From Rhodococcoides trifolii (lineage in GTDB: Bacteria > Actinomycetota > Actinomycetes > Mycobacteriales > Mycobacteriaceae), in the NCBI RefSeq assembly GCF_014635345.1, contig NZ_BMCU01000005.1:124001-188000 (forward strand): a DNA stretch of 64,000 bases, given 5' to 3'. Below the pieces are notes generated by a model. The model made no database searches and was not told where the DNA came from. It saw only the letters and a list, made by a program, of their open reading frames with translations. Below are positions 1-64,000 of the stretch, one piece after another (the stretch's first letter is position 1; each line of letters opens with the position of its first letter). Made by a program: the position numbers and the translations under genes.

Positions 1-127
1 ACCGATCCCATCCGGTCCTTCGTGGCCTCATTTGACGCGGCCTCGTCTCACTCGGCCGGCCGGCAGTCACACGATGTTCCGGTTAGCGGTAATGCCCCGG
101 CCTGATACGTCTGACACTCTGGACGAG

Positions 128-499
128 GTGAACCCGCCCATCTCCCGCGTCGTGATCGTGGACGACAGCCCTGCGTTCTGCACGGCTGCGCGCTCCATGT
201 TCGAGGCAGCGGGAATCGACGTGGTGGGAACAGCGTCGACATCGGACGACGCCCTCGCGGCGGTAACCGTCGGAAAGCCCGATGTGATACTCGTCGACAT
301 CGATCTGGGCGGGGAGAATGGATTCGAGGTCGTCGAAGCACTCGCCGGTCTCGACCTCCATCCCCGCCCGGCCATCGTTCTGGTGTCCACCCACGACGAG
401 GACGATTTCGTCGACATGGTCGAGGCGAGTGCCGCGGTGGGGTTCGTTCCCAAGTTCGCGATGTCGGTGGAGCTCATCGCGCGCACGATGGCGCGGTGA
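128..499 (+). CDS. Stand-alone response-regulator receiver domain protein
   Basis: A 123-residue CheY-like receiver with no output domain, expected to relay phosphorylation or compete for it. The acidic pair Asp12-Asp13, the phosphoacceptor Asp57 (VDID), Ser87/Thr88 and Lys109 (VPK) are all in the expected places. I chose the GTG at 128 because the receiver fold starts directly after it; ATGs at 74 and 92 are in frame and possible. Its stop codon directly abuts the stop of the convergent LuxR-type regulator, so the two may belong to one signalling branch. No kinase gene is visible in the window. Partner and function are unknown. Confidence 0.75.
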   Translation: MNPPISRVVIVDDSPAFCTAARSMFEAAGIDVVGTASTSDDALAAVTVGKPDVILVDIDLGGENGFEVVEALAGLDLHPRPAIVLVSTHDEDDFVDMVEASAAVGFVPKFAMSVELIARTMAR

Positions 500-1156
500 T
501 CATGTCGTCGCATCGAGAAACACCATCACAGCTCGGACGCGGCGATGATCGTCGGCGGTCTCGGCCAGGTTCAGCTTCGTGAGAATGCTTCGAACGTGCT
601 TCTCGACGGTCCCTTCGGTGATCCACAGACGGCGACCGATGCCGGAGTTCGAGAGTCCCTCGGCCATCAGAGTCAGTACCTCTCGCTCGCGAACACTCAG
701 CACTGCCAGCGGATCGTCGCGTCGGCGCGCCGTCACCAACTCGTGCACCAGTGCCGGATCGACAACGGATGCGCCGTTCGCGACGCGGTCCAGCGTGTCG
801 ACGAAATCGGCGATGTCGGTGACGCGAGTCTTCAGCAGGTAACCGATGCCGTGACCGCCGGCGAGGAGTTCGAGGGCGTGATCGACCTCGACGTGCGAGG
901 ACAGCAATACGATTGCCGTGTCCGGGAACTCCTTGCGAATGGCGAGCGCCGCATCGAGCCCTTCGGAGGTGTGCGACGGCGGCATCCTGATGTCGACGAT
1001 GGCCAGCTGCGGTGGGTTGGCGCGGACCAGCGCCAACAACTCCTGCGCGTCACCGGCCTGACCGATCACCTCGAGCCCCGAGCTCGCAAGCAGGCTCGAC
1101 AGACCTTCTCTCAGCAAGACGTCGTCGTCGGCCAGCACGACCTGTAGACCTGCCAT
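500..1156 (-). CDS. NarL/FixJ-type two-component response regulator
   Basis: A 218-residue DNA-binding response regulator. The N-terminal receiver has acidic residues at 10-12, phosphoacceptor Asp55 (VDIRMPP) and the switch Ser/Lys (LLSS, LLK). The C-terminal LuxR-type helix-turn-helix spans about residues 150-205 (LSVREREVLTLMAEG, then TVEKHVRSILTKL). The ATG at 1156 is preceded by GGAGGGG at good spacing, so the 24-residue upstream extension is unlikely to be translated. The gene converges on the receiver-only gene with no intergenic base. Regulatory targets cannot be read from the sequence. Confidence 0.88.
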   Translation of the reverse strand: MAGLQVVLADDDVLLREGLSSLLASSGLEVIGQAGDAQELLALVRANPPQLAIVDIRMPPSHTSEGLDAALAIRKEFPDTAIVLLSSHVEVDHALELLAGGHGIGYLLKTRVTDIADFVDTLDRVANGASVVDPALVHELVTARRRDDPLAVLSVREREVLTLMAEGLSNSGIGRRLWITEGTVEKHVRSILTKLNLAETADDHRRVRAVMVFLDATT

Positions 1157-1249
1157 CGGCACGCCCCTCCGTCGGCCGAAGGCACTCGGACAGCGTTCGG
1201 GTGCACTCACTCTAAAGAATGAATGCACCCGATTCGACTGCTACGAACG

Positions 1250-2143
1250 TCAGGGCGTCGGCATGCCACCGTTTACGTGGAGTGTTTCGCCGATAACGAA
1301 GCTGGATTCGGGGGATGCGAGGTAGACGTACGCCGTTGCCAGTTCAGCGGGCTGACCCCACCGGCCGAGCGGGGTTCCTTCGCCAACCGTGGGCAGTGCG
1401 TCGGTCGGCTGACCACCCGCGGTCTGCAGTGGTGTCCACACCGGACCGGGCGCAACGACATTGACTCGAATGCCACGATCTGCAACCTGCTGCGACAAAC
1501 CCTTCAGGAAGGTGTTGATCGCCGCCTTGGTCATTGCGTAGTGGATCAGGTGCGGCGATGGCTGGTAGGCCTGGATGGACGACGATCCGATGATGGTCGA
1601 GCCCGGCGGCATGTGCGGCACAGCCGCCTTCGCGGTCCAGAACATGGCGTAGATGTTGGTCTTGACCGTCGCGTCGAATTCCTCGTCGGTCAGGTCCTCG
1701 ATGTTGTTCACGTACTGCTGCTTGCCGGCGTTGATGACCAGGGCGTCCAGGCCGCCGAGTTCACGCACGGTGGTTTCCACCAAGGTGCGGCAGTGCTCGG
1801 CGCTGGTGATGTCACCGGGGATCTTGACTGCCTTGCGTCCGGCGTCGGTGATGAGCTTCGCGATCGCCTCGGCGTCGGATTCTTCTTCGGGGAGGTAGGA
1901 GATCGCTACGTCGGCGCCTTCCCGTGCGTAGGCAATGGCCGTCGCACCACCGATACCGGAGTCTCCACCGGTGATCAGGGCCTTGCGCCCTTCGAGGCGG
2001 CCCGAGCCGCGGTAGGTATCGGCGCCCAGGTCGGCGAGGCTGTCCATCTTCGAGTCGAGACCCGCGCCGGGCTGGGACACCTCCTTCGGCTCGAAGTCGG
2101 CGTACATGGTGCTGGGATCGCGAAATGTGTACTGATCGGTCAT
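1250..2143 (-). CDS. SDR family oxidoreductase, general-stress (YhdF/YghA) type
   Basis: A 297-residue NAD(P)-dependent short-chain dehydrogenase of the long class that carries an N-terminal extension of about 50 residues before the Rossmann fold. Visible motifs are the cofactor loop TGGDSGIG, the NAG motif, an active-site Ser in GSSSIQAY and the YAMTK catalytic Tyr/Lys pair. The C-terminus HVNGGMPTP is typical of this subgroup, which includes general-stress proteins in Bacillus. A GAGGGG ribosome-binding site precedes the ATG at 2143. Substrate is unknown. A sigma-F/B-like promoter may lie upstream, which would fit a stress role, but that is only suggestive. Confidence 0.88.
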   Translation of the reverse strand: MTDQYTFRDPSTMYADFEPKEVSQPGAGLDSKMDSLADLGADTYRGSGRLEGRKALITGGDSGIGGATAIAYAREGADVAISYLPEEESDAEAIAKLITDAGRKAVKIPGDITSAEHCRTLVETTVRELGGLDALVINAGKQQYVNNIEDLTDEEFDATVKTNIYAMFWTAKAAVPHMPPGSTIIGSSSIQAYQPSPHLIHYAMTKAAINTFLKGLSQQVADRGIRVNVVAPGPVWTPLQTAGGQPTDALPTVGEGTPLGRWGQPAELATAYVYLASPESSFVIGETLHVNGGMPTP

Positions 2144-2228
2144 GTTTGGACCCCTCTATCGGAAATGGCGGCCATCGGGCCGAAGCGTCTACGAGACGGG
2201 CCGCTGCTGGACCCTGTCCCGGTTAGGG

Positions 2229-2254
2229 GTAACCGGATCAGTCCCGTGCGAAAC
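2229..2254 (-). promoter_or_regulatory. Possible stress-sigma promoter of the SDR gene
   Basis: On the minus strand GTTT (2254-2251) is followed after 16 nt by GGTTAC (2234-2229). This resembles the actinobacterial SigF/SigB pattern GTTT-N15-17-GGGTA, about 85 nt upstream of the SDR start. The -10 part is imperfect, so this is a weak call. Confidence 0.2.
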
Positions 2255-2367
2255 GTGGCTTACCAACCTTATGCATAGGGGGCCGACATATTTACGAGCT
2301 CGAATTCTGTTGCACGAGTGCATTATTGATGTTGCGGACTACAGTCGGGTGACGTAATACAGAACGT

Positions 2368-3009
2368 ATGTTCGGACCGGGGGGTCGTAATGAGGTAGCG
2401 GGTGCGGTGAGAACCGCACCCGAGCTGACCGTTGCCCTGTCCGAGACGCAGCGGCAGTCGAACCGCCTCGACGCTCGGCGTGTGCACGACGCCTACGACC
2501 TGCTCGACGTGCGGCTCGGTGTCGAGTTCGACCGTCAGGCACGCAACGGCGACGGTGATCTTGTGCGCGCGTCGAAAGCGGCGGCGAACGATGTGTCGGT
2601 GGCGTTGAACGTCTCCTTCTCCGCCGCATCCACCATGCTCGACGCCGGAGAACAGCTCTGACACCGGCTCCCGCTGATCGACACCGAATTCACCGCAGGC
2701 GGGTTGGACTACGCCCGCATCGAGGTGATCGCGGGTGTTCTCGCCCGGGCCTCCGACGCCACCGTCGCCGTGCTCGCACCCGATGTCCTCGCCGCAGCGC
2801 ACCTGTACAACGTCAAGGCGTTGCGGGACACGATCTGGGAGCTGTGGACGGACCACAACCCGGACGAAGCTGCGCAAGCCCGCAAGCGCAATCTCCGCGA
2901 CCGGGCCGGCGTACGACGGTCCAAGTGGCACGACGGCGGCACCCAGGCCGCACCCCGCCGTTCTGACAACGGTGGCGACGAAAAAAGCCTCACCCGAAAG
3001 ATCGGGTGA
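2368..3009 (+). pseudogene. Decayed DUF222 (13E12-repeat type) protein gene
   Basis: One reading frame is broken by a TGA at 2659-2661 and continues in the same frame to 3009. The two halves together resemble the N-terminal DUF222 domain of actinobacterial 13E12-type proteins: an Ala/Leu-rich helical start, a VALNVSFSAASTMLDAGEQL segment just before the stop, then a LDYARIEVIAGVLARA segment after it. Such proteins usually run to about 400-500 residues and end in an HNH nuclease domain. Here the frame ends after about 210 residues with no HNH motif, and its last codons run into the tRNA terminator. The stop plus the missing C-terminus indicate a dead remnant of a multicopy family. Confidence 0.7.
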
Positions 3010-3013
3010 GGCT
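2981..3013 (-). terminator. Rho-independent terminator of the tRNA cluster
   Basis: The arms AGCCTCACCCG (2986-2996) and CGGGTGAGGCT (3003-3013) form an 11-bp stem with a 6-nt loop. Read on the minus strand the stem is followed by a run of six T (2981-2986). It lies directly downstream of tRNA-Phe. Confidence 0.88.
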
Positions 3014-3030
3014 GGATGAAAGTGCGATGG

Positions 3031-3104
3031 TGGCCAGGGCCGGGATCGAACCGGCGACCTTCCGCTTTTCAGGCGGACGCTCGTACCAACTGAGCTACCT
3101 GGCC
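3031..3104 (-). tRNA. trnF: tRNA-Phe (GAA)
   Basis: A 74-nt cloverleaf. The acceptor arm is GGCCAGG paired with CCTGGCC, with discriminator A73, the anticodon loop reads CTGAAAA, and the T-loop is GTTCGATCC. A CCA end is encoded at 3028-3030. It is the last gene of the Glu-Asp-Phe cluster and sits just before a strong terminator. Confidence 0.97.
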
Positions 3105-3143
3105 GAGTGGCACCCGAAGCGAATGCCGAGAAAAGATTTCTTG

Positions 3144-3217
3144 CGACCCTGACGGGACTCGAACCCGCGACCTCCGCCGTGACAGGGCGGCGCGCTAACC
3201 AACTGCGCCACAGGGCC
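3144..3217 (-). tRNA. trnD: tRNA-Asp (GTC)
   Basis: A 74-nt cloverleaf with acceptor GGCCCTG paired with CAGGGTC (one G-U pair), discriminator G73, anticodon loop CTGTCAC and T-loop GTTCGAGTC. CCA is not encoded. It is the middle gene of the three-tRNA transcription unit. Confidence 0.96.
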
Positions 3218-3286
3218 TTGCTGTACTACCTGTGTTTCGAACTGCGTCACATCTTCAGTTGTGGCACGGCCGGTAAAGGCCATGCG

Positions 3287-3359
3287 TACCCCCTACGGGA
3301 TTCGAACCCGCGCTACCGCCTTGAAAGGGCGGCGTCCTAGGCCGCTAGACGAAGGGGGC
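3287..3359 (-). tRNA. trnE: tRNA-Glu (TTC)
   Basis: A 73-nt cloverleaf with acceptor GCCCCCT paired with AGGGGGT (terminal G-U), discriminator A73, anticodon loop CTTTCAA and T-loop GTTCGAATC. CCA is not encoded. It is the first gene of the cluster; its promoter should lie between 3360 and about 3420. Confidence 0.96.
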
Positions 3360-3382
3360 CCGCCGAATTGCTCCGGCCGTAC

Positions 3383-3402
3383 CCCAACGGCGTTCCGTTG
3401 GG
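3383..3402 (-). terminator. Short hairpin between tetR and the tRNA cluster
   Basis: CCCAACGG (3383-3390) and CCGTTGGG (3395-3402) form an 8-bp stem with a 4-nt loop about 55 nt downstream of the TetR stop codon. There is no U-tract, so it may be a weak terminator or part of the tRNA promoter region. Confidence 0.3.
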
Positions 3403-3458
3403 AGCTGGGATAGCTTATGACACGTCCGGAACAATTCCCAAATCTCCTGCTCAGAGGC

Positions 3459-4106
3459 CTATTCGACGCTGGCAGCGTCGCGAATCGGCCAGCCTCGCTC
3501 ATCCCACCGAGCCAGCCACTCGGGCGTCGCCATCGCAGACAGAACCACCTCGAGGGACTCTTCGAACAGGGCGGAAAGATCGGTGTCCACGGCCATGAGG
3601 TCGGCCATGTAGCGTTGTCCGGCCAGGCAGGCCGCGAGCACGCGGGTGAACTTCGAGGGTTCGACACCGGACTTGAGGATGCCGAGCCGAGCTGCTTCTT
3701 CCGCCAGTTCGAAGGCGGTTCGGCCCCAGATCTGGCCCGCTCCAGTTCGCATCCCGGAGTAGAACTCGGGCTCGATGATCAGACGGAACTCGGCCTGAAC
3801 GATGACGTTGGCCTTGAACTCGGTGGCGAGGTCGACGACGACTTCGTGCAGCTTCTCGAACGGATCGAGGTCGTCGGACCGCTTCTTGCCGGTGATAGCG
3901 ACGTACTCTTCGGCGGCGGTCTTCAGGACCGCTCGCGCCAATTCCTCCTTGGAGGCGAAGTGGAAGTACATCGCGCCCTTCGTCGCGCGGGAACCTTCGA
4001 GAATGGTGTTCACGGACGCGGCGGCGTAGCCGCGTCTGCTGAACTCGAATGCTGCCGCTTCGACGATTGCGGCGCGAGTGCGTCGAGCGCGTTCTTGCTG
4101 TGCCAT
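3459..4106 (-). CDS. TetR-family regulator, gamma-butyrolactone-receptor-like
   Basis: A 215-residue one-component repressor. The N-terminal helix-turn-helix covers about residues 10-55. Its segment ending GSRATKGAMYFHFASKEELA resembles the ArpA/ScbR/CprB group, whose known members bind gamma-butyrolactone-type signals. The helical ligand domain fills the rest. The ATG at 4106 is preceded by GGAGG; the 20-residue upstream in-frame extension is therefore rejected. The gene stands alone between tRNA loci, with no butyrolactone synthase (AfsA) in the window, so the ligand assignment rests only on the DNA-binding domain. The long upstream region holds palindromes that could be operators. Confidence 0.78.
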   Translation of the reverse strand: MAQQERARRTRAAIVEAAAFEFSRRGYAAASVNTILEGSRATKGAMYFHFASKEELARAVLKTAAEEYVAITGKKRSDDLDPFEKLHEVVVDLATEFKANVIVQAEFRLIIEPEFYSGMRTGAGQIWGRTAFELAEEAARLGILKSGVEPSKFTRVLAACLAGQRYMADLMAVDTDLSALFEESLEVVLSAMATPEWLARWDERGWPIRDAASVE

Positions 4107-4648
4107 TGCGCTGGTGCCTCCGAAGCCACGAAACCCTCGCGGGATTGTCAAATTCTCAAGCGACACTAGCCGATAAACCTGGCAATGCCTTTTCTCGGAT
4201 ACCGATTCGAGCTTCGAGTCAGGACACTCTCAGGCAAATCGCGATGAGCTGTTCGAACTCGCGTAGTAAACACACCAAATGGTACGGTATACATCACTCG
4301 GGTGCGCCGCAGGGGGTGCGCACCCGAGTTTCTGCTGCTCAGAACGGCTGGACGAGCGAGGTCGCCGCAATGGCGACGAATCGGATACTGGACTATCTCC
4401 CGAAATTGTTTGTTCGCCATTGTGAATGTGCACAGCCAATTTACCGATCGCAGCGCGCCCGATTCATCCGATTGACCAAAAGTCCACCAATTGCCGAACC
4501 GTTTCGGCTCGGGGCGGTTCGACAGGAATGGTTACATCTCCAACCGAGCCCGGGTCGACGAGTGGTGACATTGGATGACACCTGTTGAGGGTGGCCGGTC
4601 CAACCTGGCTGCAGCCGTCCACGACGGTCAACTATGCTTCCCGACTGC
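4107..4648. other. Non-coding interval upstream of tetR and tRNA-Lys
   Basis: No convincing gene in about 540 nt. It contains an imperfect palindrome at 4204-4220 (GATTCGA-GCT-TCGAGTC), a perfect GTTCGAAC at 4251-4258, a strong 12-bp hairpin at 4296-4329, and sequence that is AT-richer than its surroundings around 4380-4500. The first two are candidate operators for the TetR protein encoded to the left. The segment before 4649 must hold the tRNA-Lys promoter. Open frames across it show no family resemblance. Confidence 0.5.
4296..4329. terminator. 12-bp GC-rich hairpin in the tetR upstream region
   Basis: ACTCGGGTGCGC (4296-4307) pairs perfectly with GCGCACCCGAGT (4318-4329) around a 10-nt loop. 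A weak T-rich stretch follows on the plus strand. No gene clearly ends here, so it could be a terminator or a structural or regulatory element. Confidence 0.45.
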
Positions 4649-4724
4649 GCCCCTATAGCTCAGTTGGTAGAGCTACGGACTTTTAATCCGCAGGTCGTAG
4701 GTTCGAGTCCTACTGGGGGCACCA
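4649..4724 (+). tRNA. trnK: tRNA-Lys (TTT)
   Basis: A cloverleaf with acceptor GCCCCTA paired with TGGGGGC (one U-G pair), discriminator A73 at 4721 and an encoded CCA at 4722-4724. The anticodon loop is CTTTTAA and the T-loop GTTCGAGTC. It stands alone and ends 14 nt before the stop of the convergent AIM24-family gene. Confidence 0.97.
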
Positions 4725-4738
4725 CGTCTACTGCGAGG

Positions 4739-5491
4739 TCACTGCTGCTGACTCAACCGCGCCCCGATGCTCTGATGCAGTGCGCGCAGGCTGTTCTGAC
4801 CGAGCGACACCGTCTCCGACTCGATGTGCTTCAGCAGATGACCGTCGTTCACCACCTTCTCGCTCGACTGGACCAGAACCGTTCCCGCGCCGGTGAAGTC
4901 GAACTGCCGTTCCTCACCGGTGTTGGCGCCCAACAGCATTCCCCGAGCCGCGCCGAGAAAGCTTTGCATCCAGTCGGCGTCGAAGTGGTGCGAGGGCGAC
5001 GGGCAGTCGGCCCATCCGACGAGCGCCTGCGGGTCGATACGCAAGGGAGGTTCGGCGAACATGACCGGCCCGTTCGACGACGCCAGGAACTTGCCCGTTC
5101 CGAGCAGGGTCAGGAAACCCGGAACGATGGACTGCTTCAGTTGCAGGCCTGGCTCGAAGGCCAGCAAGTTGGCCGCACGGATGGTCAGGTTGCCGTCGTC
5201 GAGATCGAACGAGTTGATGTTGAAACCGCGGTCCCCGAGGATCAGCTTGCCTTGGCCCTGGGCGAGCACCCAATCGTTGGCGTAGAGCGGCGACGAGAAC
5301 CTGGCGGCCACGATTGCCACCATCGACGTCTGACCGAGCGGTTCGAACCTGATGTTGCCGTAGTACGCAATCATCGCGCCCTTCGCCGTGAACCACGGCT
5401 GGCCGGCCAGTTCCACACAGAACGCGTAGTCGTTGCCGGGCACATTGTCGTTGACGGGCAACGTCATCGGATTGTGCACTTCGATACTCAT
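4739..5491 (-). CDS. AIM24 family protein (third gene of a triple operon)
   Basis: A 250-residue protein of the AIM24 family (PF01987), predicted to form a beta-sandwich related to TRAP-like folds; the bacterial function is unknown. It has the alternating hydrophobic/glycine pattern, with segments such as GAMIAYYGNIRFEP and TGAGTVLVQSSE. It is the longest of three adjacent paralogues, with an extra N-terminal stretch (PVNDNVPGNDYAFCVELAG) and a C-terminal helical tail. The AGGAG ribosome-binding site overlaps the stop codon of the preceding paralogue, so the genes are surely co-transcribed. There is no signal peptide or membrane segment, so it is probably cytoplasmic. Confidence 0.85.
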   Translation of the reverse strand: MSIEVHNPMTLPVNDNVPGNDYAFCVELAGQPWFTAKGAMIAYYGNIRFEPLGQTSMVAIVAARFSSPLYANDWVLAQGQGKLILGDRGFNINSFDLDDGNLTIRAANLLAFEPGLQLKQSIVPGFLTLLGTGKFLASSNGPVMFAEPPLRIDPQALVGWADCPSPSHHFDADWMQSFLGAARGMLLGANTGEERQFDFTGAGTVLVQSSEKVVNDGHLLKHIESETVSLGQNSLRALHQSIGARLSQQQ

Positions 5492-5498
5492 GCCGCTC

Positions 5499-6176
5499 CT
5501 AGAATTTCTGCTCGGACGCCTGCACCCACACCGTGCCCATGCCCGTCATCTTCAACTGGATGGCCTCACCGGACCCTTTGCCGACGGCGTCGCGCCACCC
5601 CACGCTCGCGGCGATTTCCACGTTGATCTGCCCGAGGTGACACACGTACGCCTGCGGATCCACCACCACCTGAGGATGATTCGGCCCGACCTCGAGCGCC
5701 GTCGACCCACCGTGCGACAGCACGGCCACACTGCCCTGCCCGGTCAGCTGAGTGGTGAACAGGCCCTGACCGGTCATGGCGCCGCGCACCGCCCCACGCA
5801 TTCCGCCCTGAGACGTCAGTGCCACAACGGAACTCGACAGGTAGCCGTCGTGAACCAGGAGACGGTCTGCCTCGACGCTGAGAATCGACGATCCGTCGAG
5901 GGTGATGACGTCGGTGTGCAGGCCCGCGTGTCCGTAGAACACTTCGCCGTGACCTTCGGCGGCCATCATCGCGACGTGCTCGCCCGACATCATCCGGCCG
6001 GCCATCCCCATCACGCCGCCCACGTTCGGCATCGCACCAGGGCCGCCCCCCATCGAGTGGGGCACGAAGCGGACGTCACCGGTGTAATAGAGCATCGACC
6101 CGCGGCGGGCGAGCACGTTCTGCCCCGGCGTGAGAATCGACTTCACGACCTTGCTGTTCACCGATTCCAGAGGCAT
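5499..6176 (-). CDS. AIM24 family protein (second gene of a triple operon)
   Basis: A 225-residue AIM24-family protein. It carries a Gly/Met-rich insertion (VPHSMGGGPGAMPNVGGV and onward) between the first strands, then HVAMMAAEGHGEVFY, GAMTGQGLFTTQLTGQGSVAVL and the C-terminal TGMGTVWVQASEQKF. The repeated motif (T/S)GQGxxxxxLxGxG is shared with its neighbours. The ATG at 6176 lies one base after the upstream paralogue's stop, which argues against the longer 251-residue frame. Function is not known for bacterial members. Confidence 0.85.
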   Translation of the reverse strand: MPLESVNSKVVKSILTPGQNVLARRGSMLYYTGDVRFVPHSMGGGPGAMPNVGGVMGMAGRMMSGEHVAMMAAEGHGEVFYGHAGLHTDVITLDGSSILSVEADRLLVHDGYLSSSVVALTSQGGMRGAVRGAMTGQGLFTTQLTGQGSVAVLSHGGSTALEVGPNHPQVVVDPQAYVCHLGQINVEIAASVGWRDAVGKGSGEAIQLKMTGMGTVWVQASEQKF

Positions 6177-6177
6177 G

Positions 6178-6801
6178 TCAGCGCTCCTCGGGTTGGATGT
6201 AGACGACGCCTTGCCCGTCGAACCGCAGAGAGAACGCCTCGCCGCTTCCCCCACCGAGGGCGGACCGCCACGTCACGTCGGTGACGAAGCTCTGGTTCAG
6301 CTGTCCACGGTGCGCGACGAACGCATCGGGATCCACCACCAGCGGGTACTGCGGACTCACCTCGAGTGCAATGGGTGGCCCGCCCTTGGACAGCAGCGCC
6401 ACCAGTCCGTGTCCGCTCACCACCGTGGTGAAGAGTCCCTGACCCGACGACGCGCCGCGGAGCCCGGCGAACTTGACGTCCGTACTCAATTGTCCGACGA
6501 CCGCCAGCAATTGGGACGCTTCGACATGAAGCGCGTCTCCGGTGAGCTCGACGATCGTGATGTCCTGGGCGTCGACGGCGAAGTAGACAGTGCCCTGACC
6601 GCTCACTTCCATGAGCGACAACGCCTCACCGGTCACACGCTGTTTCAGTGCGGCTCGGAGTCCGCCGCCGCCGCCCATGCCCGCGTTCTTGAAGCTCACG
6701 TTGCCCTCGTAGGCGACCATCGAACCGGTGACAGCCTTGATGGTGTCCCCGGCCAGGTCCGCCACCAGCACGCGGTGTCCGTTCATCCTCAGCTGCGCCA
6801 C
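6178..6801 (-). CDS. AIM24 family protein (first gene of a triple operon)
   Basis: A 207-residue AIM24-family protein and the shortest of the three. It opens with MAQLRMNGHRVLVADLAG, contains a polyglycine loop (NAGMGGGGGLRAALKQ) at the position where the second paralogue has its Gly/Met insertion, and ends TRDG-like with FDGQGVVYIQPEER. The three genes probably form one transcript (6801 to 4739) with gaps of 1 and 7 nt. This conserved triplet suggests three non-equivalent subunits of one assembly, which is inference. Confidence 0.85.
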   Translation of the reverse strand: MAQLRMNGHRVLVADLAGDTIKAVTGSMVAYEGNVSFKNAGMGGGGGLRAALKQRVTGEALSLMEVSGQGTVYFAVDAQDITIVELTGDALHVEASQLLAVVGQLSTDVKFAGLRGASSGQGLFTTVVSGHGLVALLSKGGPPIALEVSPQYPLVVDPDAFVAHRGQLNQSFVTDVTWRSALGGGSGEAFSLRFDGQGVVYIQPEER

Positions 6802-6840
6802 GTGGGAACTATGGCAGAGCGGACCCGCCAGCGGAAGGGA

Positions 6841-8097
6841 TCAGGCGGTCACTTTCCGGTCACTACCGGCGTTGACGCGAAACATCCTCAGCGCCAGCAG
6901 TATTGCAACGACGAGCAGACCCGCGACGAACGTGGCGGTCCCGGCCCACTCCGCAATTCCCCACGCCACACCCGCCAGGGCCCCAGCGATGGACGATCCG
7001 AGGTAGTACGCGCACAGGTAAAGGGCCGAGGCTTCCGCACGGTGTGTCGTCGCCACCCGACCGACCCACCCACTCGCCACGGAGTGTGCAGCGAAGAAAC
7101 CCGCGGTGAAGAGGAAGACGCCGACCAGCACGAAGGGCAGCGAGTCGGGCACCGTCAGCGCCAGACCGGCGACCGTGATGCCGACCGAGGCCAGAAGGAC
7201 CCGCGCTCGGCCCATCCGGTCGGCGAGTCGACCCGCTGCCGTGGACGACCACGTTCCGGCCAGATACATCACGAAGATCAGTCCGACGATTCCTTGCGGA
7301 AGACCGAAAGGCGCTGCAGTCAAACGGAATCCGAGGAAGTTGTAGACGGACACGAAACCGCCCATGAGGATGAAGCCCAGCGCGAAGAGAATGCGCAGAG
7401 TCGGATCGGCAAGGTGGCCGCGAAGATTGGACAGCACGGTCCGAGCGTCGATGCGCTGCTCGCGGAAGAACCGAGACCGCGGAAGCCCACGCATGAGGAC
7501 GATCGAACACACCAGCGCAACGGCAGCAGCCGATTCCAGCGCCCACCGCCACGAACCGAGATCGAGCACACCCGAGGGGACGACGCGTCCGAGCAGACCT
7601 CCGATGGTGGTGCCGGCGACGTAGCGCCCCATCGCCGCTCCCAGATCGTTGCCGTGAACTTCCTCGGCGAGGTACGCCATCGCCACCGCAGGAATACCGG
7701 CGAGGGTGGCGCCCTGGATCGCACGTCCGACGAGGAGGACCTCGATCGTGGGACTCAACGGGAGGAGGAGACCGATCACGCTGGACGCGAGCGCCGACGC
7801 GACCATCACGCGGGTGCGCCCGTATCGCTCTGACAACACACTCGCCGGGATGATGGCGAGCGCCAGCACGCCTGTCGTCACCGAGACCGCGAGGGCCGAC
7901 ACCGCCGGGCTCACTCCGAACGCATCGGTCAGCGCGGGCAGCAGAGCTTGAACGCAGTACATGGCAACGAACGTCGCGAGTCCGGCCGCGAACAACGCCA
8001 GGGTGATCCGGCGGTATCCCACGGATCCGCGGCGGTGCGGGGTGTCGAGGACGTCCTGCGCGGTGGTCATCTCGGGCATGAGAAAACTCTTACTCAC
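6841..8097 (-). CDS. MFS transporter
   Basis: A 418-residue major facilitator with about 12 predicted membrane segments, starting near residue 30 after a soluble N-terminus. The loop 2-3 signature appears as SERYGRTRVMVASA and its internal repeat as ADRMGRARVLLASVG. The overall pattern resembles YnfM-like exporters, many of which are drug or metabolite efflux pumps. It is divergent from an adjacent LysR-type gene with only 53 nt between the start codons, the usual arrangement for a regulator and its target. The substrate cannot be inferred. The AIM24 operon begins 39 nt after its stop on the same strand and might be partly co-transcribed. Confidence 0.87.
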   Translation of the reverse strand: MSKSFLMPEMTTAQDVLDTPHRRGSVGYRRITLALFAAGLATFVAMYCVQALLPALTDAFGVSPAVSALAVSVTTGVLALAIIPASVLSERYGRTRVMVASALASSVIGLLLPLSPTIEVLLVGRAIQGATLAGIPAVAMAYLAEEVHGNDLGAAMGRYVAGTTIGGLLGRVVPSGVLDLGSWRWALESAAAVALVCSIVLMRGLPRSRFFREQRIDARTVLSNLRGHLADPTLRILFALGFILMGGFVSVYNFLGFRLTAAPFGLPQGIVGLIFVMYLAGTWSSTAAGRLADRMGRARVLLASVGITVAGLALTVPDSLPFVLVGVFLFTAGFFAAHSVASGWVGRVATTHRAEASALYLCAYYLGSSIAGALAGVAWGIAEWAGTATFVAGLLVVAILLALRMFRVNAGSDRKVTA

Positions 8098-8150
8098 GCG
8101 AAATGATTTGTAAAATGCATACTCCGTCGGTCTTGATGCAGAATACGCAT
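8098..8150. promoter_or_regulatory. Divergent MFS/LysR promoter region with imperfect inverted repeat
   Basis: The 53-nt spacer has ATGCATACT (8115-8123) facing AATACGCAT (8142-8150), a 7-of-9 inverted repeat of the size LysR-type regulators bind. It is unusually AT-rich for this genome. It probably serves both promoters. Confidence 0.45.
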
Positions 8151-9044
8151 ATGGACTGGACCGAAGACCTGCGCTGGTTCGTCACCCTCGCAGACCTCGA
8201 ACAGGTCACGTCGGCCGCCAGCGCGCTCGGCATGTCGCAACCGGCACTGTCTCGCAAACTTGCACGCCTCGAGGCGAGCGTCGGAGCGCCCCTGTTCGTT
8301 CGGCACGGGCGGCGCCTGAACCTCGCGGCCGCGGGCGTAGTTCTGCGCGATCACTGCATCCGCGCGCTGGCGGAACTCGAGGATGCCGAACGGCGTATCG
8401 CCGACATGGCCACCGAGGGCGAAACGACGATTCGCCTCGACTTCTTGCACTCGTTCGGTACGTGGTTGGTCCCCCAGCTCATCCGCGAGTTTCGTCACCG
8501 ATTCCCCGACGCCCGGTTCCAGTTGTTCCAGGGAGCGGCGGACCTGTTGGCCGATCGGGTGGCCGACGGGCAGAGCGACATCGCCGTGGTGTCGCCGCGG
8601 CCGCGTCGCTCGGATGTGCGATGGACCGTGATTCAGCACCAGAAATTGGCGCTCGCGGTGGCGGAGGCCGACACGCTCTCCAGTCGAGAATCGGTGCGTT
8701 TCACCGAACTGGAGAACGAGTCGTTCATCACCATGCACCGTGAGTTCGGCATGCGCCGGATCTTCGACGAGCAGTGCGCGGAAGCAGGGATGACACCGCG
8801 CATCGTCTTCGAAGCGAGCGAACTGACGACCATCGGTGGACTCGTCTCGGCCGGCCTGGGAGTCGCGATCATGCCGGTCAACGACGCCGAGCCACCGCCG
8901 GCGGGTGTGGTTCTGGTGCCATTCGACAACGCCGTGACGGCGCGCGATATCGGAATAGTCACGCCTATTCATCGAAATTCATCGACACCCACAACACAAT
9001 TCGCCACATACGCGGAGTTGTCACAAAGGGAGGGCCCCACCTAG
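8151..9044 (+). CDS. LysR-family transcriptional regulator
   Basis: A 297-residue LysR-type regulator. The winged helix-turn-helix is at about residues 1-62 (FVTLADLEQVTSAASALGMSQ, then ARLEASVGAPLFVRHGRRL), followed by a periplasmic-binding-protein-like effector domain. The ATG at 8151 is chosen because the conserved start is MDWTEDLRWFVTLA; the frame opens 16 codons earlier within the promoter spacer. It most likely controls the divergent MFS gene. The inducer is unknown. Confidence 0.9.
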   Translation: MDWTEDLRWFVTLADLEQVTSAASALGMSQPALSRKLARLEASVGAPLFVRHGRRLNLAAAGVVLRDHCIRALAELEDAERRIADMATEGETTIRLDFLHSFGTWLVPQLIREFRHRFPDARFQLFQGAADLLADRVADGQSDIAVVSPRPRRSDVRWTVIQHQKLALAVAEADTLSSRESVRFTELENESFITMHREFGMRRIFDEQCAEAGMTPRIVFEASELTTIGGLVSAGLGVAIMPVNDAEPPPAGVVLVPFDNAVTARDIGIVTPIHRNSSTPTTQFATYAELSQREGPT

Positions 9045-9216
9045 CCGGATCTATACTGGGTTTGGAGTTTGTTTCCGCTGCAGTAGGCCCTCGAACACGT
9101 GGTCAGCGGCGAATACTCACTGGTAGCGGGCTGCAGACGCGCAGATCGAAGCAATTCACATCATGGTTACGGTGCCGTAGGCTCTCGGCAGTAGTTAACC
9201 GACTTGGAGGAAACGC

Positions 9217-10182
9217 ATGGCAAGGGATCTGACACAACTCGAGCTGCTCTCGGAGCTGCAGCCGGTTGCGGAAGAGAACGTCAACAGGCATCTCTCCATG
9301 GCGAAGGAATGGCATCCACACGATTACGTTCCGTGGGACGAAGGTCGCAACTTCGCAGCTCTGGGCGGGGAGGACTGGACGCCCGAGCAGTCGCGTCTCG
9401 ACGAGGTCGCCAAGGCCGCGATGATCACCAACCTCCTCACCGAAGACAACCTTCCGTCGTATCACCGGGAGATCGCTGAGAACTTCTCGCAGGACGGCGC
9501 CTGGGGTACCTGGGTCGGCCGCTGGACCGCCGAGGAGAACCGCCACGGCATCGTGATGCGGGACTACCTGGTCGTCACCCGCGGTGTCGATCCCGTCGCT
9601 CTCGAGCAGGCCCGCATGGAGCACATGACCAACGGGTTCGCCTCGGCCGTCGCCACCGATACCGACGCCATCGGCTTCCTGCACTCGGTCGCCTACGTCA
9701 CGTTCCAGGAACTGGCGACCCGCGTGAGTCACCGCAACACCGGCAAGGTCTGCAACGACCCGATCGCCGACCGCATGCTCCAGCGCATCGCCGCGGACGA
9801 GAACCTGCACATGATCTTCTACCGCAACCTCTGCGGCGCCGGCCTCGACATCGCCCCGGATCAGACGTTGAAGGCGATCAGCGACATCGTTCAGAACTTC
9901 CAGATGCCCGGAGCAGGCATGCCCAACTTCCGCCGCAACGGCGCGATGATGGCCAAGCACGGCATCTACGACCTGCGTCAGCACCTCGAGGACGTCGTGA
10001 TGCCGGTTCTGCGTAAGTGGAACATTTTCGAGCGCACCGACTTCACGGCCGAAGGTGAGCAGACACGTGAGTCGCTCGCCGCGTTCATCGAGAAGCTCGA
10101 GGGACAGGTCCTCAAGTTCGAGGAGCAGCGTGACCGGATGCTCGCCCGTGAGGCAGCGAAACGGGAACAGCAAGCGTCCTGA
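9217..10182 (+). CDS. desA: Acyl-ACP desaturase (DesA type)
   Basis: A 321-residue soluble di-iron fatty-acid desaturase. The two iron-binding motifs are EENRH (in RWTAEENRHGIVMRDYL) and DENLH (in AADENLHMIFYRN), with the additional Glu in the first helices. Family members take electrons from ferredoxin and introduce a double bond into ACP-bound acyl chains; mycobacterial DesA1 acts in mycolate-chain synthesis. GGAGG precedes the ATG. The following dus and LCP genes match M. tuberculosis Rv0824c-Rv0823c-Rv0822c, supporting orthology to desA1, although DesA paralogues are hard to separate by eye. Confidence 0.9.
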   Translation: MARDLTQLELLSELQPVAEENVNRHLSMAKEWHPHDYVPWDEGRNFAALGGEDWTPEQSRLDEVAKAAMITNLLTEDNLPSYHREIAENFSQDGAWGTWVGRWTAEENRHGIVMRDYLVVTRGVDPVALEQARMEHMTNGFASAVATDTDAIGFLHSVAYVTFQELATRVSHRNTGKVCNDPIADRMLQRIAADENLHMIFYRNLCGAGLDIAPDQTLKAISDIVQNFQMPGAGMPNFRRNGAMMAKHGIYDLRQHLEDVVMPVLRKWNIFERTDFTAEGEQTRESLAAFIEKLEGQVLKFEEQRDRMLAREAAKREQQAS

Positions 10183-10225
10183 CAACTGGAATTGGCGACG
10201 GTCCACGTTCGCCACGTATTCTCGA

Positions 10226-10261
10226 TCGTGCCCGGTCACTGGAAACGGTGACCGGGCACGA
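10226..10261 (+). terminator. Terminator after desA
   Basis: The perfect 14-bp arms TCGTGCCCGGTCAC (10226-10239) and GTGACCGGGCACGA (10248-10261) enclose an 8-nt loop and are followed by CCTTTGTT. It separates desA from dusB. Confidence 0.85.
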
Positions 10262-10300
10262 CCTTTGTTCCCGACCGCTATTGGTGTGTGAGTTCTCTCG

Positions 10301-11440
10301 ATGACGCTGCAGATCGGATCCCTCGAGCTTCGCAGCCCTGTGGTCCTGGCACCCATGGCCGGCGTGACCAACGTCGCGTTCCGCACGCTGTGCCGCGAAC
10401 TCGAGATCGCGCGGGCCGGCAGCACGTCGGGCCTGTACGTCTGCGAGATGGTCACCGCTCGCGCCTTGGTCGAACGCCAACCGGCCACCCTGCACATGAC
10501 GACGTTCGCTCCCGAGGAATCGCCGCGATCGCTGCAGCTGTACACCGTCGATCCGGACACCACGTACGACGCCGCGAAGATGATCGTCGACGAGAACATG
10601 GCCGACCACATCGACATGAACTTCGGTTGCCCCGTTCCCAAGGTCACCCGTAAGGGCGGCGGCGCAGCGCTGCCCTACAAGCGATCGCTCTTCGGGCGCA
10701 TCGTCGCGGCAGCGGTCAAAGCCACCGAGGGCACCTCGGTGCCGGTCACCGTCAAGTTCCGCATCGGCATCGACGACGGGCACCACACGCACCTCGACGC
10801 GGGCCGTATCGCCGCCGGCGAGGGTGCAGCGGCAGTCGCGTTGCATGCCCGGACCGCGGCACAGCGCTACTCGGGCACGGCGGACTGGTCACAGATCGCT
10901 CGCCTGAAGGAGCACGTCACCGACATACCGGTTCTGGGTAACGGAGACATCTTCGGCGCTGACGACGCTGCGCGCATGATGAGCGAGACGGGATGCGACG
11001 GAGTGGTCGTGGGACGGGGATGCCTCGGCCGCCCATGGCTGTTCGCGGAACTGAGCGCGGCGCTCAACGGACGCCCCGAGCCGACACCACCGAACCTGGG
11101 CGAAGTCGCACAGATCATGCGTCGTCACGCCGAACTCCTGGCCGACCATCACGGGGAAGATCGAGGCCTCCGTGAGTTGCGCAAGCACGTCGCCTGGTAC
11201 ATGCGCGGGTTCCCCGCCGGCTCCGACCTCCGCGTCAAGATGGCCACTGTGTCGACGCTCGGGGAGCTCGATTCGCTTCTCGCCCAACTGGATCCGACCG
11301 TTCCGTTCCCGAAGGACGCCGAGGGCCCTCGTGGCCGCCAGGGTTCACCGGGTGCGGTATCGCTGCCCGAAGGATGGCTCGACGACCCCGACGATGCGCG
11401 TGTGCCCGAGGGCGCCGATCTGATGCACTCCGGCGGATGA
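10301..11440 (+). CDS. dusB: tRNA-dihydrouridine synthase, DusB type
   Basis: A 379-residue flavoprotein that reduces uridine in the tRNA D-loop. It starts with the FMN-barrel motif SPVVLAPMAGVTNVAFR. The catalytic Cys lies in MNFGCPVPKVTRKGGGAAL, followed by VKFRIGIDDGH, the HARTAAQRYSG segment and the phosphate-binding VLGNGDIF and VVGRGCLGRPWLF. The C-terminal about 60 residues are a helical RNA-binding part plus an acidic tail. The ATG at 10301 fits the family start. It is the Rv0823c equivalent in the conserved desA-dus-LCP order. Confidence 0.93.
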   Translation: MTLQIGSLELRSPVVLAPMAGVTNVAFRTLCRELEIARAGSTSGLYVCEMVTARALVERQPATLHMTTFAPEESPRSLQLYTVDPDTTYDAAKMIVDENMADHIDMNFGCPVPKVTRKGGGAALPYKRSLFGRIVAAAVKATEGTSVPVTVKFRIGIDDGHHTHLDAGRIAAGEGAAAVALHARTAAQRYSGTADWSQIARLKEHVTDIPVLGNGDIFGADDAARMMSETGCDGVVVGRGCLGRPWLFAELSAALNGRPEPTPPNLGEVAQIMRRHAELLADHHGEDRGLRELRKHVAWYMRGFPAGSDLRVKMATVSTLGELDSLLAQLDPTVPFPKDAEGPRGRQGSPGAVSLPEGWLDDPDDARVPEGADLMHSGG

Positions 11441-11503
11441 TCAGTATCATGGTCGGGACCATCGCACCGGCGATCGGAACGCAGCGGAAGGCCAGGGCGC
11501 CAG

Positions 11504-13537
11504 GTGGGTGACGACAACGACTCGGGTGTGCCCACACCGCGTCGGCCCGCTCCCTGGGAACGTCGAATATCGCACGTTGCTCCGGATTCGCGGCAACCGA
11601 CACCGCGCCCGCCCAGTCCGCGACCTCCCGTCGCGGCTCCCCCGGCCGAGGCACCTGCACCGCCCGAGCCGGACCGACCGCCGCCAGCTCCGGCCAGGAA
11701 GTTCGGTATTCGCGGTCGTCGTCAGGCCCCGGAGACGACGGGACGAGTCTCCGTCGCCGAACTCGTCGATCAGATCGGTCAACTCTCACGTACGACGGAC
11801 GACGAGCCGACCCGCTCCTCCCCGCCCGACATCGACTCCCACCCGGGCGAGGACGCGCCGACCACCCGCTTGCCCGCGGTGGATGCCGCTCCCGTCTCGC
11901 CGACCACCCCTCCGCCGACCACCCCTCCGCCGACCACCCCGCCGCCGAACCCTCCTGCGGTCGAACGCCCCCATGCCGAACCAGAGGCGGTCGGCCCGGT
12001 TGCGCCTCCCACGCTGACCCGCCTGGCGCTCAACCGCGCGCGCAAACGCAAACGCGCCAGGATGGCCGGGCGAGTGCTCGTCTCGTTCGTCGCCGTCATG
12101 GCGTTGGTGTTGACCGGCGTGGTGTGGGCGTATCTTCGCTCCACCGACCAGGGCTTCTCGCAGGTGGCGGCACTCGATCCAGATTCGACCGACGTCGTCG
12201 ACGCACCGGGCCAGTACGGTGACGAGACGTATCTGATCGTCGGCACCGACACCCGCGCGGGGGCCAGCGGCGAGGTGGGTGCGGGCAGTGTCGCCGACGC
12301 GGAAGGCGCCCGATCCGACACCGTGATGCTGGTGAACATTCCCGCCGATCGTTCTCGGGTGGTGGCCGTGTCGTTCCCCCGCGACCTCGACGTCGAACGT
12401 CCCGAGTGCGAGGGGTGGGACTCGAACACAGGTGATTACACCGGCGAGATGTACGAGGCCGCCGACGGCGACAAGCTCAACGCCACCTACGCGCTGGGTG
12501 GTCCGAAGTGTCTGGTGAAGGTCATCCAGAAAATGTCGGGACTGAAGATCAGCCACTTCGTCGGAATGGATTTCGCCGGCTTCGAGTCGATGGTCAACGA
12601 GGTGGGCGGCGTCGACGTCTGCACCACCACCCCGTTGATCGACGACGAACTCGGCACCGTACTCGCCAATCCCGGTACGCAGCTGATCAACGGGGCCACA
12701 GCACTGAACTACGTGCGCGCCCGCAAGGTCGAGGCCGAAGGAACCGGTGACTACGGCCGCATCAAACGCCAGCAACTCTTCCTGTCGTCGCTGCTGCGGT
12801 CGGTGCTCTCGAACAAGGTTCTGTTCGATCCCGGCAAGCTCAATGGCTTCGTCACGGCGTTCACTCGGGACACGTTCGTCGAGAACGTCAAGACTGCAGA
12901 CCTCCTCACGCTGGGCAAATCGCTGCGCGACGTCGATGCCGGTGCCGTCACCTTCCTCACCGTTCCGACCGCCGGCACCACCGACTACGGCAACGAGATC
13001 CCTCGTATGTCCGACATCACGGCCATCTTCACCGCGATCATCAACGACCAACCGCTGCCGGGCGAATCACGGTCCATCACCGGGCCCACCACGCCGACGA
13101 CTCCTCCTCCGGCTCCGGTCCTCTCGTTGGCAGTCGACCCGTCGACGGTGTCGGTGCAGGTGTCCAACGGGTCGGAGATGAGCGGCCTCGCCGCCACGAC
13201 CGCCGACGGTCTCGCGTCGTACGGATTCCAGATCGTCGGCACCGGAAACGCGGACTCGACCAGCGCACAGACCGTCGTTCGTTACGCCGCAGGCCAGGAA
13301 AGCGAAGCGGCGACGGTCGCCAGCGGACTCCCCGGCTCCCTCCTGGAGGAGACGGCGAGCCTCGGGGGCATCATCGAGGTCGTGGTCGGCTCCGACTTCG
13401 CCGGAACGGTCGTCGCCCCGACGCCCCTCGGCACGCAGCTTCCCGCCATCGGTACCACCTCGACACTCCCCGTGACGGACGTCGCACTTCCGGCAGACTT
13501 GACCGTCACCAACGCAGCGGACGACACCTGCGCGTGA
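11504..13537 (+). CDS. LytR-CpsA-Psr (LCP) protein with LytR_C domain
   Basis: A 677-residue membrane-anchored enzyme of the LCP family, whose actinobacterial members attach arabinogalactan or other glycopolymers to peptidoglycan. A long Pro-rich cytoplasmic region (residues 1-185, with PTTPP repeats around 130-150) precedes one membrane helix at about 188-210. The LCP catalytic domain follows (TDTRAG near 250, VSFPRDLDVERP, NATYALGGP, VGMDFAGF, NYVRARKVE, YGRIKRQQLF). A LytR_C domain lies near 545-645. The start is a GTG 63 nt after dusB. It corresponds to Rv0822c by size and position. Tandem codons in the Pro-rich part form a 15-bp direct repeat. Confidence 0.9.
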   Translation: MGDDNDSGVPTPRRPAPWERRISHVAPDSRQPTPRPPSPRPPVAAPPAEAPAPPEPDRPPPAPARKFGIRGRRQAPETTGRVSVAELVDQIGQLSRTTDDEPTRSSPPDIDSHPGEDAPTTRLPAVDAAPVSPTTPPPTTPPPTTPPPNPPAVERPHAEPEAVGPVAPPTLTRLALNRARKRKRARMAGRVLVSFVAVMALVLTGVVWAYLRSTDQGFSQVAALDPDSTDVVDAPGQYGDETYLIVGTDTRAGASGEVGAGSVADAEGARSDTVMLVNIPADRSRVVAVSFPRDLDVERPECEGWDSNTGDYTGEMYEAADGDKLNATYALGGPKCLVKVIQKMSGLKISHFVGMDFAGFESMVNEVGGVDVCTTTPLIDDELGTVLANPGTQLINGATALNYVRARKVEAEGTGDYGRIKRQQLFLSSLLRSVLSNKVLFDPGKLNGFVTAFTRDTFVENVKTADLLTLGKSLRDVDAGAVTFLTVPTAGTTDYGNEIPRMSDITAIFTAIINDQPLPGESRSITGPTTPTTPPPAPVLSLAVDPSTVSVQVSNGSEMSGLAATTADGLASYGFQIVGTGNADSTSAQTVVRYAAGQESEAATVASGLPGSLLEETASLGGIIEVVVGSDFAGTVVAPTPLGTQLPAIGTTSTLPVTDVALPADLTVTNAADDTCA

Positions 13538-13554
13538 GCATGGCTGGTCTTCTG

Positions 13555-13578
13555 CCCGACCGGCCTCCGGCCTTCCCG
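13555..13578 (-). repeat. Dispersed GC-rich repeat, copy 1 (reverse orientation)
   Basis: The minus strand contains AGGCCGGAGGCCGGTCGG, the 18-nt core that also occurs near 45.8 kb and at 52.28 kb. Here it lies in non-coding sequence 17 nt after the LCP stop. It is internally repetitive (GGCCGG-A-GGCCGG). Confidence 0.7.
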
Positions 13579-13632
13579 CGCCATTCACCCCGCGTTCATC
13601 GCGTGCATGCACCGTATGTGCGGTTCTGCCCG

Positions 13633-13638
13633 TAAAAT
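13633..13638 (+). promoter_or_regulatory. -10 box TAAAAT of phoU
   Basis: TAAAAT ends 7 nt before the phoU ATG, and no ribosome-binding site lies between. The spacing implies a leaderless transcript beginning at or next to the start codon. Confidence 0.55.
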
Positions 13639-13645
13639 TCACGTC

Positions 13646-14314
13646 ATGCGCGTGGCTTACAACGAACAGATGACAGAGCTCGCCGACATCCTCGGGGAGA
13701 TGGCCGGTTTGGCCGGGAAAGCGATGGAGCGGGCGACGCAATCGCTGCTCCAGGCGGATCTGCGGATCGCGGAGCAGGTGATCGGCGACCACGATCGGAT
13801 GACCGAGCTCAGCGCGACTGCCGAGGAGCGCGCCTTTGCCCTCCTCGCCCTGCAGGCACCCGTCGCCGGCGATCTTCGCTCGGTGGTGTCCGGCATCCAG
13901 ATCGTCGCCGACATCGACCGCATGGGGGCACTCGCCCTCCACGTCGCGAAGATCGCGCGCCGTCGCCACCCTCAGCACGCACTGCCCGAGGAAGTGAACG
14001 GGTACTTCGCGGAAATGGGGCGCATTGCCGTCGCTCTCGGAGCGTCGGCGCGGGAGGTCCTGGAAACCCGCGATCCCGAGCGCGCCGCCAAACTGCGCGA
14101 GGAGGACGAGGCAATGGACGACCTGCACAAGCATTTGTTCAGCGTCCTGATGGACCGCGAGTGGAGCCACGGCGTGGCTGCCGCCGTCGACGTCACCCTG
14201 CTCGGCCGCTTCTACGAACGCTTCGCCGACCACGCCGTCGAGGTGGGACGCCGCGTGATCTTCCTCGTCACCGGCTCGCTGCCGTCGGATCTGGATTCAA
14301 TTCCGGCGAAGTAG
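13646..14314 (+). CDS. phoU: Phosphate signalling protein PhoU
   Basis: A 222-residue all-helical protein made of two PhoU repeats, each a three-helix bundle. E/DxxxD metal-binding stretches are visible ([39 protein letters not shown] and [18 protein letters not shown]). PhoU links phosphate import by PstSCAB to the phosphate two-component system. The ATG at 13646 follows a -10 box directly, suggesting leaderless translation. It converges on pstB, and the neighbouring genes match M. tuberculosis phoY2 (Rv0821c). The partner kinase/regulator pair is not in this window. Confidence 0.93.
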
Positions 14315-14336
14315 TAACGGAACCCATTCACGACTG

Positions 14337-14377
14337 AGGGGCACCCCGAGCGCAGTGATGCGACTCGGGGTGCCCCT
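14337..14377 (+). terminator. phoU terminator
   Basis: AGGGGCACCCCGAG (14337-14350) pairs perfectly with CTCGGGGTGCCCCT (14364-14377) and is followed by TATTCGT. It is the first of two strong hairpins in the 160-nt convergent phoU/pstB spacer. Confidence 0.8.
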
Positions 14378-14408
14378 TATTCGTGTGTCGACCTGTTGCT
14401 GCGCATCA

Positions 14409-14461
14409 CGACTCAGGGGCACATTCGGTCGAGTGGATCGACCGAATATGCCCCTGAGTCG
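14409..14461. terminator. 24-bp hairpin facing pstB (probable bidirectional terminator)
   Basis: Arms at 14409-14432 and 14438-14461 pair over 24 positions with one mismatch and a 5-nt loop; each arm begins or ends CGACTCAGGGGCA or its complement. It lies 16 nt after the pstB stop on the minus strand. The left arm shares CACGACT-AGGGGCAC with the first hairpin, suggesting local duplication. Confidence 0.7.
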
Positions 14462-14477
14462 GAGAACAGGTGACGAT

Positions 14478-15254
14478 TTATCCGAAGCGGCCCGAGATGT
14501 AGTCCTCGGTGGCCTTCTGCGTCGGATTCGAGAAGATCTTCTCGGTGTCGTCGATCTCGATGAGACGGCCGGGCTTACCCGTCGCTTCGAGGTTGAAGAA
14601 CGCCGTCTGGTCGCTCACGCGCGCAGCCTGCTGCATGTTGTGCGTGACGATGACGATGGTGAAGTCCTTCTTCAGCTCGGTGATCAAGTCTTCGATCGCG
14701 AGCGTGGAGATGGGGTCCAGGGCCGAGCACGGCTCGTCCATGAGGAGCACGTCGGGCTGCACGGCGATGGCGCGCGCGATGCACAGACGCTGCTGCTGAC
14801 CACCCGAGAGGCCACCACCGGGCTTGTCGAGACGGTCCTTGACCTCGTTCCACAGGTTGGCGCCCTTGAGGGACCGCTCGGCGGTCTCGTCGAGCTCCTT
14901 CTTCGACCGTCCACCCTGCAGCTTCAGGCCGGCAACCACGTTGTCCTTGATCGACATCGTCGGGAACGGGTTGGGGCGCTGGAACACCATGCCGATGGTG
15001 CGGCGGACACCGACCGGGTCGACGTTGTTGCCGTAGATGTCGTCCCCGTCGAGCAGGATCGAGCCGTCGACTCGCGCGCCGGGCGTGACCTCGTGCATGC
15101 GGTTCATCGTCCGCAGCACCGTGGACTTGCCACAGCCCGACGGACCGATGAACGCGGTCACGTTGCGCGGAGGAACGGACAGGCCCACATCGGCCACCGC
15201 GTGGAACTTGCCGTAGTAGATGTTGACGTCTTTGAGATCGAGTCGTTTTGCCAT
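14478..15254 (-). CDS. pstB: Phosphate ABC transporter ATP-binding protein PstB
   Basis: A 258-residue ATPase that powers high-affinity phosphate import. It carries Walker [10 protein letters not shown], the Q-loop region [12 protein letters not shown], signature [10 protein letters not shown], Walker [13 protein letters not shown] and the switch His in IVTHNMQQA. The length is standard. The start lies 12 nt after pstA, making it the last gene of pstSCAB. It corresponds to phoT (Rv0820) in the M. tuberculosis order. Confidence 0.96.
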
Positions 15255-15266
15255 GGTCGGTTCCCT

Positions 15267-16178
15267 CTACTTGCTCTTGACGGCGGAGAACCGTCCGATG
15301 AATTTGGCGAAGATGTTCAGTACGGCGATGATCAGGATCAGCGTCAGTGCTGCTCCCCAGATGCGGTCGGTGCCGGCCTGCGTCGGGTTGGCGGTCTCGG
15401 ACACCATGAGGCTCGGCAGCGAACCCATCTCTCCGCCGAAGATGTCGAAGTTGATGAACGGTGCGTAGCCGACCAGGATCAGCAACGGTGCCGTCTCACC
15501 GAGGACGCGGGCGAGCGCCAGCATGATGCCCGTGATGACGCCGGGAAGGGCCGTCGGCAGGACGATCGACGAGATGGTCTTCCACTTGGGGACACCCAGG
15601 GCGTACGACGCCTCGCGCAGATCCTGCGGGACGATGCGCAGCATCTCTTCGGTGCTGCGCACGACGACCGGCACCATCAACAGCACGAGGGCCAGGGAGA
15701 CCGCGAACGCCGACTTGGGAAGACCGAAGGTCGATATCCACAAGGCGTAGATGAACAACGCGGCAACGATGGACGGGACACCGCTGAGGATGTCGACCAT
15801 GAACGTGGTGATGCGGCCGAGCTTCGACTTGCCGGCGTACTCCACGAGGTAGATCGCGACGAAGAGGCCCAGCGGGATCGAGATGATCGCGCACACCAGG
15901 CCCTGCAGGAGAGTGCCGATGATGGCGTGATAGACGCCGCCACCCGAGGACGACGCCGTCAGTCCGCTGAGCGAGTTGGTGAACCACGTGCCGGTGCTGA
16001 TCGCGCCGATTCCGCGCGAGATCACGGTGTAGAGAACCCAGATCAGCGGGACCAACGCGATCAGCAGCGACGCGGTGACCAGCACTGTCGCCGTGATGTC
16101 GGTGAACTTCCTGCGTCCGCTGACGCCCTGGAACGTGGGCTTCTTGACGGGGGATTCGAGGGTTTGAGTCACGGTCAT
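15267..16178 (-). CDS. pstA: Phosphate ABC transporter permease PstA
   Basis: A 303-residue inner-membrane permease with six predicted helices. The coupling-loop signature sits in EASYALGVPKWKTISSIVLPTALPGVITG, the EAA-type motif that contacts PstB. Its ATG overlaps the pstC stop (ATGA), so translation is coupled. It pairs with PstC to form the channel. Confidence 0.95.
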   Translation of the reverse strand: MTVTQTLESPVKKPTFQGVSGRRKFTDITATVLVTASLLIALVPLIWVLYTVISRGIGAISTGTWFTNSLSGLTASSSGGGVYHAIIGTLLQGLVCAIISIPLGLFVAIYLVEYAGKSKLGRITTFMVDILSGVPSIVAALFIYALWISTFGLPKSAFAVSLALVLLMVPVVVRSTEEMLRIVPQDLREASYALGVPKWKTISSIVLPTALPGVITGIMLALARVLGETAPLLILVGYAPFINFDIFGGEMGSLPSLMVSETANPTQAGTDRIWGAALTLILIIAVLNIFAKFIGRFSAVKSK

Positions 16179-17224
16179 GCCTTCTTTCCGGCGACGGCCG
16201 CACGAGCGCCGGCGTTCACGACGAACGTGAGTACGAACAGCACCAGACCGGCGGCGATGTAGGCACCGGCCTGAATGTCGTTGTTGAACTCGGCGTATCC
16301 GAGGGCGATCTTCGACGCGATCGTGGAACCGCTGTCGAACAACGAGTACCCGAACGCCTGCGATGTGGTGCGCAGGATCAGGTACAGCGCGATGGTCTCA
16401 CCGAGGGCGCGGCCGAGGCCGAGCATCGATCCGCTGATGTAACCAGACTTGCCGAACGGGATCACGGTGATACGAACGACTTCCCAGCGAGTGGCGCCGA
16501 GGGCGAGTGCGGCCTCGATGTTCGCCTTGGGTGTCTGCACGAACACCTCGCGGGTGACAGCGGTGATGATCGGCAGGATCATGACGGCGAGGACGATTCC
16601 GGCGGTGAAGATCGTTCCGCCCGAGGCGATGTTTCCGGTGCCGTCGGAGAACAGGAAGATCCACGAGAGGTTCTCGTTCAGCCACACGGCGACCGGAGCG
16701 ATGGCCGGGGCGAGCACGAGCAGACCCCAGAGGCCGTAGACGATCGACGGGACCGCGGCGAGCAAGTCGATGATGTACGCCAGCGGCCCGCGGAGGCGCT
16801 TGGGCGAGTACTGGGTGAGGAAGATGGCGATACCGAGCGAGATCGGCATCGCGATCACCAGCGCGAACAGTGCAACCATCACCGTGACCTGGAACAGGTC
16901 CAGCACACCGAACGCCATGGCGTTCAGGTCGGTGGTCACCCATTGCCGAGAGAACAGGAAGTTGGCCTCGTTGCGGCTCAGCGCGGGGACGGCCCGCCAG
17001 ACGAGGAAGAACCCGATCGCGGCAATCAACACGGTGATCGCCAGTGCCGAACCCGTGGCGAGCGAGGTGAAGATCCGGTCTCCCGGTCTCACCACTGTCT
17101 TGGGCGTTCCGGTCTTGGTCGTACTGATCGGTTCCTCCGGTTTTCCGAGCGGGGCGCTGCTTCCGGACCCGCTCGTGGCGGTGGCGGAAGCGCGGTGTGC
17201 CGACTGGGTTGGCGCGTCACTCAT
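16175..17224 (-). CDS. pstC: Phosphate ABC transporter permease PstC
   Basis: A 349-residue permease with a Ser/Gly-rich cytoplasmic N-terminus of about 50 residues and six or more membrane helices. The EAA-like loop is EAALALGATRWEVVRITVIPFGKSG. I take the ATG at 17224 (MSDAPTQ) over an upstream in-frame start because the extra 19 residues are not family-like. It lies downstream of pstS and overlaps pstA. Confidence 0.94.
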   Translation of the reverse strand: MSDAPTQSAHRASATATSGSGSSAPLGKPEEPISTTKTGTPKTVVRPGDRIFTSLATGSALAITVLIAAIGFFLVWRAVPALSRNEANFLFSRQWVTTDLNAMAFGVLDLFQVTVMVALFALVIAMPISLGIAIFLTQYSPKRLRGPLAYIIDLLAAVPSIVYGLWGLLVLAPAIAPVAVWLNENLSWIFLFSDGTGNIASGGTIFTAGIVLAVMILPIITAVTREVFVQTPKANIEAALALGATRWEVVRITVIPFGKSGYISGSMLGLGRALGETIALYLILRTTSQAFGYSLFDSGSTIASKIALGYAEFNNDIQAGAYIAAGLVLFVLTFVVNAGARAAVAGKKA

Positions 17225-17355
17225 TCGCGGTCGCATTTCTTCTCGGTCGAAACGGTAAACCCTCGGTGCGGATGGATCCACCGAGGATGGTGGTGCCGGT
17301 GAGGGCCCGATTCGAGAACCAGGCCCCCACCGTCGAACTGTTCAGCGATCAAGAA

Positions 17356-18474
17356 TCAGGCGATGGCGTCGATGGACGCGGTCACTCGTTCCTTGAAGGA
17401 GTCGGGCAGCGGCACGTAGCCCTGCTCGCCGAGGTTCGCCTGTCCCTCGTTCGCTGCACTGGTGAGGAAGGACTTGACGGCGGCCGTGGTGTCGGCGTCG
17501 TATCCCTTCGAGCAGACGATCTCGTACGTGGCGAGCACCAGCGGGTATGCACCCTCGGTGGTCGTGCCGTAGATGGACTTCAGGTCCAGCGTCAGGTCAC
17601 CGGCGCCGTCCTTGACGAATGCTGCTCCGTCGATGGCCTTGGTGGCCGTCTCGTTGTTGAGCTCGACGCCGCCGCCGCCGGTGTCGATCTTCGCGACCGT
17701 GAGCTTGTTCTGGTCTGCGAAGGACTTCTCGACGTAGGTGATCGATCCGGGAGCGCCGGCCACTGCCTGCGCAACACCTGCGGAGCCGCGAGCACCCTCG
17801 CCGACGCCACCGACGAAGTCGGATCCGGCGCCCTGGGTCCATGCACCGTTCGAGGCGGTGGTCAGGTACTGCTGGAAGTTGTCGGTGGTGCCGGACGAAT
17901 CCGAGCGGGTGATCGGGGTGATCGGGGTGGAGGGAAGCGTGACGCCCTCGTTCAGCGCGGCGATCGCCGGATCGCTCCAGGTGGTGATGCCACCGTTGAA
18001 GATCTTGGCGATGGTCTCGCCGTTGAGCGTCAGGTCGTCGACGCCGTCGAGGGTGTAGGCCACGGCAACCGGACCGAAGACGAGGGGGAGGTTCCAGGCT
18101 TCGCCGCCGACGCAGCGAGTGGCGGCCTGTGCGAGCTGGTCGCCCTTGATGGCGGAGTCGGAGCCGGCGAAGTCGACCTGGCCGGCGATGAACTGGGTAC
18201 GTCCGTCACCCGAGCCGCTGGGGTTGTAGGCGACGTTGACCGTCTTGTCCTTGGACTGGCAGACACCGATGTAGGTGGACACGAACTGGTCCATTGCGTT
18301 CTTCTGGGCGGACGAGCCGGCGGCCGAGAGGTTGGCCTTGCCCTCGCACGTGGCGGTGGAGCTCGACGTATCGACACCCGTCGACGCAGCGTTGTTGTCA
18401 CTGCCGCACGCGACGAGAGACATCGCCCCGATGGCCGCCGCTGCCAGAACGACTGCGTTGCGCTGGAAATTCAC
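17356..18474 (-). CDS. pstS: Phosphate-binding lipoprotein PstS
   Basis: A 372-residue extracytoplasmic phosphate receptor. The GTG at 18474 follows GGAGGAAACAG and gives a lipoprotein signal peptide ending LVACG. Ligand-binding segments of the PstS fold are visible (GSSAQKNAMDQF, GSGDGRTQFIAGQVDFAGSDSAIKG, TRSDSSGTTDNFQQYL, GSITYVEKSFA). The family passes phosphate to PstC/PstA. A pair of 11-bp direct repeats resembling a PHO box lies about 135 nt upstream, so phosphate starvation probably induces the operon. Confidence 0.96.
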   Translation of the reverse strand: MNFQRNAVVLAAAAIGAMSLVACGSDNNAASTGVDTSSSTATCEGKANLSAAGSSAQKNAMDQFVSTYIGVCQSKDKTVNVAYNPSGSGDGRTQFIAGQVDFAGSDSAIKGDQLAQAATRCVGGEAWNLPLVFGPVAVAYTLDGVDDLTLNGETIAKIFNGGITTWSDPAIAALNEGVTLPSTPITPITRSDSSGTTDNFQQYLTTASNGAWTQGAGSDFVGGVGEGARGSAGVAQAVAGAPGSITYVEKSFADQNKLTVAKIDTGGGGVELNNETATKAIDGAAFVKDGAGDLTLDLKSIYGTTTEGAYPLVLATYEIVCSKGYDADTTAAVKSFLTSAANEGQANLGEQGYVPLPDSFKERVTASIDAIA

Positions 18475-18607
18475 CTGTTTCCTCCGGAAATCGCGCGGCA
18501 CCTGCCGAGCGGAAAAGTCCCCGATGCGTCCCTGACGGCCGCATCGAGCAGCAAGATGCTGCCCGCAGATGAAGGTAAAGGCCACGTATGGACGGAACAC
18601 CCCGGCA

Positions 18608-18629
18608 AGGTGAACGCGAGGTGAACAGC
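18608..18629 (-). promoter_or_regulatory. PHO-box-like direct repeat upstream of pstS
   Basis: On the minus strand two consecutive 11-mers read GTTCACCTCGC... order GCTGTTCACCT then CGCGTTCACCT; GTTCACCT recurs exactly 11 nt apart. This matches the tandem GTTCACC units bound by actinobacterial PhoP/RegX3-type regulators. It lies between mshD and pstS. Confidence 0.7.
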
Positions 18630-18664
18630 CGGGTCGTATGTCCGTTTCTCGGGGCGAGCTGTGA

Positions 18665-19561
18665 TCAGGCGCGGGCGTAGGCCACGTCGACGTGAAAACG
18701 GGTGAAACCCAGTCTGTCGTAGGTGTGAACCGCAGCCGAGTTGTCCGACTCGACGTAGAGCAGAACCGCGGGACCCTTGCTCTCGAGGTAGTGCAGCCCT
18801 GCCAGCGTCAGAAGCCGTCCGAGACCCCTCCCCTGCGCCGCCGGGTCGATACCGACGACGTAGACCTCGCCGAGCTGGGGGTCCGCACCTTCGGGGGCGT
18901 GCACCTTGGTCCAATGGAACCCGAGAACATGGTTCGGCTCGTCCGCAGGGGTGGCGACGAAGAGCCCGGCCGGGTCGAACCACGGCTCCGATCGCCGCTG
19001 GTCGATGTCGTCCTGCGTCCACCCACCCTGCTCCGGATGCCACGCGAACGCGGCGTTGTTCACGCGCAGAATTTCGGCGTCGTCCGACTCGCGATAGGTG
19101 CGCAACGAAATCCCATCCGGTACAACGAGTTCGGGGAGGGTCTCCGTCGTCGGCCGGCGCATCTGCAGCAGTTCACGAACCGAGGTCAGCGTCAGCTTCT
19201 CCGCCACCCGCACCGCGGCCGGCAGCTGTCCGTGTGCCCAGATCCTGCCGCTCCCGGTCACTGCGGCGTCGACCAGTGCGGTACCGACCCCACGGCCGCG
19301 GTGCTCCGGATCGACGACACCCTCGGCCATGTCGACGGCGTCTTCGCTGTCACTTTGTGCTGCAACGACATTGGCGTATCCCACGACGTCGTCGCCGTCG
19401 AGCGCGAGTAGGTGACGGCTGCCGTCCCCGACCGAGATCGCCCGGACCGCCTGCTCCGAGATCGGCGCGGTTCCGTCGATTTCCGTTGCGCGAGAAATGA
19501 TCTCGGTGACAGCGCGAACCTGATCGGGAGTGGGCGAGGATTCTACGATGTGCACGGTCAC
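18665..19561 (-). CDS. mshD: Mycothiol synthase MshD
   Basis: A 298-residue acetyltransferase with two GNAT domains, at about residues 1-140 and 150-298. It transfers acetyl from acetyl-CoA to Cys-GlcN-Ins, the last step of mycothiol synthesis. GNAT acetyl-CoA motifs are visible as VDPEHRGRGVGTALV and VGIDPAAQGRGLGRLLTLAGLHYL, with the C-terminal VLLYVESDNSAAVHTYDRLGF. The start is a GTG 13 nt after the glnR stop, so the two are co-transcribed. This glnR-mshD neighbourhood is conserved with Rv0818-Rv0819. Confidence 0.95.
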   Translation of the reverse strand: MTVHIVESSPTPDQVRAVTEIISRATEIDGTAPISEQAVRAISVGDGSRHLLALDGDDVVGYANVVAAQSDSEDAVDMAEGVVDPEHRGRGVGTALVDAAVTGSGRIWAHGQLPAAVRVAEKLTLTSVRELLQMRRPTTETLPELVVPDGISLRTYRESDDAEILRVNNAAFAWHPEQGGWTQDDIDQRRSEPWFDPAGLFVATPADEPNHVLGFHWTKVHAPEGADPQLGEVYVVGIDPAAQGRGLGRLLTLAGLHYLESKGPAVLLYVESDNSAAVHTYDRLGFTRFHVDVAYARA

Positions 19562-19574
19562 GATCCTGACACGC

Positions 19575-20348
19575 CTAGTAGGCGGTGGTGTTCGCGGGTG
19601 CGTACTCGACCCCGCCGGGTTCGTCCGGTTCGTAGTCGTCGTCGTTGCCGGCCGCGGACTGTCCGGGCTTGCCGGATCCCCGAGCCGGGCGCACGGCCTT
19701 GTAACCGACGTTGCGCACCGTGCCGATCAACGACTCGTACTCGCTGCCGAGCTTCGCGCGGAGCCGCCGAACGTGCACGTCGACGGTACGGGTGCCACCG
19801 AAGAAGTCGTATCCCCACACTTCCTGCAGGAGTTGAGCTCTGGTGAAGACTCGTCCGGCGTGCTGCGCCAGATACTTGAGGAGCTCGAACTCCTTGTACG
19901 TGAGGTCGAGGGGACGGCCGCGCAGACGGGCTGTGTAGGTGCCCTCGTCGATGATCAGTTCACCCAGGGTGATCTTTCCCGACGCCTCGGGACTGGACAC
20001 TCCCCCGTGTCGACCGACCAGCAGTCGCAGACGGGCGTCGAGTTCCGCGGGGCCGGTGGTGGGCAGAAGTACGTCGTCGACTCCCCACTCGGAGTTGACG
20101 GCGACGAGACCGCCCTCGGTCAGGACTGCGACGACCGGTACGGCGGAGCCTGCGCTTCCCAGGAGCCGGCACAGTCCCCGAGCCGCGGCCAGGTCGGTAC
20201 GCGCGTCGACGAGTGCCACGTCGGCAGTTCCGGCTTCGAGCAAGGACGACACTTCGGTGGGCGCGGGGCGGACGGTGTGCGCAAGGAGCGACAGCGAGGG
20301 CAACACGGCTTCCGGGTCGGGATCGGAAGTCAAGAGCAGCAGCTCCAC
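19575..20348 (-). CDS. glnR: GlnR-like nitrogen response regulator
   Basis: A 257-residue OmpR-family regulator. The N-terminus ([20 protein letters not shown]) and [21 protein letters not shown] are typical of GlnR, an orphan regulator with an atypical receiver whose Asp is not classically phosphorylated. The C-terminal winged helix occupies about residues 125-225 ([28 protein letters not shown], then [18 protein letters not shown]). GlnR controls nitrogen assimilation genes in actinomycetes, so the nitrate reductase at 41-45 kb is a plausible target. An acidic Pro/Gly tail follows the domain. Confidence 0.9.
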
Positions 20349-20499
20349 GGTGTCTCCCGTTCTCTTCCGACTGTGAGGGCACGACGATGATCGGTGCCCG
20401 GCGGTGGACGCTCGAGCAGTTGATGTTCGGGTGACAGACTAGCGTGTTCCCGCCAGGTACCGTCGGACGCGGCCCATCGATCAAGCTCGTGAGGAACTC

Positions 20500-21279
20500 G
20501 TGCGAAAACTGATTGTCGGTGTTGTGGCGCTGCTCGCCATTGCGCTCGTAGCCGATTTCGGGACCGCGGCTTATTCGGAGTATCGCGTCTCACGGGCACT
20601 GCGCGACGGCGGCGAATTGACCGCCGACCCGGAGGTCACCATTCACGGATTTCCTTTTCTGACGCAGGCCGCTCGTGGTGACTACAGCCGGGTGGAAATA
20701 CGCGCGCAGGACGTACCGACGGAGTACGTGAACAAGACGACCATCGAGGCGACGCTGCGCGGGGTTCGCATACCCGCGTCCGACCTCGTCGACGGATCGG
20801 TTCGTACGGTCCCCGTCGACCGGTTGGACGGGCGTGTACGCATCGAGGCGACCGACCTCGGGCAGTTCCTCGACATCCCCGACCTCCAGGTTTCTGCGCC
20901 GCCGGCGGACAAATCGGACGGAACGGGTGGGTCCGGCGGGTCCGGGAAGACCACGACCGGCGCCGTCGTTCTGTCGGGGACGGTGTCCGTCGGTCCGTTG
21001 AACACGGCCGTCAGTGTCACAGCGGAGCTACAGCTCGATGGCGACAAGGTGAACATCGTCGCCAGCGACTTCTACTTCGGACCCGAGGGCGAGGCCGACT
21101 TCACCATTCCGGACATCCTGAAACCTACTGTTCTCGGTTTGTTCACCAAGACCATCGATCGTCAGCAACTTCCGTTCGGAATTACCCCTACGTCCGTCTA
21201 CGCGGAGGGCGGCGAGATCGTCATCGAGGGGACCGGAACCGGCATCACCATCGACCTCGAATCGATCCGGACGCCGTGA
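20500..21279 (+). CDS. lmeA: LmeA-like DUF2993 secreted lipid-binding protein
   Basis: A 259-residue protein with an N-terminal hydrophobic signal or anchor (about residues 3-22) and a DUF2993 domain related to TULIP lipid-binding folds. Family motifs include HGFPFLTQAARGDYSRVEI and, near the end, LPFGITPTSVYAEGGEIVIEGTGTGI. Mycobacterial LmeA (Rv0817c) supports mannan elongation of lipomannan. A Gly/Ser-rich linker (GTGGSGGSGK) interrupts the middle. The start is GTG after GAGG. It is divergent from glnR and overlaps the thioredoxin gene by 4 nt. Confidence 0.85.
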   Translation: MRKLIVGVVALLAIALVADFGTAAYSEYRVSRALRDGGELTADPEVTIHGFPFLTQAARGDYSRVEIRAQDVPTEYVNKTTIEATLRGVRIPASDLVDGSVRTVPVDRLDGRVRIEATDLGQFLDIPDLQVSAPPADKSDGTGGSGGSGKTTTGAVVLSGTVSVGPLNTAVSVTAELQLDGDKVNIVASDFYFGPEGEADFTIPDILKPTVLGLFTKTIDRQQLPFGITPTSVYAEGGEIVIEGTGTGITIDLESIRTP

Positions 21280-21710
21280 CGGGAATCACAGTTATCGTCG
21301 TGGTCGTCGCGCTGGCCGTGGTGGTCGGATTCGTCGTCACCCGACGCGAGGGCAAAGTCCGGTCGATCCGCCCCGCGGAGGCCGCGAACGACCGCGTCGA
21401 ACAGCTCCTGGCCGCCGGCGTGCAGCGGGGTGTCCCGACCGTCCTGCACTTCTCCGCGTCGTGGTGCGGGCCCTGCGCAGCGGTCCGTCGAGTCGTCGCA
21501 TCCGTGGTGTCCGACTCGGCTTCCGTCGACGGACCGGCCCCCGTCGAGGTGGAGGTCGACATGGACGAGAACCCGGCGCTCGCCCGTGAAATGGGCGTGA
21601 TGTCGTTACCGACCACGTTCGTGCTCGACGCCCACCTGGTCGAGCGTTCGCGCGTATCCGGAGTGCCGTCCGCCCGCGACCTCGTCGCCGCCATCGAGTC
21701 GGCGCGTTGA
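21276..21710 (+). CDS. Membrane-anchored thioredoxin-like protein
   Basis: A 144-residue protein with one N-terminal membrane helix (about residues 4-22) and a thioredoxin fold carrying the active site WCGPC in SASWCGPCAAVRRVV and the cis-Pro loop MSLPTTFVLD. It probably works outside the membrane in disulfide exchange. Its GTG overlaps the lmeA stop (GTGA), so the two proteins are co-translated. It is the positional equivalent of Rv0816c (thiX). The redox partner is unknown. Confidence 0.88.
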   Translation: MTGITVIVVVVALAVVVGFVVTRREGKVRSIRPAEAANDRVEQLLAAGVQRGVPTVLHFSASWCGPCAAVRRVVASVVSDSASVDGPAPVEVEVDMDENPALAREMGVMSLPTTFVLDAHLVERSRVSGVPSARDLVAAIESAR

Positions 21711-21741
21711 CCCGACGGTCGGACCTGCATGAATCGGAGGG

Positions 21742-21747
21742 TAGAAT
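21742..21747 (+). promoter_or_regulatory. -10 box TAGAAT of the sulfur operon
   Basis: TAGAAT ends 7 nt before the GTG of the polycysteine leader, leaving no room for a ribosome-binding site. It is a leaderless-type promoter for the cysteine-attenuated operon. Confidence 0.65.
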
Positions 21748-21754
21748 CGCCTCC

Positions 21755-21841
21755 GTGATCGACCGCCGCGAGCTTTTGCTCACCCGACGCCGCACAGTGG
21801 ATCTGTGCCGCCTCGGTGGCTGTTGCTGTTGTCGTCTCTGA
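21755..21841 (+). CDS. Polycysteine leader peptide (cysteine-responsive attenuator)
   Basis: A 28-codon ORF starting with GTG. It encodes an Arg/Leu-rich N-terminus (MIDRRELLLTRRR) and a Cys-rich C-terminus, CRLGGCCCCRL, with four consecutive Cys codons (21818-21829) and a fifth upstream. The GTG lies 7 nt after a TAGAAT box, so translation is probably leaderless. Leaderless polycysteine ORFs of this kind precede the orthologous DUF4395-sulfurtransferase operon in mycobacteria, where stalling when cysteine is scarce regulates the downstream genes. The gene order here is the same, so I infer the same role. The 99-nt spacer to the next gene would hold the attenuating structure. Confidence 0.85.
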   Translation: MIDRRELLLTRRRTVDLCRLGGCCCCRL

Positions 21842-21940
21842 CGTTCACCGTCCACGACAGGTGATCTGCGCGCCCGATCGGCGCTTCGATCCCGGCCATG
21901 TCTGCCACGCGACACGAGTCATCTCTCACAGGAGTTTCCT

Positions 21941-22411
21941 ATGCCCCCTTCCAGCGACACGTCCGTGTCCACCGCCGCTTCCGACCAGGTCGACGTGCGC
22001 GGCCCACGCTTCAACGCCTGGGTCACCACGGCAGTCCTCGTGGTCGTCCTGCTCGTGTCGACGTTCTCGACCGTCGCCGCGGGCGTGATACTGCTGCTGC
22101 AAGCCGTCTCCTTCGCGATCGGTGCGGCCGCCGGACCCAAGCGCAGCCCGTACGGCCGGCTGTTCGCCGCTGCGGTCGCACCGCGTCTGGGACCGGTCAC
22201 CGAGCGCGAACCCGTCGCGCCGTTGCGATTCGCTCAACTCGTCGGATTCGTGTTCGCCGCAATCGGTGTCGTCGGTTTCGCGACCGGCCTCGCCGCCGTG
22301 GGCGTGGTGGCGACGGCGTTCGCGTTGTTCGCCGCGATTCTGAACGCCGCGTTCGCAATTTGCTTGGGCTGCAAGCTCTATCCGCTCGTCGCTCGTTTAC
22401 GTACTGCCTGA
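21941..22411 (+). CDS. DUF4395 membrane protein
   Basis: A 156-residue integral membrane protein with about four hydrophobic segments. The DUF4395 signature is visible: an N-terminal DVRGPRFNAW, a central KRSPYGRLFAAAVAPRLGP and the C-terminal CLGCKLYPLVARL with its Cys pair. Family members sit beside thiosulfate sulfurtransferases and may handle sulfur species or an oxidised substrate; the biochemical role is not established. AGGAG precedes the ATG. It is the first structural gene of the sulfur operon. Confidence 0.88.
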   Translation: MPPSSDTSVSTAASDQVDVRGPRFNAWVTTAVLVVVLLVSTFSTVAAGVILLLQAVSFAIGAAAGPKRSPYGRLFAAAVAPRLGPVTEREPVAPLRFAQLVGFVFAAIGVVGFATGLAAVGVVATAFALFAAILNAAFAICLGCKLYPLVARLRTA

Positions 22412-22462
22412 CACCGCACGATTTCGCTTCATTCTTCCGTCACGAACCGAAAGGAACCATCC

Positions 22463-23296
22463 ATGGCTCGCTCCGACGTCCTGGTCTCTGCCGACTGGGC
22501 CGAGCAGAACCTCGCCACACCCAACGTCGTCCTCGTCGAGGTCGACGAGGACACCAGTGCCTACGACACCGGTCACATCGAGGGTGCGATCAAGCTCGAC
22601 TGGAAGAACGACCTGCAGGATTCGGTTCGCCGCGATTTCCTGAACCAGGAGCAGTTCTCGGATCTGCTGTCCTCCAAGGGCGTCACCAAGGACGACACGG
22701 TGATCCTCTACGGCGGCAACAACAACTGGTTCGCCGCCTACGCCTACTGGTACTTCAAGCTGTACGGCCACAAGGATGTTCGGCTGCTCGACGGTGGTCG
22801 AAAGAAGTGGGAGCTCGACGGCCGGCCGTTGAGCACCGACACCGTGACACGTGAGCACGCGACGTACAAGGCCGAGTCGCCCGATCTGTCCATTCGTGCG
22901 TTCCGCGACGAGGTCATCGACGCCATCGGAACCAAGAACCTTCTCGACATTCGCTCCCCCGACGAGTACTCGGGCAAGATCCTCGCGCCGGCCCACCTTC
23001 CGCAGGAGCAGAGCCAGCGCCCCGGACACATCCCCGGTGCCGTGAACGTTCCGTGGAGCAAGGCAGCCAACGAGGACGGCACGTTCAAGTCCGACGACGA
23101 GCTCAAGGAGCTCTACGACGGTGTCGGTATCGACCCCTCGAAGGGCACGATCGCCTACTGCCGCATCGGCGAGCGTTCGTCGCACAGCTGGTTCGCACTC
23201 ACACAGCTGCTCGGCTACGACAACGTCAAGAACTACGACGGCAGCTGGACCGAGTACGGCTCCCTCGTGGGAGCACCTATCGAGTTGGGAGAATAG
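22463..23296 (+). CDS. cysA2: Thiosulfate sulfurtransferase (rhodanese, CysA2/SseA type)
   Basis: A 277-residue two-domain rhodanese that moves sulfane sulfur from thiosulfate to a thiophilic acceptor. The inactive N-terminal domain is about residues 1-125; the catalytic domain carries the active-site Cys in IAYCRIGERSSHSWFAL. The N-terminus MARSDVLVSADWAEQNL and length match the CysA2 group. It precedes sseC with a 2-nt gap, as in M. tuberculosis Rv0815c-Rv0814c. Confidence 0.95.
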   Translation: MARSDVLVSADWAEQNLATPNVVLVEVDEDTSAYDTGHIEGAIKLDWKNDLQDSVRRDFLNQEQFSDLLSSKGVTKDDTVILYGGNNNWFAAYAYWYFKLYGHKDVRLLDGGRKKWELDGRPLSTDTVTREHATYKAESPDLSIRAFRDEVIDAIGTKNLLDIRSPDEYSGKILAPAHLPQEQSQRPGHIPGAVNVPWSKAANEDGTFKSDDELKELYDGVGIDPSKGTIAYCRIGERSSHSWFALTQLLGYDNVKNYDGSWTEYGSLVGAPIELGE

Positions 23297-23298
23297 AC

Positions 23299-23604
23299 AT
23301 GTGTGGAGCACCCACTCAGGGACAGACCTTGCCGGCCGGCGTCGACATCGAGAAGGAGACGGTCATCACCGGCCGTGTTCTCGCGTCCGACGGTCAGCCC
23401 ATCGGCGGAGCGTACGTCCGCCTGCTCGACAGCACCGGTGAGTTCACCGCCGAGGTAGTCGCTTCGGGCACAGGCGATTTCCGTTTCTTCGCCGCGCCCG
23501 GTAACTGGACGCTTCGTGCGCTCTCGTCGTCGGGCAACGGCGGCGCCACGATCAACCCCGAAGGCGCGGGCATTCACGAGCAGAACGTGACCGTCGACGC
23601 CTGA
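23299..23604 (+). CDS. sseC: SseC-like DUF1416 protein
   Basis: A 101-residue DUF1416 protein starting MCGAPTQGQTLPAGVD. Its beta-rich sequence (GRVLASDGQPIGGAYVRLLD, then FRFFAAPGNWTLRALS) resembles a carboxypeptidase-regulatory-like sandwich. Orthologues always accompany the rhodanese, and Cys2 near the N-terminus may carry sulfur; this is inference. It ends just before a strong terminator. Confidence 0.9.
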   Translation: MCGAPTQGQTLPAGVDIEKETVITGRVLASDGQPIGGAYVRLLDSTGEFTAEVVASGTGDFRFFAAPGNWTLRALSSSGNGGATINPEGAGIHEQNVTVDA

Positions 23605-23620
23605 CGCTCCCGTTCGACAA

Positions 23621-23660
23621 GAAAGGCCCCGACTCCCTGCCTGTGGAGTCGGGGCCTTTC
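23621..23660. terminator. Terminator after sseC (bidirectional)
   Basis: A perfect 16-bp stem between 23621-23636 (GAAAGGCCCCGACTCC) and 23645-23660, with an 8-nt loop. The A-rich and T-rich ends allow termination in both directions, serving sseC and the convergent cutinase-like gene. Confidence 0.9.
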
Positions 23661-23677
23661 TCATGTCGCGATGCCGA

Positions 23678-25177
23678 TCAGGGAACCGACTTGATCGGAA
23701 CGGGCTGCGGGCCGATGCCGAACGACTGCAGCAGAGACCCGAACGAGTCGTCGATGGTCACCTGCGGCTGCGCGGGCGGAGCGGCAGAACCGGGTGCGAC
23801 CGGTGGGATCACCTGCGCCGGAGCCGGTTCGGTCGAGGCCGCCGGCGGTTGCTCCGCGTCCCGTCGCTCGCTGTCCTGCTGCGCGAGCGTGGTGATCCAT
23901 CGGATCATCTTGTCGCTCTCCCACTCTCGTCCCGGCAAGGCGTTCCAGTAGGTGAGGTGCTGGAGGAAGCCGAAAGCGATGTACGGCTCGGTGATCAGCT
24001 GGGCGATGTCCGCGTTGTCCTCCGCGAAGCCCACGCGCTCCGCATTCAGCTTGGCGTTCACCACTTCTCGGCCGGGCCCCGCCGCCCACTGCAACGCAGC
24101 GAGGACCTGAGCCTGCGTCGGCGGCGGGTCCGGGGTGCCGCGCGGTTCCGTCCGATCGGACTCGCGGAGCACGACGTCGAGAGCGGATTCTTCCGACGTC
24201 GCGAACTCGGGATGCGCGAAGACATAGGCGATCGAGCGGGCAGCGGTGGCGGCAACCACGTTGGACAATTCCGTCACCGTCGAGACGAGGTCGAGGGGGT
24301 CCCAGTGGACCTGCCCGAAGACTCCGAGCAGCAGCGGCAGCATCGCGATGTTGCGGGGCGCATCGCACGAGAGATCGTACGGTCGGCACGCCCACAACAT
24401 CTTGTCGGTGAGCTTCCCGTAGTCCTTGGGCTCACTCGACATGAAGCCGCCGCCCGACGGGCCCGCGATGTCGATCGACGGCGTCCCCGCGGGCCGGTAC
24501 GGATCACCGACCAGACCCACGCCGAGGACGTCGCTCGCGTTGACGGCCGCGTCGTCGGGCCGGCTGCCGATGTCGACGCTCACACGCTCGGCCACCTCCG
24601 CGCCGATGCTGTAGCCCACGATGACGAACTTCGTCGCGGTGCCGCACCTGGCCTTGTTCTCGTCGAGGATTCTGTTGGTGCTCGCAACTCCCTCGGCCGT
24701 CGAGTCCTGGTACGTCGGATTGCGTTCGCCGATGCCGATACCGTCGGTTGCCGGGTAGGGAACGTAGAGCCAGCCGACGCGGTTGGGCGTCGACGCGTTC
24801 TTCTCCCCGGTAGGAACGGTGAGGTTGGCGATCCAGTTCTGCAGCGGAAGGCGCGCTTCTTCGTCCAGTGGGTTCTTGTCGACGGAGGTGTCCGAACCAC
24901 CGGACAACGCCACGATGAGGACATCGGGGCACGTCTGCGCGTAATTGTTCGGATCGAGGTTGAGCTCGTCGGACTTGGGGGCAATCCCGAGAATCGTGGG
25001 GAGGTCGACCTTCGGAGGTCCGTCGGACACCTGAAGCGGGGCCTGACCGGGCGTCGCGCCGTCCGGGTCGACCGGGGCCGCGGTGGCCACACCCGCGGTC
25101 ACCCCGGACGCGCACAGCACCGCAGCTGCCAGCACTGCCGCCGCGCCGCGCACGGACTCTGTCAACGAAAGACGCAT
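23678..25177 (-). CDS. Secreted cutinase-like serine esterase
   Basis: A 499-residue exported protein. From the ATG at 25177 there is a signal peptide (MRLSLTESVRGAAAVLAAAVLCASG) cleaved near ATAAP. A cutinase-type alpha/beta-hydrolase domain follows: early TCPDVLIVALSGGSDT, the nucleophile elbow in VIVGYSIGAEVAERV (GYSIG) and a Cys in ARCGTATKF. Beyond about residue 300 it carries a helical extension and a Pro/Ala-rich tail, making it about twice the length of simple cutinases. It probably acts on envelope or environmental esters. An upstream in-frame ATG at 25240 would spoil the signal peptide. Confidence 0.8.
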   Translation of the reverse strand: MRLSLTESVRGAAAVLAAAVLCASGVTAGVATAAPVDPDGATPGQAPLQVSDGPPKVDLPTILGIAPKSDELNLDPNNYAQTCPDVLIVALSGGSDTSVDKNPLDEEARLPLQNWIANLTVPTGEKNASTPNRVGWLYVPYPATDGIGIGERNPTYQDSTAEGVASTNRILDENKARCGTATKFVIVGYSIGAEVAERVSVDIGSRPDDAAVNASDVLGVGLVGDPYRPAGTPSIDIAGPSGGGFMSSEPKDYGKLTDKMLWACRPYDLSCDAPRNIAMLPLLLGVFGQVHWDPLDLVSTVTELSNVVAATAARSIAYVFAHPEFATSEESALDVVLRESDRTEPRGTPDPPPTQAQVLAALQWAAGPGREVVNAKLNAERVGFAEDNADIAQLITEPYIAFGFLQHLTYWNALPGREWESDKMIRWITTLAQQDSERRDAEQPPAASTEPAPAQVIPPVAPGSAAPPAQPQVTIDDSFGSLLQSFGIGPQPVPIKSVP

Positions 25178-25361
25178 TCTCCACACCGAACTTCCCGCGA
25201 GCGCCCTCACGCGCTCGCACAACCGTTGAGCACCGGTCACACGCGGCGCCCGATCACCCTACGAGACGGGGGTCACCGCCGACAGGCGATCGCAGTCGTG
25301 CGGACCGGCCCCGGGACAAGTCACAGCAACCAGCCCGAGAGTTGTACTAGACCCCCTGAGT

Positions 25362-25367
25362 TAAGAT
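25362..25367 (+). promoter_or_regulatory. -10 box TAAGAT of the small membrane peptide gene
   Basis: TAAGAT ends 6 nt before the GTG at 25374, with no ribosome-binding site. It is consistent with a leaderless mRNA. Confidence 0.55.
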
Positions 25368-25373
25368 GAGAAC

Positions 25374-25472
25374 GTGGTCATCTTCTTCGAGGTCCTGCTG
25401 GTCCTGGCGTCCATCCTCATCGGGTGGTTCGCGCTGTACGTCGTGTACCGCTTGGTCACCGACGAGTCGTGA
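25374..25472 (+). CDS. 32-residue membrane peptide upstream of the nitrobindin gene
   Basis: A 32-codon ORF with a GTG start: a Glu near the N-terminus, one continuous hydrophobic helix (about residues 7-28, ending [11 protein letters not shown]) and a short TDES tail. The GTG is placed as for a leaderless transcript, 6 nt after TAAGAT. Its stop codon overlaps the GTG of the next gene in the sequence GTGA, a classic translational coupling, which argues strongly that it is translated. I do not recognise a named family. It may anchor or assist the nitrobindin-like protein, which is inference. Confidence 0.7.
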
Positions 25473-26149
25473 GCGACCCGCACGATCAGAGTTCCGAACC
25501 GGTTCTTCCGCCCGTTACCAGCGGTGATCAGGCTGTAGCCGATGCGGAAGAACGCGCGCGAGTGACCGCTGGGCGCAATTTGCCTGCGCTCGACGATCTT
25601 CCGGCGCCCGACGACACCGCAAATCTGCGGCAGGGCCCCGACCTGAATCACGACATGCTCGCTCTCATCCCCCTCGTCGGAGTATGGCGAGGCGACGGCG
25701 AGGGTCACGACCCCGAGACCGGCGACTATCCGTTCGGGCAACAGATCGTCGTCAAGCACGACGGTGGTCCGTATCTCAGCTGGGAAGCGCGGTCCTGGAA
25801 GCTCGACACCGGCGGCAGCTACCTCGCCCCGGATCTGCGCGAGAGCGGTTTCTGGAGGGTCAGCGGTTCCGGCGCTCCCGGAGACGAGAACGCCGAAGTC
25901 ATCGAACTTCTTCTCACCCACAGCTCCGGCTTGCTCGAGCTGTTCTACGGCCACGCTCTGAACCAGTCGTCGTGGGAACTCGTCACCGACGTCGTGGCGC
26001 GCAGCACGTCCGGCGCGTTGGTCGGCGGCGCAAAGCGGCTGTACGGAATCGTCGAGGGTGGTGACCTCGCGTACGTCGAGGAGCGCATCGGGGCGGACGG
26101 GTCACTCGAACCGCGTCTGTCGGCGAGGCTTCAGCGGTACGTGGGCTGA
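25469..26149 (+). CDS. Nitrobindin-like heme-binding beta-barrel protein
   Basis: A 226-residue protein. After an acidic, disordered N-terminus of about 60 residues comes a fatty-acid-binding-like beta-barrel with the family motif [22 protein letters not shown] (GxWxGxGxG). Nitrobindins bind heme b and isomerise peroxynitrite or sense NO; the mycobacterial equivalent by position is Rv0813c. The GTG start overlaps the upstream peptide's stop; starts further upstream would lie inside that peptide gene. The barrel closes with [12 protein letters not shown]. Confidence 0.87.
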
Positions 26150-26451
26150 CCACATTCGGAACAGGTCGTGTAACGCAACGACCCCCGAGCCCTACCGCTG
26201 TTCCACGTGCAATGCATTACACAAACAAATGCACTGCCGAAACAAGGGTCCCGGTCTGGACGGACCGGGGGCTCGGGGGTCGGGTAGCTGCCTGGAATTC
26301 GCTCGCCGCTCGCGCGGAAAACCAATCCGTCAGCGGTTGCGGCTAGCTGACAGCCACCTCACGCGTCCTAGAAGAATTCAACTTCAGACCACCTCCTCTC
26401 TCGTGTACATCCGAAGTTACGCGGACTTCCGAATCTCGGCAACGACTTTTT
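26150..26451. other. Structured non-coding interval between nitrobindin and pabC genes
   Basis: About 300 nt between convergent genes with no credible ORF. CGACCCCCGAGCCC (26179-26192) has a perfect inverted copy at 26269-26282, enclosing 76 nt. Inside lie CCCGGTC/GACCGGG (26250-26256/26263-26269) and TGCATT/AATGCA arms. A further short repeat GTCAGC/GCTGAC lies near 26330-26350. It could be a structured RNA, a bidirectional terminator complex or a small terminal-repeat element. No transposase remnant or clear target duplication is seen. Confidence 0.5.
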
Positions 26452-27300
26452 TCAGATGCTTTCCACGGCCAGATCGACCAGCGTTCGAATCTCGTCGTCA
26501 CCCGGCCGTTCCGCGCGGGCGAGCCCGTCCAACGAACGGACCCGCGCAGCGAGCGTCACCGACGACACGAGCCAAACACTGTCGGCCACAATGAGATCCG
26601 CGGGACGCAGCGGCGCGTACGCACACTCGTACCCGGAACCGGACGCCACCTCGAACAGGGCCGACACCGTGGTTCCTCGGAGCACCCCGTACTCCACCGG
26701 CGGCGTGAGCAACGACTGACCCGTGACCGCCACCACGGTGGACCTCGGCCCCTCCAGAACCATGCCCTCGCTGCTGACGAAGACGACGTCGTCGGCCCCC
26801 AGGCCGGCCGCATAGCGCAGGGCCGCCATGTTGATCGCGTAGGACAACGTCTTGGCGCCGAGGAGCTGCCACGGCGACGATGCGGCTTCGATCGAGAGCC
26901 CGCGCGGAAGCGTCACGACGGACACCCCGTCGCGGCGGGCGGAGCGGACGCGGTCGGCGAGCGGGCCCACCGTGACGTACCCGGTCGGTGGACCACCGCT
27001 CTCGCGGCCCCGACCGATCGACATGCGCATGACACCCTCGTCGTCGGAATCCCACGCCTTCACCGCTGCCGCGACAGCCGTCCGCCACCGCGGTAGGTCG
27101 GGCGCCGGCAGATCCATGGCCTCGGCCGACGTCGTCAAGCGCGCGAGGTGCAGATCGAGCGTGCACACCCGCCGCCCACGCACCAGCAACGTCTCGAAGA
27201 TGCCGTCCCCGCGGACCGCGGCGAGATCGTCCGCGAAGAGCAGTGGCGCGTCCGGATCCAGGACCGCGCCGTCCAACCCGACCAGTACACGCGACGACAT
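26452..27300 (-). CDS. pabC: Aminodeoxychorismate lyase / class IV aminotransferase
   Basis: A 282-residue PLP enzyme of fold type IV. Motifs are the N-terminal LVGLDGAVLDPDAPLLFADDLAAVRGDGIFETLLV, the PLP-binding Lys in LLGAKTLSYAINMAALRYA, and VSSEGMVLEGPRSTVVAV before the phosphate-binding loop. PabC releases 4-aminobenzoate for folate; branched-chain or D-amino-acid aminotransferase activity cannot be excluded. The ATG at 27300 (MSSRVLVGLDG) fits the family. It is divergent from ygfZ (38 nt between starts) and equivalent to Rv0812. Confidence 0.87.
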   Translation of the reverse strand: MSSRVLVGLDGAVLDPDAPLLFADDLAAVRGDGIFETLLVRGRRVCTLDLHLARLTTSAEAMDLPAPDLPRWRTAVAAAVKAWDSDDEGVMRMSIGRGRESGGPPTGYVTVGPLADRVRSARRDGVSVVTLPRGLSIEAASSPWQLLGAKTLSYAINMAALRYAAGLGADDVVFVSSEGMVLEGPRSTVVAVTGQSLLTPPVEYGVLRGTTVSALFEVASGSGYECAYAPLRPADLIVADSVWLVSSVTLAARVRSLDGLARAERPGDDEIRTLVDLAVESI

Positions 27301-27326
27301 GCGACGAGGGTAGTGCCGAAAGCTTC

Positions 27327-27332
27327 TAGACT
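27327..27332 (+). promoter_or_regulatory. -10 box TAGACT of ygfZ
   Basis: TAGACT ends 6 nt before the ygfZ GTG. With a 38-nt divergent spacer to pabC there is no space for a conventional leader. Confidence 0.5.
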
Positions 27333-27338
27333 GTCGGT

Positions 27339-28460
27339 GTGTCACATACTTCGACGGTCGGGCTCAGTCCTCTACTCCGGCTCCCGGGTGCGGTGCCGTC
27401 TCCGGAGGGCGGTCCGGACGAAGGAACGGCGTGGCATTACGGCGATCCGCTGCGTGAGCAACGGTCCGCCGTCACCACCTCGGCGGTCGTGGACCGATCC
27501 ACTCGCGCCGTGATCGCGATCGGCGGAGACGATCGGCTCACGTGGCTGCACACCATTTCGAGCCAGGATCTGCTCGCGCTCGCCGACGGCCAGTCCGCAG
27601 AGAACTTGAGCCTGGACGTCAACGGCCGCGTCGAACACCACTTCGTACAGACCGACATCGACGCAACCACCTGGATCGACACCGACCCCGCACACGGTCC
27701 CGCTCTGCTGACGTTCCTGACCAAGATGGTCTTCTGGGCCAAGGCCGAGCCTCGCGACGGCAGTGAGTTGGCTGTCCTCTCACTCCTCGGCCCCGAGTCG
27801 GCGACGGTTCTGGCGTCCCTGGGCATTTCCGCCCCGGCGCTCCCCTACGCGGCCGAGGCCGTGGACGGCGGCTTCGTTCGTCGGATGCCTTGGCCGACGC
27901 GCACCGACTCGTTCGACCTTCTGATCCCGCGAAGCGAGCTGACGAGCTGGTGGACTCGGCTGGTCGATGCGGGTGCCGCACCGGCCGGCAGCTGGGCGTA
28001 CGAGGCCCTCCGAGTGGAGTCGGTGCGGCCGCGCATCGATCTCGACACCGACGAGCGGACCATTCCTCACGAGGTCGGGTGGATCGGCGGGGTCACCGAG
28101 TTCGGTGCCGTCCACCTCGACAAGGGCTGCTACCGCGGCCAGGAAACCGTTGCGCGCGTGCACAATCTGGGCAAGCCGCCGCGCCGACTCGTCATGCTTC
28201 ATCTCGACGGGTCCGCCGACGGACGACCCGAGCCCGGAGACAGCATCTCCGCGGAGGGGCGCGCCGTCGGACGCATCGGTACCGTCGTCGATCATTTCGA
28301 ACTGGGGCCGATTGCTCTCGCCCTGATCAAGCGCACCGTTCCCGTCGACACTCCGCTCGAAGCCGGACCGTGCGCCGCGTCGATCGATCCCGATTCGGTG
28401 CGGGAGGAGACGGCGGTGCAGGCGGGCCGGGCGGCCGTCGACCGGCTCAGAGGTCGCTGA
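27339..28460 (+). CDS. ygfZ: Folate-binding protein YgfZ
   Basis: A 373-residue GcvT-like protein that binds tetrahydrofolate and assists repair or assembly of iron-sulfur proteins. The diagnostic motif K-G-C-Y-x-G-Q-E is present in DKGCYRGQETVARVHNLGK, preceded by the GcvT-like ALRVESVRPRIDLDTDERTIPHE. The GTG start at 27339 follows a -10 box by 6 nt, consistent with leaderless translation. It is followed 2 nt later by the MOSC gene and corresponds to Rv0811c. Confidence 0.92.
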   Translation: MSHTSTVGLSPLLRLPGAVPSPEGGPDEGTAWHYGDPLREQRSAVTTSAVVDRSTRAVIAIGGDDRLTWLHTISSQDLLALADGQSAENLSLDVNGRVEHHFVQTDIDATTWIDTDPAHGPALLTFLTKMVFWAKAEPRDGSELAVLSLLGPESATVLASLGISAPALPYAAEAVDGGFVRRMPWPTRTDSFDLLIPRSELTSWWTRLVDAGAAPAGSWAYEALRVESVRPRIDLDTDERTIPHEVGWIGGVTEFGAVHLDKGCYRGQETVARVHNLGKPPRRLVMLHLDGSADGRPEPGDSISAEGRAVGRIGTVVDHFELGPIALALIKRTVPVDTPLEAGPCAASIDPDSVREETAVQAGRAAVDRLRGR

Positions 28461-28462
28461 CG

Positions 28463-29101
28463 GTGGGGGGCGTACTACAGGCCGTGTGCGTGGTCGGTGA
28501 GATCCGGCCACTGAGCCGCAAGGGCGTCGTCGACTCGGCCATCGACAAGCGGCCGGTCGACGGGCCGGTCCGGATCGGTGAGCTCGGTGTCGAAGGAGAC
28601 CGCAGCTGCGACACTAAGTTTCACGGCGGTCACGATCAAGCGGTGTACGCCTATTCCGCGGAGGAAGCGGAGCGGTGGGCGCGCGAACTGGGCCGTGACC
28701 TCGCCCCCGGATGGTTCGGTGAGAACTTCCGGGTCGAGGGGATGGCGGTCACGGACGCCGTCGTCGGCTCGAAGTGGATCGTCGGGACGGCGGAACTCGA
28801 GGTGACGATCGCGCGTACGCCGTGCGGCACCTTCGCACGGTGGTGCGAGGAACCGCACTGGGTCAAACGGTTCACCGAGAGAAGTGACTGCGGAGCGTAT
28901 CTCCGTGTGCTGCAGCCGGGTTCGGTTCGTGCGGGTGACACCGTCACGGTCACGAACGTCCCCGCCCACGGCGTCACCGTTCGTGACCTGTTCGTCGGCA
29001 CGGACGCCGACAAGATGCGCCGGGTGATGGACGAGAAGAACCTCGCGCCGAAGGTCTACCGCGATGCCGCCAAAGCCCTGAAGAAAGCAACCAGGTCGTG
29101 A
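28463..29101 (+). CDS. MOSC domain protein (YiiM-like)
   Basis: A 212-residue MOSC-domain protein. The fold shows GVEGDRSCDTKFHGGHDQAVYAYSAEEAERW and the conserved sulfur-carrying Cys region ARTPCGTFARW. MOSC proteins carry sulfur or molybdenum-cofactor-related groups; YiiM-type members reduce N-hydroxylated compounds. The GTG at 28463 lies 2 nt after the ygfZ stop, and the gene end overlaps the asparaginase start by 4 nt, so all three form an operon. The substrate is unknown. The GC-rich frame stays open far upstream inside ygfZ, but that part is not coding. Confidence 0.85.
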   Translation: MGGVLQAVCVVGEIRPLSRKGVVDSAIDKRPVDGPVRIGELGVEGDRSCDTKFHGGHDQAVYAYSAEEAERWARELGRDLAPGWFGENFRVEGMAVTDAVVGSKWIVGTAELEVTIARTPCGTFARWCEEPHWVKRFTERSDCGAYLRVLQPGSVRAGDTVTVTNVPAHGVTVRDLFVGTDADKMRRVMDEKNLAPKVYRDAAKALKKATRS

Positions 29102-30060
29102 GCGAAGCCCTCGTCGAGGTCGTCCGGTCCGGATTCCGCGAGTGCACGCACCGTGGATCCGCCGTGATCGTCGACGCGGACGGCTCGTCGATGTCCGAGA
29201 TCAGTGACACCGAGAGCCCGATCTTTCCCCGCTCGTCGAACAAGCCATTGCAGGCCGTTGCGATGCTGCGCGCGGGCTTCGTTCCGCTCACGTCGAGCGA
29301 ACTGGCGATCTCCGCCGCGTCCCACGAGGGTCAGCGCGAACACGTGCGCTTGGTGCAGTCGCTGCTGGATCGCTTCGGACTCACCGCCGCGCACCTTCGG
29401 TGTCCAGCGGCGCTGCCGTCGAACGATCGGGCGCGGGCCGACGCAATGGCGGCGGGCATCGAACCGACGCCGCTGTTCATGAACTGCTCGGGAAAGCATT
29501 CGGCGATGCTGGCGACCTGTGTGGTCAACGAATGGCCGCTCGCGGACTATCTGGACCCCACCCACCCGTTGCAGGTCGCGATCGGGGCGTCCATTGCCGA
29601 CCTGACCTCCGAACGCACCGCCGCGCTCGGTGTGGACGGGTGCGGACTGCCCATCGTTCCGGTGTCGCTGGCCGACCTTGCGCGTTCGTTCGGTCGACTC
29701 GTGACGTCCGCACCCGGCACCCCTGAGCGCGCCGTCGCCGACGCGGTACGAGAACACCCGTTCCTGATCTCCGGAACCGGCAAGGAGGACGAGATTCTCA
29801 TGACCGCCGTTCCGGGGCTGTTGTGCAAGTCGGGTGCGGACGGCGTGTTCGCGGCAGCGTTGCCCGACGGAACGGCGTTCGCGTTCAAGATCGACGACGG
29901 CCACGACCGGGCGCGTTTGCCCTTGGCCGCCGCGGCGCTTCGTCGGTGCGGAGCCCCGTGGTCCGACGAACTCGAGGCGTTGGCGGAACGACCGGTCATG
30001 GGGGGCGCCGATCGCGTCGGCACCGTACGAGCCATGGTCGAATTCACGCCTCTGACCTGA
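29098..30060 (+). CDS. Asparaginase (L-asparaginase II family)
   Basis: A 320-residue protein of the PF06089 asparaginase family, which is unrelated to the classical AnsA/AnsB fold. It is recognised by an HRGSAVIVDADGS start, the nucleophile region FPRSSNKPLQAVAMLRAGF, SHEGQREHVRLV, NCSGKHSAMLATC and DGCGLPIVPVSLADLA. It hydrolyses L-asparagine to aspartate and ammonia. The GTG start overlaps the MOSC stop (GTGA). It is probably cytoplasmic, with no signal peptide. Confidence 0.9.
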   Translation: MSEALVEVVRSGFRECTHRGSAVIVDADGSSMSEISDTESPIFPRSSNKPLQAVAMLRAGFVPLTSSELAISAASHEGQREHVRLVQSLLDRFGLTAAHLRCPAALPSNDRARADAMAAGIEPTPLFMNCSGKHSAMLATCVVNEWPLADYLDPTHPLQVAIGASIADLTSERTAALGVDGCGLPIVPVSLADLARSFGRLVTSAPGTPERAVADAVREHPFLISGTGKEDEILMTAVPGLLCKSGADGVFAAALPDGTAFAFKIDDGHDRARLPLAAAALRRCGAPWSDELEALAERPVMGGADRVGTVRAMVEFTPLT

Positions 30061-30196
30061 CCGAGCGGTCTGATTCGGGTGGCGAACACGTGATGCTCGC
30101 CTCATCCGGAGGCGCCATCGAAGCGATTCGGTACGACTCGCCGTAGGCGCGCGCGACCCCGGCGATTCCCTGGGAGCGCGTAGCCGTTTCGCACGC

Positions 30197-30202
30197 TAGA
30201 GT
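30197..30202 (+). promoter_or_regulatory. -10 box TAGAGT of the DUF3073 gene
   Basis: TAGAGT at the end of the asparaginase-DUF3073 spacer would start a transcript near 30209 with a leader of about 73 nt that includes GGGGGTTAGCC just before the ATG. Confidence 0.4.
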
Positions 30203-30281
30203 GTCCTTCAGGAAGACTAAACAAACTGACGGGGCCGCCAAAAAATCCCAGGCCGCCCCGCAACTCGCGAGGGGGTTAGCC

Positions 30282-30470
30282 ATGGGCCGTGGCCGGGCTA
30301 AGGCAAAACAGACCAAAGTTGCGCGTGAGCTCAAGTACAGCTCACCGTCCACGGACTTCGAGAGCCTCCAGAAGGAGCTCACAGGTTCGCCCGACTCGCA
30401 TCGAAGCGGAGGCGTCGTCGAACGGGAGCCGTCCCGTTACGACGACGAATACGAAGACTGGCGACGCTGA
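30282..30470 (+). CDS. DUF3073 small basic/acidic protein
   Basis: A 62-residue protein: basic N-terminus MGRGRAKAKQTKVARELKYSSP, middle DFESLQKEL, and acidic C-terminus YDDEYEDWRR. This is the DUF3073 family, conserved across actinobacteria beside purM (Rv0810c). The N-terminus suggests RNA or ribosome contact, but the function is unknown. The ATG at 30282 is the family start; the longer frame from 30201 is an artefact. It converges on purM. Confidence 0.9.
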   Translation: MGRGRAKAKQTKVARELKYSSPSTDFESLQKELTGSPDSHRSGGVVEREPSRYDDEYEDWRR

Positions 30471-30515
30471 CGATCTTCGCGTCACCCGCACTTCTCTGAA
30501 GACATCTCACCGTTG

Positions 30516-30549
30516 ACTGCGGGGACATCCGATCGGATGTCCCCGCAGT
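30516..30549. terminator. Perfect 34-nt palindrome between DUF3073 and purM
   Basis: 30516-30549 is a perfect palindrome centred on CGATCG; its half-site is ACTGCGGGGACATCCGA. As RNA it forms a 15-bp hairpin with a tight loop in either direction. It probably terminates both convergent genes. Confidence 0.75.
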
Positions 30550-30558
30550 TCGCGTCTG

Positions 30559-31656
30559 CTAGAAACGCGGGTGGGTACCCACCAGCACGGCGCGTTCGTC
30601 GGTCGCCTTGTCGGCACTCTTGCGCACCGTCCCCAAGGTCCAGCAATCGATGTGGCGTGCCGTCAGCACGGCGAGCGCCCTGTCCACATCCTCGGGCGCC
30701 ACTATGGCGACCATGCCGACGCCCATGTTGAAGGTGCGTTCCATCTCCGAACGCTCGACCCGGCCGCGCTGAGCGATCAGAGCGAACACCGGTGCCGGAC
30801 TCCAGGTACCGCGATCGAGTTCGGCCACCAGACCTGCGGGCATGACACGCGCCAGGTTGTTTGCGAGCCCGCCGCCGGTCACGTGGCAGAACGTACGCAC
30901 GTCGGTTTCGGCGGCGAGCGCGAGGCAATCCTTGGCGTAGATGCGGGTGGGCTCGAGCAGCTCCTCGCCGAGGGAACGTCCGAACTCCTCGATATGGCCC
31001 GTGAGCGACATGCGGTCGATCTCCAGCAACACCTTGCGAGCGAGCGAGTACCCGTTCGAGTGCAGTCCCGACGACCCCATGCCGATGACCACGTCACCGG
31101 GTCGGACACGATCGGGCCCCAGGACGGCGTCGGCTTCCACCACACCGATTCCGGTGGCGGACAGGTCGTAGTCACCGTCGGCCATGATGCCGGGGTGCTC
31201 GGCGGTTTCCCCGCCGAGCAGCGCACAACCGGCCTGGATGCACCCTTCGGCGATGCCCTTGACGATTTCGGCCACGCGTTCGGGCACTACCCGGCCGACG
31301 GCGATGTAGTCCTGCAGGAACAACGGTTCCGCTCCACACACGACGAGATCGTCGACCACCATGGCGACGAGGTCGAGGCCCACCGTGTCGTGCTTGTCCA
31401 GGGCTTGCGCGACCGCGAGCTTGGTGCCGACGCCGTCGGTCGAGGCGGCAAGCAGTGGTTCGCGGTAGCTGCTCTTGAGAGCGAAGAGGCCGGCGAACCC
31501 GCCGAGTCCTCCCATGACCTCCGGTCGGCTGGCCTTCTTGGCCAGTGGCGCGAACAGTTCGACGGCGCGGTCTCCCGCTTCGATGTCGACCCCGGCCGCG
31601 GCGTACGAGGAACCCCTCGCCGGTCGGTCGTCGGTGCGGTCGGTGTCGTCGGTCAT
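30559..31656 (-). CDS. purM: Phosphoribosylformylglycinamidine cyclo-ligase
   Basis: A 365-residue ATP-dependent enzyme that closes the imidazole ring to make AIR in purine synthesis. Motifs include SYAAAGVDIEAGDRAVE, the substrate loop GGLGGFAGLF, STDGVGTKL, GMGSSGLHSNGYSLAR and HVTGGGLANNLARV. Start and length are standard. In M. tuberculosis purM directly adjoins purF; here a peptide-transport cassette separates them. Confidence 0.96.
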   Translation of the reverse strand: MTDDTDRTDDRPARGSSYAAAGVDIEAGDRAVELFAPLAKKASRPEVMGGLGGFAGLFALKSSYREPLLAASTDGVGTKLAVAQALDKHDTVGLDLVAMVVDDLVVCGAEPLFLQDYIAVGRVVPERVAEIVKGIAEGCIQAGCALLGGETAEHPGIMADGDYDLSATGIGVVEADAVLGPDRVRPGDVVIGMGSSGLHSNGYSLARKVLLEIDRMSLTGHIEEFGRSLGEELLEPTRIYAKDCLALAAETDVRTFCHVTGGGLANNLARVMPAGLVAELDRGTWSPAPVFALIAQRGRVERSEMERTFNMGVGMVAIVAPEDVDRALAVLTARHIDCWTLGTVRKSADKATDERAVLVGTHPRF

Positions 31657-31788
31657 GTGTCAGCGGCTCCAGCCTGTGCTGTGGGTCTCGTCGGTCTTCG
31701 TAGATCGTCGGTTCGGGCCGTCCTGATGGCTCGAGACGCGTCCTTACGGTACCGGCCGGTCAGGCCACACGTTCAGGCGCTTCGCGCA

Positions 31789-31830
31789 CGGGTGTGAAAA
31801 AGAGTGCTGGGATACTCCTTTTCGCACCCG
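31789..31830 (-). terminator. Hairpin after the dpp-type operon
   Basis: CGGGTGTG...AAAA.GAGT (31789-31805) pairs with ACTC.TTTT.CGCACCCG (31814-31830), with two single-base bulges. It starts 7 nt beyond the stop of the ATP-binding protein gene and is a probable terminator. Confidence 0.5.
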
Positions 31831-31836
31831 GGTGCG

Positions 31837-33486
31837 TCAGCGCACTTCCGGCTTGGGGATGGCCGCGATGAGGCGTTTCGTGTACTCCTGCTCGGGCTCG
31901 CGGAGAATCTTCCACGGCGTGCCGATCTCCACGACACCGCCGTCCTTCAGTACCGCGACGCGGTGCGCCAGACGGTCGACCACCGCCAGATCGTGGCTGA
32001 TGAACAGGCACGCGAAGTTCAGCTCGCGCTGCAGTTCCTCGAACAGGTCCAGCACCGCCGCCTGCACCGACACGTCCAACGCACTGGTCGGCTCGTCCGC
32101 CACCAGCAGGTCCGGTCGCAGCACCAGAGCCCGTGCCAGCGATGCCCGCTGACGCTGTCCGCCCGAGAGCTCGTGTGGGTAGCGCTTCTCGGTCCCCTTC
32201 GGCAGCTGCACCGAGTCGAGCCAGTCGGTGACGGTCTTCGCAATCTCCGCCTTGGATGCCGGGCCGGGAGTGGAGCCTGCGGAACGACCCAATGACTTCC
32301 GATGAACGATCATCGGCTCGGCGACGCACTGCCCCACGGTCAGACGCGGATTCAGCGACGTCGACGGATCCTGGAAAACGAAGCCGAACCTCTTGCGCAG
32401 CGATTTGAGCGCCTTGCCCTTCAGCGCACCGACGTCCTGACCGAGCACGTCGATGTGTCCGGACGTCGGCTTCTGCAGGGCCGCCACACACCGGCCGATC
32501 GTCGACTTGCCCGACCCGGATTCCCCCACGAGTCCGAGGGTCTCGCCGGCGAACAGATCGAAGGTGACGTCGTCGACGGCTCTGAACATCGGTTGACCGA
32601 CACCACCGGAGAACTCGACCACCAGATCTCGCACGCCGAGAACCGGTGCACCCGACCGGTCGATCTCTCGATCGGTCTGCTCGGGGTCGAGCGTCGGCAC
32701 CGCGGCCAGCAGCCGTTTGGTGTAGTCGGCCTTCGGCGCATTGAACAGATCGCTGACCGACGCTTCTTCGACCACTTCGCCGTCCTTCATGACGACGACC
32801 CGGTCGGCGATGTCGGCCACGACGCCCATGCTGTGCGTGATCAGGACGATCGCACAGCCCAGCCGATCTTTCAGATCACGGAGGAGGCGCAGGATTTCGG
32901 CCTGCACCGTGACGTCCAGCGCGGTCGTCGGCTCGTCCGCGATGATCACCTTGGCCTCGCACGAGATCGCAATGGCGATCATGACGCGCTGCTTCTGGCC
33001 GCCGGAGAGTTCGTGCGGGAAGTAACCGAATCGACGCTCCGGATCGGGTAGGCCGACCATCGTGAGCAGTTCCACTGCGCGCGCCTTCGCGGCCTTCTTG
33101 TCCATGCCCTTGCCGTCGGCACCGGGATGCGCGCGCAACGCTTCCACGATCTGGTAGCCCACGGTGTACAGCGGGTCCAGTGCGCTGCCCGGCTCCTGGA
33201 AGATCATGGCGATTGCGTCGCCGCGAAGCTTGGCCCATTGTTTGTCCGTCAGGTGCGTGACATCGGAGGATGCGAGCGTGACGAGCCCATCGACGTGTGC
33301 GGTGGTGGGCAGCAACCCGATGGCCGATCGCACGCTCACCGACTTGCCCGATCCCGACTCCCCCACCACGGCAAGTACTTCGCCGGGAAACACCTCGAAG
33401 GAGACACCCCGCACGGCGTTCACCGTGCCGCCGTCGGTGTCGAAGGTGACGTTCAGAGAATCGAGCGACAGGGCTGGAGTTGTCAT
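31837..33486 (-). CDS. Fused dipeptide/oligopeptide ABC transporter ATPase (DppD-DppF)
   Basis: A 549-residue protein with two complete ABC ATPase domains. Domain 1 (about residues 5-260) has [25 protein letters not shown] and [12 protein letters not shown]. Domain 2 (about 285-540) has [28 protein letters not shown] and [12 protein letters not shown]. Both carry the Opp/Dpp C-terminal tail. It energises import by the two permeases upstream. The ATG at 33486 overlaps the DppC stop (ATGA). Fusion of D and F subunits is common in actinobacteria. Confidence 0.93.
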
Positions 33487-34442
33487 TTCTTCACCGTGAA
33501 CTTTCGACGTGTCCGCAGCACCGGATTGAGTGTCTCGCTGATGCTTTCGCCGACCATGGTCATGCCCAGCACGACGAGCACGATGCCCAGACCTGGGAAG
33601 ATCGACGTCCACCAGATGCCGTTCGAGATGTCGGGCAGCGCCTTGTTGAGGTCGTAACCCCACTCCGAAGCCGCTGTCGGCTCGATTCCGAAGCCGAGGA
33701 AGCCGAGTCCGGCGAGGGTCAGAATGGCCTCTGCACCGTTGAGGGTGATGATGACCGGCAGGGTCTGGGTGACGTTGGCGAGAATGTGGCGGAACAGAAT
33801 TCGCACCGTGCCGGCGCCTGTGACGCGGGCCGCGTCGACGTACGGCTCGGTCTTCACCGACACCGTCGCGTTGCGGACCACCCGGAAGTACTGCGGGACG
33901 AACACGGCGGTGATCGCTATGGCCGCGGACAGGATGCCGCCGAAGCTGCTGGACTGACCACCGGCCACGACGATCGAGACCACAACGGCCAGAAGCAGAC
34001 TCGGGAACGCGTACATCGCGTCCATGAACAACACCAGGACACGGTCGAGCCACCGACCGATGTATCCCGAGGCGAGGCCGAGCGGAACACCGATGGCGAT
34101 CGAGAGCACCAGCGACGTCACGATCACCAGCAACGCGGTCCGGGCGCCGTAGACGACGCGGGAGAACACGTCCTCACCGCGCACGGAGGTGCCGAAGATG
34201 TGATCGGCGCTCGGTGCAGCCTGTCTGGCGAAATCGACTCCGCCGGAACTGGTCTGCGCGAAATCGAAGGGCGCAATGAGCGGTGCGAACACCGCCGCGA
34301 TCACGAAGGCTGCCACCAGAAGCAGGCCGATGATGATGGTCCACTTCTGCAGACCGGCACTGGACTTGATCAGGGCGACACCGGGAATGCCCCGGCGGGG
34401 CTTCGGCGCTTCGAGCTCGCCGACGCTGACTTCGACGCTCAT
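33483..34442 (-). CDS. Dipeptide ABC transporter permease (DppC-like)
   Basis: A 319-residue permease with five or six membrane helices and the N-terminal DppC extension. It has the FGTSVRGEDVFSRVVYGARTALLV segment and the coupling loop DAARVTGAGTVRILFRHILANV. The ATG at 34442 (MSVEVSVGEL) follows GAGG and lies 16 nt downstream of DppB. It partners DppB; the peptide specificity is not visible. Confidence 0.92.
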   Translation of the reverse strand: MSVEVSVGELEAPKPRRGIPGVALIKSSAGLQKWTIIIGLLLVAAFVIAAVFAPLIAPFDFAQTSSGGVDFARQAAPSADHIFGTSVRGEDVFSRVVYGARTALLVIVTSLVLSIAIGVPLGLASGYIGRWLDRVLVLFMDAMYAFPSLLLAVVVSIVVAGGQSSSFGGILSAAIAITAVFVPQYFRVVRNATVSVKTEPYVDAARVTGAGTVRILFRHILANVTQTLPVIITLNGAEAILTLAGLGFLGFGIEPTAASEWGYDLNKALPDISNGIWWTSIFPGLGIVLVVLGMTMVGESISETLNPVLRTRRKFTVKK

Positions 34443-34458
34443 CGGAACCTCACTGTCA

Positions 34459-35547
34459 TCAGAATCGAACCCTGGGATCGATGAGCGCGACGATGGCATC
34501 GGTGAGGAAGCTGATCACGGCCACCACGATCGCCAGGAATGTCACGATGCCCTGCACGGCAATGAAGTCGCGAGCCTGCAGATAACGCGCGAGCTGGAAC
34601 CCGAGGCCCTGCCATTCGAACGTCGTCTCGGTCAGTACTGCGCCACCGAGCAATGTGGCGATCTGCAGCCCCATCACGGTGACCACCGGAATGAGCGCAT
34701 TGCGGAACGCGTGGCGACGCGTGACGGTCCGGGCCCCGACCCCGCGTGCCCGCGCGGCCTCGACGTAGCCGGACTGCAGGGTTTGCAGCAGGTTCACACG
34801 GACGAGCCTGAGAAACACTCCCGCAGTAAGCAATCCGAGTGCGACGGCGGGAAGCACGGCATGTTTCAGGACGTCGATGGTGTAGCCGGTGTCGCCGTAG
34901 AGGAACGAGTCGATCAGCAGGATGTTCGTTTTCGGCGACACGTTCTGCAGAGCCAGTTCGACGTTGGTGCTGGCGCGACCCGCGACGGGGAGCCATCCGA
35001 GCTTCACGGCGAAGACGAGCTTGAGAAGCATGCCGACGAAGAACACGGGTGCCGCGTAGAACAGGATCGCCAAGATGCGCAGCGTTCCGTCCGAGAACGA
35101 GTCGCGGTGGGTCGCGGCGAAGAAGCCGAGAGGTACCCCGACGGCGAACGCGACCAGCAGCGCCCAGAACGCGAGTTCCAGTGTCGCGGCGCCGTTGGTG
35201 ATGAGCACGTCGGAAATGGGGACGTTGTTGGTGGAGGCCCGACCGAAGTCTCCCCGCAGGAGCCCGGTCAGGTACTCCCAGTACTGCGTGAGGATCGGCC
35301 GGTCGTAGCCGGCCGCCGCTCGACGTTCGGCGATCTGGTCGGCGGGAAGACGACCTCCGAGAGCTGCGCTGATCGGGTCACCGAGCACGCGCATGAGGAA
35401 GAAGACGACGGTCACCAGGATCCAGGCTGTCGGAATGATCAGCAGGAACCGAATTCCGAGGTAACGGGCGAGCGCGCCGTAGCGTGACGACGCGCTCGCC
35501 CGAGAGTCCTTCCCCACCTCCACCGGTGCCGGCGTGGTGGTGGCCAT
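34459..35547 (-). CDS. Dipeptide ABC transporter permease (DppB-like)
   Basis: A 362-residue permease with six membrane helices. The first helix is followed by the large DppB periplasmic domain (RVLGDPISAALGGRLPADQIAERRAAAGYDRPILTQYWEYL), and the coupling loop is EAARARGVGARTVTRRHAFRNALIPVVT. It begins 2 nt after the binding-protein gene stop, inside a four-gene importer operon. A basic N-terminal extension of about 25 residues precedes the first helix. Confidence 0.92.
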   Translation of the reverse strand: MATTTPAPVEVGKDSRASASSRYGALARYLGIRFLLIIPTAWILVTVVFFLMRVLGDPISAALGGRLPADQIAERRAAAGYDRPILTQYWEYLTGLLRGDFGRASTNNVPISDVLITNGAATLELAFWALLVAFAVGVPLGFFAATHRDSFSDGTLRILAILFYAAPVFFVGMLLKLVFAVKLGWLPVAGRASTNVELALQNVSPKTNILLIDSFLYGDTGYTIDVLKHAVLPAVALGLLTAGVFLRLVRVNLLQTLQSGYVEAARARGVGARTVTRRHAFRNALIPVVTVMGLQIATLLGGAVLTETTFEWQGLGFQLARYLQARDFIAVQGIVTFLAIVVAVISFLTDAIVALIDPRVRF

Positions 35548-35549
35548 GA

Positions 35550-37166
35550 TCAGCCCTTCGAGAGCGGGGTGAAGCGGAACTTGAACGATGCGTCGAGCGT
35601 CTGGTCGACGCCGGACACCTGGTCCGTGCTGACGGCGATCTGCTTGCCTTCGAGCAGCGGGAGGGTCGAGACGAAGTCGGTGGCCATCCGCGTCTGGATC
35701 TGGCCGATGACTGCCTCACGTGCTGCCGGATCGGTCGTCGTGCGCTCCTGGTCGATGAGCGCGGTGATCTCCGGGTTCTCGAAGTGGTTCTGCAAGAAGT
35801 TGTCCGGAGCGAAGAACGGCGTCAGGTAGTTGTCCGCGTCCGGGAAGTCCGGGAACCAGCCGAGCTGGTACACCGGGTAGGTGTCGGCGACACGGGCCTT
35901 GTTGTAGGTGTTCCACTCCGTCGACTGCAGGTTGACGGTGAACAGACCCGACGCTTCGAGCTGCGACTTCACGGCCGCGTACTCCTCGGACGAGCTGGAC
36001 CCGTAGTGATCCGGGTTGTACTGCAAGTTGATCGCGACCGGAGTGGTGACGCCTGCGGCACTGAGGAATCCGGCTGCCTCGTCCTTGTTCGGGGTTTCGC
36101 CGTACACATCCTTGAACGCGGTGTTGGATCCGGCGAGACCGCTGGGGACCACCGACCACGCGGGGGTGTACGTGCCCTTGTAGACGTTGTCCGACAACGC
36201 CTGTCGGTCGACCGACGCCGCCATGGCCTTGCGGATGGCGAGCTTCTGCTCGGGCGTTCCGCCGGGCATGGTGTTGAGGTTGAACACGATGTAGCGCAGC
36301 TCGCCGCCGGGGCCGTTGTGCACGGTGAGTCCGTTGACTGAGGTGAGCGAGTCGATGTCGGTGGGTGTGAGCGAGCGCCACGCCACGTCGATCGACTTGT
36401 TCTGCATGTCGAGCTTGAGATTGTCCGAGCTGGTGTAGGTGCGCAGGGTGACGCTGCCGGTCTTGGGCGCTCCGAGCGCGCCCTTGTATCCGTCGAACTT
36501 CGAGAAGCTGACGAGCGAGTTCTTCTCGTAGCTGTCGATGGAGTAGGGGCCGGCGAACGGCTTCGCGGCGACGATCGCGTTGTCGTCCATGATCGAGTCG
36601 GCGGGGAACACCTTCTCGTCCACGATCGGGCCCGTGTTGGTGGCGAGGGTCTGCGGGAACGTCTGGTCGTTGGCGGACTTCAACGTGAAGTCGACCGTCG
36701 TCGGCGTCGGTGCGGCGACCGAGGCGAGATTCGCGAGCAGCGAAGCCGGACCGTTGGGGTCGTTGATCGCGACGATGCGGTCGAAGGAGAACTTGACGCT
36801 GGCGGAGGTGAGCGGGTCACCGTTGGCGAAGGTCAGGCCGTCCTTCAGAGTGCAGGAGTACACGGTGGGAGTGCTGAAGTCGCAGCTCTGCGCGGCGTCG
36901 GGAACGAGTTCGTCGCTACCGGGCGCGTAGTTCATCAGGAACGGATAGACCTGGTTCATGATGGTGAACGAGCCGTTGTCGTAGGACGCGGCGGGGTCGA
37001 GTGCGTACACCTGATCGGTGGTTCCGACGAGAAGTGCGGCGCCGGCGTCGCCGGACCCTGAGGAACCCTCGTCGGTGCGTCCCGATCCGCACGCCGCGGC
37101 AGTGAGTGCGGCGACGGACAGGATCGAGATCAAAGCGGTGGTGCGTCCTCTGGAGGGCACGCTCAT
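35550..37166 (-). CDS. Peptide-binding lipoprotein (SBP family 5, DppA-like)
   Basis: A 538-residue extracytoplasmic solute-binding protein of family 5. The ATG at 37166 gives a signal peptide (MSVPSRGRTTALISILSVAA) ending LTAAACGS, a slightly atypical lipobox with Cys as the likely lipidated residue. The fold shows YALDPAASYDNGSFTIMNQVYPFL, YSCTLKDGLTFANGDPLTSASVKFSFDRI and AIRKAMAASVDRQALSDNVYKG. It delivers peptides to the permeases downstream. The gene cluster lies between purM and purF. Confidence 0.92.
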   Translation of the reverse strand: MSVPSRGRTTALISILSVAALTAAACGSGRTDEGSSGSGDAGAALLVGTTDQVYALDPAASYDNGSFTIMNQVYPFLMNYAPGSDELVPDAAQSCDFSTPTVYSCTLKDGLTFANGDPLTSASVKFSFDRIVAINDPNGPASLLANLASVAAPTPTTVDFTLKSANDQTFPQTLATNTGPIVDEKVFPADSIMDDNAIVAAKPFAGPYSIDSYEKNSLVSFSKFDGYKGALGAPKTGSVTLRTYTSSDNLKLDMQNKSIDVAWRSLTPTDIDSLTSVNGLTVHNGPGGELRYIVFNLNTMPGGTPEQKLAIRKAMAASVDRQALSDNVYKGTYTPAWSVVPSGLAGSNTAFKDVYGETPNKDEAAGFLSAAGVTTPVAINLQYNPDHYGSSSSEEYAAVKSQLEASGLFTVNLQSTEWNTYNKARVADTYPVYQLGWFPDFPDADNYLTPFFAPDNFLQNHFENPEITALIDQERTTTDPAAREAVIGQIQTRMATDFVSTLPLLEGKQIAVSTDQVSGVDQTLDASFKFRFTPLSKG

Positions 37167-37330
37167 GGTGGGACGTCCTTCGTAGGTGCTCTGTGATTCG
37201 GTGAACGGCACGTTACCGAGTCCCGGTGTCGTTCATATGACGAACACTACGAATTTTTTAACATGACCGGTACTTACCTGTCAGACGGCAGGACCGGAGG
37301 TAGAAATTCAGTGCGGACAGCCCGCATCGA

Positions 37331-38869
37331 TCAGGGCCGAGACAGCGCGCTGACGTTGTCGTCGTCCGGCACCAGCGGATCACCCGCGGTGCGGCCGAGG
37401 ATGCCTTCGAGGACGTTCTTGCCCATCGACGCCTCGCTGGGAAGCGCGATCGGGTAGTTGCCGTCGAAGCACGCAGCGCACAGTCGAGACTTTGGTTGCT
37501 CGGACGCGGCGATCATGCCCTCGATGGAGATGTAGCCGAGCGAGTCCGCGCCGATGGCGTGCCGCACACCTTCGAGAATGCCGTCCTCGGAATCCATACC
37601 GTTCGCGATCAACTCGGCGGGCGAGGCGAAATCGATGCCGTAGAAGCAGGGCCACCGCACCGGCGGTGACGCGATGCGCACGTGGATCTCCAGTGCGCCC
37701 GCTTCGCGCAGCATCCGGATCAGTGCGCGCTGGGTGTTTCCGCGCACGATCGAATCATCCACCACCACAAGGCGTTTGCCGCGGATGACTTCCTTGAGCG
37801 GGTTGAGCTTGAGACGGATACCGAGCTGACGAATGGTCTGCGACGGCTGAATGAACGTGCGGCCGACGTACGCGTTCTTCATCAGACCCTGGCCGTACGG
37901 AATGCCCGAACCTTGGGCGTAACCGACTGCGGCAGGCGTCCCCGATTCGGGTACCGGAATGACCAGGTCGCCCTCGGCGGGGTGTTCCTCGGCCAGTCGA
38001 CGACCGATCTCGACGCGTGTCGAGTGCACCGAACGTCCGCCGATCACGCTGTCCGGTCGAGCCAGGTAGACGTACTCGAAGATGCAGCCCTTGGGCTCGG
38101 GGGTGGCGAAGCGGGACGAGCGAACTCCGTCGGCGTCGATGGCCAGCAGTTCGCCGGGCTCGATATCGCGAACGAACGACGCGCCGACGATGTCGAGTGC
38201 CGCTGTTTCCGACGCGACGACCCACCCGCGGTCGAGCCGTCCCAGCGACAGCGGGCGGACACCGTGCTTGTCGCGAGCTGCGTACAGGGTGTGCTCGTCC
38301 ATGAAGGTGAGGCAGAACGCGCCTTCGAGCGTCGGCAGCAGCTCCATCGCGGACTGCTCGAGCGTGCTGTCCGCGGCTCCATGAGCCAGCAGCGCCCCGA
38401 CGACGTCGGAATCGGAGGTGCCGCTCCCGCGACGGTTCCCCATCAATCCGGCTTCGCGGGCGCGCGATGCCAGTTCGGTGGTGTTGACCAGATTGCCGTT
38501 GTGGCCGAGCGCGACTCCGCTGCCGGCGGCGGTGGTGCGGAAGATCGGCTGCGCGTTCTCCCACGTGGTGGATCCGGTGGTGGAGTAGCGGCAGTGACCG
38601 ATGGCGACGTGTCCTGGCATCGCGCCGAGCGTTTGCTCGTCGAACACCTGACTGACCAGGCCGAGATCCTTGAACACCAGCACCTGGGATCCGTCCGCGA
38701 CGGCAATTCCGGCCGCTTCCTGGCCGCGATGCTGCAGGGCGTAGAGGCCGTAGTACGACATTTTTGCGACGTCTTCACCGGGCGCCCAGACTCCGAAGAC
38801 TCCACATTCCTCGCGTGGCTCGGTTTCGGGTTCGTCCATCGAGGAGGGTGTGGATGGTGCAGATGTCAC
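37331..38869 (-). CDS. purF: Amidophosphoribosyltransferase
   Basis: A 512-residue enzyme catalysing the committed step of purine synthesis (PRPP plus glutamine to phosphoribosylamine). A propeptide of about 20 residues precedes the catalytic N-terminal Cys in PREECGVFGVWAPGEDVAK. The glutaminase domain follows (HCRYSTTG, HNGNLVN), then the PRTase domain with VVDDSIVRGNTQRALI. The CxxxC-type cysteines (CFYGID, CAACFDGNYP) fit the Fe-S-bearing type. The GTG at 38869 is the probable start; the frame extends further upstream without family similarity. Confidence 0.94.
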   Translation of the reverse strand: MTSAPSTPSSMDEPETEPREECGVFGVWAPGEDVAKMSYYGLYALQHRGQEAAGIAVADGSQVLVFKDLGLVSQVFDEQTLGAMPGHVAIGHCRYSTTGSTTWENAQPIFRTTAAGSGVALGHNGNLVNTTELASRAREAGLMGNRRGSGTSDSDVVGALLAHGAADSTLEQSAMELLPTLEGAFCLTFMDEHTLYAARDKHGVRPLSLGRLDRGWVVASETAALDIVGASFVRDIEPGELLAIDADGVRSSRFATPEPKGCIFEYVYLARPDSVIGGRSVHSTRVEIGRRLAEEHPAEGDLVIPVPESGTPAAVGYAQGSGIPYGQGLMKNAYVGRTFIQPSQTIRQLGIRLKLNPLKEVIRGKRLVVVDDSIVRGNTQRALIRMLREAGALEIHVRIASPPVRWPCFYGIDFASPAELIANGMDSEDGILEGVRHAIGADSLGYISIEGMIAASEQPKSRLCAACFDGNYPIALPSEASMGKNVLEGILGRTAGDPLVPDDDNVSALSRP

Positions 38870-39008
38870 GGGTAGCGCTCCCTGTGGGCTAGGCGAGGGG
38901 TGCAGGCCTGAGTCTACGGCCTCCCCGATCAACAACACGACCTCGATCCCGACCGATTCCGAGCGTGTGTGTGATCCCTACCTCAGAGCAAGAGGGCATC
39001 ATCGAGGG

Positions 39009-39524
39009 ATGAAGCGAAACTTGCCTCCCGGCGTCGAGCCCGAAACACCCGGCCCCGGCCAGGAATCCGTCTGGGATTACCCGAGGCCCCCACTACTGGA
39101 ATCGTCGACGAAGAGAGCCGTGGTCCGTTTCGGTGAATCAGTGGTCGCCGACAGCCGTGGGCCGTGGCGCGTTCTGGAGACGTCGCACCCTCCCACCTGG
39201 TACATCCCGCGCTCCGACGTCGATTCGAGCCGAATCCGTCGGTCCGCCGCCCGCTCGACCATGTGTGAGTGGAAGGGTGCGGCCACCTACTGGGACATCG
39301 TCGGCGACGACGGGTCGGTTCTCGAAGCGGGCGGGTGGAGCTACGAGTCACCGACCGCGCCGTTCCGCGACATCGCCGGTGCCCTGTCCTTCTCCCCCGC
39401 TCAACTGACGTGCGAGTTGGCCGGGGAAACCGCCCTCGCGCAAGAGGGCGGCTTCTACGCGGGGTGGATCACGTCGGACGTCGTGGGGCCGTTCAAGGGG
39501 ATTCCTGGCTCCTGGGGGTGGTGA
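39009..39524 (+). CDS. DUF427 domain protein
   Basis: A 171-residue protein of the DUF427 family (beta-barrel-like, PF04248). Visible motifs are VRFGESVVADSRGPWRVLETSHPPTWYIPRSDV, STMCEWKGAATYWDI and the C-terminal GGFYAGWITSDVVGPFKGIPGSWGW. The family function is unknown. The ATG at 39009 is chosen because the basic/Pro start MKRNLPPGVEPE is conserved-looking. It is divergent from purF and convergent with the following SDR. Confidence 0.87.
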   Translation: MKRNLPPGVEPETPGPGQESVWDYPRPPLLESSTKRAVVRFGESVVADSRGPWRVLETSHPPTWYIPRSDVDSSRIRRSAARSTMCEWKGAATYWDIVGDDGSVLEAGGWSYESPTAPFRDIAGALSFSPAQLTCELAGETALAQEGGFYAGWITSDVVGPFKGIPGSWGW

Positions 39525-39540
39525 TCGTCGAGCGCGCCTT

Positions 39541-40206
39541 CTAGTCCGCGCTCACCTGGAACCGGAACCGGTCGCGCTTGATGTGCAGGTCCCACAGGTG
39601 CTCGGCAAGCACCTTCGGATCCTTCTCCGGATCTCCCTCGACGATCGCGCCGCCGATGATCAGCTGCGACACCTGGATGCCCTCCTCGCCGAGTGCCTCG
39701 TTCAGCAACTGGGCGTAGGCGGCCTGGCCTGCGAAGGCAATGGACGTACCGGTGACGTTGCGGCCGGGCGTCACCGCGGATCCACCGTTGACGAACAGAA
39801 TGGTTCCTTTGTTCTCGCCGAGGAAGCGCATACCCGGAATCACCTGGTGCACAGCCGCAATGGGGCCGTAAATCGAGAACTCGACCGGTCCCACCATGTC
39901 GGCGGGCGTCGTCTCGAGAACGGGCCGCATGAAGTCCTTCTGCGGCAGCGGACTGTACTGCAGCACCTCGATGGGGCCGAGCGCCTCGGTGATCTGCTCG
40001 AGTGCGTGCGCGATCGACGCGGGGTCGCGCACGTCGGCGGCGAAGCCCTTGGCCTGGATGCCCTCGGAAGCCAGATCGTCGGCCAACGCGTCGACACGTG
40101 TCTGGTTACGCGAGACCAGACCCACCGCGAAGCCTTCCGAGGCGAATTTGCGTGCCACGGCCGCGCCGAGTCCGGAACCTGCTCCGATGATTGCTATTGA
40201 AGTCAT
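39541..40206 (-). CDS. SDR family oxidoreductase
   Basis: A 221-residue short-chain dehydrogenase. The ATG at 40206 opens the Rossmann motif MTSIAIIGAGSGLGAAVARKFASEGF, followed by LVSRNQTRVDAL and DVRDPAS. The usual catalytic YxxxK is not evident; the equivalent region reads SIAFAGQAAYAQLLNEAL. It may therefore be a divergent or non-reductive member. Substrate unknown. It is convergent with the DUF427 gene and divergent from the TA pair. Confidence 0.78.
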   Translation of the reverse strand: MTSIAIIGAGSGLGAAVARKFASEGFAVGLVSRNQTRVDALADDLASEGIQAKGFAADVRDPASIAHALEQITEALGPIEVLQYSPLPQKDFMRPVLETTPADMVGPVEFSIYGPIAAVHQVIPGMRFLGENKGTILFVNGGSAVTPGRNVTGTSIAFAGQAAYAQLLNEALGEEGIQVSQLIIGGAIVEGDPEKDPKVLAEHLWDLHIKRDRFRFQVSAD

Positions 40207-40264
40207 ACCCAGTGCAAGACACCCAACCGCCCGGACTATTCCCATGTCGCCGACGAGCGCACTT

Positions 40265-40298
40265 GTAGCATGCTGCTACAGTCGTAGCAGAACGCTAC
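40265..40298 (+). promoter_or_regulatory. Twin GTAGC-N5-GCTAC palindromes (probable TA operator)
   Basis: GTAGC-ATGCT-GCTAC (40265-40279) and GTAGC-AGAAC-GCTAC (40284-40298) have identical half-sites and are offset by 19 nt, about two helical turns. They end 13 nt before the antitoxin ATG. This is the expected layout for cooperative autorepression by a dimeric antitoxin. Confidence 0.72.
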
Positions 40299-40311
40299 AG
40301 AAGAGGACGTC

Positions 40312-40698
40312 ATGACAGTCGCCGATCGTGTCACTCGGGTTGCCGCCGACCTGGCAGACAGCGCAGCAGCTGAAGGGGCGCGCCAAAGTCGTTCCGCAAA
40401 ACAACAACTCGACCATTGGGCCCGCGTGGGACGGGCGGTATCGAGTCAACACACCGCATCACGCCGCCGCGTCGAAGCCGCTCTCGGAGGGGACCTGAAC
40501 ACGACCGACCTGACCGTGGAGGAAGGTGTCGTGTTCAACGCCGAAATTTCCGCGGCGATCGACGAGAGCCTTGCCGACGCTCACTACGGCAATCTCCTAG
40601 CCGCACAGAACATCACCACCGTTGCGCTGGACGAGCTCGGGAACATCGTCGAGCATCGACCCGACGGCACCGTCGCGGTCGTGGAGCAACACTCCTGA
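40312..40698 (+). CDS. ParD-like antitoxin
   Basis: A 128-residue protein. The N-terminus (RVTRVAADLADSAAAEGARQSRSAKQQLDHWARVGRAV) matches the ParD_like pattern, a ribbon-helix-helix-type DNA-binding region with the S-AKQQLDHWARVG helix. A hydrophilic C-terminal half could embrace the toxin. The ATG is preceded by AGAGGA. Two palindromes lie directly upstream. Its stop codon overlaps the start of the downstream zeta-like kinase (CTGA). I infer a type II antitoxin that represses its own operon. Confidence 0.72.
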   Translation: MTVADRVTRVAADLADSAAAEGARQSRSAKQQLDHWARVGRAVSSQHTASRRRVEAALGGDLNTTDLTVEEGVVFNAEISAAIDESLADAHYGNLLAAQNITTVALDELGNIVEHRPDGTVAVVEQHS

Positions 40699-41273
40699 AA
40701 CGTCTCGATCTGGTCGTCGGATGCAACGGTGCCGGTAAATCCACCTTTGTCGCCCTCACCCTTGCACCGTTGCTTCCCCGTAGCGCCTTCGTCAACGCAG
40801 ACGAGATCGCCAAGCAGCGGTGGCCCGAAGATCCCGCGTCCCGTTCGTACGACGCCGCCCTCGTGGCAGCGGATACCCGCACAGCGCTGATCGACGCGGG
40901 CCGCTCCTTCATCGCGGAGACCGTGTTCTCTCACGAGTCGAAGCTCCGCTTGGTCGAGCACGCACGCGTCGCGGGATACACGATCGAACTCCACGTCGTG
41001 ATGATTCCCGAAGATCTTGCGGTGCACAGAGTTGCGAGCCGAGTGCGGGCTGGAGGCCACTCGGTCCCCGAGGTCAAGATACGCGAACGATACGGGCGCC
41101 TGTGGGCGCTGGTAGCCCGTGCGGCACCGCACTGTGACACAACCACGTTCTACGACAACAGCACCGTTCGCGGCCCGCGCGTGGTCGCGAGGGTCGTCGG
41201 CGGCGTTGCGGTGGGACACCTGGAATGGCCGAGCTGGACACCTAGGGCGCTCACGGATCGCTGGTCGAGTTAG
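40695..41273 (+). CDS. Zeta-toxin-like kinase
   Basis: A 192-residue P-loop kinase related to zeta toxins, which phosphorylate UDP-amino-sugars. The Walker A motif is VVGCNGAGKST; the catalytic Asp region is FVNADEIAKQRWP; SFIAETVFSHESKLRLV and RVRAGGHSVPEVKIRERYGRLW carry the substrate and lid residues. No ATG, GTG or TTG lies close in frame. The frame begins naturally at CTG (40695), with GGAG 9 nt upstream and a 4-nt overlap with the antitoxin stop (CTGA). An unusual CTG start is therefore likely. Together with the ParD-like partner it forms a putative TA module. Confidence 0.75.
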   Translation: MKRLDLVVGCNGAGKSTFVALTLAPLLPRSAFVNADEIAKQRWPEDPASRSYDAALVAADTRTALIDAGRSFIAETVFSHESKLRLVEHARVAGYTIELHVVMIPEDLAVHRVASRVRAGGHSVPEVKIRERYGRLWALVARAAPHCDTTTFYDNSTVRGPRVVARVVGGVAVGHLEWPSWTPRALTDRWSS

Positions 41274-41318
41274 TCGCTATATGCGACCGGGCGGGTGTCA
41301 TGTCCGGGCTACTCGAGG

Positions 41319-44300
41319 TCAGTACACGTCGCGCACGTAGCGCTTATCCGCGACCAACTTCTTCCTGAACGCCAGCGCGTCGTCCTCGCTCAATTTGCCG
41401 TGCACGGACGCAATGGTCAGCAATGTGTCGTCGACATCCTTCGCCATCCGCGACGCATCTCCGCACACGTACACGTTGGCACCGTCCTGCAGCCATTTCC
41501 AGAACTCGGCCCCGTGCTCGATCATCCTGTCCTGCACATAGATCCGCTCACGTTGGTCGCGCGAGAAGGCCAGGTCGAGCCGGCTGAGGAACCCGTCACG
41601 GAACATGTCCTCGAGCTCGGTGCGGTAGTAGAAGTTGTGGTCGGCATGCTGATCGCCGAAGAAGAGCCAGTTGCGGCCGGCGTGGCCGAGCGCACGGCGG
41701 TGGTGCAGAAACCCGCGAAACGGTGCGATGCCGGTGCCGGGCCCGATCATGATCATGGGCGTCGAGGGGTCGGACGGTGGACGAAAATGCGGTGACTTCT
41801 GCAGGTACACCGGGACGGTTCCCGCTCGGTCGGCCAGGTACGTCGAGCAGACACCCCCGAGTTCGCTGTCGTTCTCTCCGCGGTAGCGCACCACCGACAC
41901 CGTCAGCTGCACTTCCTGCGGACTCACGAGCGGGCTCGACGAGATCGAGTACTGCCGGGGCGCAAGCTTCTTGAGCACGCTGTTCCACTCGACCATGTCT
42001 GCGTGTACGGGGAAAGCCCGTAGCAGATCCGGGGCTTGGCGGCCGTAGAGCCAGTTGTCGAGCTCGGTCCGGTTGTCGCGCCGGAGGAGCTTCGCCAACT
42101 TGGGGTCCGAGTTGCGGGCGGCGACGAAGTCGAGAAGCGCGGGCGAGACTTTCGCGATGTCGTACCGCGTCGCCAACGCCTCGGACAGTGGTGTCTCCAT
42201 GCCGTCCATGTCGACCGAGCGGGAACCGTCCAATCCGGTTGCCGCCAGCCAGGCACGCACCGTGGTCGGTGAATTGCGGGGAACGATGCCCAACGAGTCG
42301 CCCGGTTCGTACGTCGCACCCGAGTCACCGAGATCGAATCCGAACTGCCGCACTTCCTTGGCCGAGTTCGGGCTCGACAGAACGACATTGGTGGTCAGGG
42401 TGGCGTGCACCGGATCGGCCTTCGTGAACTTCTTCGCCGCGGTTCGTTCGAGGACGGCGACGCCTCCACCACTGTCGGACGGGGTTCCGATCGCCGTCGG
42501 CTCGTTCTCGCCGAGTGCCTGCGCGAGGGCCGACAACCAGTCGGCGGCCGCCTCGTCCTCGCCCGGTTCGCATCGCACGAGATCGACGAGGCGCCGGGCG
42601 CCCAACGATTCGAAGCGTGCGTCCAGTGCGCGTGCGTGCCCGCAGAAGTCGTCGTACGACGAATCGCCCATGCCGAGTACGGCGAAGCGGACCCCATCGA
42701 GAGACGGGGCGTTCTCCGCGGTGATGCGCGACCAGAAATCGGCGCCGTTGTCGGGTGGGCCCCCATCGCCGAAGGTACTGCTGACCACGACAACGGCACC
42801 GGTCAGCGCGCCCGGGTCGCAGTCGTCCATGTTCGTCAGTTCCGGTCGAAGCCCGGCGTCCGACAACCGGGCTGCGCACGACTGTGCGAACTCCTCGGCG
42901 TTCCCCGTCTGCGACGCCCAGAGTACCGAGACCCGTTCACGGTCGTCGGCGACAGACTCGACCGGTGCTATTGCGCGCGAATACATTCCGGCAAGCAGAC
43001 CGTCGACCCACACGCGTGTCGACTGCGACAACGGCGCTGCGGCAGGAAGGCTCGGCACCCCATGCACGTCACCCACCAGTGCCGACAGAAAACCACCGAC
43101 GTACATCTTCTCGACGTCACTCAACACCGGTACTGCCTGTGCCGCGATACCCAGGACGGACGCAAGAGGATGAACTGCCGCGGGCTCGGCGACGGGAGCC
43201 ACCGCTCGTAGGGCCACCGCACACACCTTGAACTCCGGTTGCAGCGACACCGGGTCGACCGCGTCGTTGGTCACCGCGTTGACCGTGAGGTATTCGCCCT
43301 GCTCGTCGTTCCAGTGAAAGGGCGCGAACACGTTGCCGCGCAACACCCGATCCGTCACGACGACAGGGAGGACGGCGCGGCCGCGACGCGATCCGATCTC
43401 CAGGCGAGCGCCGTCGGAGACGCCGAGGCGATCGGCGTCGTCCGGGTGCACCTCGACGAACGGGCCGGGGTTCAGCTTGTTGAGTTTGGCCACCTTTCCC
43501 GTCTTCGTCATGGTGTGCCACTGATGCTGTAGCCGTCCGGTATTGAGCACGAACGGGTAGTCGTCGTCGGGAAGTTCGGCGGCGTCCATGTGCGGTCGGC
43601 CGAAGAACACCGCACGGCGATTCGCGGTCGGAAACGCCAGTCGCGGCCGATGACCGTCGGAGTCGACGAAGAGGTCCTGGCTGACGCCGTCGTTCACGTA
43701 CCGGACGGGGTGGCGATCGGCGTCGTCGTCCGGCGGAACCGGCCACTGCAGCGGCGTCTCGCGCAACCGGTCGTAGGAAGCGCCCCGCAGGTCGTAGCCG
43801 GTCTTGGGATTGGAGAAGCGTCGAATTTCCTCGAACACGTCCTCGCTGCTCTTGTAGTCGAAGTCTGCCTCGAAACCCAACGCGCACGCCATGTCTGCGA
43901 TGAGCCGCCAGTCCGGCCGAGAATCTCCGGCGGGTTCGATGGACTGCTGCAGCAACGTCATGTTGCGCTCGGAGTTGATCATCACGGCATCTGCTTCGGA
44001 CCACAGCGTGGCCGGGAGCAGAATGTCCGCATAGGCGTTGGTGGCGGTATCGGTGTAGGTGTCCTGGGCTATCACCAACTCGGCCGCTTCCAGACCGGCG
44101 ACCACAGTCTTGCGGTTCGCAACGGATGCAACAGGATTGGTGCAGATGATCCACACAGCCTTGATGTCGCCCTCCGCGAGGCGGGAGAACATCTCGATGG
44201 TGCCGGGGCCGACGTCGGTGCGGATGGTCCCCTCGTCGAGCCCCCACTGCCGCTCGACGAACGCCCGGTCGTCGGGCGAGATCACGGCGCGCTGGCCGGG

Positions 44301-45365
44301 CAGGCCCGGGCCCATGTAGCCCATCTCGCGTCCACCCATGGCGTTCGGCTGCCCGGTGAGAGACATCGGGCCGCTTCCGGGTGTGCAGATCGCGCCCGTC
44401 GCCAGATGCAGATTGCAGATGGCGTTGCTGTTCCACGTCCCGTGGGTACTTTGATTCAAACCCATTGTCCAACAGGACATCCACTTTCCGGCCTCGCCGA
44501 TCCACCGTGCGGCCGTACGGATGTCTGCTTCGTCGAGACCGGTGATCGTGGCGACGCGGTCGGGGGTGTACTCGGCCAGGAACGCCGGCATGGCGTCCCA
44601 TCCGTCGGTGTGCTCGGCGATGAAGTCCTCGTCGATGTCGCCGTTCTCGACCAGCAGATGAAGCAATCCGTTCAGCAGTGCGAGGTCCGTGCCGGGCGCG
44701 ATGGGGAGGAACAGATCGGCTCTGTCCGCTGTCGTGGTGCGCCGCGGATCGACGACGATGAGTTTGGCGCCGGCCTTGAGCCGATCGGCCATGCGCAGGA
44801 ACAGGATTGGGTGACAGTCGGCCATGTTCGACCCGATGACGAAGAACAAGTCGGCCTGATCGAAGTCGGCGTAGGACCCGGGTGGCCCGTCGGCCCCCAG
44901 CGATTGCTTGTATCCGGTTCCGGCGCTCGCCATGCACAAGCGTGAGTTCGACTCGATGTGCACCGTCCGCAGAAATCCCTTCGCCAGCTTGGTCGCGAGG
45001 TACTGCGACTCGAACGACATCTGACCCGAGACGTACAGCGCGACGGCGTCGGGACCGTGCTCGTCGACGATGGCGCGCAACCGGTCGGCGGCGTCGCGAA
45101 CGGCGTCGTCGACGGAGACCGCGACGGGTTCCTGCCCCCGCTTCTCGCGTACGAACGCCGTCGTCATCCGTCCGTCGCCGAGCATCATCTCCGCGTGCGT
45201 GGCGCCCTTGGTGCACAATCGGCCGAAGTTGGTGGGGTGCAGTTTGTCGCCGCTGACCTTCGCGATGACAGGTGATCCACTTCCGTGGGACGTCTCGACG
45301 ACGATTCCGCACCCGACGCCGCAGTAGGAACACGCAGTCCTCGTCGACACGCGCGTCTCACCCAT
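41319..45365 (-). CDS. Fused assimilatory nitrate reductase / NADPH flavoprotein reductase
   Basis: A 1348-residue polypeptide. The N-terminal half is a molybdopterin oxidoreductase of the NasA/NarB type: 4Fe-4S motif CSYCGVGC plus GRLCTKGAT, then the Mo-bisMGD domains ending with the dinucleotide-binding region near residues 590-720. A linker leads to a flavodoxin domain (about 820-960: VLWASQTGNAEEFAQ, SSTFGDGGPPDNG), then the FAD domain (RQYSISSSP, GGVCSTYLAD) and NADPH domain (GPGTGIAPFRGFLHHR, YVCGDASRMAKDV, RYVRDVY). The reductase part resembles CysJ/P450 reductase, so NADPH electrons can reach nitrate within one chain. The start is ATG at 45365 or GTG at 45350. Confidence 0.92.
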   Translation of the reverse strand: MGETRVSTRTACSYCGVGCGIVVETSHGSGSPVIAKVSGDKLHPTNFGRLCTKGATHAEMMLGDGRMTTAFVREKRGQEPVAVSVDDAVRDAADRLRAIVDEHGPDAVALYVSGQMSFESQYLATKLAKGFLRTVHIESNSRLCMASAGTGYKQSLGADGPPGSYADFDQADLFFVIGSNMADCHPILFLRMADRLKAGAKLIVVDPRRTTTADRADLFLPIAPGTDLALLNGLLHLLVENGDIDEDFIAEHTDGWDAMPAFLAEYTPDRVATITGLDEADIRTAARWIGEAGKWMSCWTMGLNQSTHGTWNSNAICNLHLATGAICTPGSGPMSLTGQPNAMGGREMGYMGPGLPGQRAVISPDDRAFVERQWGLDEGTIRTDVGPGTIEMFSRLAEGDIKAVWIICTNPVASVANRKTVVAGLEAAELVIAQDTYTDTATNAYADILLPATLWSEADAVMINSERNMTLLQQSIEPAGDSRPDWRLIADMACALGFEADFDYKSSEDVFEEIRRFSNPKTGYDLRGASYDRLRETPLQWPVPPDDDADRHPVRYVNDGVSQDLFVDSDGHRPRLAFPTANRRAVFFGRPHMDAAELPDDDYPFVLNTGRLQHQWHTMTKTGKVAKLNKLNPGPFVEVHPDDADRLGVSDGARLEIGSRRGRAVLPVVVTDRVLRGNVFAPFHWNDEQGEYLTVNAVTNDAVDPVSLQPEFKVCAVALRAVAPVAEPAAVHPLASVLGIAAQAVPVLSDVEKMYVGGFLSALVGDVHGVPSLPAAAPLSQSTRVWVDGLLAGMYSRAIAPVESVADDRERVSVLWASQTGNAEEFAQSCAARLSDAGLRPELTNMDDCDPGALTGAVVVVSSTFGDGGPPDNGADFWSRITAENAPSLDGVRFAVLGMGDSSYDDFCGHARALDARFESLGARRLVDLVRCEPGEDEAAADWLSALAQALGENEPTAIGTPSDSGGGVAVLERTAAKKFTKADPVHATLTTNVVLSSPNSAKEVRQFGFDLGDSGATYEPGDSLGIVPRNSPTTVRAWLAATGLDGSRSVDMDGMETPLSEALATRYDIAKVSPALLDFVAARNSDPKLAKLLRRDNRTELDNWLYGRQAPDLLRAFPVHADMVEWNSVLKKLAPRQYSISSSPLVSPQEVQLTVSVVRYRGENDSELGGVCSTYLADRAGTVPVYLQKSPHFRPPSDPSTPMIMIGPGTGIAPFRGFLHHRRALGHAGRNWLFFGDQHADHNFYYRTELEDMFRDGFLSRLDLAFSRDQRERIYVQDRMIEHGAEFWKWLQDGANVYVCGDASRMAKDVDDTLLTIASVHGKLSEDDALAFRKKLVADKRYVRDVY

Positions 45366-45462
45366 GGCCCCATGGTGCGCGACTCCCGGTTCGAGGAGGT
45401 TGCCCGCGGGTTATCTCCAGATCACGCCGACCTCACCGATGCGGGCGCACCGTGTGAGGTGG

Positions 45463-45468
45463 TAGACA
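45463..45468 (+). promoter_or_regulatory. -10 box TAGACA of the 108-residue gene
   Basis: TAGACA ends 6 nt before the ATG at 45475 and no ribosome-binding site intervenes, suggesting a leaderless transcript. Confidence 0.5.
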
Positions 45469-45474
45469 CACCGA

Positions 45475-45801
45475 ATGGCTCCGCAGGACTACTCGCATTC
45501 CGACCACGCGCAGAAGTCGCGGGAATCAAAGGCGACAGCGCTGGCACGTTACCTCTGGGACCGCGACATCGACTCGTCCGACCTCGAGTCGATGACCCCC
45601 GACCTACGCCGAAAGCTGGCGAGGGCCGCCTCGATCAACCCGCCGAGCACGAACGAGACGTGGACGTCCGTGGCCCGCATGCTCGACGACAAGGCGTCGT
45701 GGGCAGCCGCGAATCCGGCTCATCCGTCGTCGGCCCGGGCTTACGTCGACGAGAAGATCATGTGGGTCAAGCCACCGATCACACCGTGGTCCAGCGGGTA
45801 G
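45475..45801 (+). CDS. Conserved hypothetical protein, 108 residues
   Basis: A hydrophilic, probably cytoplasmic protein. It has a basic N-terminal helix (SHSDHAQKSRESKATALARYLWDRDI), a central LRRKLARAASINPPSTNETWTSVARMLDDKASW and a C-terminal tail ending KPPITPWSSG. I do not recognise the family with confidence; it looks like a small actinobacterial protein. The last codons and the TAG stop are part of the first copy of a dispersed GC-rich repeat, so the native C-terminus may have been altered by repeat insertion. Confidence 0.65.
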   Translation: MAPQDYSHSDHAQKSRESKATALARYLWDRDIDSSDLESMTPDLRRKLARAASINPPSTNETWTSVARMLDDKASWAAANPAHPSSARAYVDEKIMWVKPPITPWSSG

Positions 45802-45868
45802 GCCGGAGGCCGGTCGGGACCAGCGGGTAGGCCGGAGGCCGGTCGAGAGCAGCGGGTAGGCCGGTCGG
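45793..45868 (+). repeat. Dispersed GC-rich repeat, 2.7 tandem copies
   Basis: Units of 29 nt beginning AGCGGGTAGGCCGGAGGC at 45793 and 45822, and a shortened third from 45851 to about 45868 that lacks the middle GGCCGGA step. Copies 1 and 2 differ by a single base near the 3' end. The same 18-nt core occurs at 13.56 kb (inverted) and 52.28 kb. The array supplies the stop of the preceding gene. Confidence 0.8.
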
Positions 45869-45874
45869 ACATTT

Positions 45875-46255
45875 TTACAGCCGTAGCAGCGGCAACCAGT
45901 GCGCAATCTCCCCGGCACGCCCGCCCGACACCGTCAGTGTCGCCGACGCGGCGTCGAACTCGAGGCGCCCGGTCGCGAGCAGCAGCCACGTTCGCGCATC
46001 GGTCTCCACCACGTTCGGTGGTGTCCCGCGGGTGTGCCGCGGGCCGACGATGCACTGCACCGCAACGAACGGCGGTACGCGCACCTCGACGCTGGACCCC
46101 GGAGCGGTCTGCTCCAAGGTGCGTGCGCTCAGCCGCACCGCGGATGCGAGCTCGGCGCGCGGGGGTTTCGGGAGACTCGGGTCGTCCAGCCACGGGGACA
46201 CTGCCAACAGCGACGCCCGCAGCGCGGCCGGATCGACTTTCTTGCTAGGCGCCAC
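45875..46255 (-). CDS. Sterol-carrier-family-like small protein
   Basis: A 126-residue protein: MAPSKKVDPAALRASLLAVSPWLDDPSLPKPPRAELASAVRL-type start, then a beta-rich SSVEVRVPPFVAVQCIVGPRHTRGTPPNVVETDARTWLLLATG typical of the bacterial SCP-like family represented by Rv0807, which in M. tuberculosis follows purF. It may bind a lipid or act as an MDMPI-like maleylpyruvate isomerase C-terminal module; neither is proven. It overlaps the CPBP gene by 11 nt and is the last gene of the purL operon. Confidence 0.75.
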   Translation of the reverse strand: MAPSKKVDPAALRASLLAVSPWLDDPSLPKPPRAELASAVRLSARTLEQTAPGSSVEVRVPPFVAVQCIVGPRHTRGTPPNVVETDARTWLLLATGRLEFDAASATLTVSGGRAGEIAHWLPLLRL

Positions 46256-46853
46256 GGTGAACCCAGCTTCGCAGCACTGCCCCGCCGCCGTTCACCGCGT
46301 AATGGAACATCGCCGGTGCGACGACACCGCCACCTCGCTGTCGCAGGCCGTCGAACACCAATGCCGACGCGCCGGTGAACGCGATGGCCGGTAGGGAGCC
46401 GTTGGCCACTCGCCAGTGCCACAGCCCGAACACGATGCTGTCGAAGGCCGGCGACCAGCGTGGCCCGAATGTGCTGCGCGACAACGAGTGCAACACCGAC
46501 CGGAAGATCAGCTCCTCGGTGACGACGGTGCCGACGGGAATCCGAAAGAGCACCCATTCCAGCGGGGCATCCTCGGGGGGACCGACGAATCGCGTGCGCA
46601 GCGCGGGGACCGCACCGACGACTGCGTACGCGGCCAGTGGGATCGAGGCCGCCGCTGCGCCCACTCGAAAGCCTCGGCCGTTCAGGCCGAGATCCCGCAC
46701 ACCCAGTCGTCGAGCGGCACAGGTGGACACCACCGCGACAACAGCATTCGCCGCAGCGCGACTACGAGGCGACGACGTGACCGCGGGCGCGACGAGGTTG
46801 TTCCACACCAGCGCGGACGCGGCCGCGGCCGCTGTCACCGGGCTCGAACTCAT
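46245..46853 (-). CDS. CPBP family intramembrane metalloprotease
   Basis: A 202-residue integral membrane protein with about five hydrophobic segments. The CPBP (CAAX-protease/bacteriocin-processing) motif EE followed by hydrophobics is seen in VGTVVTEELIFRSVLHSL, with later metal-ligand candidates in FGLWHWRVAN and the terminal PAMFHYAVNGGG. The ATG at 46853 overlaps the stop of the preceding hydrolase gene (ATGA). The long open frame further upstream is a shadow of that gene. The substrate is unknown. Confidence 0.82.
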   Translation of the reverse strand: MSSSPVTAAAAASALVWNNLVAPAVTSSPRSRAAANAVVAVVSTCAARRLGVRDLGLNGRGFRVGAAAASIPLAAYAVVGAVPALRTRFVGPPEDAPLEWVLFRIPVGTVVTEELIFRSVLHSLSRSTFGPRWSPAFDSIVFGLWHWRVANGSLPAIAFTGASALVFDGLRQRGGGVVAPAMFHYAVNGGGAVLRSWVHRGA

Positions 46854-48637
46854 TCCGGCGCATCGAGATTCGGGAACTTCTCGCCGACCTCGTCCATGTC
46901 GGCCTGGACTCGCTCGGTGTCCGCGTTCGTCCACCCCTCGGGCGGCGCCACAGCGGCCCACGAGTCGACGGCGGACGCGCCGTAACTGTGACCGTGTCCG
47001 GACGGCACTCCCAGCGAATTCGTCATGTCGGCCGTGACCTGCCAGAAGGTGACGATGGGGAACCACCGCATGCTGGCCAGTCGATCCGACCCGGGCGGCT
47101 CGGCCAACCAGTCCGGACGCTCGAACAGCAGGCTCGGTGACCACCAGACGATCGGGTCGGACGCATGTTGCATGTAGAGCACCCGCGGCTGCGGCCATGG
47201 GCCGTCCTGCGCGTCCAAACGCTCCGCGCTGTCGGCGAATCGGACGAGCAGACCACCCGCGTACTCGGGCTCGACCTCGGTGGTGCCCGGATCGCGCCGC
47301 GTGACGTAGGTCTGCCAGATGCGGTTGGAGTTGGGCGGGCCGACCCAGAGGACCCCGTCGACCTTGTCCCGGATGTCACTGATGTCGGTGAACGCGGCTT
47401 CACCGGCCTGGGATCCGAGACTCTCGCCGTAGACGTAGAGCTTGGGACGCGTTTCCTCGGGCTCACTCGACCACCGTCTCTGCACGGTGTCGATCAGGAT
47501 GCGGCCGGCCGCGGCCGATGCCTCACGGTCGGCGATGAACGAGATCCAGCTCGGTAGATACGAGTACTGCGTCGCGATGATCGCGGTGTCACCGTCGTAC
47601 ATCATCTCGAACGCGCGGGCCGACACCGGATCGACCCAGCCGGTTCCGGTGGTCGGCATCACGACGATCGCCTTGCGCGAGAACGCCCCTGTGCGTTCGA
47701 GCTCGTCGACCACCATGGACATACGCTCGTCCGAGGTGGGCGCCGACGCCAGACCGACGTACGCACGAATCGGTTCCTCGGCGGGGCGGCCGGTCACCTC
47801 GGTCATCTGATCGGCCGTCAGGCCCCCGGCGACGAAGTTGCGGCCCTCGTACCCGAGCGAGTCCCACGAGACCGTCGACGCGGAACTGCCCGACCGTTCG
47901 GCGTCGGTGGGTTGCACCACGCCGCTTCGCGTTTCGTCGTTCTTGACGCTCGAGATCGAGTTCGCGACGCTGATGAAACCACGCAACAGAACACCCTGAA
48001 CCAAGGTGACGCCGACGACGAGGATGAGTACCACGCCGATCGCGTTGGCCATCCCGCGTGGGATTCTGGTCCGGCGAAGGATCTTGCGTGCGATGTAGCG
48101 ACGGAGGTCGCGCAGCGTCCGCCACAACGAAATCAGCAGCGCCGCAAGGACGATCATGATGGCGCCGGTGCGGAAGTATCCGGTTGTCGTCGTCCCCTCG
48201 GCGCTCATGAGTGCTGACAGTTCGCGCTGCCACTGCGCCGACACCGCGAGCATGATCGCCACTGCGAGAGTCGACAGGACCGGTACGACGATCTTCAGCG
48301 CACGCTCGATGCGATCCGGCAGCGGCCACCACGGCTGTTTGTGAAGGAACCAGCGTTTGACGGCCCATTGAACCGCAACACCCACGCCGTACCCGATTGC
48401 CGCGTTGATGCCGCTGACAATGCCCTGGAACAGCCAGCCGCGAGGGAGCAACGACGGTGTCAGCGACCAACATACGAAGAACGCGCCGAATGCGATGCCG
48501 GTGAAGTCCAGTCGCAGAAGACTCCAGGCCCACCCCACGACCGGGTGCTTGCGCACCGTCCGAAGCGCCGAATGCAGGACGAAATCCGGTAGTTGTTCGA
48601 GCCGTTCGAGTGGGGTTTCGTGAACGGTGTCAGTCAC
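46850..48637 (-). CDS. Membrane-bound alpha/beta-hydrolase (Abhydrolase_9 type)
   Basis: A 595-residue protein. The N-terminal half has several membrane helices (about residues 45-190, e.g. AFGAFFVCWSLTPSLLPRGW) typical of the Abhydrolase_9 N-terminal domain. The C-terminal half is an alpha/beta-hydrolase with the nucleophile elbow LYVYGESLGSQAGEAAF (GESLG), an FADREASAAAGR segment and a late HGHSYG that may supply the catalytic His. The GTG at 48637 lies 4 nt after purL; the frame opens further upstream only by chance inside purL. The function is unknown, perhaps a lipid esterase. Confidence 0.83.
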   Translation of the reverse strand: MTDTVHETPLERLEQLPDFVLHSALRTVRKHPVVGWAWSLLRLDFTGIAFGAFFVCWSLTPSLLPRGWLFQGIVSGINAAIGYGVGVAVQWAVKRWFLHKQPWWPLPDRIERALKIVVPVLSTLAVAIMLAVSAQWQRELSALMSAEGTTTTGYFRTGAIMIVLAALLISLWRTLRDLRRYIARKILRRTRIPRGMANAIGVVLILVVGVTLVQGVLLRGFISVANSISSVKNDETRSGVVQPTDAERSGSSASTVSWDSLGYEGRNFVAGGLTADQMTEVTGRPAEEPIRAYVGLASAPTSDERMSMVVDELERTGAFSRKAIVVMPTTGTGWVDPVSARAFEMMYDGDTAIIATQYSYLPSWISFIADREASAAAGRILIDTVQRRWSSEPEETRPKLYVYGESLGSQAGEAAFTDISDIRDKVDGVLWVGPPNSNRIWQTYVTRRDPGTTEVEPEYAGGLLVRFADSAERLDAQDGPWPQPRVLYMQHASDPIVWWSPSLLFERPDWLAEPPGSDRLASMRWFPIVTFWQVTADMTNSLGVPSGHGHSYGASAVDSWAAVAPPEGWTNADTERVQADMDEVGEKFPNLDAPE

Positions 48638-48641
48638 TCGC

Positions 48642-50909
48642 TCACCCGAACAGAGCGGGCAACGTTTTCTCGTACGCCTCCCGGAGCTCGGCGATCGGCA
48701 CGGTGAACAGGCCCTGGAACTCGATCGAATCCGACCCCTCGTCGGCAACGCCGATCCGCTCCCACGGCAACCCCCTCGCACTGCACATTCCGGTGAAGCG
48801 GGTCTCCTCCGTGCGCGGTACCGCGACCAGCACACGACCCGCCGACTCCGAGAACAGCGTGACGAACGGATCTGTTCCCTCGGGCAACAGGATCCGGCAC
48901 CCCGCCTCGCCGGCGAGCGCTGCTTCGACGATCGTCTGCGCCAACCCGCCTTCGGACAGGTCGTGTGCGGCGGACACCAAGCCGTCGCGACTAGAGGCCG
49001 TGAGGATGTCGGCAAGCAGCTGTTCGCGCGCGAGGTCCACCTTCGGCGGCACTCCGCCGAGATGGTCGTGGACTACCTGCGACCAAATCGATCCGTCGAA
49101 CTCGTCGTGTGTCTCGCCGAGAAGAATCAGCGTCTCCCCCGGCTCCAGCCCGATGCCCGTCGGGATACGGCGATGAACGTCGTCGATCACGCCGAGCACA
49201 CCGACCACGGGGGTGGGCAGGATGGGCGTCGCGCCGGTCTGGTTGTAGAAGCTGACGTTGCCGCCGGTGACCGGAATTCCGAGCGTGGCGCATCCGTCGG
49301 CCAGTCCGCGGACGGCCTGCTGGAACTGCCACATGACGCCGGGGTCCTCGGGAGACCCGAAATTCAGGCAGTTGGTGACGGCCTTCGGTGTGGCACCGGT
49401 GGTGGCCACGTTGCGGAACGCCTCGGCGAGAGCGAGCTGCGCACCGCGGTACGGGTCGAGGGCGGTGTACCGACCGGAAGCGTCGGTGGCCAAAGCGATT
49501 CCGCGGCCGGTCTTCTCGTCGATTCGCACCACGCCGGCGTCGGCGTGCTCGGCCAGAACCGTGTTGCCGCGGACGTACCGGTCGTACTGCTCGGTGATGA
49601 GCCGACGACTGCACAGCTGAGGCGAGCTGATCATGGTCATCAGCGTGTCCCGCAACGCATCGGCGCCGACGGGCCGTTCCAAGGAGGCGGTGGTGTTCGC
49701 GATCAGATCGTCCTGCGACGCGGGCCGCTCGACGGGACGGTTGTACACGGGCCCCTCGTGCGCCACGGTGAGCGGCGGGACGTCGACGACGGTGTCACCG
49801 TTCCAGGTGATCTGGAGGTTGGTGCCGCCGGTCACCTCACCGATGTCCGTCGCGAGCACGTCCCACTTCGCGCATACGGCCATGAACTTGTCGACGTTCT
49901 CCGGTGTCACGACGGCGCACATGCGCTCCTGCGACTCACTGGAGAGCACCTCGGCGGGGGTCATACCTTCGGCGCGCAGCGGCACCCGATCGAGCGCAAT
50001 GTGCATACCGCCGTCACCCGCGGCTGCGAGTTCGGAAGTGGCGCAGGACAATCCGGCCCCACCGAGGTCCTGGATCCCGACCACGAGGTGCTCGGCGTAC
50101 AGCTCGAGGCAGCACTCGATGAGCACCTTCTCGGTGAAGGGATCCCCCACCTGCACCGCCGGCAGCTTCTTGCGACCCTGCTTGGCGTCGAAGCTCTCCG
50201 ACGCGAGCACGGACACCCCGCCGATGCCGTCCAGGCCGGTACGCGCGCCGAACAGAATGATCTTGTTGCCTGCGCCCGACGCGAATGCGAGGTGCATGTC
50301 CTCCACGCGCATCACCCCGGCACACAGCGCGTTGAGCAATGGGTTTCCGGCGTACGACGCGTCGAACACGGTCTCGCCGCCCACGTTGGGCAGGCCGAGC
50401 GAGTTCCCGTAGCCGCCGACCCCTCGGACGATCCCCTCGAGCACGCGGCGTGTGTCCGGTGCGTCCGCCGCCCCGAACCGCAGCTGATCCATGACGGCGA
50501 TCGGACGTGCGCCCATGGCCATGATGTCGCGCACGATGCCGCCGACTCCGGTGGCCGCGCCTTGATACGGCTCGACGTACGACGGGTGGTTGTGGCTTTC
50601 GACCTTGAACGTGACGGCCCAACCGTCACCGACGTCGACGACCCCGGCGTTCTCGCCGATGCCGGCGAGCATGTTGGCCTTCATCTCCTCGGTGGTGGTC
50701 TCGCCGAAGTACTTCAGGTGGACCTTCGAGGACTTGTACGAGCAGTGCTCACTCCACATCACGGAGTACATCGCCAGTTCGGCGTCCGTGGGGCGGCGCC
50801 CGAGGATCTCCTTGATGCGTGCGTACTCGTCGTCTTTGAGACCGAGTTCCCGGTACGGCTGCGCAGTGTCGGGGGTGGAGGCTGCGTCGGAGACCGAGTC
50901 GACAGACAC
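48642..50909 (-). CDS. purL: Phosphoribosylformylglycinamidine synthase subunit PurL
   Basis: A 755-residue small-type PurL (PurQ/PurS are separate in such organisms), converting FGAR to FGAM with ATP. Motifs include [80 protein letters not shown] and [10 protein letters not shown]. The GTG at 50909 gives an N-terminus like other actinobacterial PurL; the 51-codon extension reaches into the intergenic region. It is the first gene of an operon with the membrane hydrolase, CPBP protease and SCP-like protein. Confidence 0.95.
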
Positions 50910-51006
50910 GTGGGGTGGATCCTTCCGGGGGTTGAACCGGCTCAGTAGTGGACCGATCCAGTTTAGGGCACCAGTGTTCAGGGCACCGAACTGCAGGTCA
51001 CCGCGG

Positions 51007-52314
51007 TCAGCCGACCAGGAACGCTGCCAACGCATCGGCGTACATCGGGACGTCGCCGGCACCCATCAACTCGCGAGAGGAGTGCATCGCGAGCTGCGGG
51101 GCCCCGACATCGACGGTTTTCAGTCCGGTTCGGGCAGCGAGAATGGGCCCGATCGTCGATCCGCAGGGCAGGTCCGCACGGTGGACGTACCGCTGCAGCG
51201 GCACTCCGGCCCGGTCGCAGGCGAGTGCGAACGCGGCGGACCCGACGGCGTCGGTCGCGTATCGCAAATTCTGGTTCACCTTCAGCACCGGTCCGCCGTT
51301 GACCGAGATCCGGTGTGCCGGTTCGTGTCTCTCGGGGTAGTTCGGATGCGTCGCGTGGGCCATGTCGCCGGACGCGTGGATGGACCCGGCCATCGCGCGC
51401 AGGAAATCCTCGCGTCCGCCGCCGCGGGCGAGCACGATGCGCTCGAGGACGGTGTTCATGAGGTCGGACCCGGCACCGCGGTCGGACTGGCTTCCGACTT
51501 CCTCGTGATCGAACAGTGCCAGAACGGGAATCGCCGACGGCTCGTCATCGACGGCGGCGAGCAACGCCCGAGTTCCCGAGTAGCACGTGCCCTGGTTGTC
51601 CAAGCGGGGAGCGCTGATCATGTCGTCGCCGACGCCGAACACGACGGCCGGCGCCACGACGTGCGTCATCAGTTCCCAACCGAGAACACTGTTCGGGTCC
51701 AGGCCGAAGTGCTCGGCGAGATGAGATACGAAGGGCGCAGGCGCGTTTCCGGTCCCCCATACAGCGTTGACGTGCCGTTGCGGATCCAGTGTCACCCCTT
51801 TGCGGTCCTCGGACAGATGAATGGCCAACTGCGGAACGCGCAGAATCGGCTCGTCGATTCGCACCAGAACGTCCGTCACCTCGGAGCCGGTCCCGACGGC
51901 GAGGCGTCCGGATATTCCGAGATCGCGATCCAACCAGGAGTTCAGCCATGCACCGCCGTACGGCTCGAGTCCGACGAGGTTCCAGTCACCGGACCGCAGA
52001 TCGGGGTGTTGCTTGACGCGCAGGTTCGGGCTGTCGGTGTGGCCGCCGACGATGCGGAACACACCGTCCGGCGCCGACTCGGTCGACCACGCCACGATCG
52101 ACCCGCCGCGCACGACGAAGTACCGACCCGGCTCGGCCGACCAGGCATCGGTCTCCGAAACCTCGACGAAACCGGCTGCCCGAAGTTCGACCGCCACCGT
52201 CGCCACCACGTGGAACGGGGACGGCGAGGCGTCGATGAAGGTGCAGAGTCCGAGTGCGGTCGCTCCGGCGGATAGGCCGGAGGCCGGTCGGGATGGTCTC
52301 GGTGTTGTCGCCAT
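51007..52314 (-). CDS. pepC: M18 family aspartyl/amino peptidase
   Basis: A 435-residue metallo-aminopeptidase of family M18. Zinc-site motifs are [12 protein letters not shown], the central [25 protein letters not shown] and the late [11 protein letters not shown]. The conserved start [11 protein letters not shown] is at about residue 28. The first 20 residues are abnormal: codons 8-17 ([10 protein letters not shown]) are encoded by a copy of the dispersed GC-rich repeat. A CATAAT box 8 nt before the ATG suggests leaderless translation. It corresponds by position to Rv0800. Confidence 0.92.
52268..52293 (+). repeat. Dispersed GC-rich repeat inside the M18 peptidase ORF
   Basis: Plus-strand GCGGATAGGCCGGAGGCC and the following GGTCGGGA match the 45.79-kb unit except for one base. 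It lies in frame within codons 8-17 of the peptidase gene (minus strand), so it is translated. Confidence 0.75.
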
Positions 52315-52347
52315 GGCTACGAATTATGCCCGCGTAGGGTCGGCAGG

Positions 52348-53316
52348 ATGCAGTACGTACGCCTCGGCGCCACCGGTCTGGAAGTGTCCCGCATCTCGCT
52401 CGGATGCATGAGCTACGGAATTCCCGATCGTGGGAATCACGAATGGACGTTGGACGAGGACACCTCGCGGCCCTTCATCGCACATGCTTTGGAGAACGGC
52501 ATCAACTTCTTCGACACCGCCAACGTCTACTCGGACGGCACCAGCGAGGAGATCGTCGGGCGCGCGCTCCGGGACTTCACCAAGCGCGAGAACATCGTGC
52601 TGGCGACGAAGGTGCACGGACGCATGCGGCCGGGACCGAACGGCGGCGGTCTCTCGCGCAAACACATCATGTGGCAGATCGACGAGAGTCTGCGTCGACT
52701 CGGAACCGACTACGTCGATCTGTATCAGATCCACCGCTGGGATCCGCTCACTCCGATCGAGGAGACGCTCGAGGCGCTGCACGACATCGTGAAGGCCGGT
52801 AAGGCTCGCTACATCGGTGCGTCGTCGATGCACGCGTGGCAGTTCGCCCAGGCGCTGTACACAGCAGATCTGAACGGGTGGACGCGGTTCGTGTCGATGC
52901 AGAACCACTACAACCTGCTCTACCGCGAGGAGGAGCGAGAGATGTTGCCGCTCTGCGACGATCAGGGAATCGGCGTCATTCCGTGGAGCCCCCTGGCTCG
53001 TGGACGCCTCACGCGTGACTGGGATTCCTCCAGTGCGCGCAGCGAGACCGACAACTTCGGCAAGACCCTCTACAAGGAGGGCGACAAGACCATCGTCGAC
53101 GAGGTCGCTGCCATCGCGGAGGCGCGCGGGATCCCACGTGCGCAGATCGCGCTCGCGTGGGTGGCGCAACACCCGACCGTTGCCGCGCCGATCGTGGGCG
53201 CTACCAAGATCTCTCACCTCGACGATGCGATTGCCGCGCTGGATGTCGAACTGACGGACGACGAGGTCGCCCGGCTGGAAGCGCCGTACGAGCCGCGGTC
53301 GGTGGCGGGGTTCTGA
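52348..53316 (+). CDS. Aldo/keto reductase
   Basis: A 322-residue NADPH-dependent reductase with a TIM barrel. The catalytic tetrad is visible as Asp/Tyr in FFDTANVYSDGTSEEIVGRAL, Lys in IVLATKVHG and His in YVDLYQIHRWD; the cofactor loop includes PWSPLARGRLTR and GATKISHLDDAI. It resembles the YhdN/Tas-type AKR5-like general reductases. The substrate is unknown. It is divergent from the peptidase with 33 nt between start codons, so the promoters must overlap. Confidence 0.9.
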   Translation: MQYVRLGATGLEVSRISLGCMSYGIPDRGNHEWTLDEDTSRPFIAHALENGINFFDTANVYSDGTSEEIVGRALRDFTKRENIVLATKVHGRMRPGPNGGGLSRKHIMWQIDESLRRLGTDYVDLYQIHRWDPLTPIEETLEALHDIVKAGKARYIGASSMHAWQFAQALYTADLNGWTRFVSMQNHYNLLYREEEREMLPLCDDQGIGVIPWSPLARGRLTRDWDSSSARSETDNFGKTLYKEGDKTIVDEVAAIAEARGIPRAQIALAWVAQHPTVAAPIVGATKISHLDDAIAALDVELTDDEVARLEAPYEPRSVAGF

Positions 53317-53357
53317 CCGGACCGTAGAGTCACCACAACGCTACGAGAGGGTCTGCT

Positions 53358-54587
53358 GTGCCGAACTGGGTCGAACACGTCGTGTGGTGGCAGGTGTATC
53401 CCCTGGGGTTCGTGGGGGCCGAGACCGAAGCGATCGACACCGTCGAGCACCGCATCGGCCGCATCGGTGACTGGCTGGACTACCTCCTGGAACTGGGGTG
53501 CAACGGCCTCTCGCTCGGTCCGGTGTTCGCCTCCGAGACCCACGGTTACGACACCGTCGACCATTTCCGTATCGACGGCCGCCTCGGGGACGACGCGGAC
53601 ATCGATGCCCTCATCGCGGCCGCGCACGGCAAAGGCGTGAAGATTCTGTTCGACGGTGTCTTCAACCACGTCGGACGCGAACACGAGAAATTTCGGCAGG
53701 CCCTGGCCGACGGACCGGAGTCGGAGGCCGGCGGCTGGTTCCGTTGGCGCGGAGACGAACCCGTTGCATTCGAGGGACATGATCTTCTCGTCACGCTGAA
53801 CCACGACAACCCCGCGGTGGCCGAGTACGTCGCGTCCGTGATGAATCACTGGCTGGACCGCGGCATCGACGGCTGGCGGTTGGACGCGGCTTACGCTGTG
53901 CCGCCTCAGTTCTGGGCGTCGGTGGTTCATGCGGTCCGGGCGAAACATCCCGACGTGTGGTTCGTGGGAGAGATGATCCACGGTGACTACGCGCAGTACG
54001 TGAACGTGTCGGGTTTGGACTCCATCACCCAGTACGAGTTGTGGAAGGCGACCTGGAGCGCGATCGAGGACGCCAACTTCTTCGAGCTGGCGCACGCGAT
54101 CGAACGTGGCAACGACTTGCTCGACACCTTCGTTCCGGCCACCTTCGTCGGGAACCACGATGTCACCAGGGTGGCCAGCACCATCACCGACGAGCGGCAC
54201 GTCCCGCACGCGGTCGCCCTGTTGTTCTTTCTCGCCGGAGTTCCGAGCGTCTACTACGGTGACGAGCAGGGTTTCCGCGGCGTGAAGGAAGAACGAGTCG
54301 GCGGGGACGACGCAGTGCGACCCGAATTCCCCGCCGGGCCGGACGATCTCGCCCCGTACGGAGCCGAGACCTTCCGCACCCATCAAGAGCTGATCGGCAT
54401 CCGTCGTCGGCACCCCTGGCTGCACCGCACCCCGTCACAGGTGAGCAATTTGTCCAACACCGCTGTGACGCTGTCGAGTTCGCACGAGGGAGCGACGCTC
54501 ACCCTCACGCTCAACCTCGGCGACGATCCTGTGTCGTCACCGGGCGGCGACGTGGCAGGGCACAGCTGGGCCGTACACGAGGGATGA
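53358..54587 (+). CDS. Alpha-amylase family glycoside hydrolase (GH13)
   Basis: A 409-residue GH13 enzyme. Conserved regions are GCNGLSLGPVFAS, the DGVFNHVG segment (region I), GIDGWRLDAAYAVP with the nucleophile Asp (region II), VWFVGEMIHGD with the acid Glu (region III) and FVGNHDVTR with the transition-state Asp (region IV). It has no signal peptide and is short for an amylase, lacking most of the C-terminal beta domain, so it is probably an intracellular maltodextrin- or trehalose-related hydrolase or transferase. The GTG start follows GAGAGGG. It ends 1 nt before the convergent GT2 gene. Confidence 0.88.
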   Translation: MPNWVEHVVWWQVYPLGFVGAETEAIDTVEHRIGRIGDWLDYLLELGCNGLSLGPVFASETHGYDTVDHFRIDGRLGDDADIDALIAAAHGKGVKILFDGVFNHVGREHEKFRQALADGPESEAGGWFRWRGDEPVAFEGHDLLVTLNHDNPAVAEYVASVMNHWLDRGIDGWRLDAAYAVPPQFWASVVHAVRAKHPDVWFVGEMIHGDYAQYVNVSGLDSITQYELWKATWSAIEDANFFELAHAIERGNDLLDTFVPATFVGNHDVTRVASTITDERHVPHAVALLFFLAGVPSVYYGDEQGFRGVKEERVGGDDAVRPEFPAGPDDLAPYGAETFRTHQELIGIRRRHPWLHRTPSQVSNLSNTAVTLSSSHEGATLTLTLNLGDDPVSSPGGDVAGHSWAVHEG

Positions 54588-54588
54588 C

Positions 54589-55455
54589 CTACAGGTACCG
54601 ATAGCGGTACCGCAGGCTCCCCTGGATTCGTCCGAACAGGTTGCCGCTCACCCACATCCACTCCCCGCGGCGTCGGCGTGACCACGCCCAGGGCCACACC
54701 GGCGCCAATGCCACCACCACAGCGGCGTGGGCCGGGAACCACCACCACTGGCGCCCGGGAGCCCGGAAGTGCGCGGCCACGCGCGCTTCGGCGCATCCGT
54801 ACTGCGCGGCCTGTTCGAATGTCGGGACGAGCTCGGTGCGGTAGCGGTACGCGACCATCGCGTCGGGCGCGAACGCGAACGTATAGCCGAGCTTCTGCAC
54901 ACGCCAACAGAATTCGACGTCGCCCCCGGCGGTCGGATAGTCCTCGTTCCACCCGCCCACTGCGTCGAACACCGCTCTGGAGATGCCGAGGTTGCAGCCG
55001 AACGTCATCGGGAGGTATCGACCGAGAACGACCGGCTCGGTGGGGTCCGGCAGCGCCCGCCACGACGCGACGACCGGGTCGTTCAGCGTGTCGCGTTCGA
55101 GGGGGCCTCCGACGAGGTCGGCGGCAGCGGAGGCGGCGACGAGGGCTGCGAGCCAACCGGGGTGGACGGCATCGTCCTGGTCGCAGTACGCGACGAACGT
55201 CGACGACGACGCTCTCGTGCCCACGTTTCTGGCGTGCGATGTTCCCGGCACGTCGGACGAGTCGACCACCCGCAGCGACAGAGAGTCACGCAGCGGGTGA
55301 GCGGCCAGATAGCGGCGCAACGCGTCGCTGCCCTCGTTGTCACTGACGATGACCTCCCACGAACCGGAGTAGTCCTGTTCGGCGAGCGCCTCGAGTTGAA
55401 CGTCGATCACGTCCGCTGCCCGGTAGGCAGCGATGACCACGGATACTTCTGTCAC
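54589..55455 (-). CDS. Family 2 glycosyltransferase coupled to the NRPS
   Basis: A 288-residue GT-A glycosyltransferase. The N-terminus TEVSVVIAAYRAADVIDVQLEALAEQDY is the nucleotide-sugar-binding start, the metal-binding DxD-like motif is YCDQDDAVHPGW, and the acceptor motif appears near GGDVEFCWRVQKLGY. Trp-rich hydrophobic residues near the C-terminus (WWWFPAHAAVVVALAPVWPWAW) suggest membrane attachment. Its GTG overlaps the NRPS stop (GTGA), so it is translated from the NRPS mRNA. I infer that it glycosylates the peptide or a lipid partner. The sugar is unknown. Confidence 0.85.
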   Translation of the reverse strand: MTEVSVVIAAYRAADVIDVQLEALAEQDYSGSWEVIVSDNEGSDALRRYLAAHPLRDSLSLRVVDSSDVPGTSHARNVGTRASSSTFVAYCDQDDAVHPGWLAALVAASAAADLVGGPLERDTLNDPVVASWRALPDPTEPVVLGRYLPMTFGCNLGISRAVFDAVGGWNEDYPTAGGDVEFCWRVQKLGYTFAFAPDAMVAYRYRTELVPTFEQAAQYGCAEARVAAHFRAPGRQWWWFPAHAAVVVALAPVWPWAWSRRRRGEWMWVSGNLFGRIQGSLRYRYRYL

Positions 55456-58400
55456 AACAGCTCTTTCAGTTCGGCCACGGTTGGATCCGCGTCAGCGGCG
55501 ACGGCATCGAGGACGGCGAGGAACCCCTGCACGACGGACTCTGCCGTCGACGGGTCGAACAGCGACAGTGGGTACAGCAGAGTCCCGTCGAGACCACCAC
55601 TGTCCGGGTGCTCGGCGAGGGTGATCTCGAGTTCGTGCTTCGCCACGGTGTTGGCGATCGGTTCTCGGCTCACCGTGACCCCGCCGATATCGATGCTGTC
55701 CACCATGTCCGCCGCCGGTTGCACGATCAGGGTGGCGGGAAAGAACGGATGCTCGGCTGTCGTGATCGGCACTCCCAGCGCAGCCGCCAGGCGCGGCGCT
55801 GAGACGTCCGGGTTGGCCAGACCGTCGGCGAGGGCTCTGCGCACGCCGCCCATCAGGTCGCGGAACGTCCGACTGTCGTTCACCGACAACCGCATCGGTA
55901 GGTCCTCGGAGAAGTTTCCGACGACGTCGGCGAGGTCCGGGTGCGGTCGGTTCGCGGTGGCCGTGGCCACGGTGACGTCGGGGTCGTCGCCGCGACGGGC
56001 GAGGACGACGGCGAACGCCGCCTGCAGAACGACGAACACCCCGGCGTCGGCCGATCGAGCGAGAAGTCCGAGTTTCGCGTGCCGGTTCGGCTCGATTCGA
56101 AATTCGACTGCGCCGCCTGCCGATTCCCACACGGCGGGGCGCGGCCGGTCGGTTCGCAGTCTCGGCCGGTCGCTCTCCCGTGCCATCAGCGCGTCCCAAT
56201 GACGCAGCTGGCGCGCGAACTCGGTCGAGGGGTCGCGGGGGTCACCGAGTACGTCGTGACGCCACGCGGCGTAGTCCACGTACCGAACTCGACCGGCCGG
56301 CAGTCCGGGTGCACCTGCGGTGCGGGCCGCGAACGCCGTCAGCATGTCGCGCATCAGTACGGCCATCGCACGACCGTCCGCGACCAGGTGGTGAACCACC
56401 ACAGCCAGAACATGATTCGCAGGACCGCACTCGAACAACCGCACGCGCACCGGAGTCTCGGTCGTCACGTCGATCGGTGACCGGGCGAACGCGTCCAGTG
56501 CATCGGCGAGAGCGCTCTCGGTCACCGCGATCACGTCGAGTTCCGGGACGGCGTGTTCGAGCACGCGCAGCCATGGCGCGGATTCCGTCTGTGCGTGCAC
56601 TGTGCGCAACGAATCGTGCGCCGATACCAGGTCGGCCACGGACGCGCGCACGACGTCGATGTCCAGTTCCCCCACCAGTCTGAGCGCCACCGGGACGTTC
56701 CAGTCCTGCGTGCGCCGGGTGCTCACCCAGTGCAGGATGCGTTCCTGCGCGGGAGCCGCCGGTGCCTCGTTCGATTCGGTGCGGCGGACGCACACGTCGG
56801 GACGGTCACTGTCCTCGGTCTCGGACAGCGCGTCGACAGCCGCGGCCAACTCACCGAGCGTGTCGGTGTCGAACAGGACGCGGACCGGAACACGTGTCCC
56901 CACTGCCTGTTCGATCTTCGACGCGACGGAGGTCGCAGCCAGCGAGTTCCCGCCGAGTTCGAAGAATCCGTGGTCGACGCCGACCTTCTCGGAGCCGGTC
57001 ACGTCGGCGACGATCGAACAGACCAGCTTCTCCGTCGACGATCGCGGCGCAACGTACTCGCGCCGAACCGGAGCCGGGACCGGTAGCCGGGCGCGGTCCA
57101 CCTTTCCCGTGACCGAGCGCGGCAGCACGTCCACCTCGGTGATGGACGTCGGAATCATGTACGCCGGGAGGAGTTCTCGTAGCGAGTCACGAACGGTCAC
57201 CGCGGCGTCGGTCCGCACGACATATGCGGCGAGCCGAGCTCGATCGGTCCCGAGGTCCGCGGCGACCACCGCTGCGTCCACGACTCCGTCGACCCCGCGC
57301 AGTGCCGACTCGACCTCTCCGATCTCGATACGGAACCCACGGATCTTGATCTGACTGTCGGACCGGCCCACGTAGTCCAGGGCACCGCCCGGTCGACGGC
57401 GGACGAGGTCACCGGTTCGATACATGCGTTCACCGCTGGACCGAGCAACGAACGACAGCGCGGTGCGTACCGGATCCCGGTGGTACCCACGCGCGAGTTG
57501 TGGTCCGCTGAGGTACAACTCACCCACACCGGAACCGACGACCGGTCGCAGCCGTTCGTCCAGGATCGCGGTTCCGACCGCGTCCTGCGGGGTGCCGATC
57601 GGGATCCGCGCGCCGAACGGCGGCCGGACCTCGTGGCCGGTGACACTGACCGCCGCTTCCGTCGGGCCGTACAGATTGTGCAGTTCCGCCGCCGACGATG
57701 CAGCGACGGCCGAACCCAGTTCGGGCGGCAGTTCCTCACCGATGCAGAGAATTCGGCGCAACGAGTCGGGAACGCTGTCGGTACCGATCAGCATCGACAG
57801 GCTCGACGGAACCGTGCAGAGCACGGTCACGTCCTCGTCGGCCATGACGGCGGCGAGTTCTCGTGGATCACGCTCCGCCCCGACCGGGGCGAGAACCATG
57901 CGTGCACCCACGCGTGCCGCCCACCAGTATTCCCACACCGACAGATCGAAGCCCGCTGAGGTCTTGACCAGTACTGCATCATCGCCACTCAGTGGGTAGC
58001 GGCGCTGCATCCACTGCAGTTGCTCGGCCACGGCAGCGTGAGAGACGCTGACTCCCTTCGGAATTCCGGTCGATCCCGAGGTGAACAGGACATAAGCCGG
58101 ATGCTGCGGACGCAACGGCGCGATACGGTCGACGTCGGAAATCGGGGTGCAATCCGCGTCGCTGACCGTACGTACGTCGAGAACGGGAACGTCGAGGTGC
58201 GGAGAGGGATCGTCCTCCGCAACAAGAACCACCACCGGACGCGCGGTGTCGAGAATGGTCCGGACGCGTTCGGCGGCGCCGTCGACCGGGACATAGGCAC
58301 CGCCGGCCACTACCACCGCATACATGGCGACGAGCTGGTCCACTCCGCGCGACATCGCCAGCGCAGCGGTCGTTTCCGGACCGACGCCGAGTGCGATCAG

Positions 58401-61400
58401 CCGGCGCGCCAAACCGTGGACCCGAGAGGCGAACCCTGCGTAGGTGAGCGAGGTGCCGCAGAAGCGAACGGCCACGGCGTCCGGGTTCGCGGACGACGAC
58501 GTCACGAACGCATCGGCGAGAGTGGTGGACGACGCCGGGCCGACGACCGCGGCGGTACCGGTGACGTCCGAATCGAGCAGTACGTCGTACGCGCCGATCG
58601 GCCGCGACGGGTCCCCGATCAAGTGCGCGAGAACACGTTCGAATCGCCGGGCGAACGACTCGACGGTGGCGACGTCGAACAGGTCCGTCGAGTACGAGAT
58701 CGATCCTTCGACGGGTCCCTCGGCTCCGTTCTCGTCGTGCGTGTCGACCAACGTCATGTGCAGATCGAATTCCGCGACCTCGGTGTCGTCGTCGAGGATC
58801 TCGACGTCGACCCCGTCTAGTTCGGCGGCGGCGACACCGATGTTCTGAAAAGACAAGGCCACCTGGAAGACCGGGTGGTGCGCGCGGGAGCGGGGTGGGT
58901 CCACGTACTCCACTACACGGTCGAAGGGAGTTTCCGCGTGTGCGAACGCATCGAGGTCGTGGTGTCGCACCTGCTCGAGTGCGTCGCGTCCGGCCAGTGC
59001 AGCGGGCAACGTCGACCGCAGCGCAACCATGTTGACGAACATGCCGACGACACCGTCGAGATCCTCGTGACCGCGTCCCGCGACCGGTGTGCCCACCACG
59101 ACGTCGGAGACTCCGCCGAGACGGCCCAGCAGGATCGCGAATGCCGTGTGAGCCACCATGAACACGCTCGAATCATGGGCTGCCGCAACCTCTGCCATCG
59201 CGCGGTGCGTTCGGGCGTCGAGAGCGAACGACACTCTTCGACCACGCCCCGACCGCCGCGGTGGCCGAGCACGGTCGGCCGGGAGTTCGAGCACGGACGG
59301 TGCATCCCGAAGCCGCTCGGTCCAGTACTGCTGTTCCGATGCGGCTCGTGACCCGCTCGTATCCAGCACGTGTTGTTGCCACACCGCGAAGTCCGCGTAC
59401 TGCACGCGCAGCGGCTGCCACTGCGGCGCTGCCCCGCGACTTCTCGCGCTGTACGCGGTGGCCAACTCGCCCGCGAGCCGGACGACGGAGACTCCGTCGG
59501 CGCTGATGTGGTGGACGACCACGACGCACACGTGTACCGGTCGAGCGCCACGTGCCAGGTCGTCGACGGCGAACAGTTCCGCCCGCAGCGGCGGCGCCGC
59601 CGTGACGTCGAAACCGGTGTGCACGACGGCGTCCACTGCGCGCAGGAGCGCCGCCTCCGACACCAGTTGGGGAAAGATCTTGACCGGTGCGTCCTGTGGG
59701 TCGACGACCACCTGGTGCGGTCCGTCCACCGAATCCGGGTAGACGGTACGCAGCGCCTCGTGCCGTTCCACGAGATCGGTCAGAGCGGACTGGAACGCGG
59801 CGAGGTCGAGGTCGCCGGTCAGCTTCAACACGATCGGAACGTTCTCGGTCGTCGACGACGGATCCAACCGGTTGAGGAACCACATCCGTTGCTGTGCAGG
59901 CGACAACGGAACGATGCTCGGGCGCGCGAGCGTGCCGAGCTCGGCTTCCTTCACCACGTCGGCGCGTCCCACTCGTTCGGCCAACCCACGCACCGTCGGC
60001 GCGTCGAACAGGTCACGGACGGCGACGTTGCGACCCGTCGCGCGGCGGATGCGCGACACCACTCGCGTGGCGGAGAGGGAGTTCCCCCCGACCTCGAAGA
60101 GGTTGTCGTCCGCGCCCACCCGAGGCATTCCGAGGACGTCTTCGACTATGCCGGCGATGGTCACCTCGTGCGCGCCGGTCGGTGCGACGAACTCCCGCGC
60201 GACGATCTCTGGTTCGGGGAGCGCGCGCAGGTCCACCTTGCCGGACGTCGTGAGCGGAATGGATTCGACCACCGTGACGAAGTTCGGGATCATGTAGGCG
60301 GGCAGAGACTTTCGAAGTTCGTCGAAGACCGCACGCGGGCGAATTGCACTCCCCTGAACGTAGGCTACGAGCATTCCTTCGCGCGCCGTGACGATGCACG
60401 CGTCGACACCGTAGTTGGCGCGTACGGCTCGCTCGACCTCACCGATCTCCACCCGATGCCCGCGAATCTTCACCTGCGAGTCCGCCCGACCGACGTGTTC
60501 GAGTGCGTGGCCGGACTCGAGGTCGATCCACCGAACCAGGTCGCCGGTTCGGTATCGCCGCGACCCAGCAGGACCGAACGGATCGGCGACGAAGGTGGCC
60601 GCGGTCAGAGCGGGCCGGTTCCGATACCCGCGGGCGAGTCCTGCCCCGGCGATGTACATTTCGCCGACCACGCCGAGTGGGGTGCGCCCGAGCATCGGGT
60701 CGAGGAGCTGAACCGACGTCCCACCGATCGGTCGACCGACGGGGACCGACGCCGTGACGTCCGACGCCTCCAGCGGCCCCGCGAGGGTTGCCATGACGGT
60801 CGACTCGGTGGGCCCGTACGCATCGAACACGCGCCGACCTCGCCCGATCCACCTGTGGGCCAACGCCGGTGGGCACACGTCGCCGCCGACGACGATCGTC
60901 TGCAGCGCGGGCAGATCGTGATCACCGATCGTGTCGAGTGCTCCCGGCGTGAGGAACGCGTGGGTGACGGCAAGTCGCTCGAGCAATTCGGCCAGCTCGT
61001 CGCCGCCGTAGACGTCGGTCGGCGCCACCACCATCGTGGCTCCGCCGCGCGCCGCCATCAGCAACTCGAGAACGGACGCGTCGAAGCTCGGCGATGCGAA
61101 ATGCAGTGTCGTGTCGCCGGATCGAACGTCGTAACGTCGCACTTGCTCGTCCGCGAACGCTGCGATGCCGCGGTGCGTCGTGGCGACCGCCTTCGGAATT
61201 CCGGTCGAACCCGAGGTGTAGATCAGGTAGGCCGGCTGATCGAGATGCCTCGGCCGGGACCGTTCGCGCTCCGCGATGGGACCGGAGTCGTGTGCCAGCA
61301 AGGCGTCTACGGTGTCGTCGGCGTCCAGTACGAGAACCGGAGCGGACGGTAACTGCGGGCACACGTCCGAGGTCGTCACGACCAGGGACGCACCCGAATC

Positions 61401-64000
61401 GGCGAGCATGTACGCGATGCGCTCGGCGGGTAAGGCCGGGTCGACGGGGACGAACGCTGCTCCGGTCAGGGCCACGGCATGGACGGCGGTCACGGACGAG
61501 ATCGACCGCGTGAGCGCCAACGCCACGATGTCCTCCCCGCCGACACCGTGGCCGATGAGTAGTCGAGCAAGTTTCCGCGCCGATGTCGAGATGTCGGCCG
61601 CGGAATGGACCGACCCGTCACGTCCGTCGACGACGTCGCCGGCCGCGGCCAGGACGTCTGACAGGAAGCGCGGTTCGGATTCGTTCGTTCCCTCCGGAAG
61701 TGGCACACGGGGGCCGAGGTCGACGAGGTGCAAGGCGCGCTCGGGTTCGGCGCCCATCTCCTGCAACACCATTGCGTAGCGGTCCAGGACCGCTCGGGCA
61801 GTCGACGGCACGTACAGGTCGTCGGAGAAGACCAGACGCAGGTCGAGTCCATCACCCGAACGCGTTGCCGTGAACTCCATGTCGAACCGGGCTGCCGCGA
61901 CGTCAATGTCGGTCATCGCAACGGATTCCGCAGCCGGACGGGCAGATTCGTCGAAGTTCAGCGTCACCTGGAAGATCGGGTGAAGTGCACTGTCACGCAC
62001 GATCCCGAGCGCGTCGACCACGTCGTCCAGTTCGACGTCGCGGTGAGCCAGCGCTGCCACGACGGCGGCGGCGGACTCCTCGATCGCCATCACGGGCGTC
62101 GCCTTCGGGCGGTAACGGGTCCGCATCGGCACCATCGTGACGAACATTCCCACCGTGTCGACGGTATCGGCGTCGTCCCGCCCCGCAGTCGGAACGCCCA
62201 GCACCACATCGTCACCCGCACCAGACCTGGCCAGTGCGGTCACGAGCGCAGCGTGCAGAACGGCGAACAGACCGGTTCCGAGGCGCCCCGCCAGCGTCGA
62301 CAGGCGAGCGAGATCGCGCTCGCCCACACGCGCGCCGACGGCGCTGCCCCGGTGGGTGGGCATCGGAGGCCGCGGGCGATCACTCGGAACGACCGTCGCG
62401 GCGGGGGCGTCACGCAGTCTGTCGACCCAGTAGTCGCGTTGAGCTGCCGCAACCGAATTCGGATCGTTCACCGCCCCCGCGCGGGCGGATCGTCGCAGCA
62501 TCGCGTCGACGAAGCTACCGGCTCGGCCGGCCCACACCGGTGATCGATCGGCCGACCGTGCAGCGTAGGCAGCGGCGATGTCGGTGGAGAGAACGCCCAT
62601 CGACCACCCGTCGGCAGCGATGTGGTGCACGACGAGCACGAGTGTCGTCTCGTCGGACGACTGTTGCACCAGAAGTCGAAGAGGCAGCGATGATTCGAGA
62701 TCGAACCCCTGCATCGCTCTCTCAGCGGCGTCGTGGGAGGGATCGATCCGCACGACGACGTTCTCGGACATCGGCACGGCGGCCGCCGGGTCGAGCACCG
62801 ACTGGTAGGGCCCGTCTGCGTCCTCCGGGTACACGGTCCGCAATGCCTCGTGCCGGACGAGGACATCGGTGACGGCGGCGCGCAGGGCGGACACGTCGAC
62901 CCGTCCGTCGACCGTCATCGGGGCCACGATGTTGTACGCACCGGACGTCGGGTCGATCCGGCTGTGCACCCACATGCGGTACTGCTGAGCGGACAACGGG
63001 ATACGAGCCGGACGCACGAGCGCTGCCCGCTGCGCCACCTCATCCGGTTCGGTGTCGTCGACTAGGTGTGCGAGTGCGGCGACCGTGCGTGCCGTGAACA
63101 CGTCGCCGAGCGAGATCGTGACGCCGAGACGGTGTCGGATCTCGGCCACGACGCGCGAGGCCGTCAGCGAGTTCCCACCCACCTCGAAGAAATCCGAGTG
63201 CGCACCGACCTCGTCTCCTCCGAGCAAGCCGGCGAAGACGTCGGCGACGACGCGCTCGCTGTCGGTGCGAGGTGGAACGACCGTGAACGTCCGTCGACCG
63301 GGATCGGGTAGTGCGCGGCGGTCCACCTTGCCGGCGGAGCCGAGCGGTAGCGCGTCGAGAAACACGACGCGAGAGGGAACCATGTGGCCCGGTAGCCGAT
63401 GTCGGACATGTTCGCGCAGAACACCTTCTGCGTCACCCACCACGGAAGCGACGACGTGGGCGATCAGCTCGGACGGGTCCGACGTCACCGTGACCACCGC
63501 AGCGGACACATCGCGGTGGGCCAGCAGAACGGATTCGATTTCACCCAACTCGACACGCTGGCCGCGAATTTTCACCTGAAAGTCGCTGCGACCCAGATAT
63601 TCCAGAACGGGCCGCTCGTCGTCGAGCGGCCGCCTCCACCGCACCACGTCACCGGTTCGATACACCCGCCGGCCTCCCCCGGCCGGGTCGGCGACGAATC
63701 GCGTCGCGGTCAGCCCGGGCCTCCGCAGGTACCCCCGTGCCAGCTGCACACCCCCCAGATACAACTCGCCGGACACGCCGCCGTCCACCGGTCGTAGACG
63801 GTCGTCGAGCACGGTCGTCGTGACTCCGGAAACCGGTCCACCGATCGGAACACGTTCTGCCAGTGCAGGTGCCGCGCCGTAGGAGGCAACCTCGTGGGAC
63901 GTCACATCGACCGACGCCTCGGTCGGACCGTACAGGTTGTGAACGGCGGCGTGCGTTCGGGAGCGCACCGCCGCGACGGTCGGCGGTGCCAACGCCTCGC
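55452..64000 (-). CDS. Nonribosomal peptide synthetase, 3' part (A)-T-C-A-T-C-A-T-C
   Basis: An open frame of about 2850 codons that runs off the right edge, so the N-terminus is missing. In fragment numbering: A1 C-terminal part (NLYGPTEA near 19, to about 245); T1 (FFEVGGNSL, about 270); C1 (HHIAADG, about 457); A2 (YTSGSTGIPK, about 927); T2 (FEVGGNSL, about 1302); C2 (HHISADG, about 1494); A3 (FTSGSTGIPK, about 1972); T3 (FFELGGNSL, about 2346); C3 (HHLVADG, about 2535), which ends the protein. All carriers keep the Ser and all condensation domains keep HHxxxDG. There is no epimerisation or thioesterase domain, so the last C domain probably releases the chain. The product is unknown. Confidence 0.95.
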   Translation of the reverse strand, partial: EALAPPTVAAVRSRTHAAVHNLYGPTEASVDVTSHEVASYGAAPALAERVPIGGPVSGVTTTVLDDRLRPVDGGVSGELYLGGVQLARGYLRRPGLTATRFVADPAGGGRRVYRTGDVVRWRRPLDDERPVLEYLGRSDFQVKIRGQRVELGEIESVLLAHRDVSAAVVTVTSDPSELIAHVVASVVGDAEGVLREHVRHRLPGHMVPSRVVFLDALPLGSAGKVDRRALPDPGRRTFTVVPPRTDSERVVADVFAGLLGGDEVGAHSDFFEVGGNSLTASRVVAEIRHRLGVTISLGDVFTARTVAALAHLVDDTEPDEVAQRAALVRPARIPLSAQQYRMWVHSRIDPTSGAYNIVAPMTVDGRVDVSALRAAVTDVLVRHEALRTVYPEDADGPYQSVLDPAAAVPMSENVVVRIDPSHDAAERAMQGFDLESSLPLRLLVQQSSDETTLVLVVHHIAADGWSMGVLSTDIAAAYAARSADRSPVWAGRAGSFVDAMLRRSARAGAVNDPNSVAAAQRDYWVDRLRDAPAATVVPSDRPRPPMPTHRGSAVGARVGERDLARLSTLAGRLGTGLFAVLHAALVTALARSGAGDDVVLGVPTAGRDDADTVDTVGMFVTMVPMRTRYRPKATPVMAIEESAAAVVAALAHRDVELDDVVDALGIVRDSALHPIFQVTLNFDESARPAAESVAMTDIDVAAARFDMEFTATRSGDGLDLRLVFSDDLYVPSTARAVLDRYAMVLQEMGAEPERALHLVDLGPRVPLPEGTNESEPRFLSDVLAAAGDVVDGRDGSVHSAADISTSARKLARLLIGHGVGGEDIVALALTRSISSVTAVHAVALTGAAFVPVDPALPAERIAYMLADSGASLVVTTSDVCPQLPSAPVLVLDADDTVDALLAHDSGPIAERERSRPRHLDQPAYLIYTSGSTGIPKAVATTHRGIAAFADEQVRRYDVRSGDTTLHFASPSFDASVLELLMAARGGATMVVAPTDVYGGDELAELLERLAVTHAFLTPGALDTIGDHDLPALQTIVVGGDVCPPALAHRWIGRGRRVFDAYGPTESTVMATLAGPLEASDVTASVPVGRPIGGTSVQLLDPMLGRTPLGVVGEMYIAGAGLARGYRNRPALTAATFVADPFGPAGSRRYRTGDLVRWIDLESGHALEHVGRADSQVKIRGHRVEIGEVERAVRANYGVDACIVTAREGMLVAYVQGSAIRPRAVFDELRKSLPAYMIPNFVTVVESIPLTTSGKVDLRALPEPEIVAREFVAPTGAHEVTIAGIVEDVLGMPRVGADDNLFEVGGNSLSATRVVSRIRRATGRNVAVRDLFDAPTVRGLAERVGRADVVKEAELGTLARPSIVPLSPAQQRMWFLNRLDPSSTTENVPIVLKLTGDLDLAAFQSALTDLVERHEALRTVYPDSVDGPHQVVVDPQDAPVKIFPQLVSEAALLRAVDAVVHTGFDVTAAPPLRAELFAVDDLARGARPVHVCVVVVHHISADGVSVVRLAGELATAYSARSRGAAPQWQPLRVQYADFAVWQQHVLDTSGSRAASEQQYWTERLRDAPSVLELPADRARPPRRSGRGRRVSFALDARTHRAMAEVAAAHDSSVFMVAHTAFAILLGRLGGVSDVVVGTPVAGRGHEDLDGVVGMFVNMVALRSTLPAALAGRDALEQVRHHDLDAFAHAETPFDRVVEYVDPPRSRAHHPVFQVALSFQNIGVAAAELDGVDVEILDDDTEVAEFDLHMTLVDTHDENGAEGPVEGSISYSTDLFDVATVESFARRFERVLAHLIGDPSRPIGAYDVLLDSDVTGTAAVVGPASSTTLADAFVTSSSANPDAVAVRFCGTSLTYAGFASRVHGLARRLIALGVGPETTAALAMSRGVDQLVAMYAVVVAGGAYVPVDGAAERVRTILDTARPVVVLVAEDDPSPHLDVPVLDVRTVSDADCTPISDVDRIAPLRPQHPAYVLFTSGSTGIPKGVSVSHAAVAEQLQWMQRRYPLSGDDAVLVKTSAGFDLSVWEYWWAARVGARMVLAPVGAERDPRELAAVMADEDVTVLCTVPSSLSMLIGTDSVPDSLRRILCIGEELPPELGSAVAASSAAELHNLYGPTEAAVSVTGHEVRPPFGARIPIGTPQDAVGTAILDERLRPVVGSGVGELYLSGPQLARGYHRDPVRTALSFVARSSGERMYRTGDLVRRRPGGALDYVGRSDSQIKIRGFRIEIGEVESALRGVDGVVDAAVVAADLGTDRARLAAYVVRTDAAVTVRDSLRELLPAYMIPTSITEVDVLPRSVTGKVDRARLPVPAPVRREYVAPRSSTEKLVCSIVADVTGSEKVGVDHGFFELGGNSLAATSVASKIEQAVGTRVPVRVLFDTDTLGELAAAVDALSETEDSDRPDVCVRRTESNEAPAAPAQERILHWVSTRRTQDWNVPVALRLVGELDIDVVRASVADLVSAHDSLRTVHAQTESAPWLRVLEHAVPELDVIAVTESALADALDAFARSPIDVTTETPVRVRLFECGPANHVLAVVVHHLVADGRAMAVLMRDMLTAFAARTAGAPGLPAGRVRYVDYAAWRHDVLGDPRDPSTEFARQLRHWDALMARESDRPRLRTDRPRPAVWESAGGAVEFRIEPNRHAKLGLLARSADAGVFVVLQAAFAVVLARRGDDPDVTVATATANRPHPDLADVVGNFSEDLPMRLSVNDSRTFRDLMGGVRRALADGLANPDVSAPRLAAALGVPITTAEHPFFPATLIVQPAADMVDSIDIGGVTVSREPIANTVAKHELEITLAEHPDSGGLDGTLLYPLSLFDPSTAESVVQGFLAVLDAVAADADPTVAELKELL

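Follow-up and report, generated by a model that had tools for sequence, protein, structure and literature searches.

The short GTG ORF at the head of a DUF4395-rhodanese-SseC operon in Rhodococcoides trifolii is probably a cis-acting cysteine sensor, orthologous to the mycobacterial leader Ms5788A and located at the 5' end of the operon mRNA; we put the probability of this reading at about three in four. The supply of cysteine or of Cys-tRNA would, to judge from the sequence, set the expression of the downstream genes. The reading draws on the sequence of the ORF, its homology, its linkage to the operon and the conservation of its codons and hairpins, all of which are observed directly.

The leader ORF and its operon

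In the window (the whole 64,000-nucleotide stretch of R. trifolii DNA that was analysed), a GTG codon (21755-21757) lies 7 nt past a TAGAAT box and opens a frame that is closed by TGA (21839-21841). Its product is VIDRRELLLTRRRTVDLCRLGGCCCCRL, with Cys at codons 18, 23, 24, 25 and 26, and the C-terminal run of Cys codons by which polycysteine leaderless attenuators are recognized is present. This sequence agrees exactly with a preliminary description, which reported a 28-codon GTG ORF 7 nt past TAGAAT with four Cys codons in a row. The layout suggests that translation starts, without a leader, on a 5'-terminal GTG. Across 116 homologous loci, in which the start codons were picked with the help of the TANNNT box, the spacer between the box and the start is 7 nt in 107, 8 nt in six and 6 nt in three.

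Table 1. Features of the leader ORF and of the operon that follows it
Feature	Coordinates	Strand	Basis
-10 box TAGAAT (TANNNT type)	21742-21747	+	sequence reading
Leaderless-type GTG leader ORF, 28 codons + TGA	21755-21841	+	sequence, homology, NF042933 score
Hairpin H1 (GAGC-UUUU-GCUC), codons 6-9	21770-21781	+	pairing conservation
Hairpin H2 (GCACAG-UGGAU-CUGUGC), codons 13-18	21792-21808	+	pairing conservation
Cys codon 18 (TGC), in H2 3' arm	21806-21808	+	TGC in 87/90 rows
Four-Cys run TGT TGC TGT TGT, codons 23-26	21821-21832	+	sequence reading
Cys codon 25 (TGT), proposed main sensor codon	21827-21829	+	codon conservation
Shine-Dalgarno AGGAG of DUF4395 gene	21930-21934	+	sequence reading
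DUF4395 gene	21941-22411	+	PF14340, 2.4e-41
Rhodanese (thiosulfate sulfurtransferase-like) gene	22463-23296	+	PF00581, 8.4e-38
DUF1416 (SseC-like) gene	23299-23604	+	PF07210, 2.2e-43

A thioredoxin-like gene (21276-21710) precedes the ORF, and the DUF4395, rhodanese and DUF1416 genes follow it. Pfam matches confirmed the downstream genes that had been named DUF4395, rhodanese and SseC, the last of which we take to be the name of the DUF1416 gene product. Directly upstream lie LmeA-like and thioredoxin-like genes (20500-21710), with matches at 79/80 and 75/80 related loci, respectively. The same genome carries a second rhodanese-like gene (C3:238020-238739, 67% DNA identity), and the stretch fetched around it holds no leaderless poly-Cys ORF. 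Likewise, no Cys-run leader with a TANNNT box was found at the nirA/sirA-like, cysH/cysD-like, sulfate-binding or second rhodanese-like loci of this genome, and Rfam gave no match within 19500-25000 at E up to 1.

The related loci were the best 80 of at least 201 confirmed DUF4395 loci, 12 of them from Rhodococcus, Rhodococcoides, Prescottella or Nocardia and the others from Mycobacterium and its kin. Among these best 80, a homologous leader ORF precedes DUF4395 in 79, and every one of the 79 has a GTG start and a TANNNT box 6-8 nt upstream. Rhodanese is present at 79 of the 80 and SseC at 78, the second SseC absence being due to a contig end. The sole locus of the 80 that lacks the leader, L106 from Mycobacterium szulgai, has DUF4395 without an adjoining rhodanese or SseC gene, indicating that the leader tracks the operon. 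(The L106 DUF4395 gene stands close behind a thioredoxin gene.) Within the window's genus, DUF4395 and the leader occur together in 37/37 genomes. The two sets make up the 116 loci, or 110 distinct leaders, as six are common to both, and in all 116 the motif LTxRR[AT]VDLCR or a near variant starts at codon 9 (an offset of 8 codons). The exact CCCC is peculiar to the window's species; in 36/37 same-genus peptides the longest Cys run is three.

Could the ORF have arisen by chance and have no function? Runs of four Cys codons occur at 44 sites in the genome, as compared to 134 for a reversed control pattern, so they are not enriched, which would fit a chance origin. Among the 44 sites, with starts within 240 nt of the stop considered, the window's is the only one in a short ORF whose start has a TANNNT box 5-9 nt ahead of it. 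The conserved ORF, start, spacing and operon linkage rule such an origin out for all practical purposes. The TANNNT layout is also seen away from any four-Cys site, in an unrelated short ORF (locus L032) encoding MCCCRTPPRPPPR.

Against the NCBIfam model NF042933 (Ms5788A Cys-rich leader), the window peptide scores 33.7 bits (E 2e-8), below the cut-off of 45, and seven other peptides of the genus score 35.0-40.1 bits, all of them likewise under it; the model misses all eight. With NF042934, a 'putative leader peptide' model of the cis_reg_atten type, the match covers a 19-residue core and reaches 25.0 bits against a cut-off of 27, which two of the seven other same-genus peptides attain (28.1 and 27.8). 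Sequence, position and operon linkage support the earlier view that the ORF is orthologous to the mycobacterial leader and shares its leaderless layout. The window leader probably belongs to the known cysteine-responsive attenuators, as a divergent and likely unannotated member.

Peptide, codon choice and hairpins

In an alignment of 90 distinct 25-codon rows, R12, R13, V15, L17 and R19 are invariant. Since these amino acids are fixed while free codon positions vary (V15 is encoded by four codons, and R12 and R19 by several), selection acts on the peptide. Other codons are frozen: GAG at codon 6 (87/90), CTC at codon 9 (90/90) and CTG at codon 17 (90/90), while codon 14 is only GCA, ACA or ACG. 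The two Cys positions show opposite choices, with TGC at codon 18 in 87/90 rows and TGT at codon 25 in 86/90. TGT is also found at codon 25 in 60/60 further loci of the order and in 10/10 loci of a genus in another order. The background share of TGT is 0.08-0.12 (UGC makes up about 90%), so the conservation of UGU at codon 25 runs counter to the codon bias. The stress that the preliminary description laid on the four-Cys run was misplaced: the deeply conserved elements are RRxVDLCR and UGU at codon 25, together with the codon choices that keep the hairpins.

Conservation of this kind could also come from sensing through the nascent peptide, with RRxVDLCR acting as an arrest peptide in the exit tunnel and the Cys codons only setting the place of arrest. 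RR[AT]VDLCR occurs in nearly all of the 90 rows with synonymous variation and is kept with few changes in the 60 further loci and the ten of the other order, and pure codon counting would not demand such conservation of a peptide. However, part of the conservation acts at the RNA level, and we regard arrest by the peptide as quite unlikely. We know of no arrest assay on this leader peptide.

The RNA-level signal consists of two hairpins encoded within the ORF, H1 and H2 (Table 1). H1 is fully paired in 86 of the 90 distinct rows and H2 in all 90, as compared to maxima of 27/90 and 26/90 in 1000 draws of a synonymous null, which overstates the significance of the hairpins because the rows are related. 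Relative to synonymous sequences, the folding energy has a mean z of -2.28 around H1 and -1.67 around H2 (91 rows), while codons 20-26 are less folded than expected (mean z +1.07, 91 rows). At four-fold third positions, purine/pyrimidine swaps number 0/360 where the base is paired and 53/450 where it is unpaired. RNAalifold independently recovers both hairpins. In the six pairs of H2, every change in 97 rows leaves a standard RNA pair, with 0/582 cells broken.

Classical covariation, on the other hand, is weak. In alignment A1, the ten named pairs include one both-sided change, and 7-12 of 500 shuffles reach the observed measures; sliding the pairing by -2 gives an equal covariation score (0.093 vs 0.089), and an added pair, 47-71, shows both-sided changes in 21 rows and is broken in 22. 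In alignment A2, both sides changed at one pair in three rows; at least one pair of this kind arises in 113/500 shuffles, and the number of pair types is attained by every one of the 500. The hairpin figures are descriptive rather than exact probabilities, given the relatedness of the rows and the weak covariation, and the case for the hairpins is one of codon choice.

The perfect 6+6 inverted repeat GCACAG-N5-CTGTGC in the window might instead be a DNA operator. However, 59 of the 97 rows carry G-U at one pair, a mismatch for a DNA palindrome, and the intact H2 cells and the absence of swaps at paired positions likewise argue for RNA, making an operator very improbable.

Farther from the window the hairpins become less complete. 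H2 is fully paired in 36/44 distinct rows of the further order loci; of the eight incomplete rows, two have CTC at codon 17 and six come from members of the window's family outside its genus. In the genus of the other order, H2 has a G-G mismatch in 10/10 rows. Those six family loci keep H1 intact, but it is complete in 0/14 loci outside the family. Among the titles and abstracts listed in literature searches, none describes the hairpins or the codon-25 bias.

Relatives that lack the Cys run

Of 397 genomes of the order, 242 matched a covariance model built from the leader (R1). Within the window's family, most of these matches are strong (down to 8e-21), whereas those in other families are weaker, at about 1e-7 to 9e-4. 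In the phylum, the model matched 15/396 genomes, all within the order. (Nine listed genomes of g6, a genus of the same family with small genomes, have no match to the leader model.) From among the matches listed, 60 weaker ones spanning families were taken, six of them in the window's family but outside its genus, and 54 in other families. In all 60, the ORF is short, its start is preceded at 6-8 nt by a TANNNT box, and the stretch fetched contains a rhodanese match. Four of the six family loci have a Cys run of three. None of the 54 other-family leaders has two adjacent Cys; they typically read VDLCRVGSCLC and contain three Cys in 49 cases, four in four and two in one. At the first 20 of the further loci, rhodanese was matched in 20/20 and DUF4395 in 8/20. 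In several lineages the fetched stretch gave no DUF4395 match (12 of these 20 loci; L208, L209, L212 and others), so it is apparently rhodanese rather than DUF4395 that the leader goes with.

A second model (R2) matched 25/396 genomes of the phylum, ten of which belong to one genus of another order. These ten loci share the same general layout and encode LTKRRAVDLCRVAAMLCR or a near variant, followed by rhodanese and SseC, and none has a Cys run. Nine of the ten leaders have two Cys, and the remaining one has a third near its start.

Because the run-less relatives keep UGU at codon 25, the Cys run seems to have been added late, and the strongest candidate for a sensing codon is codon 25. The run looks like a property of the window's family, and the run-less leader looks older. 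We tentatively raise a broader possibility, in which the poly-Cys leader would derive from an older element present in at least two orders and the sensor would be the single rare UGU at codon 25. This codon begins 19 nt, roughly the reach of a ribosome, past the last base of the hairpin encoded in the codons for RRxVDLCR, and H2 would refold immediately behind a ribosome waiting there. In that case, the sensor would be defined by one stretch coding for both peptide and RNA hairpin rather than by its wealth of cysteines, and in the run-less relatives it would need no Cys run. The leader described here would extend cysteine-responsive control from mycobacteria to the window's genus and, by homology, to other families and a second actinobacterial order. 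What would interest specialists is that some relatives have no Cys run, that UGU is fixed and that hairpins are encoded inside the ORF.

Proposed sensing and output, and comparison with known systems

What follows on stalling, on the direction of the response and on the last step is our inference. The ribosome would start at the 5'-terminal GUG and unwind H1 and H2. A shortage of charged Cys-tRNA would make it pause within the Cys block, at codon 25 (UGU) more than anywhere else, and its presence there would alter how the leader folds, raising translation (or transcription) of the downstream genes. A ribosome reaches 15 nt behind the first base of its P codon, the E. coli value. With codon 25 in the A site, its rear edge would stand at codon 19, just past H2. 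A ribosome at codon 25 would thus leave H2 free to refold behind it, which one at codon 18 or 23 would not.

In mycobacteria, the final step is probably exposure of the ribosome-binding site. In the 2020 work of Canestrari, a ribosome stalled in the Cys tract is said to block a structure that masks this site. In the mostly mycobacterial 79-locus set, the duplex between the tract and the ribosome-binding site has a mean of -15.9 kcal/mol, as compared to -11.3 for other windows and -11.5 for shuffles; 38/79 loci are in the top 5% of windows and 28/79 in the top 5% of shuffles. The best partner of the ribosome-binding site lies at codons 23-24 in 45/79 of these loci, and CAACAG, a complement of Cys codons, occurs at the ribosome-binding site in 47/79, as compared to 1/37 in the window's genus.

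At the R. trifolii locus itself, the pairing is -10.1 kcal/mol, as compared to -11.35 for other windows and -8.8 for shuffles, 31% of which reach it. The other 36 loci of the genus have a mean of -12.9 (windows -10.7, shuffles -12.4), with 10/36 and 1/36 in the respective top 5%. Pairing of the H2 3' arm or of the Cys tract with the ribosome-binding site was rejected for the window's genus, where the best windows are scattered. Among the order loci, the scan for partners of the ribosome-binding site used 17 of 20, three being left out by a motif filter. For the window, the Shine-Dalgarno sequence has a predicted accessibility of 0.38 regardless of the ribosome state tried. For both locus sets, the accessibility simulation, the shuffles of which are not exactly reproducible, differed barely from shuffled controls and did not discriminate between the states. 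The claim that the mycobacterial mechanism is conserved therefore stands in part: complementarity is found in many mostly mycobacterial loci, but is not convincing in the window or in most of its genus.

The lack of convincing masking of the window's ribosome-binding site by the Cys tract also speaks for transcriptional attenuation, in which enough cysteine would let the ORF be finished, and Rho or a weak hairpin would stop transcription before DUF4395. The stretch from the stop codon to the Shine-Dalgarno sequence is richer in C than in G, both in the window (0.40 vs 0.25) and in the two locus sets (0.39-0.41 vs 0.26-0.27), as such attenuation would favour. On the other hand, a consensus scan of 21550-22050 showed no terminator-like site between the ORF stop and DUF4395; the intrinsic terminator that trp-type attenuation places between leader ORF and first gene is absent there. 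Moreover, a ribosome stalled upstream would, by reasoning, expose more RNA to Rho, and we consider attenuation of this kind unlikely. The only terminator-like match of the scan (21807-21820; 0.1 expected) lies inside the ORF and has a 5-bp stem with the Cys codons as its U-rich tail. This candidate hairpin, formed by codons 18-22 with the Cys U-tract, was rejected, as it is hardly favoured over synonymous sequences (mean z -0.5).

For the cysteine sensor proposed here, the sensing step in the window is likely, while the output step is less settled, because neither the pairing nor the accessibility of the window's ribosome-binding site shows masking. The output may consist in exposing this site in some way that our folding did not reveal, or in Rho acting over the C-rich spacer to attenuate transcription.

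The closest known system is Ms5788A (NF042933), the M. smegmatis uORF before Msmeg_5788, in a family that also includes the M. tuberculosis uORF before cysA2. Shell et al. (2015; PMC4633059) place the mycobacterial uORF before cysA2/Msmeg_5788 on a leaderless mRNA, report ribosome occupancy for the M. smegmatis ortholog and speculate on cysteine attenuation by the uORF. A 2026 paper (PMC13236596) cites Canestrari 2020 for translation attenuation of M. smegmatis cysteine genes. The window leader shares with Ms5788A the place before the rhodanese operon, the leaderless layout, the common core LTxRR[AT]VDLCRxxGC and a C-terminal Cys cluster. It differs in its sub-cut-off score and in a shorter Cys block ending in CRL, and its Cys tract shows no evident complementarity to the ribosome-binding site, unlike that of many mycobacterial loci. 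NF042934, the core of which the window matches just under the cut-off, is a broad domain model without a mechanism. The available text of PMC8079986 names eight S. lividans leader peptides, none of them for cysteine. The actinobacterial attenuators leuL, trpL, ilvL and others are, according to the same text, short and mostly leaderless ORFs with codons for the sensed amino acid, as is the window leader, whereas the relatives of the latter in another order mostly have two Cys codons, seven codons apart.
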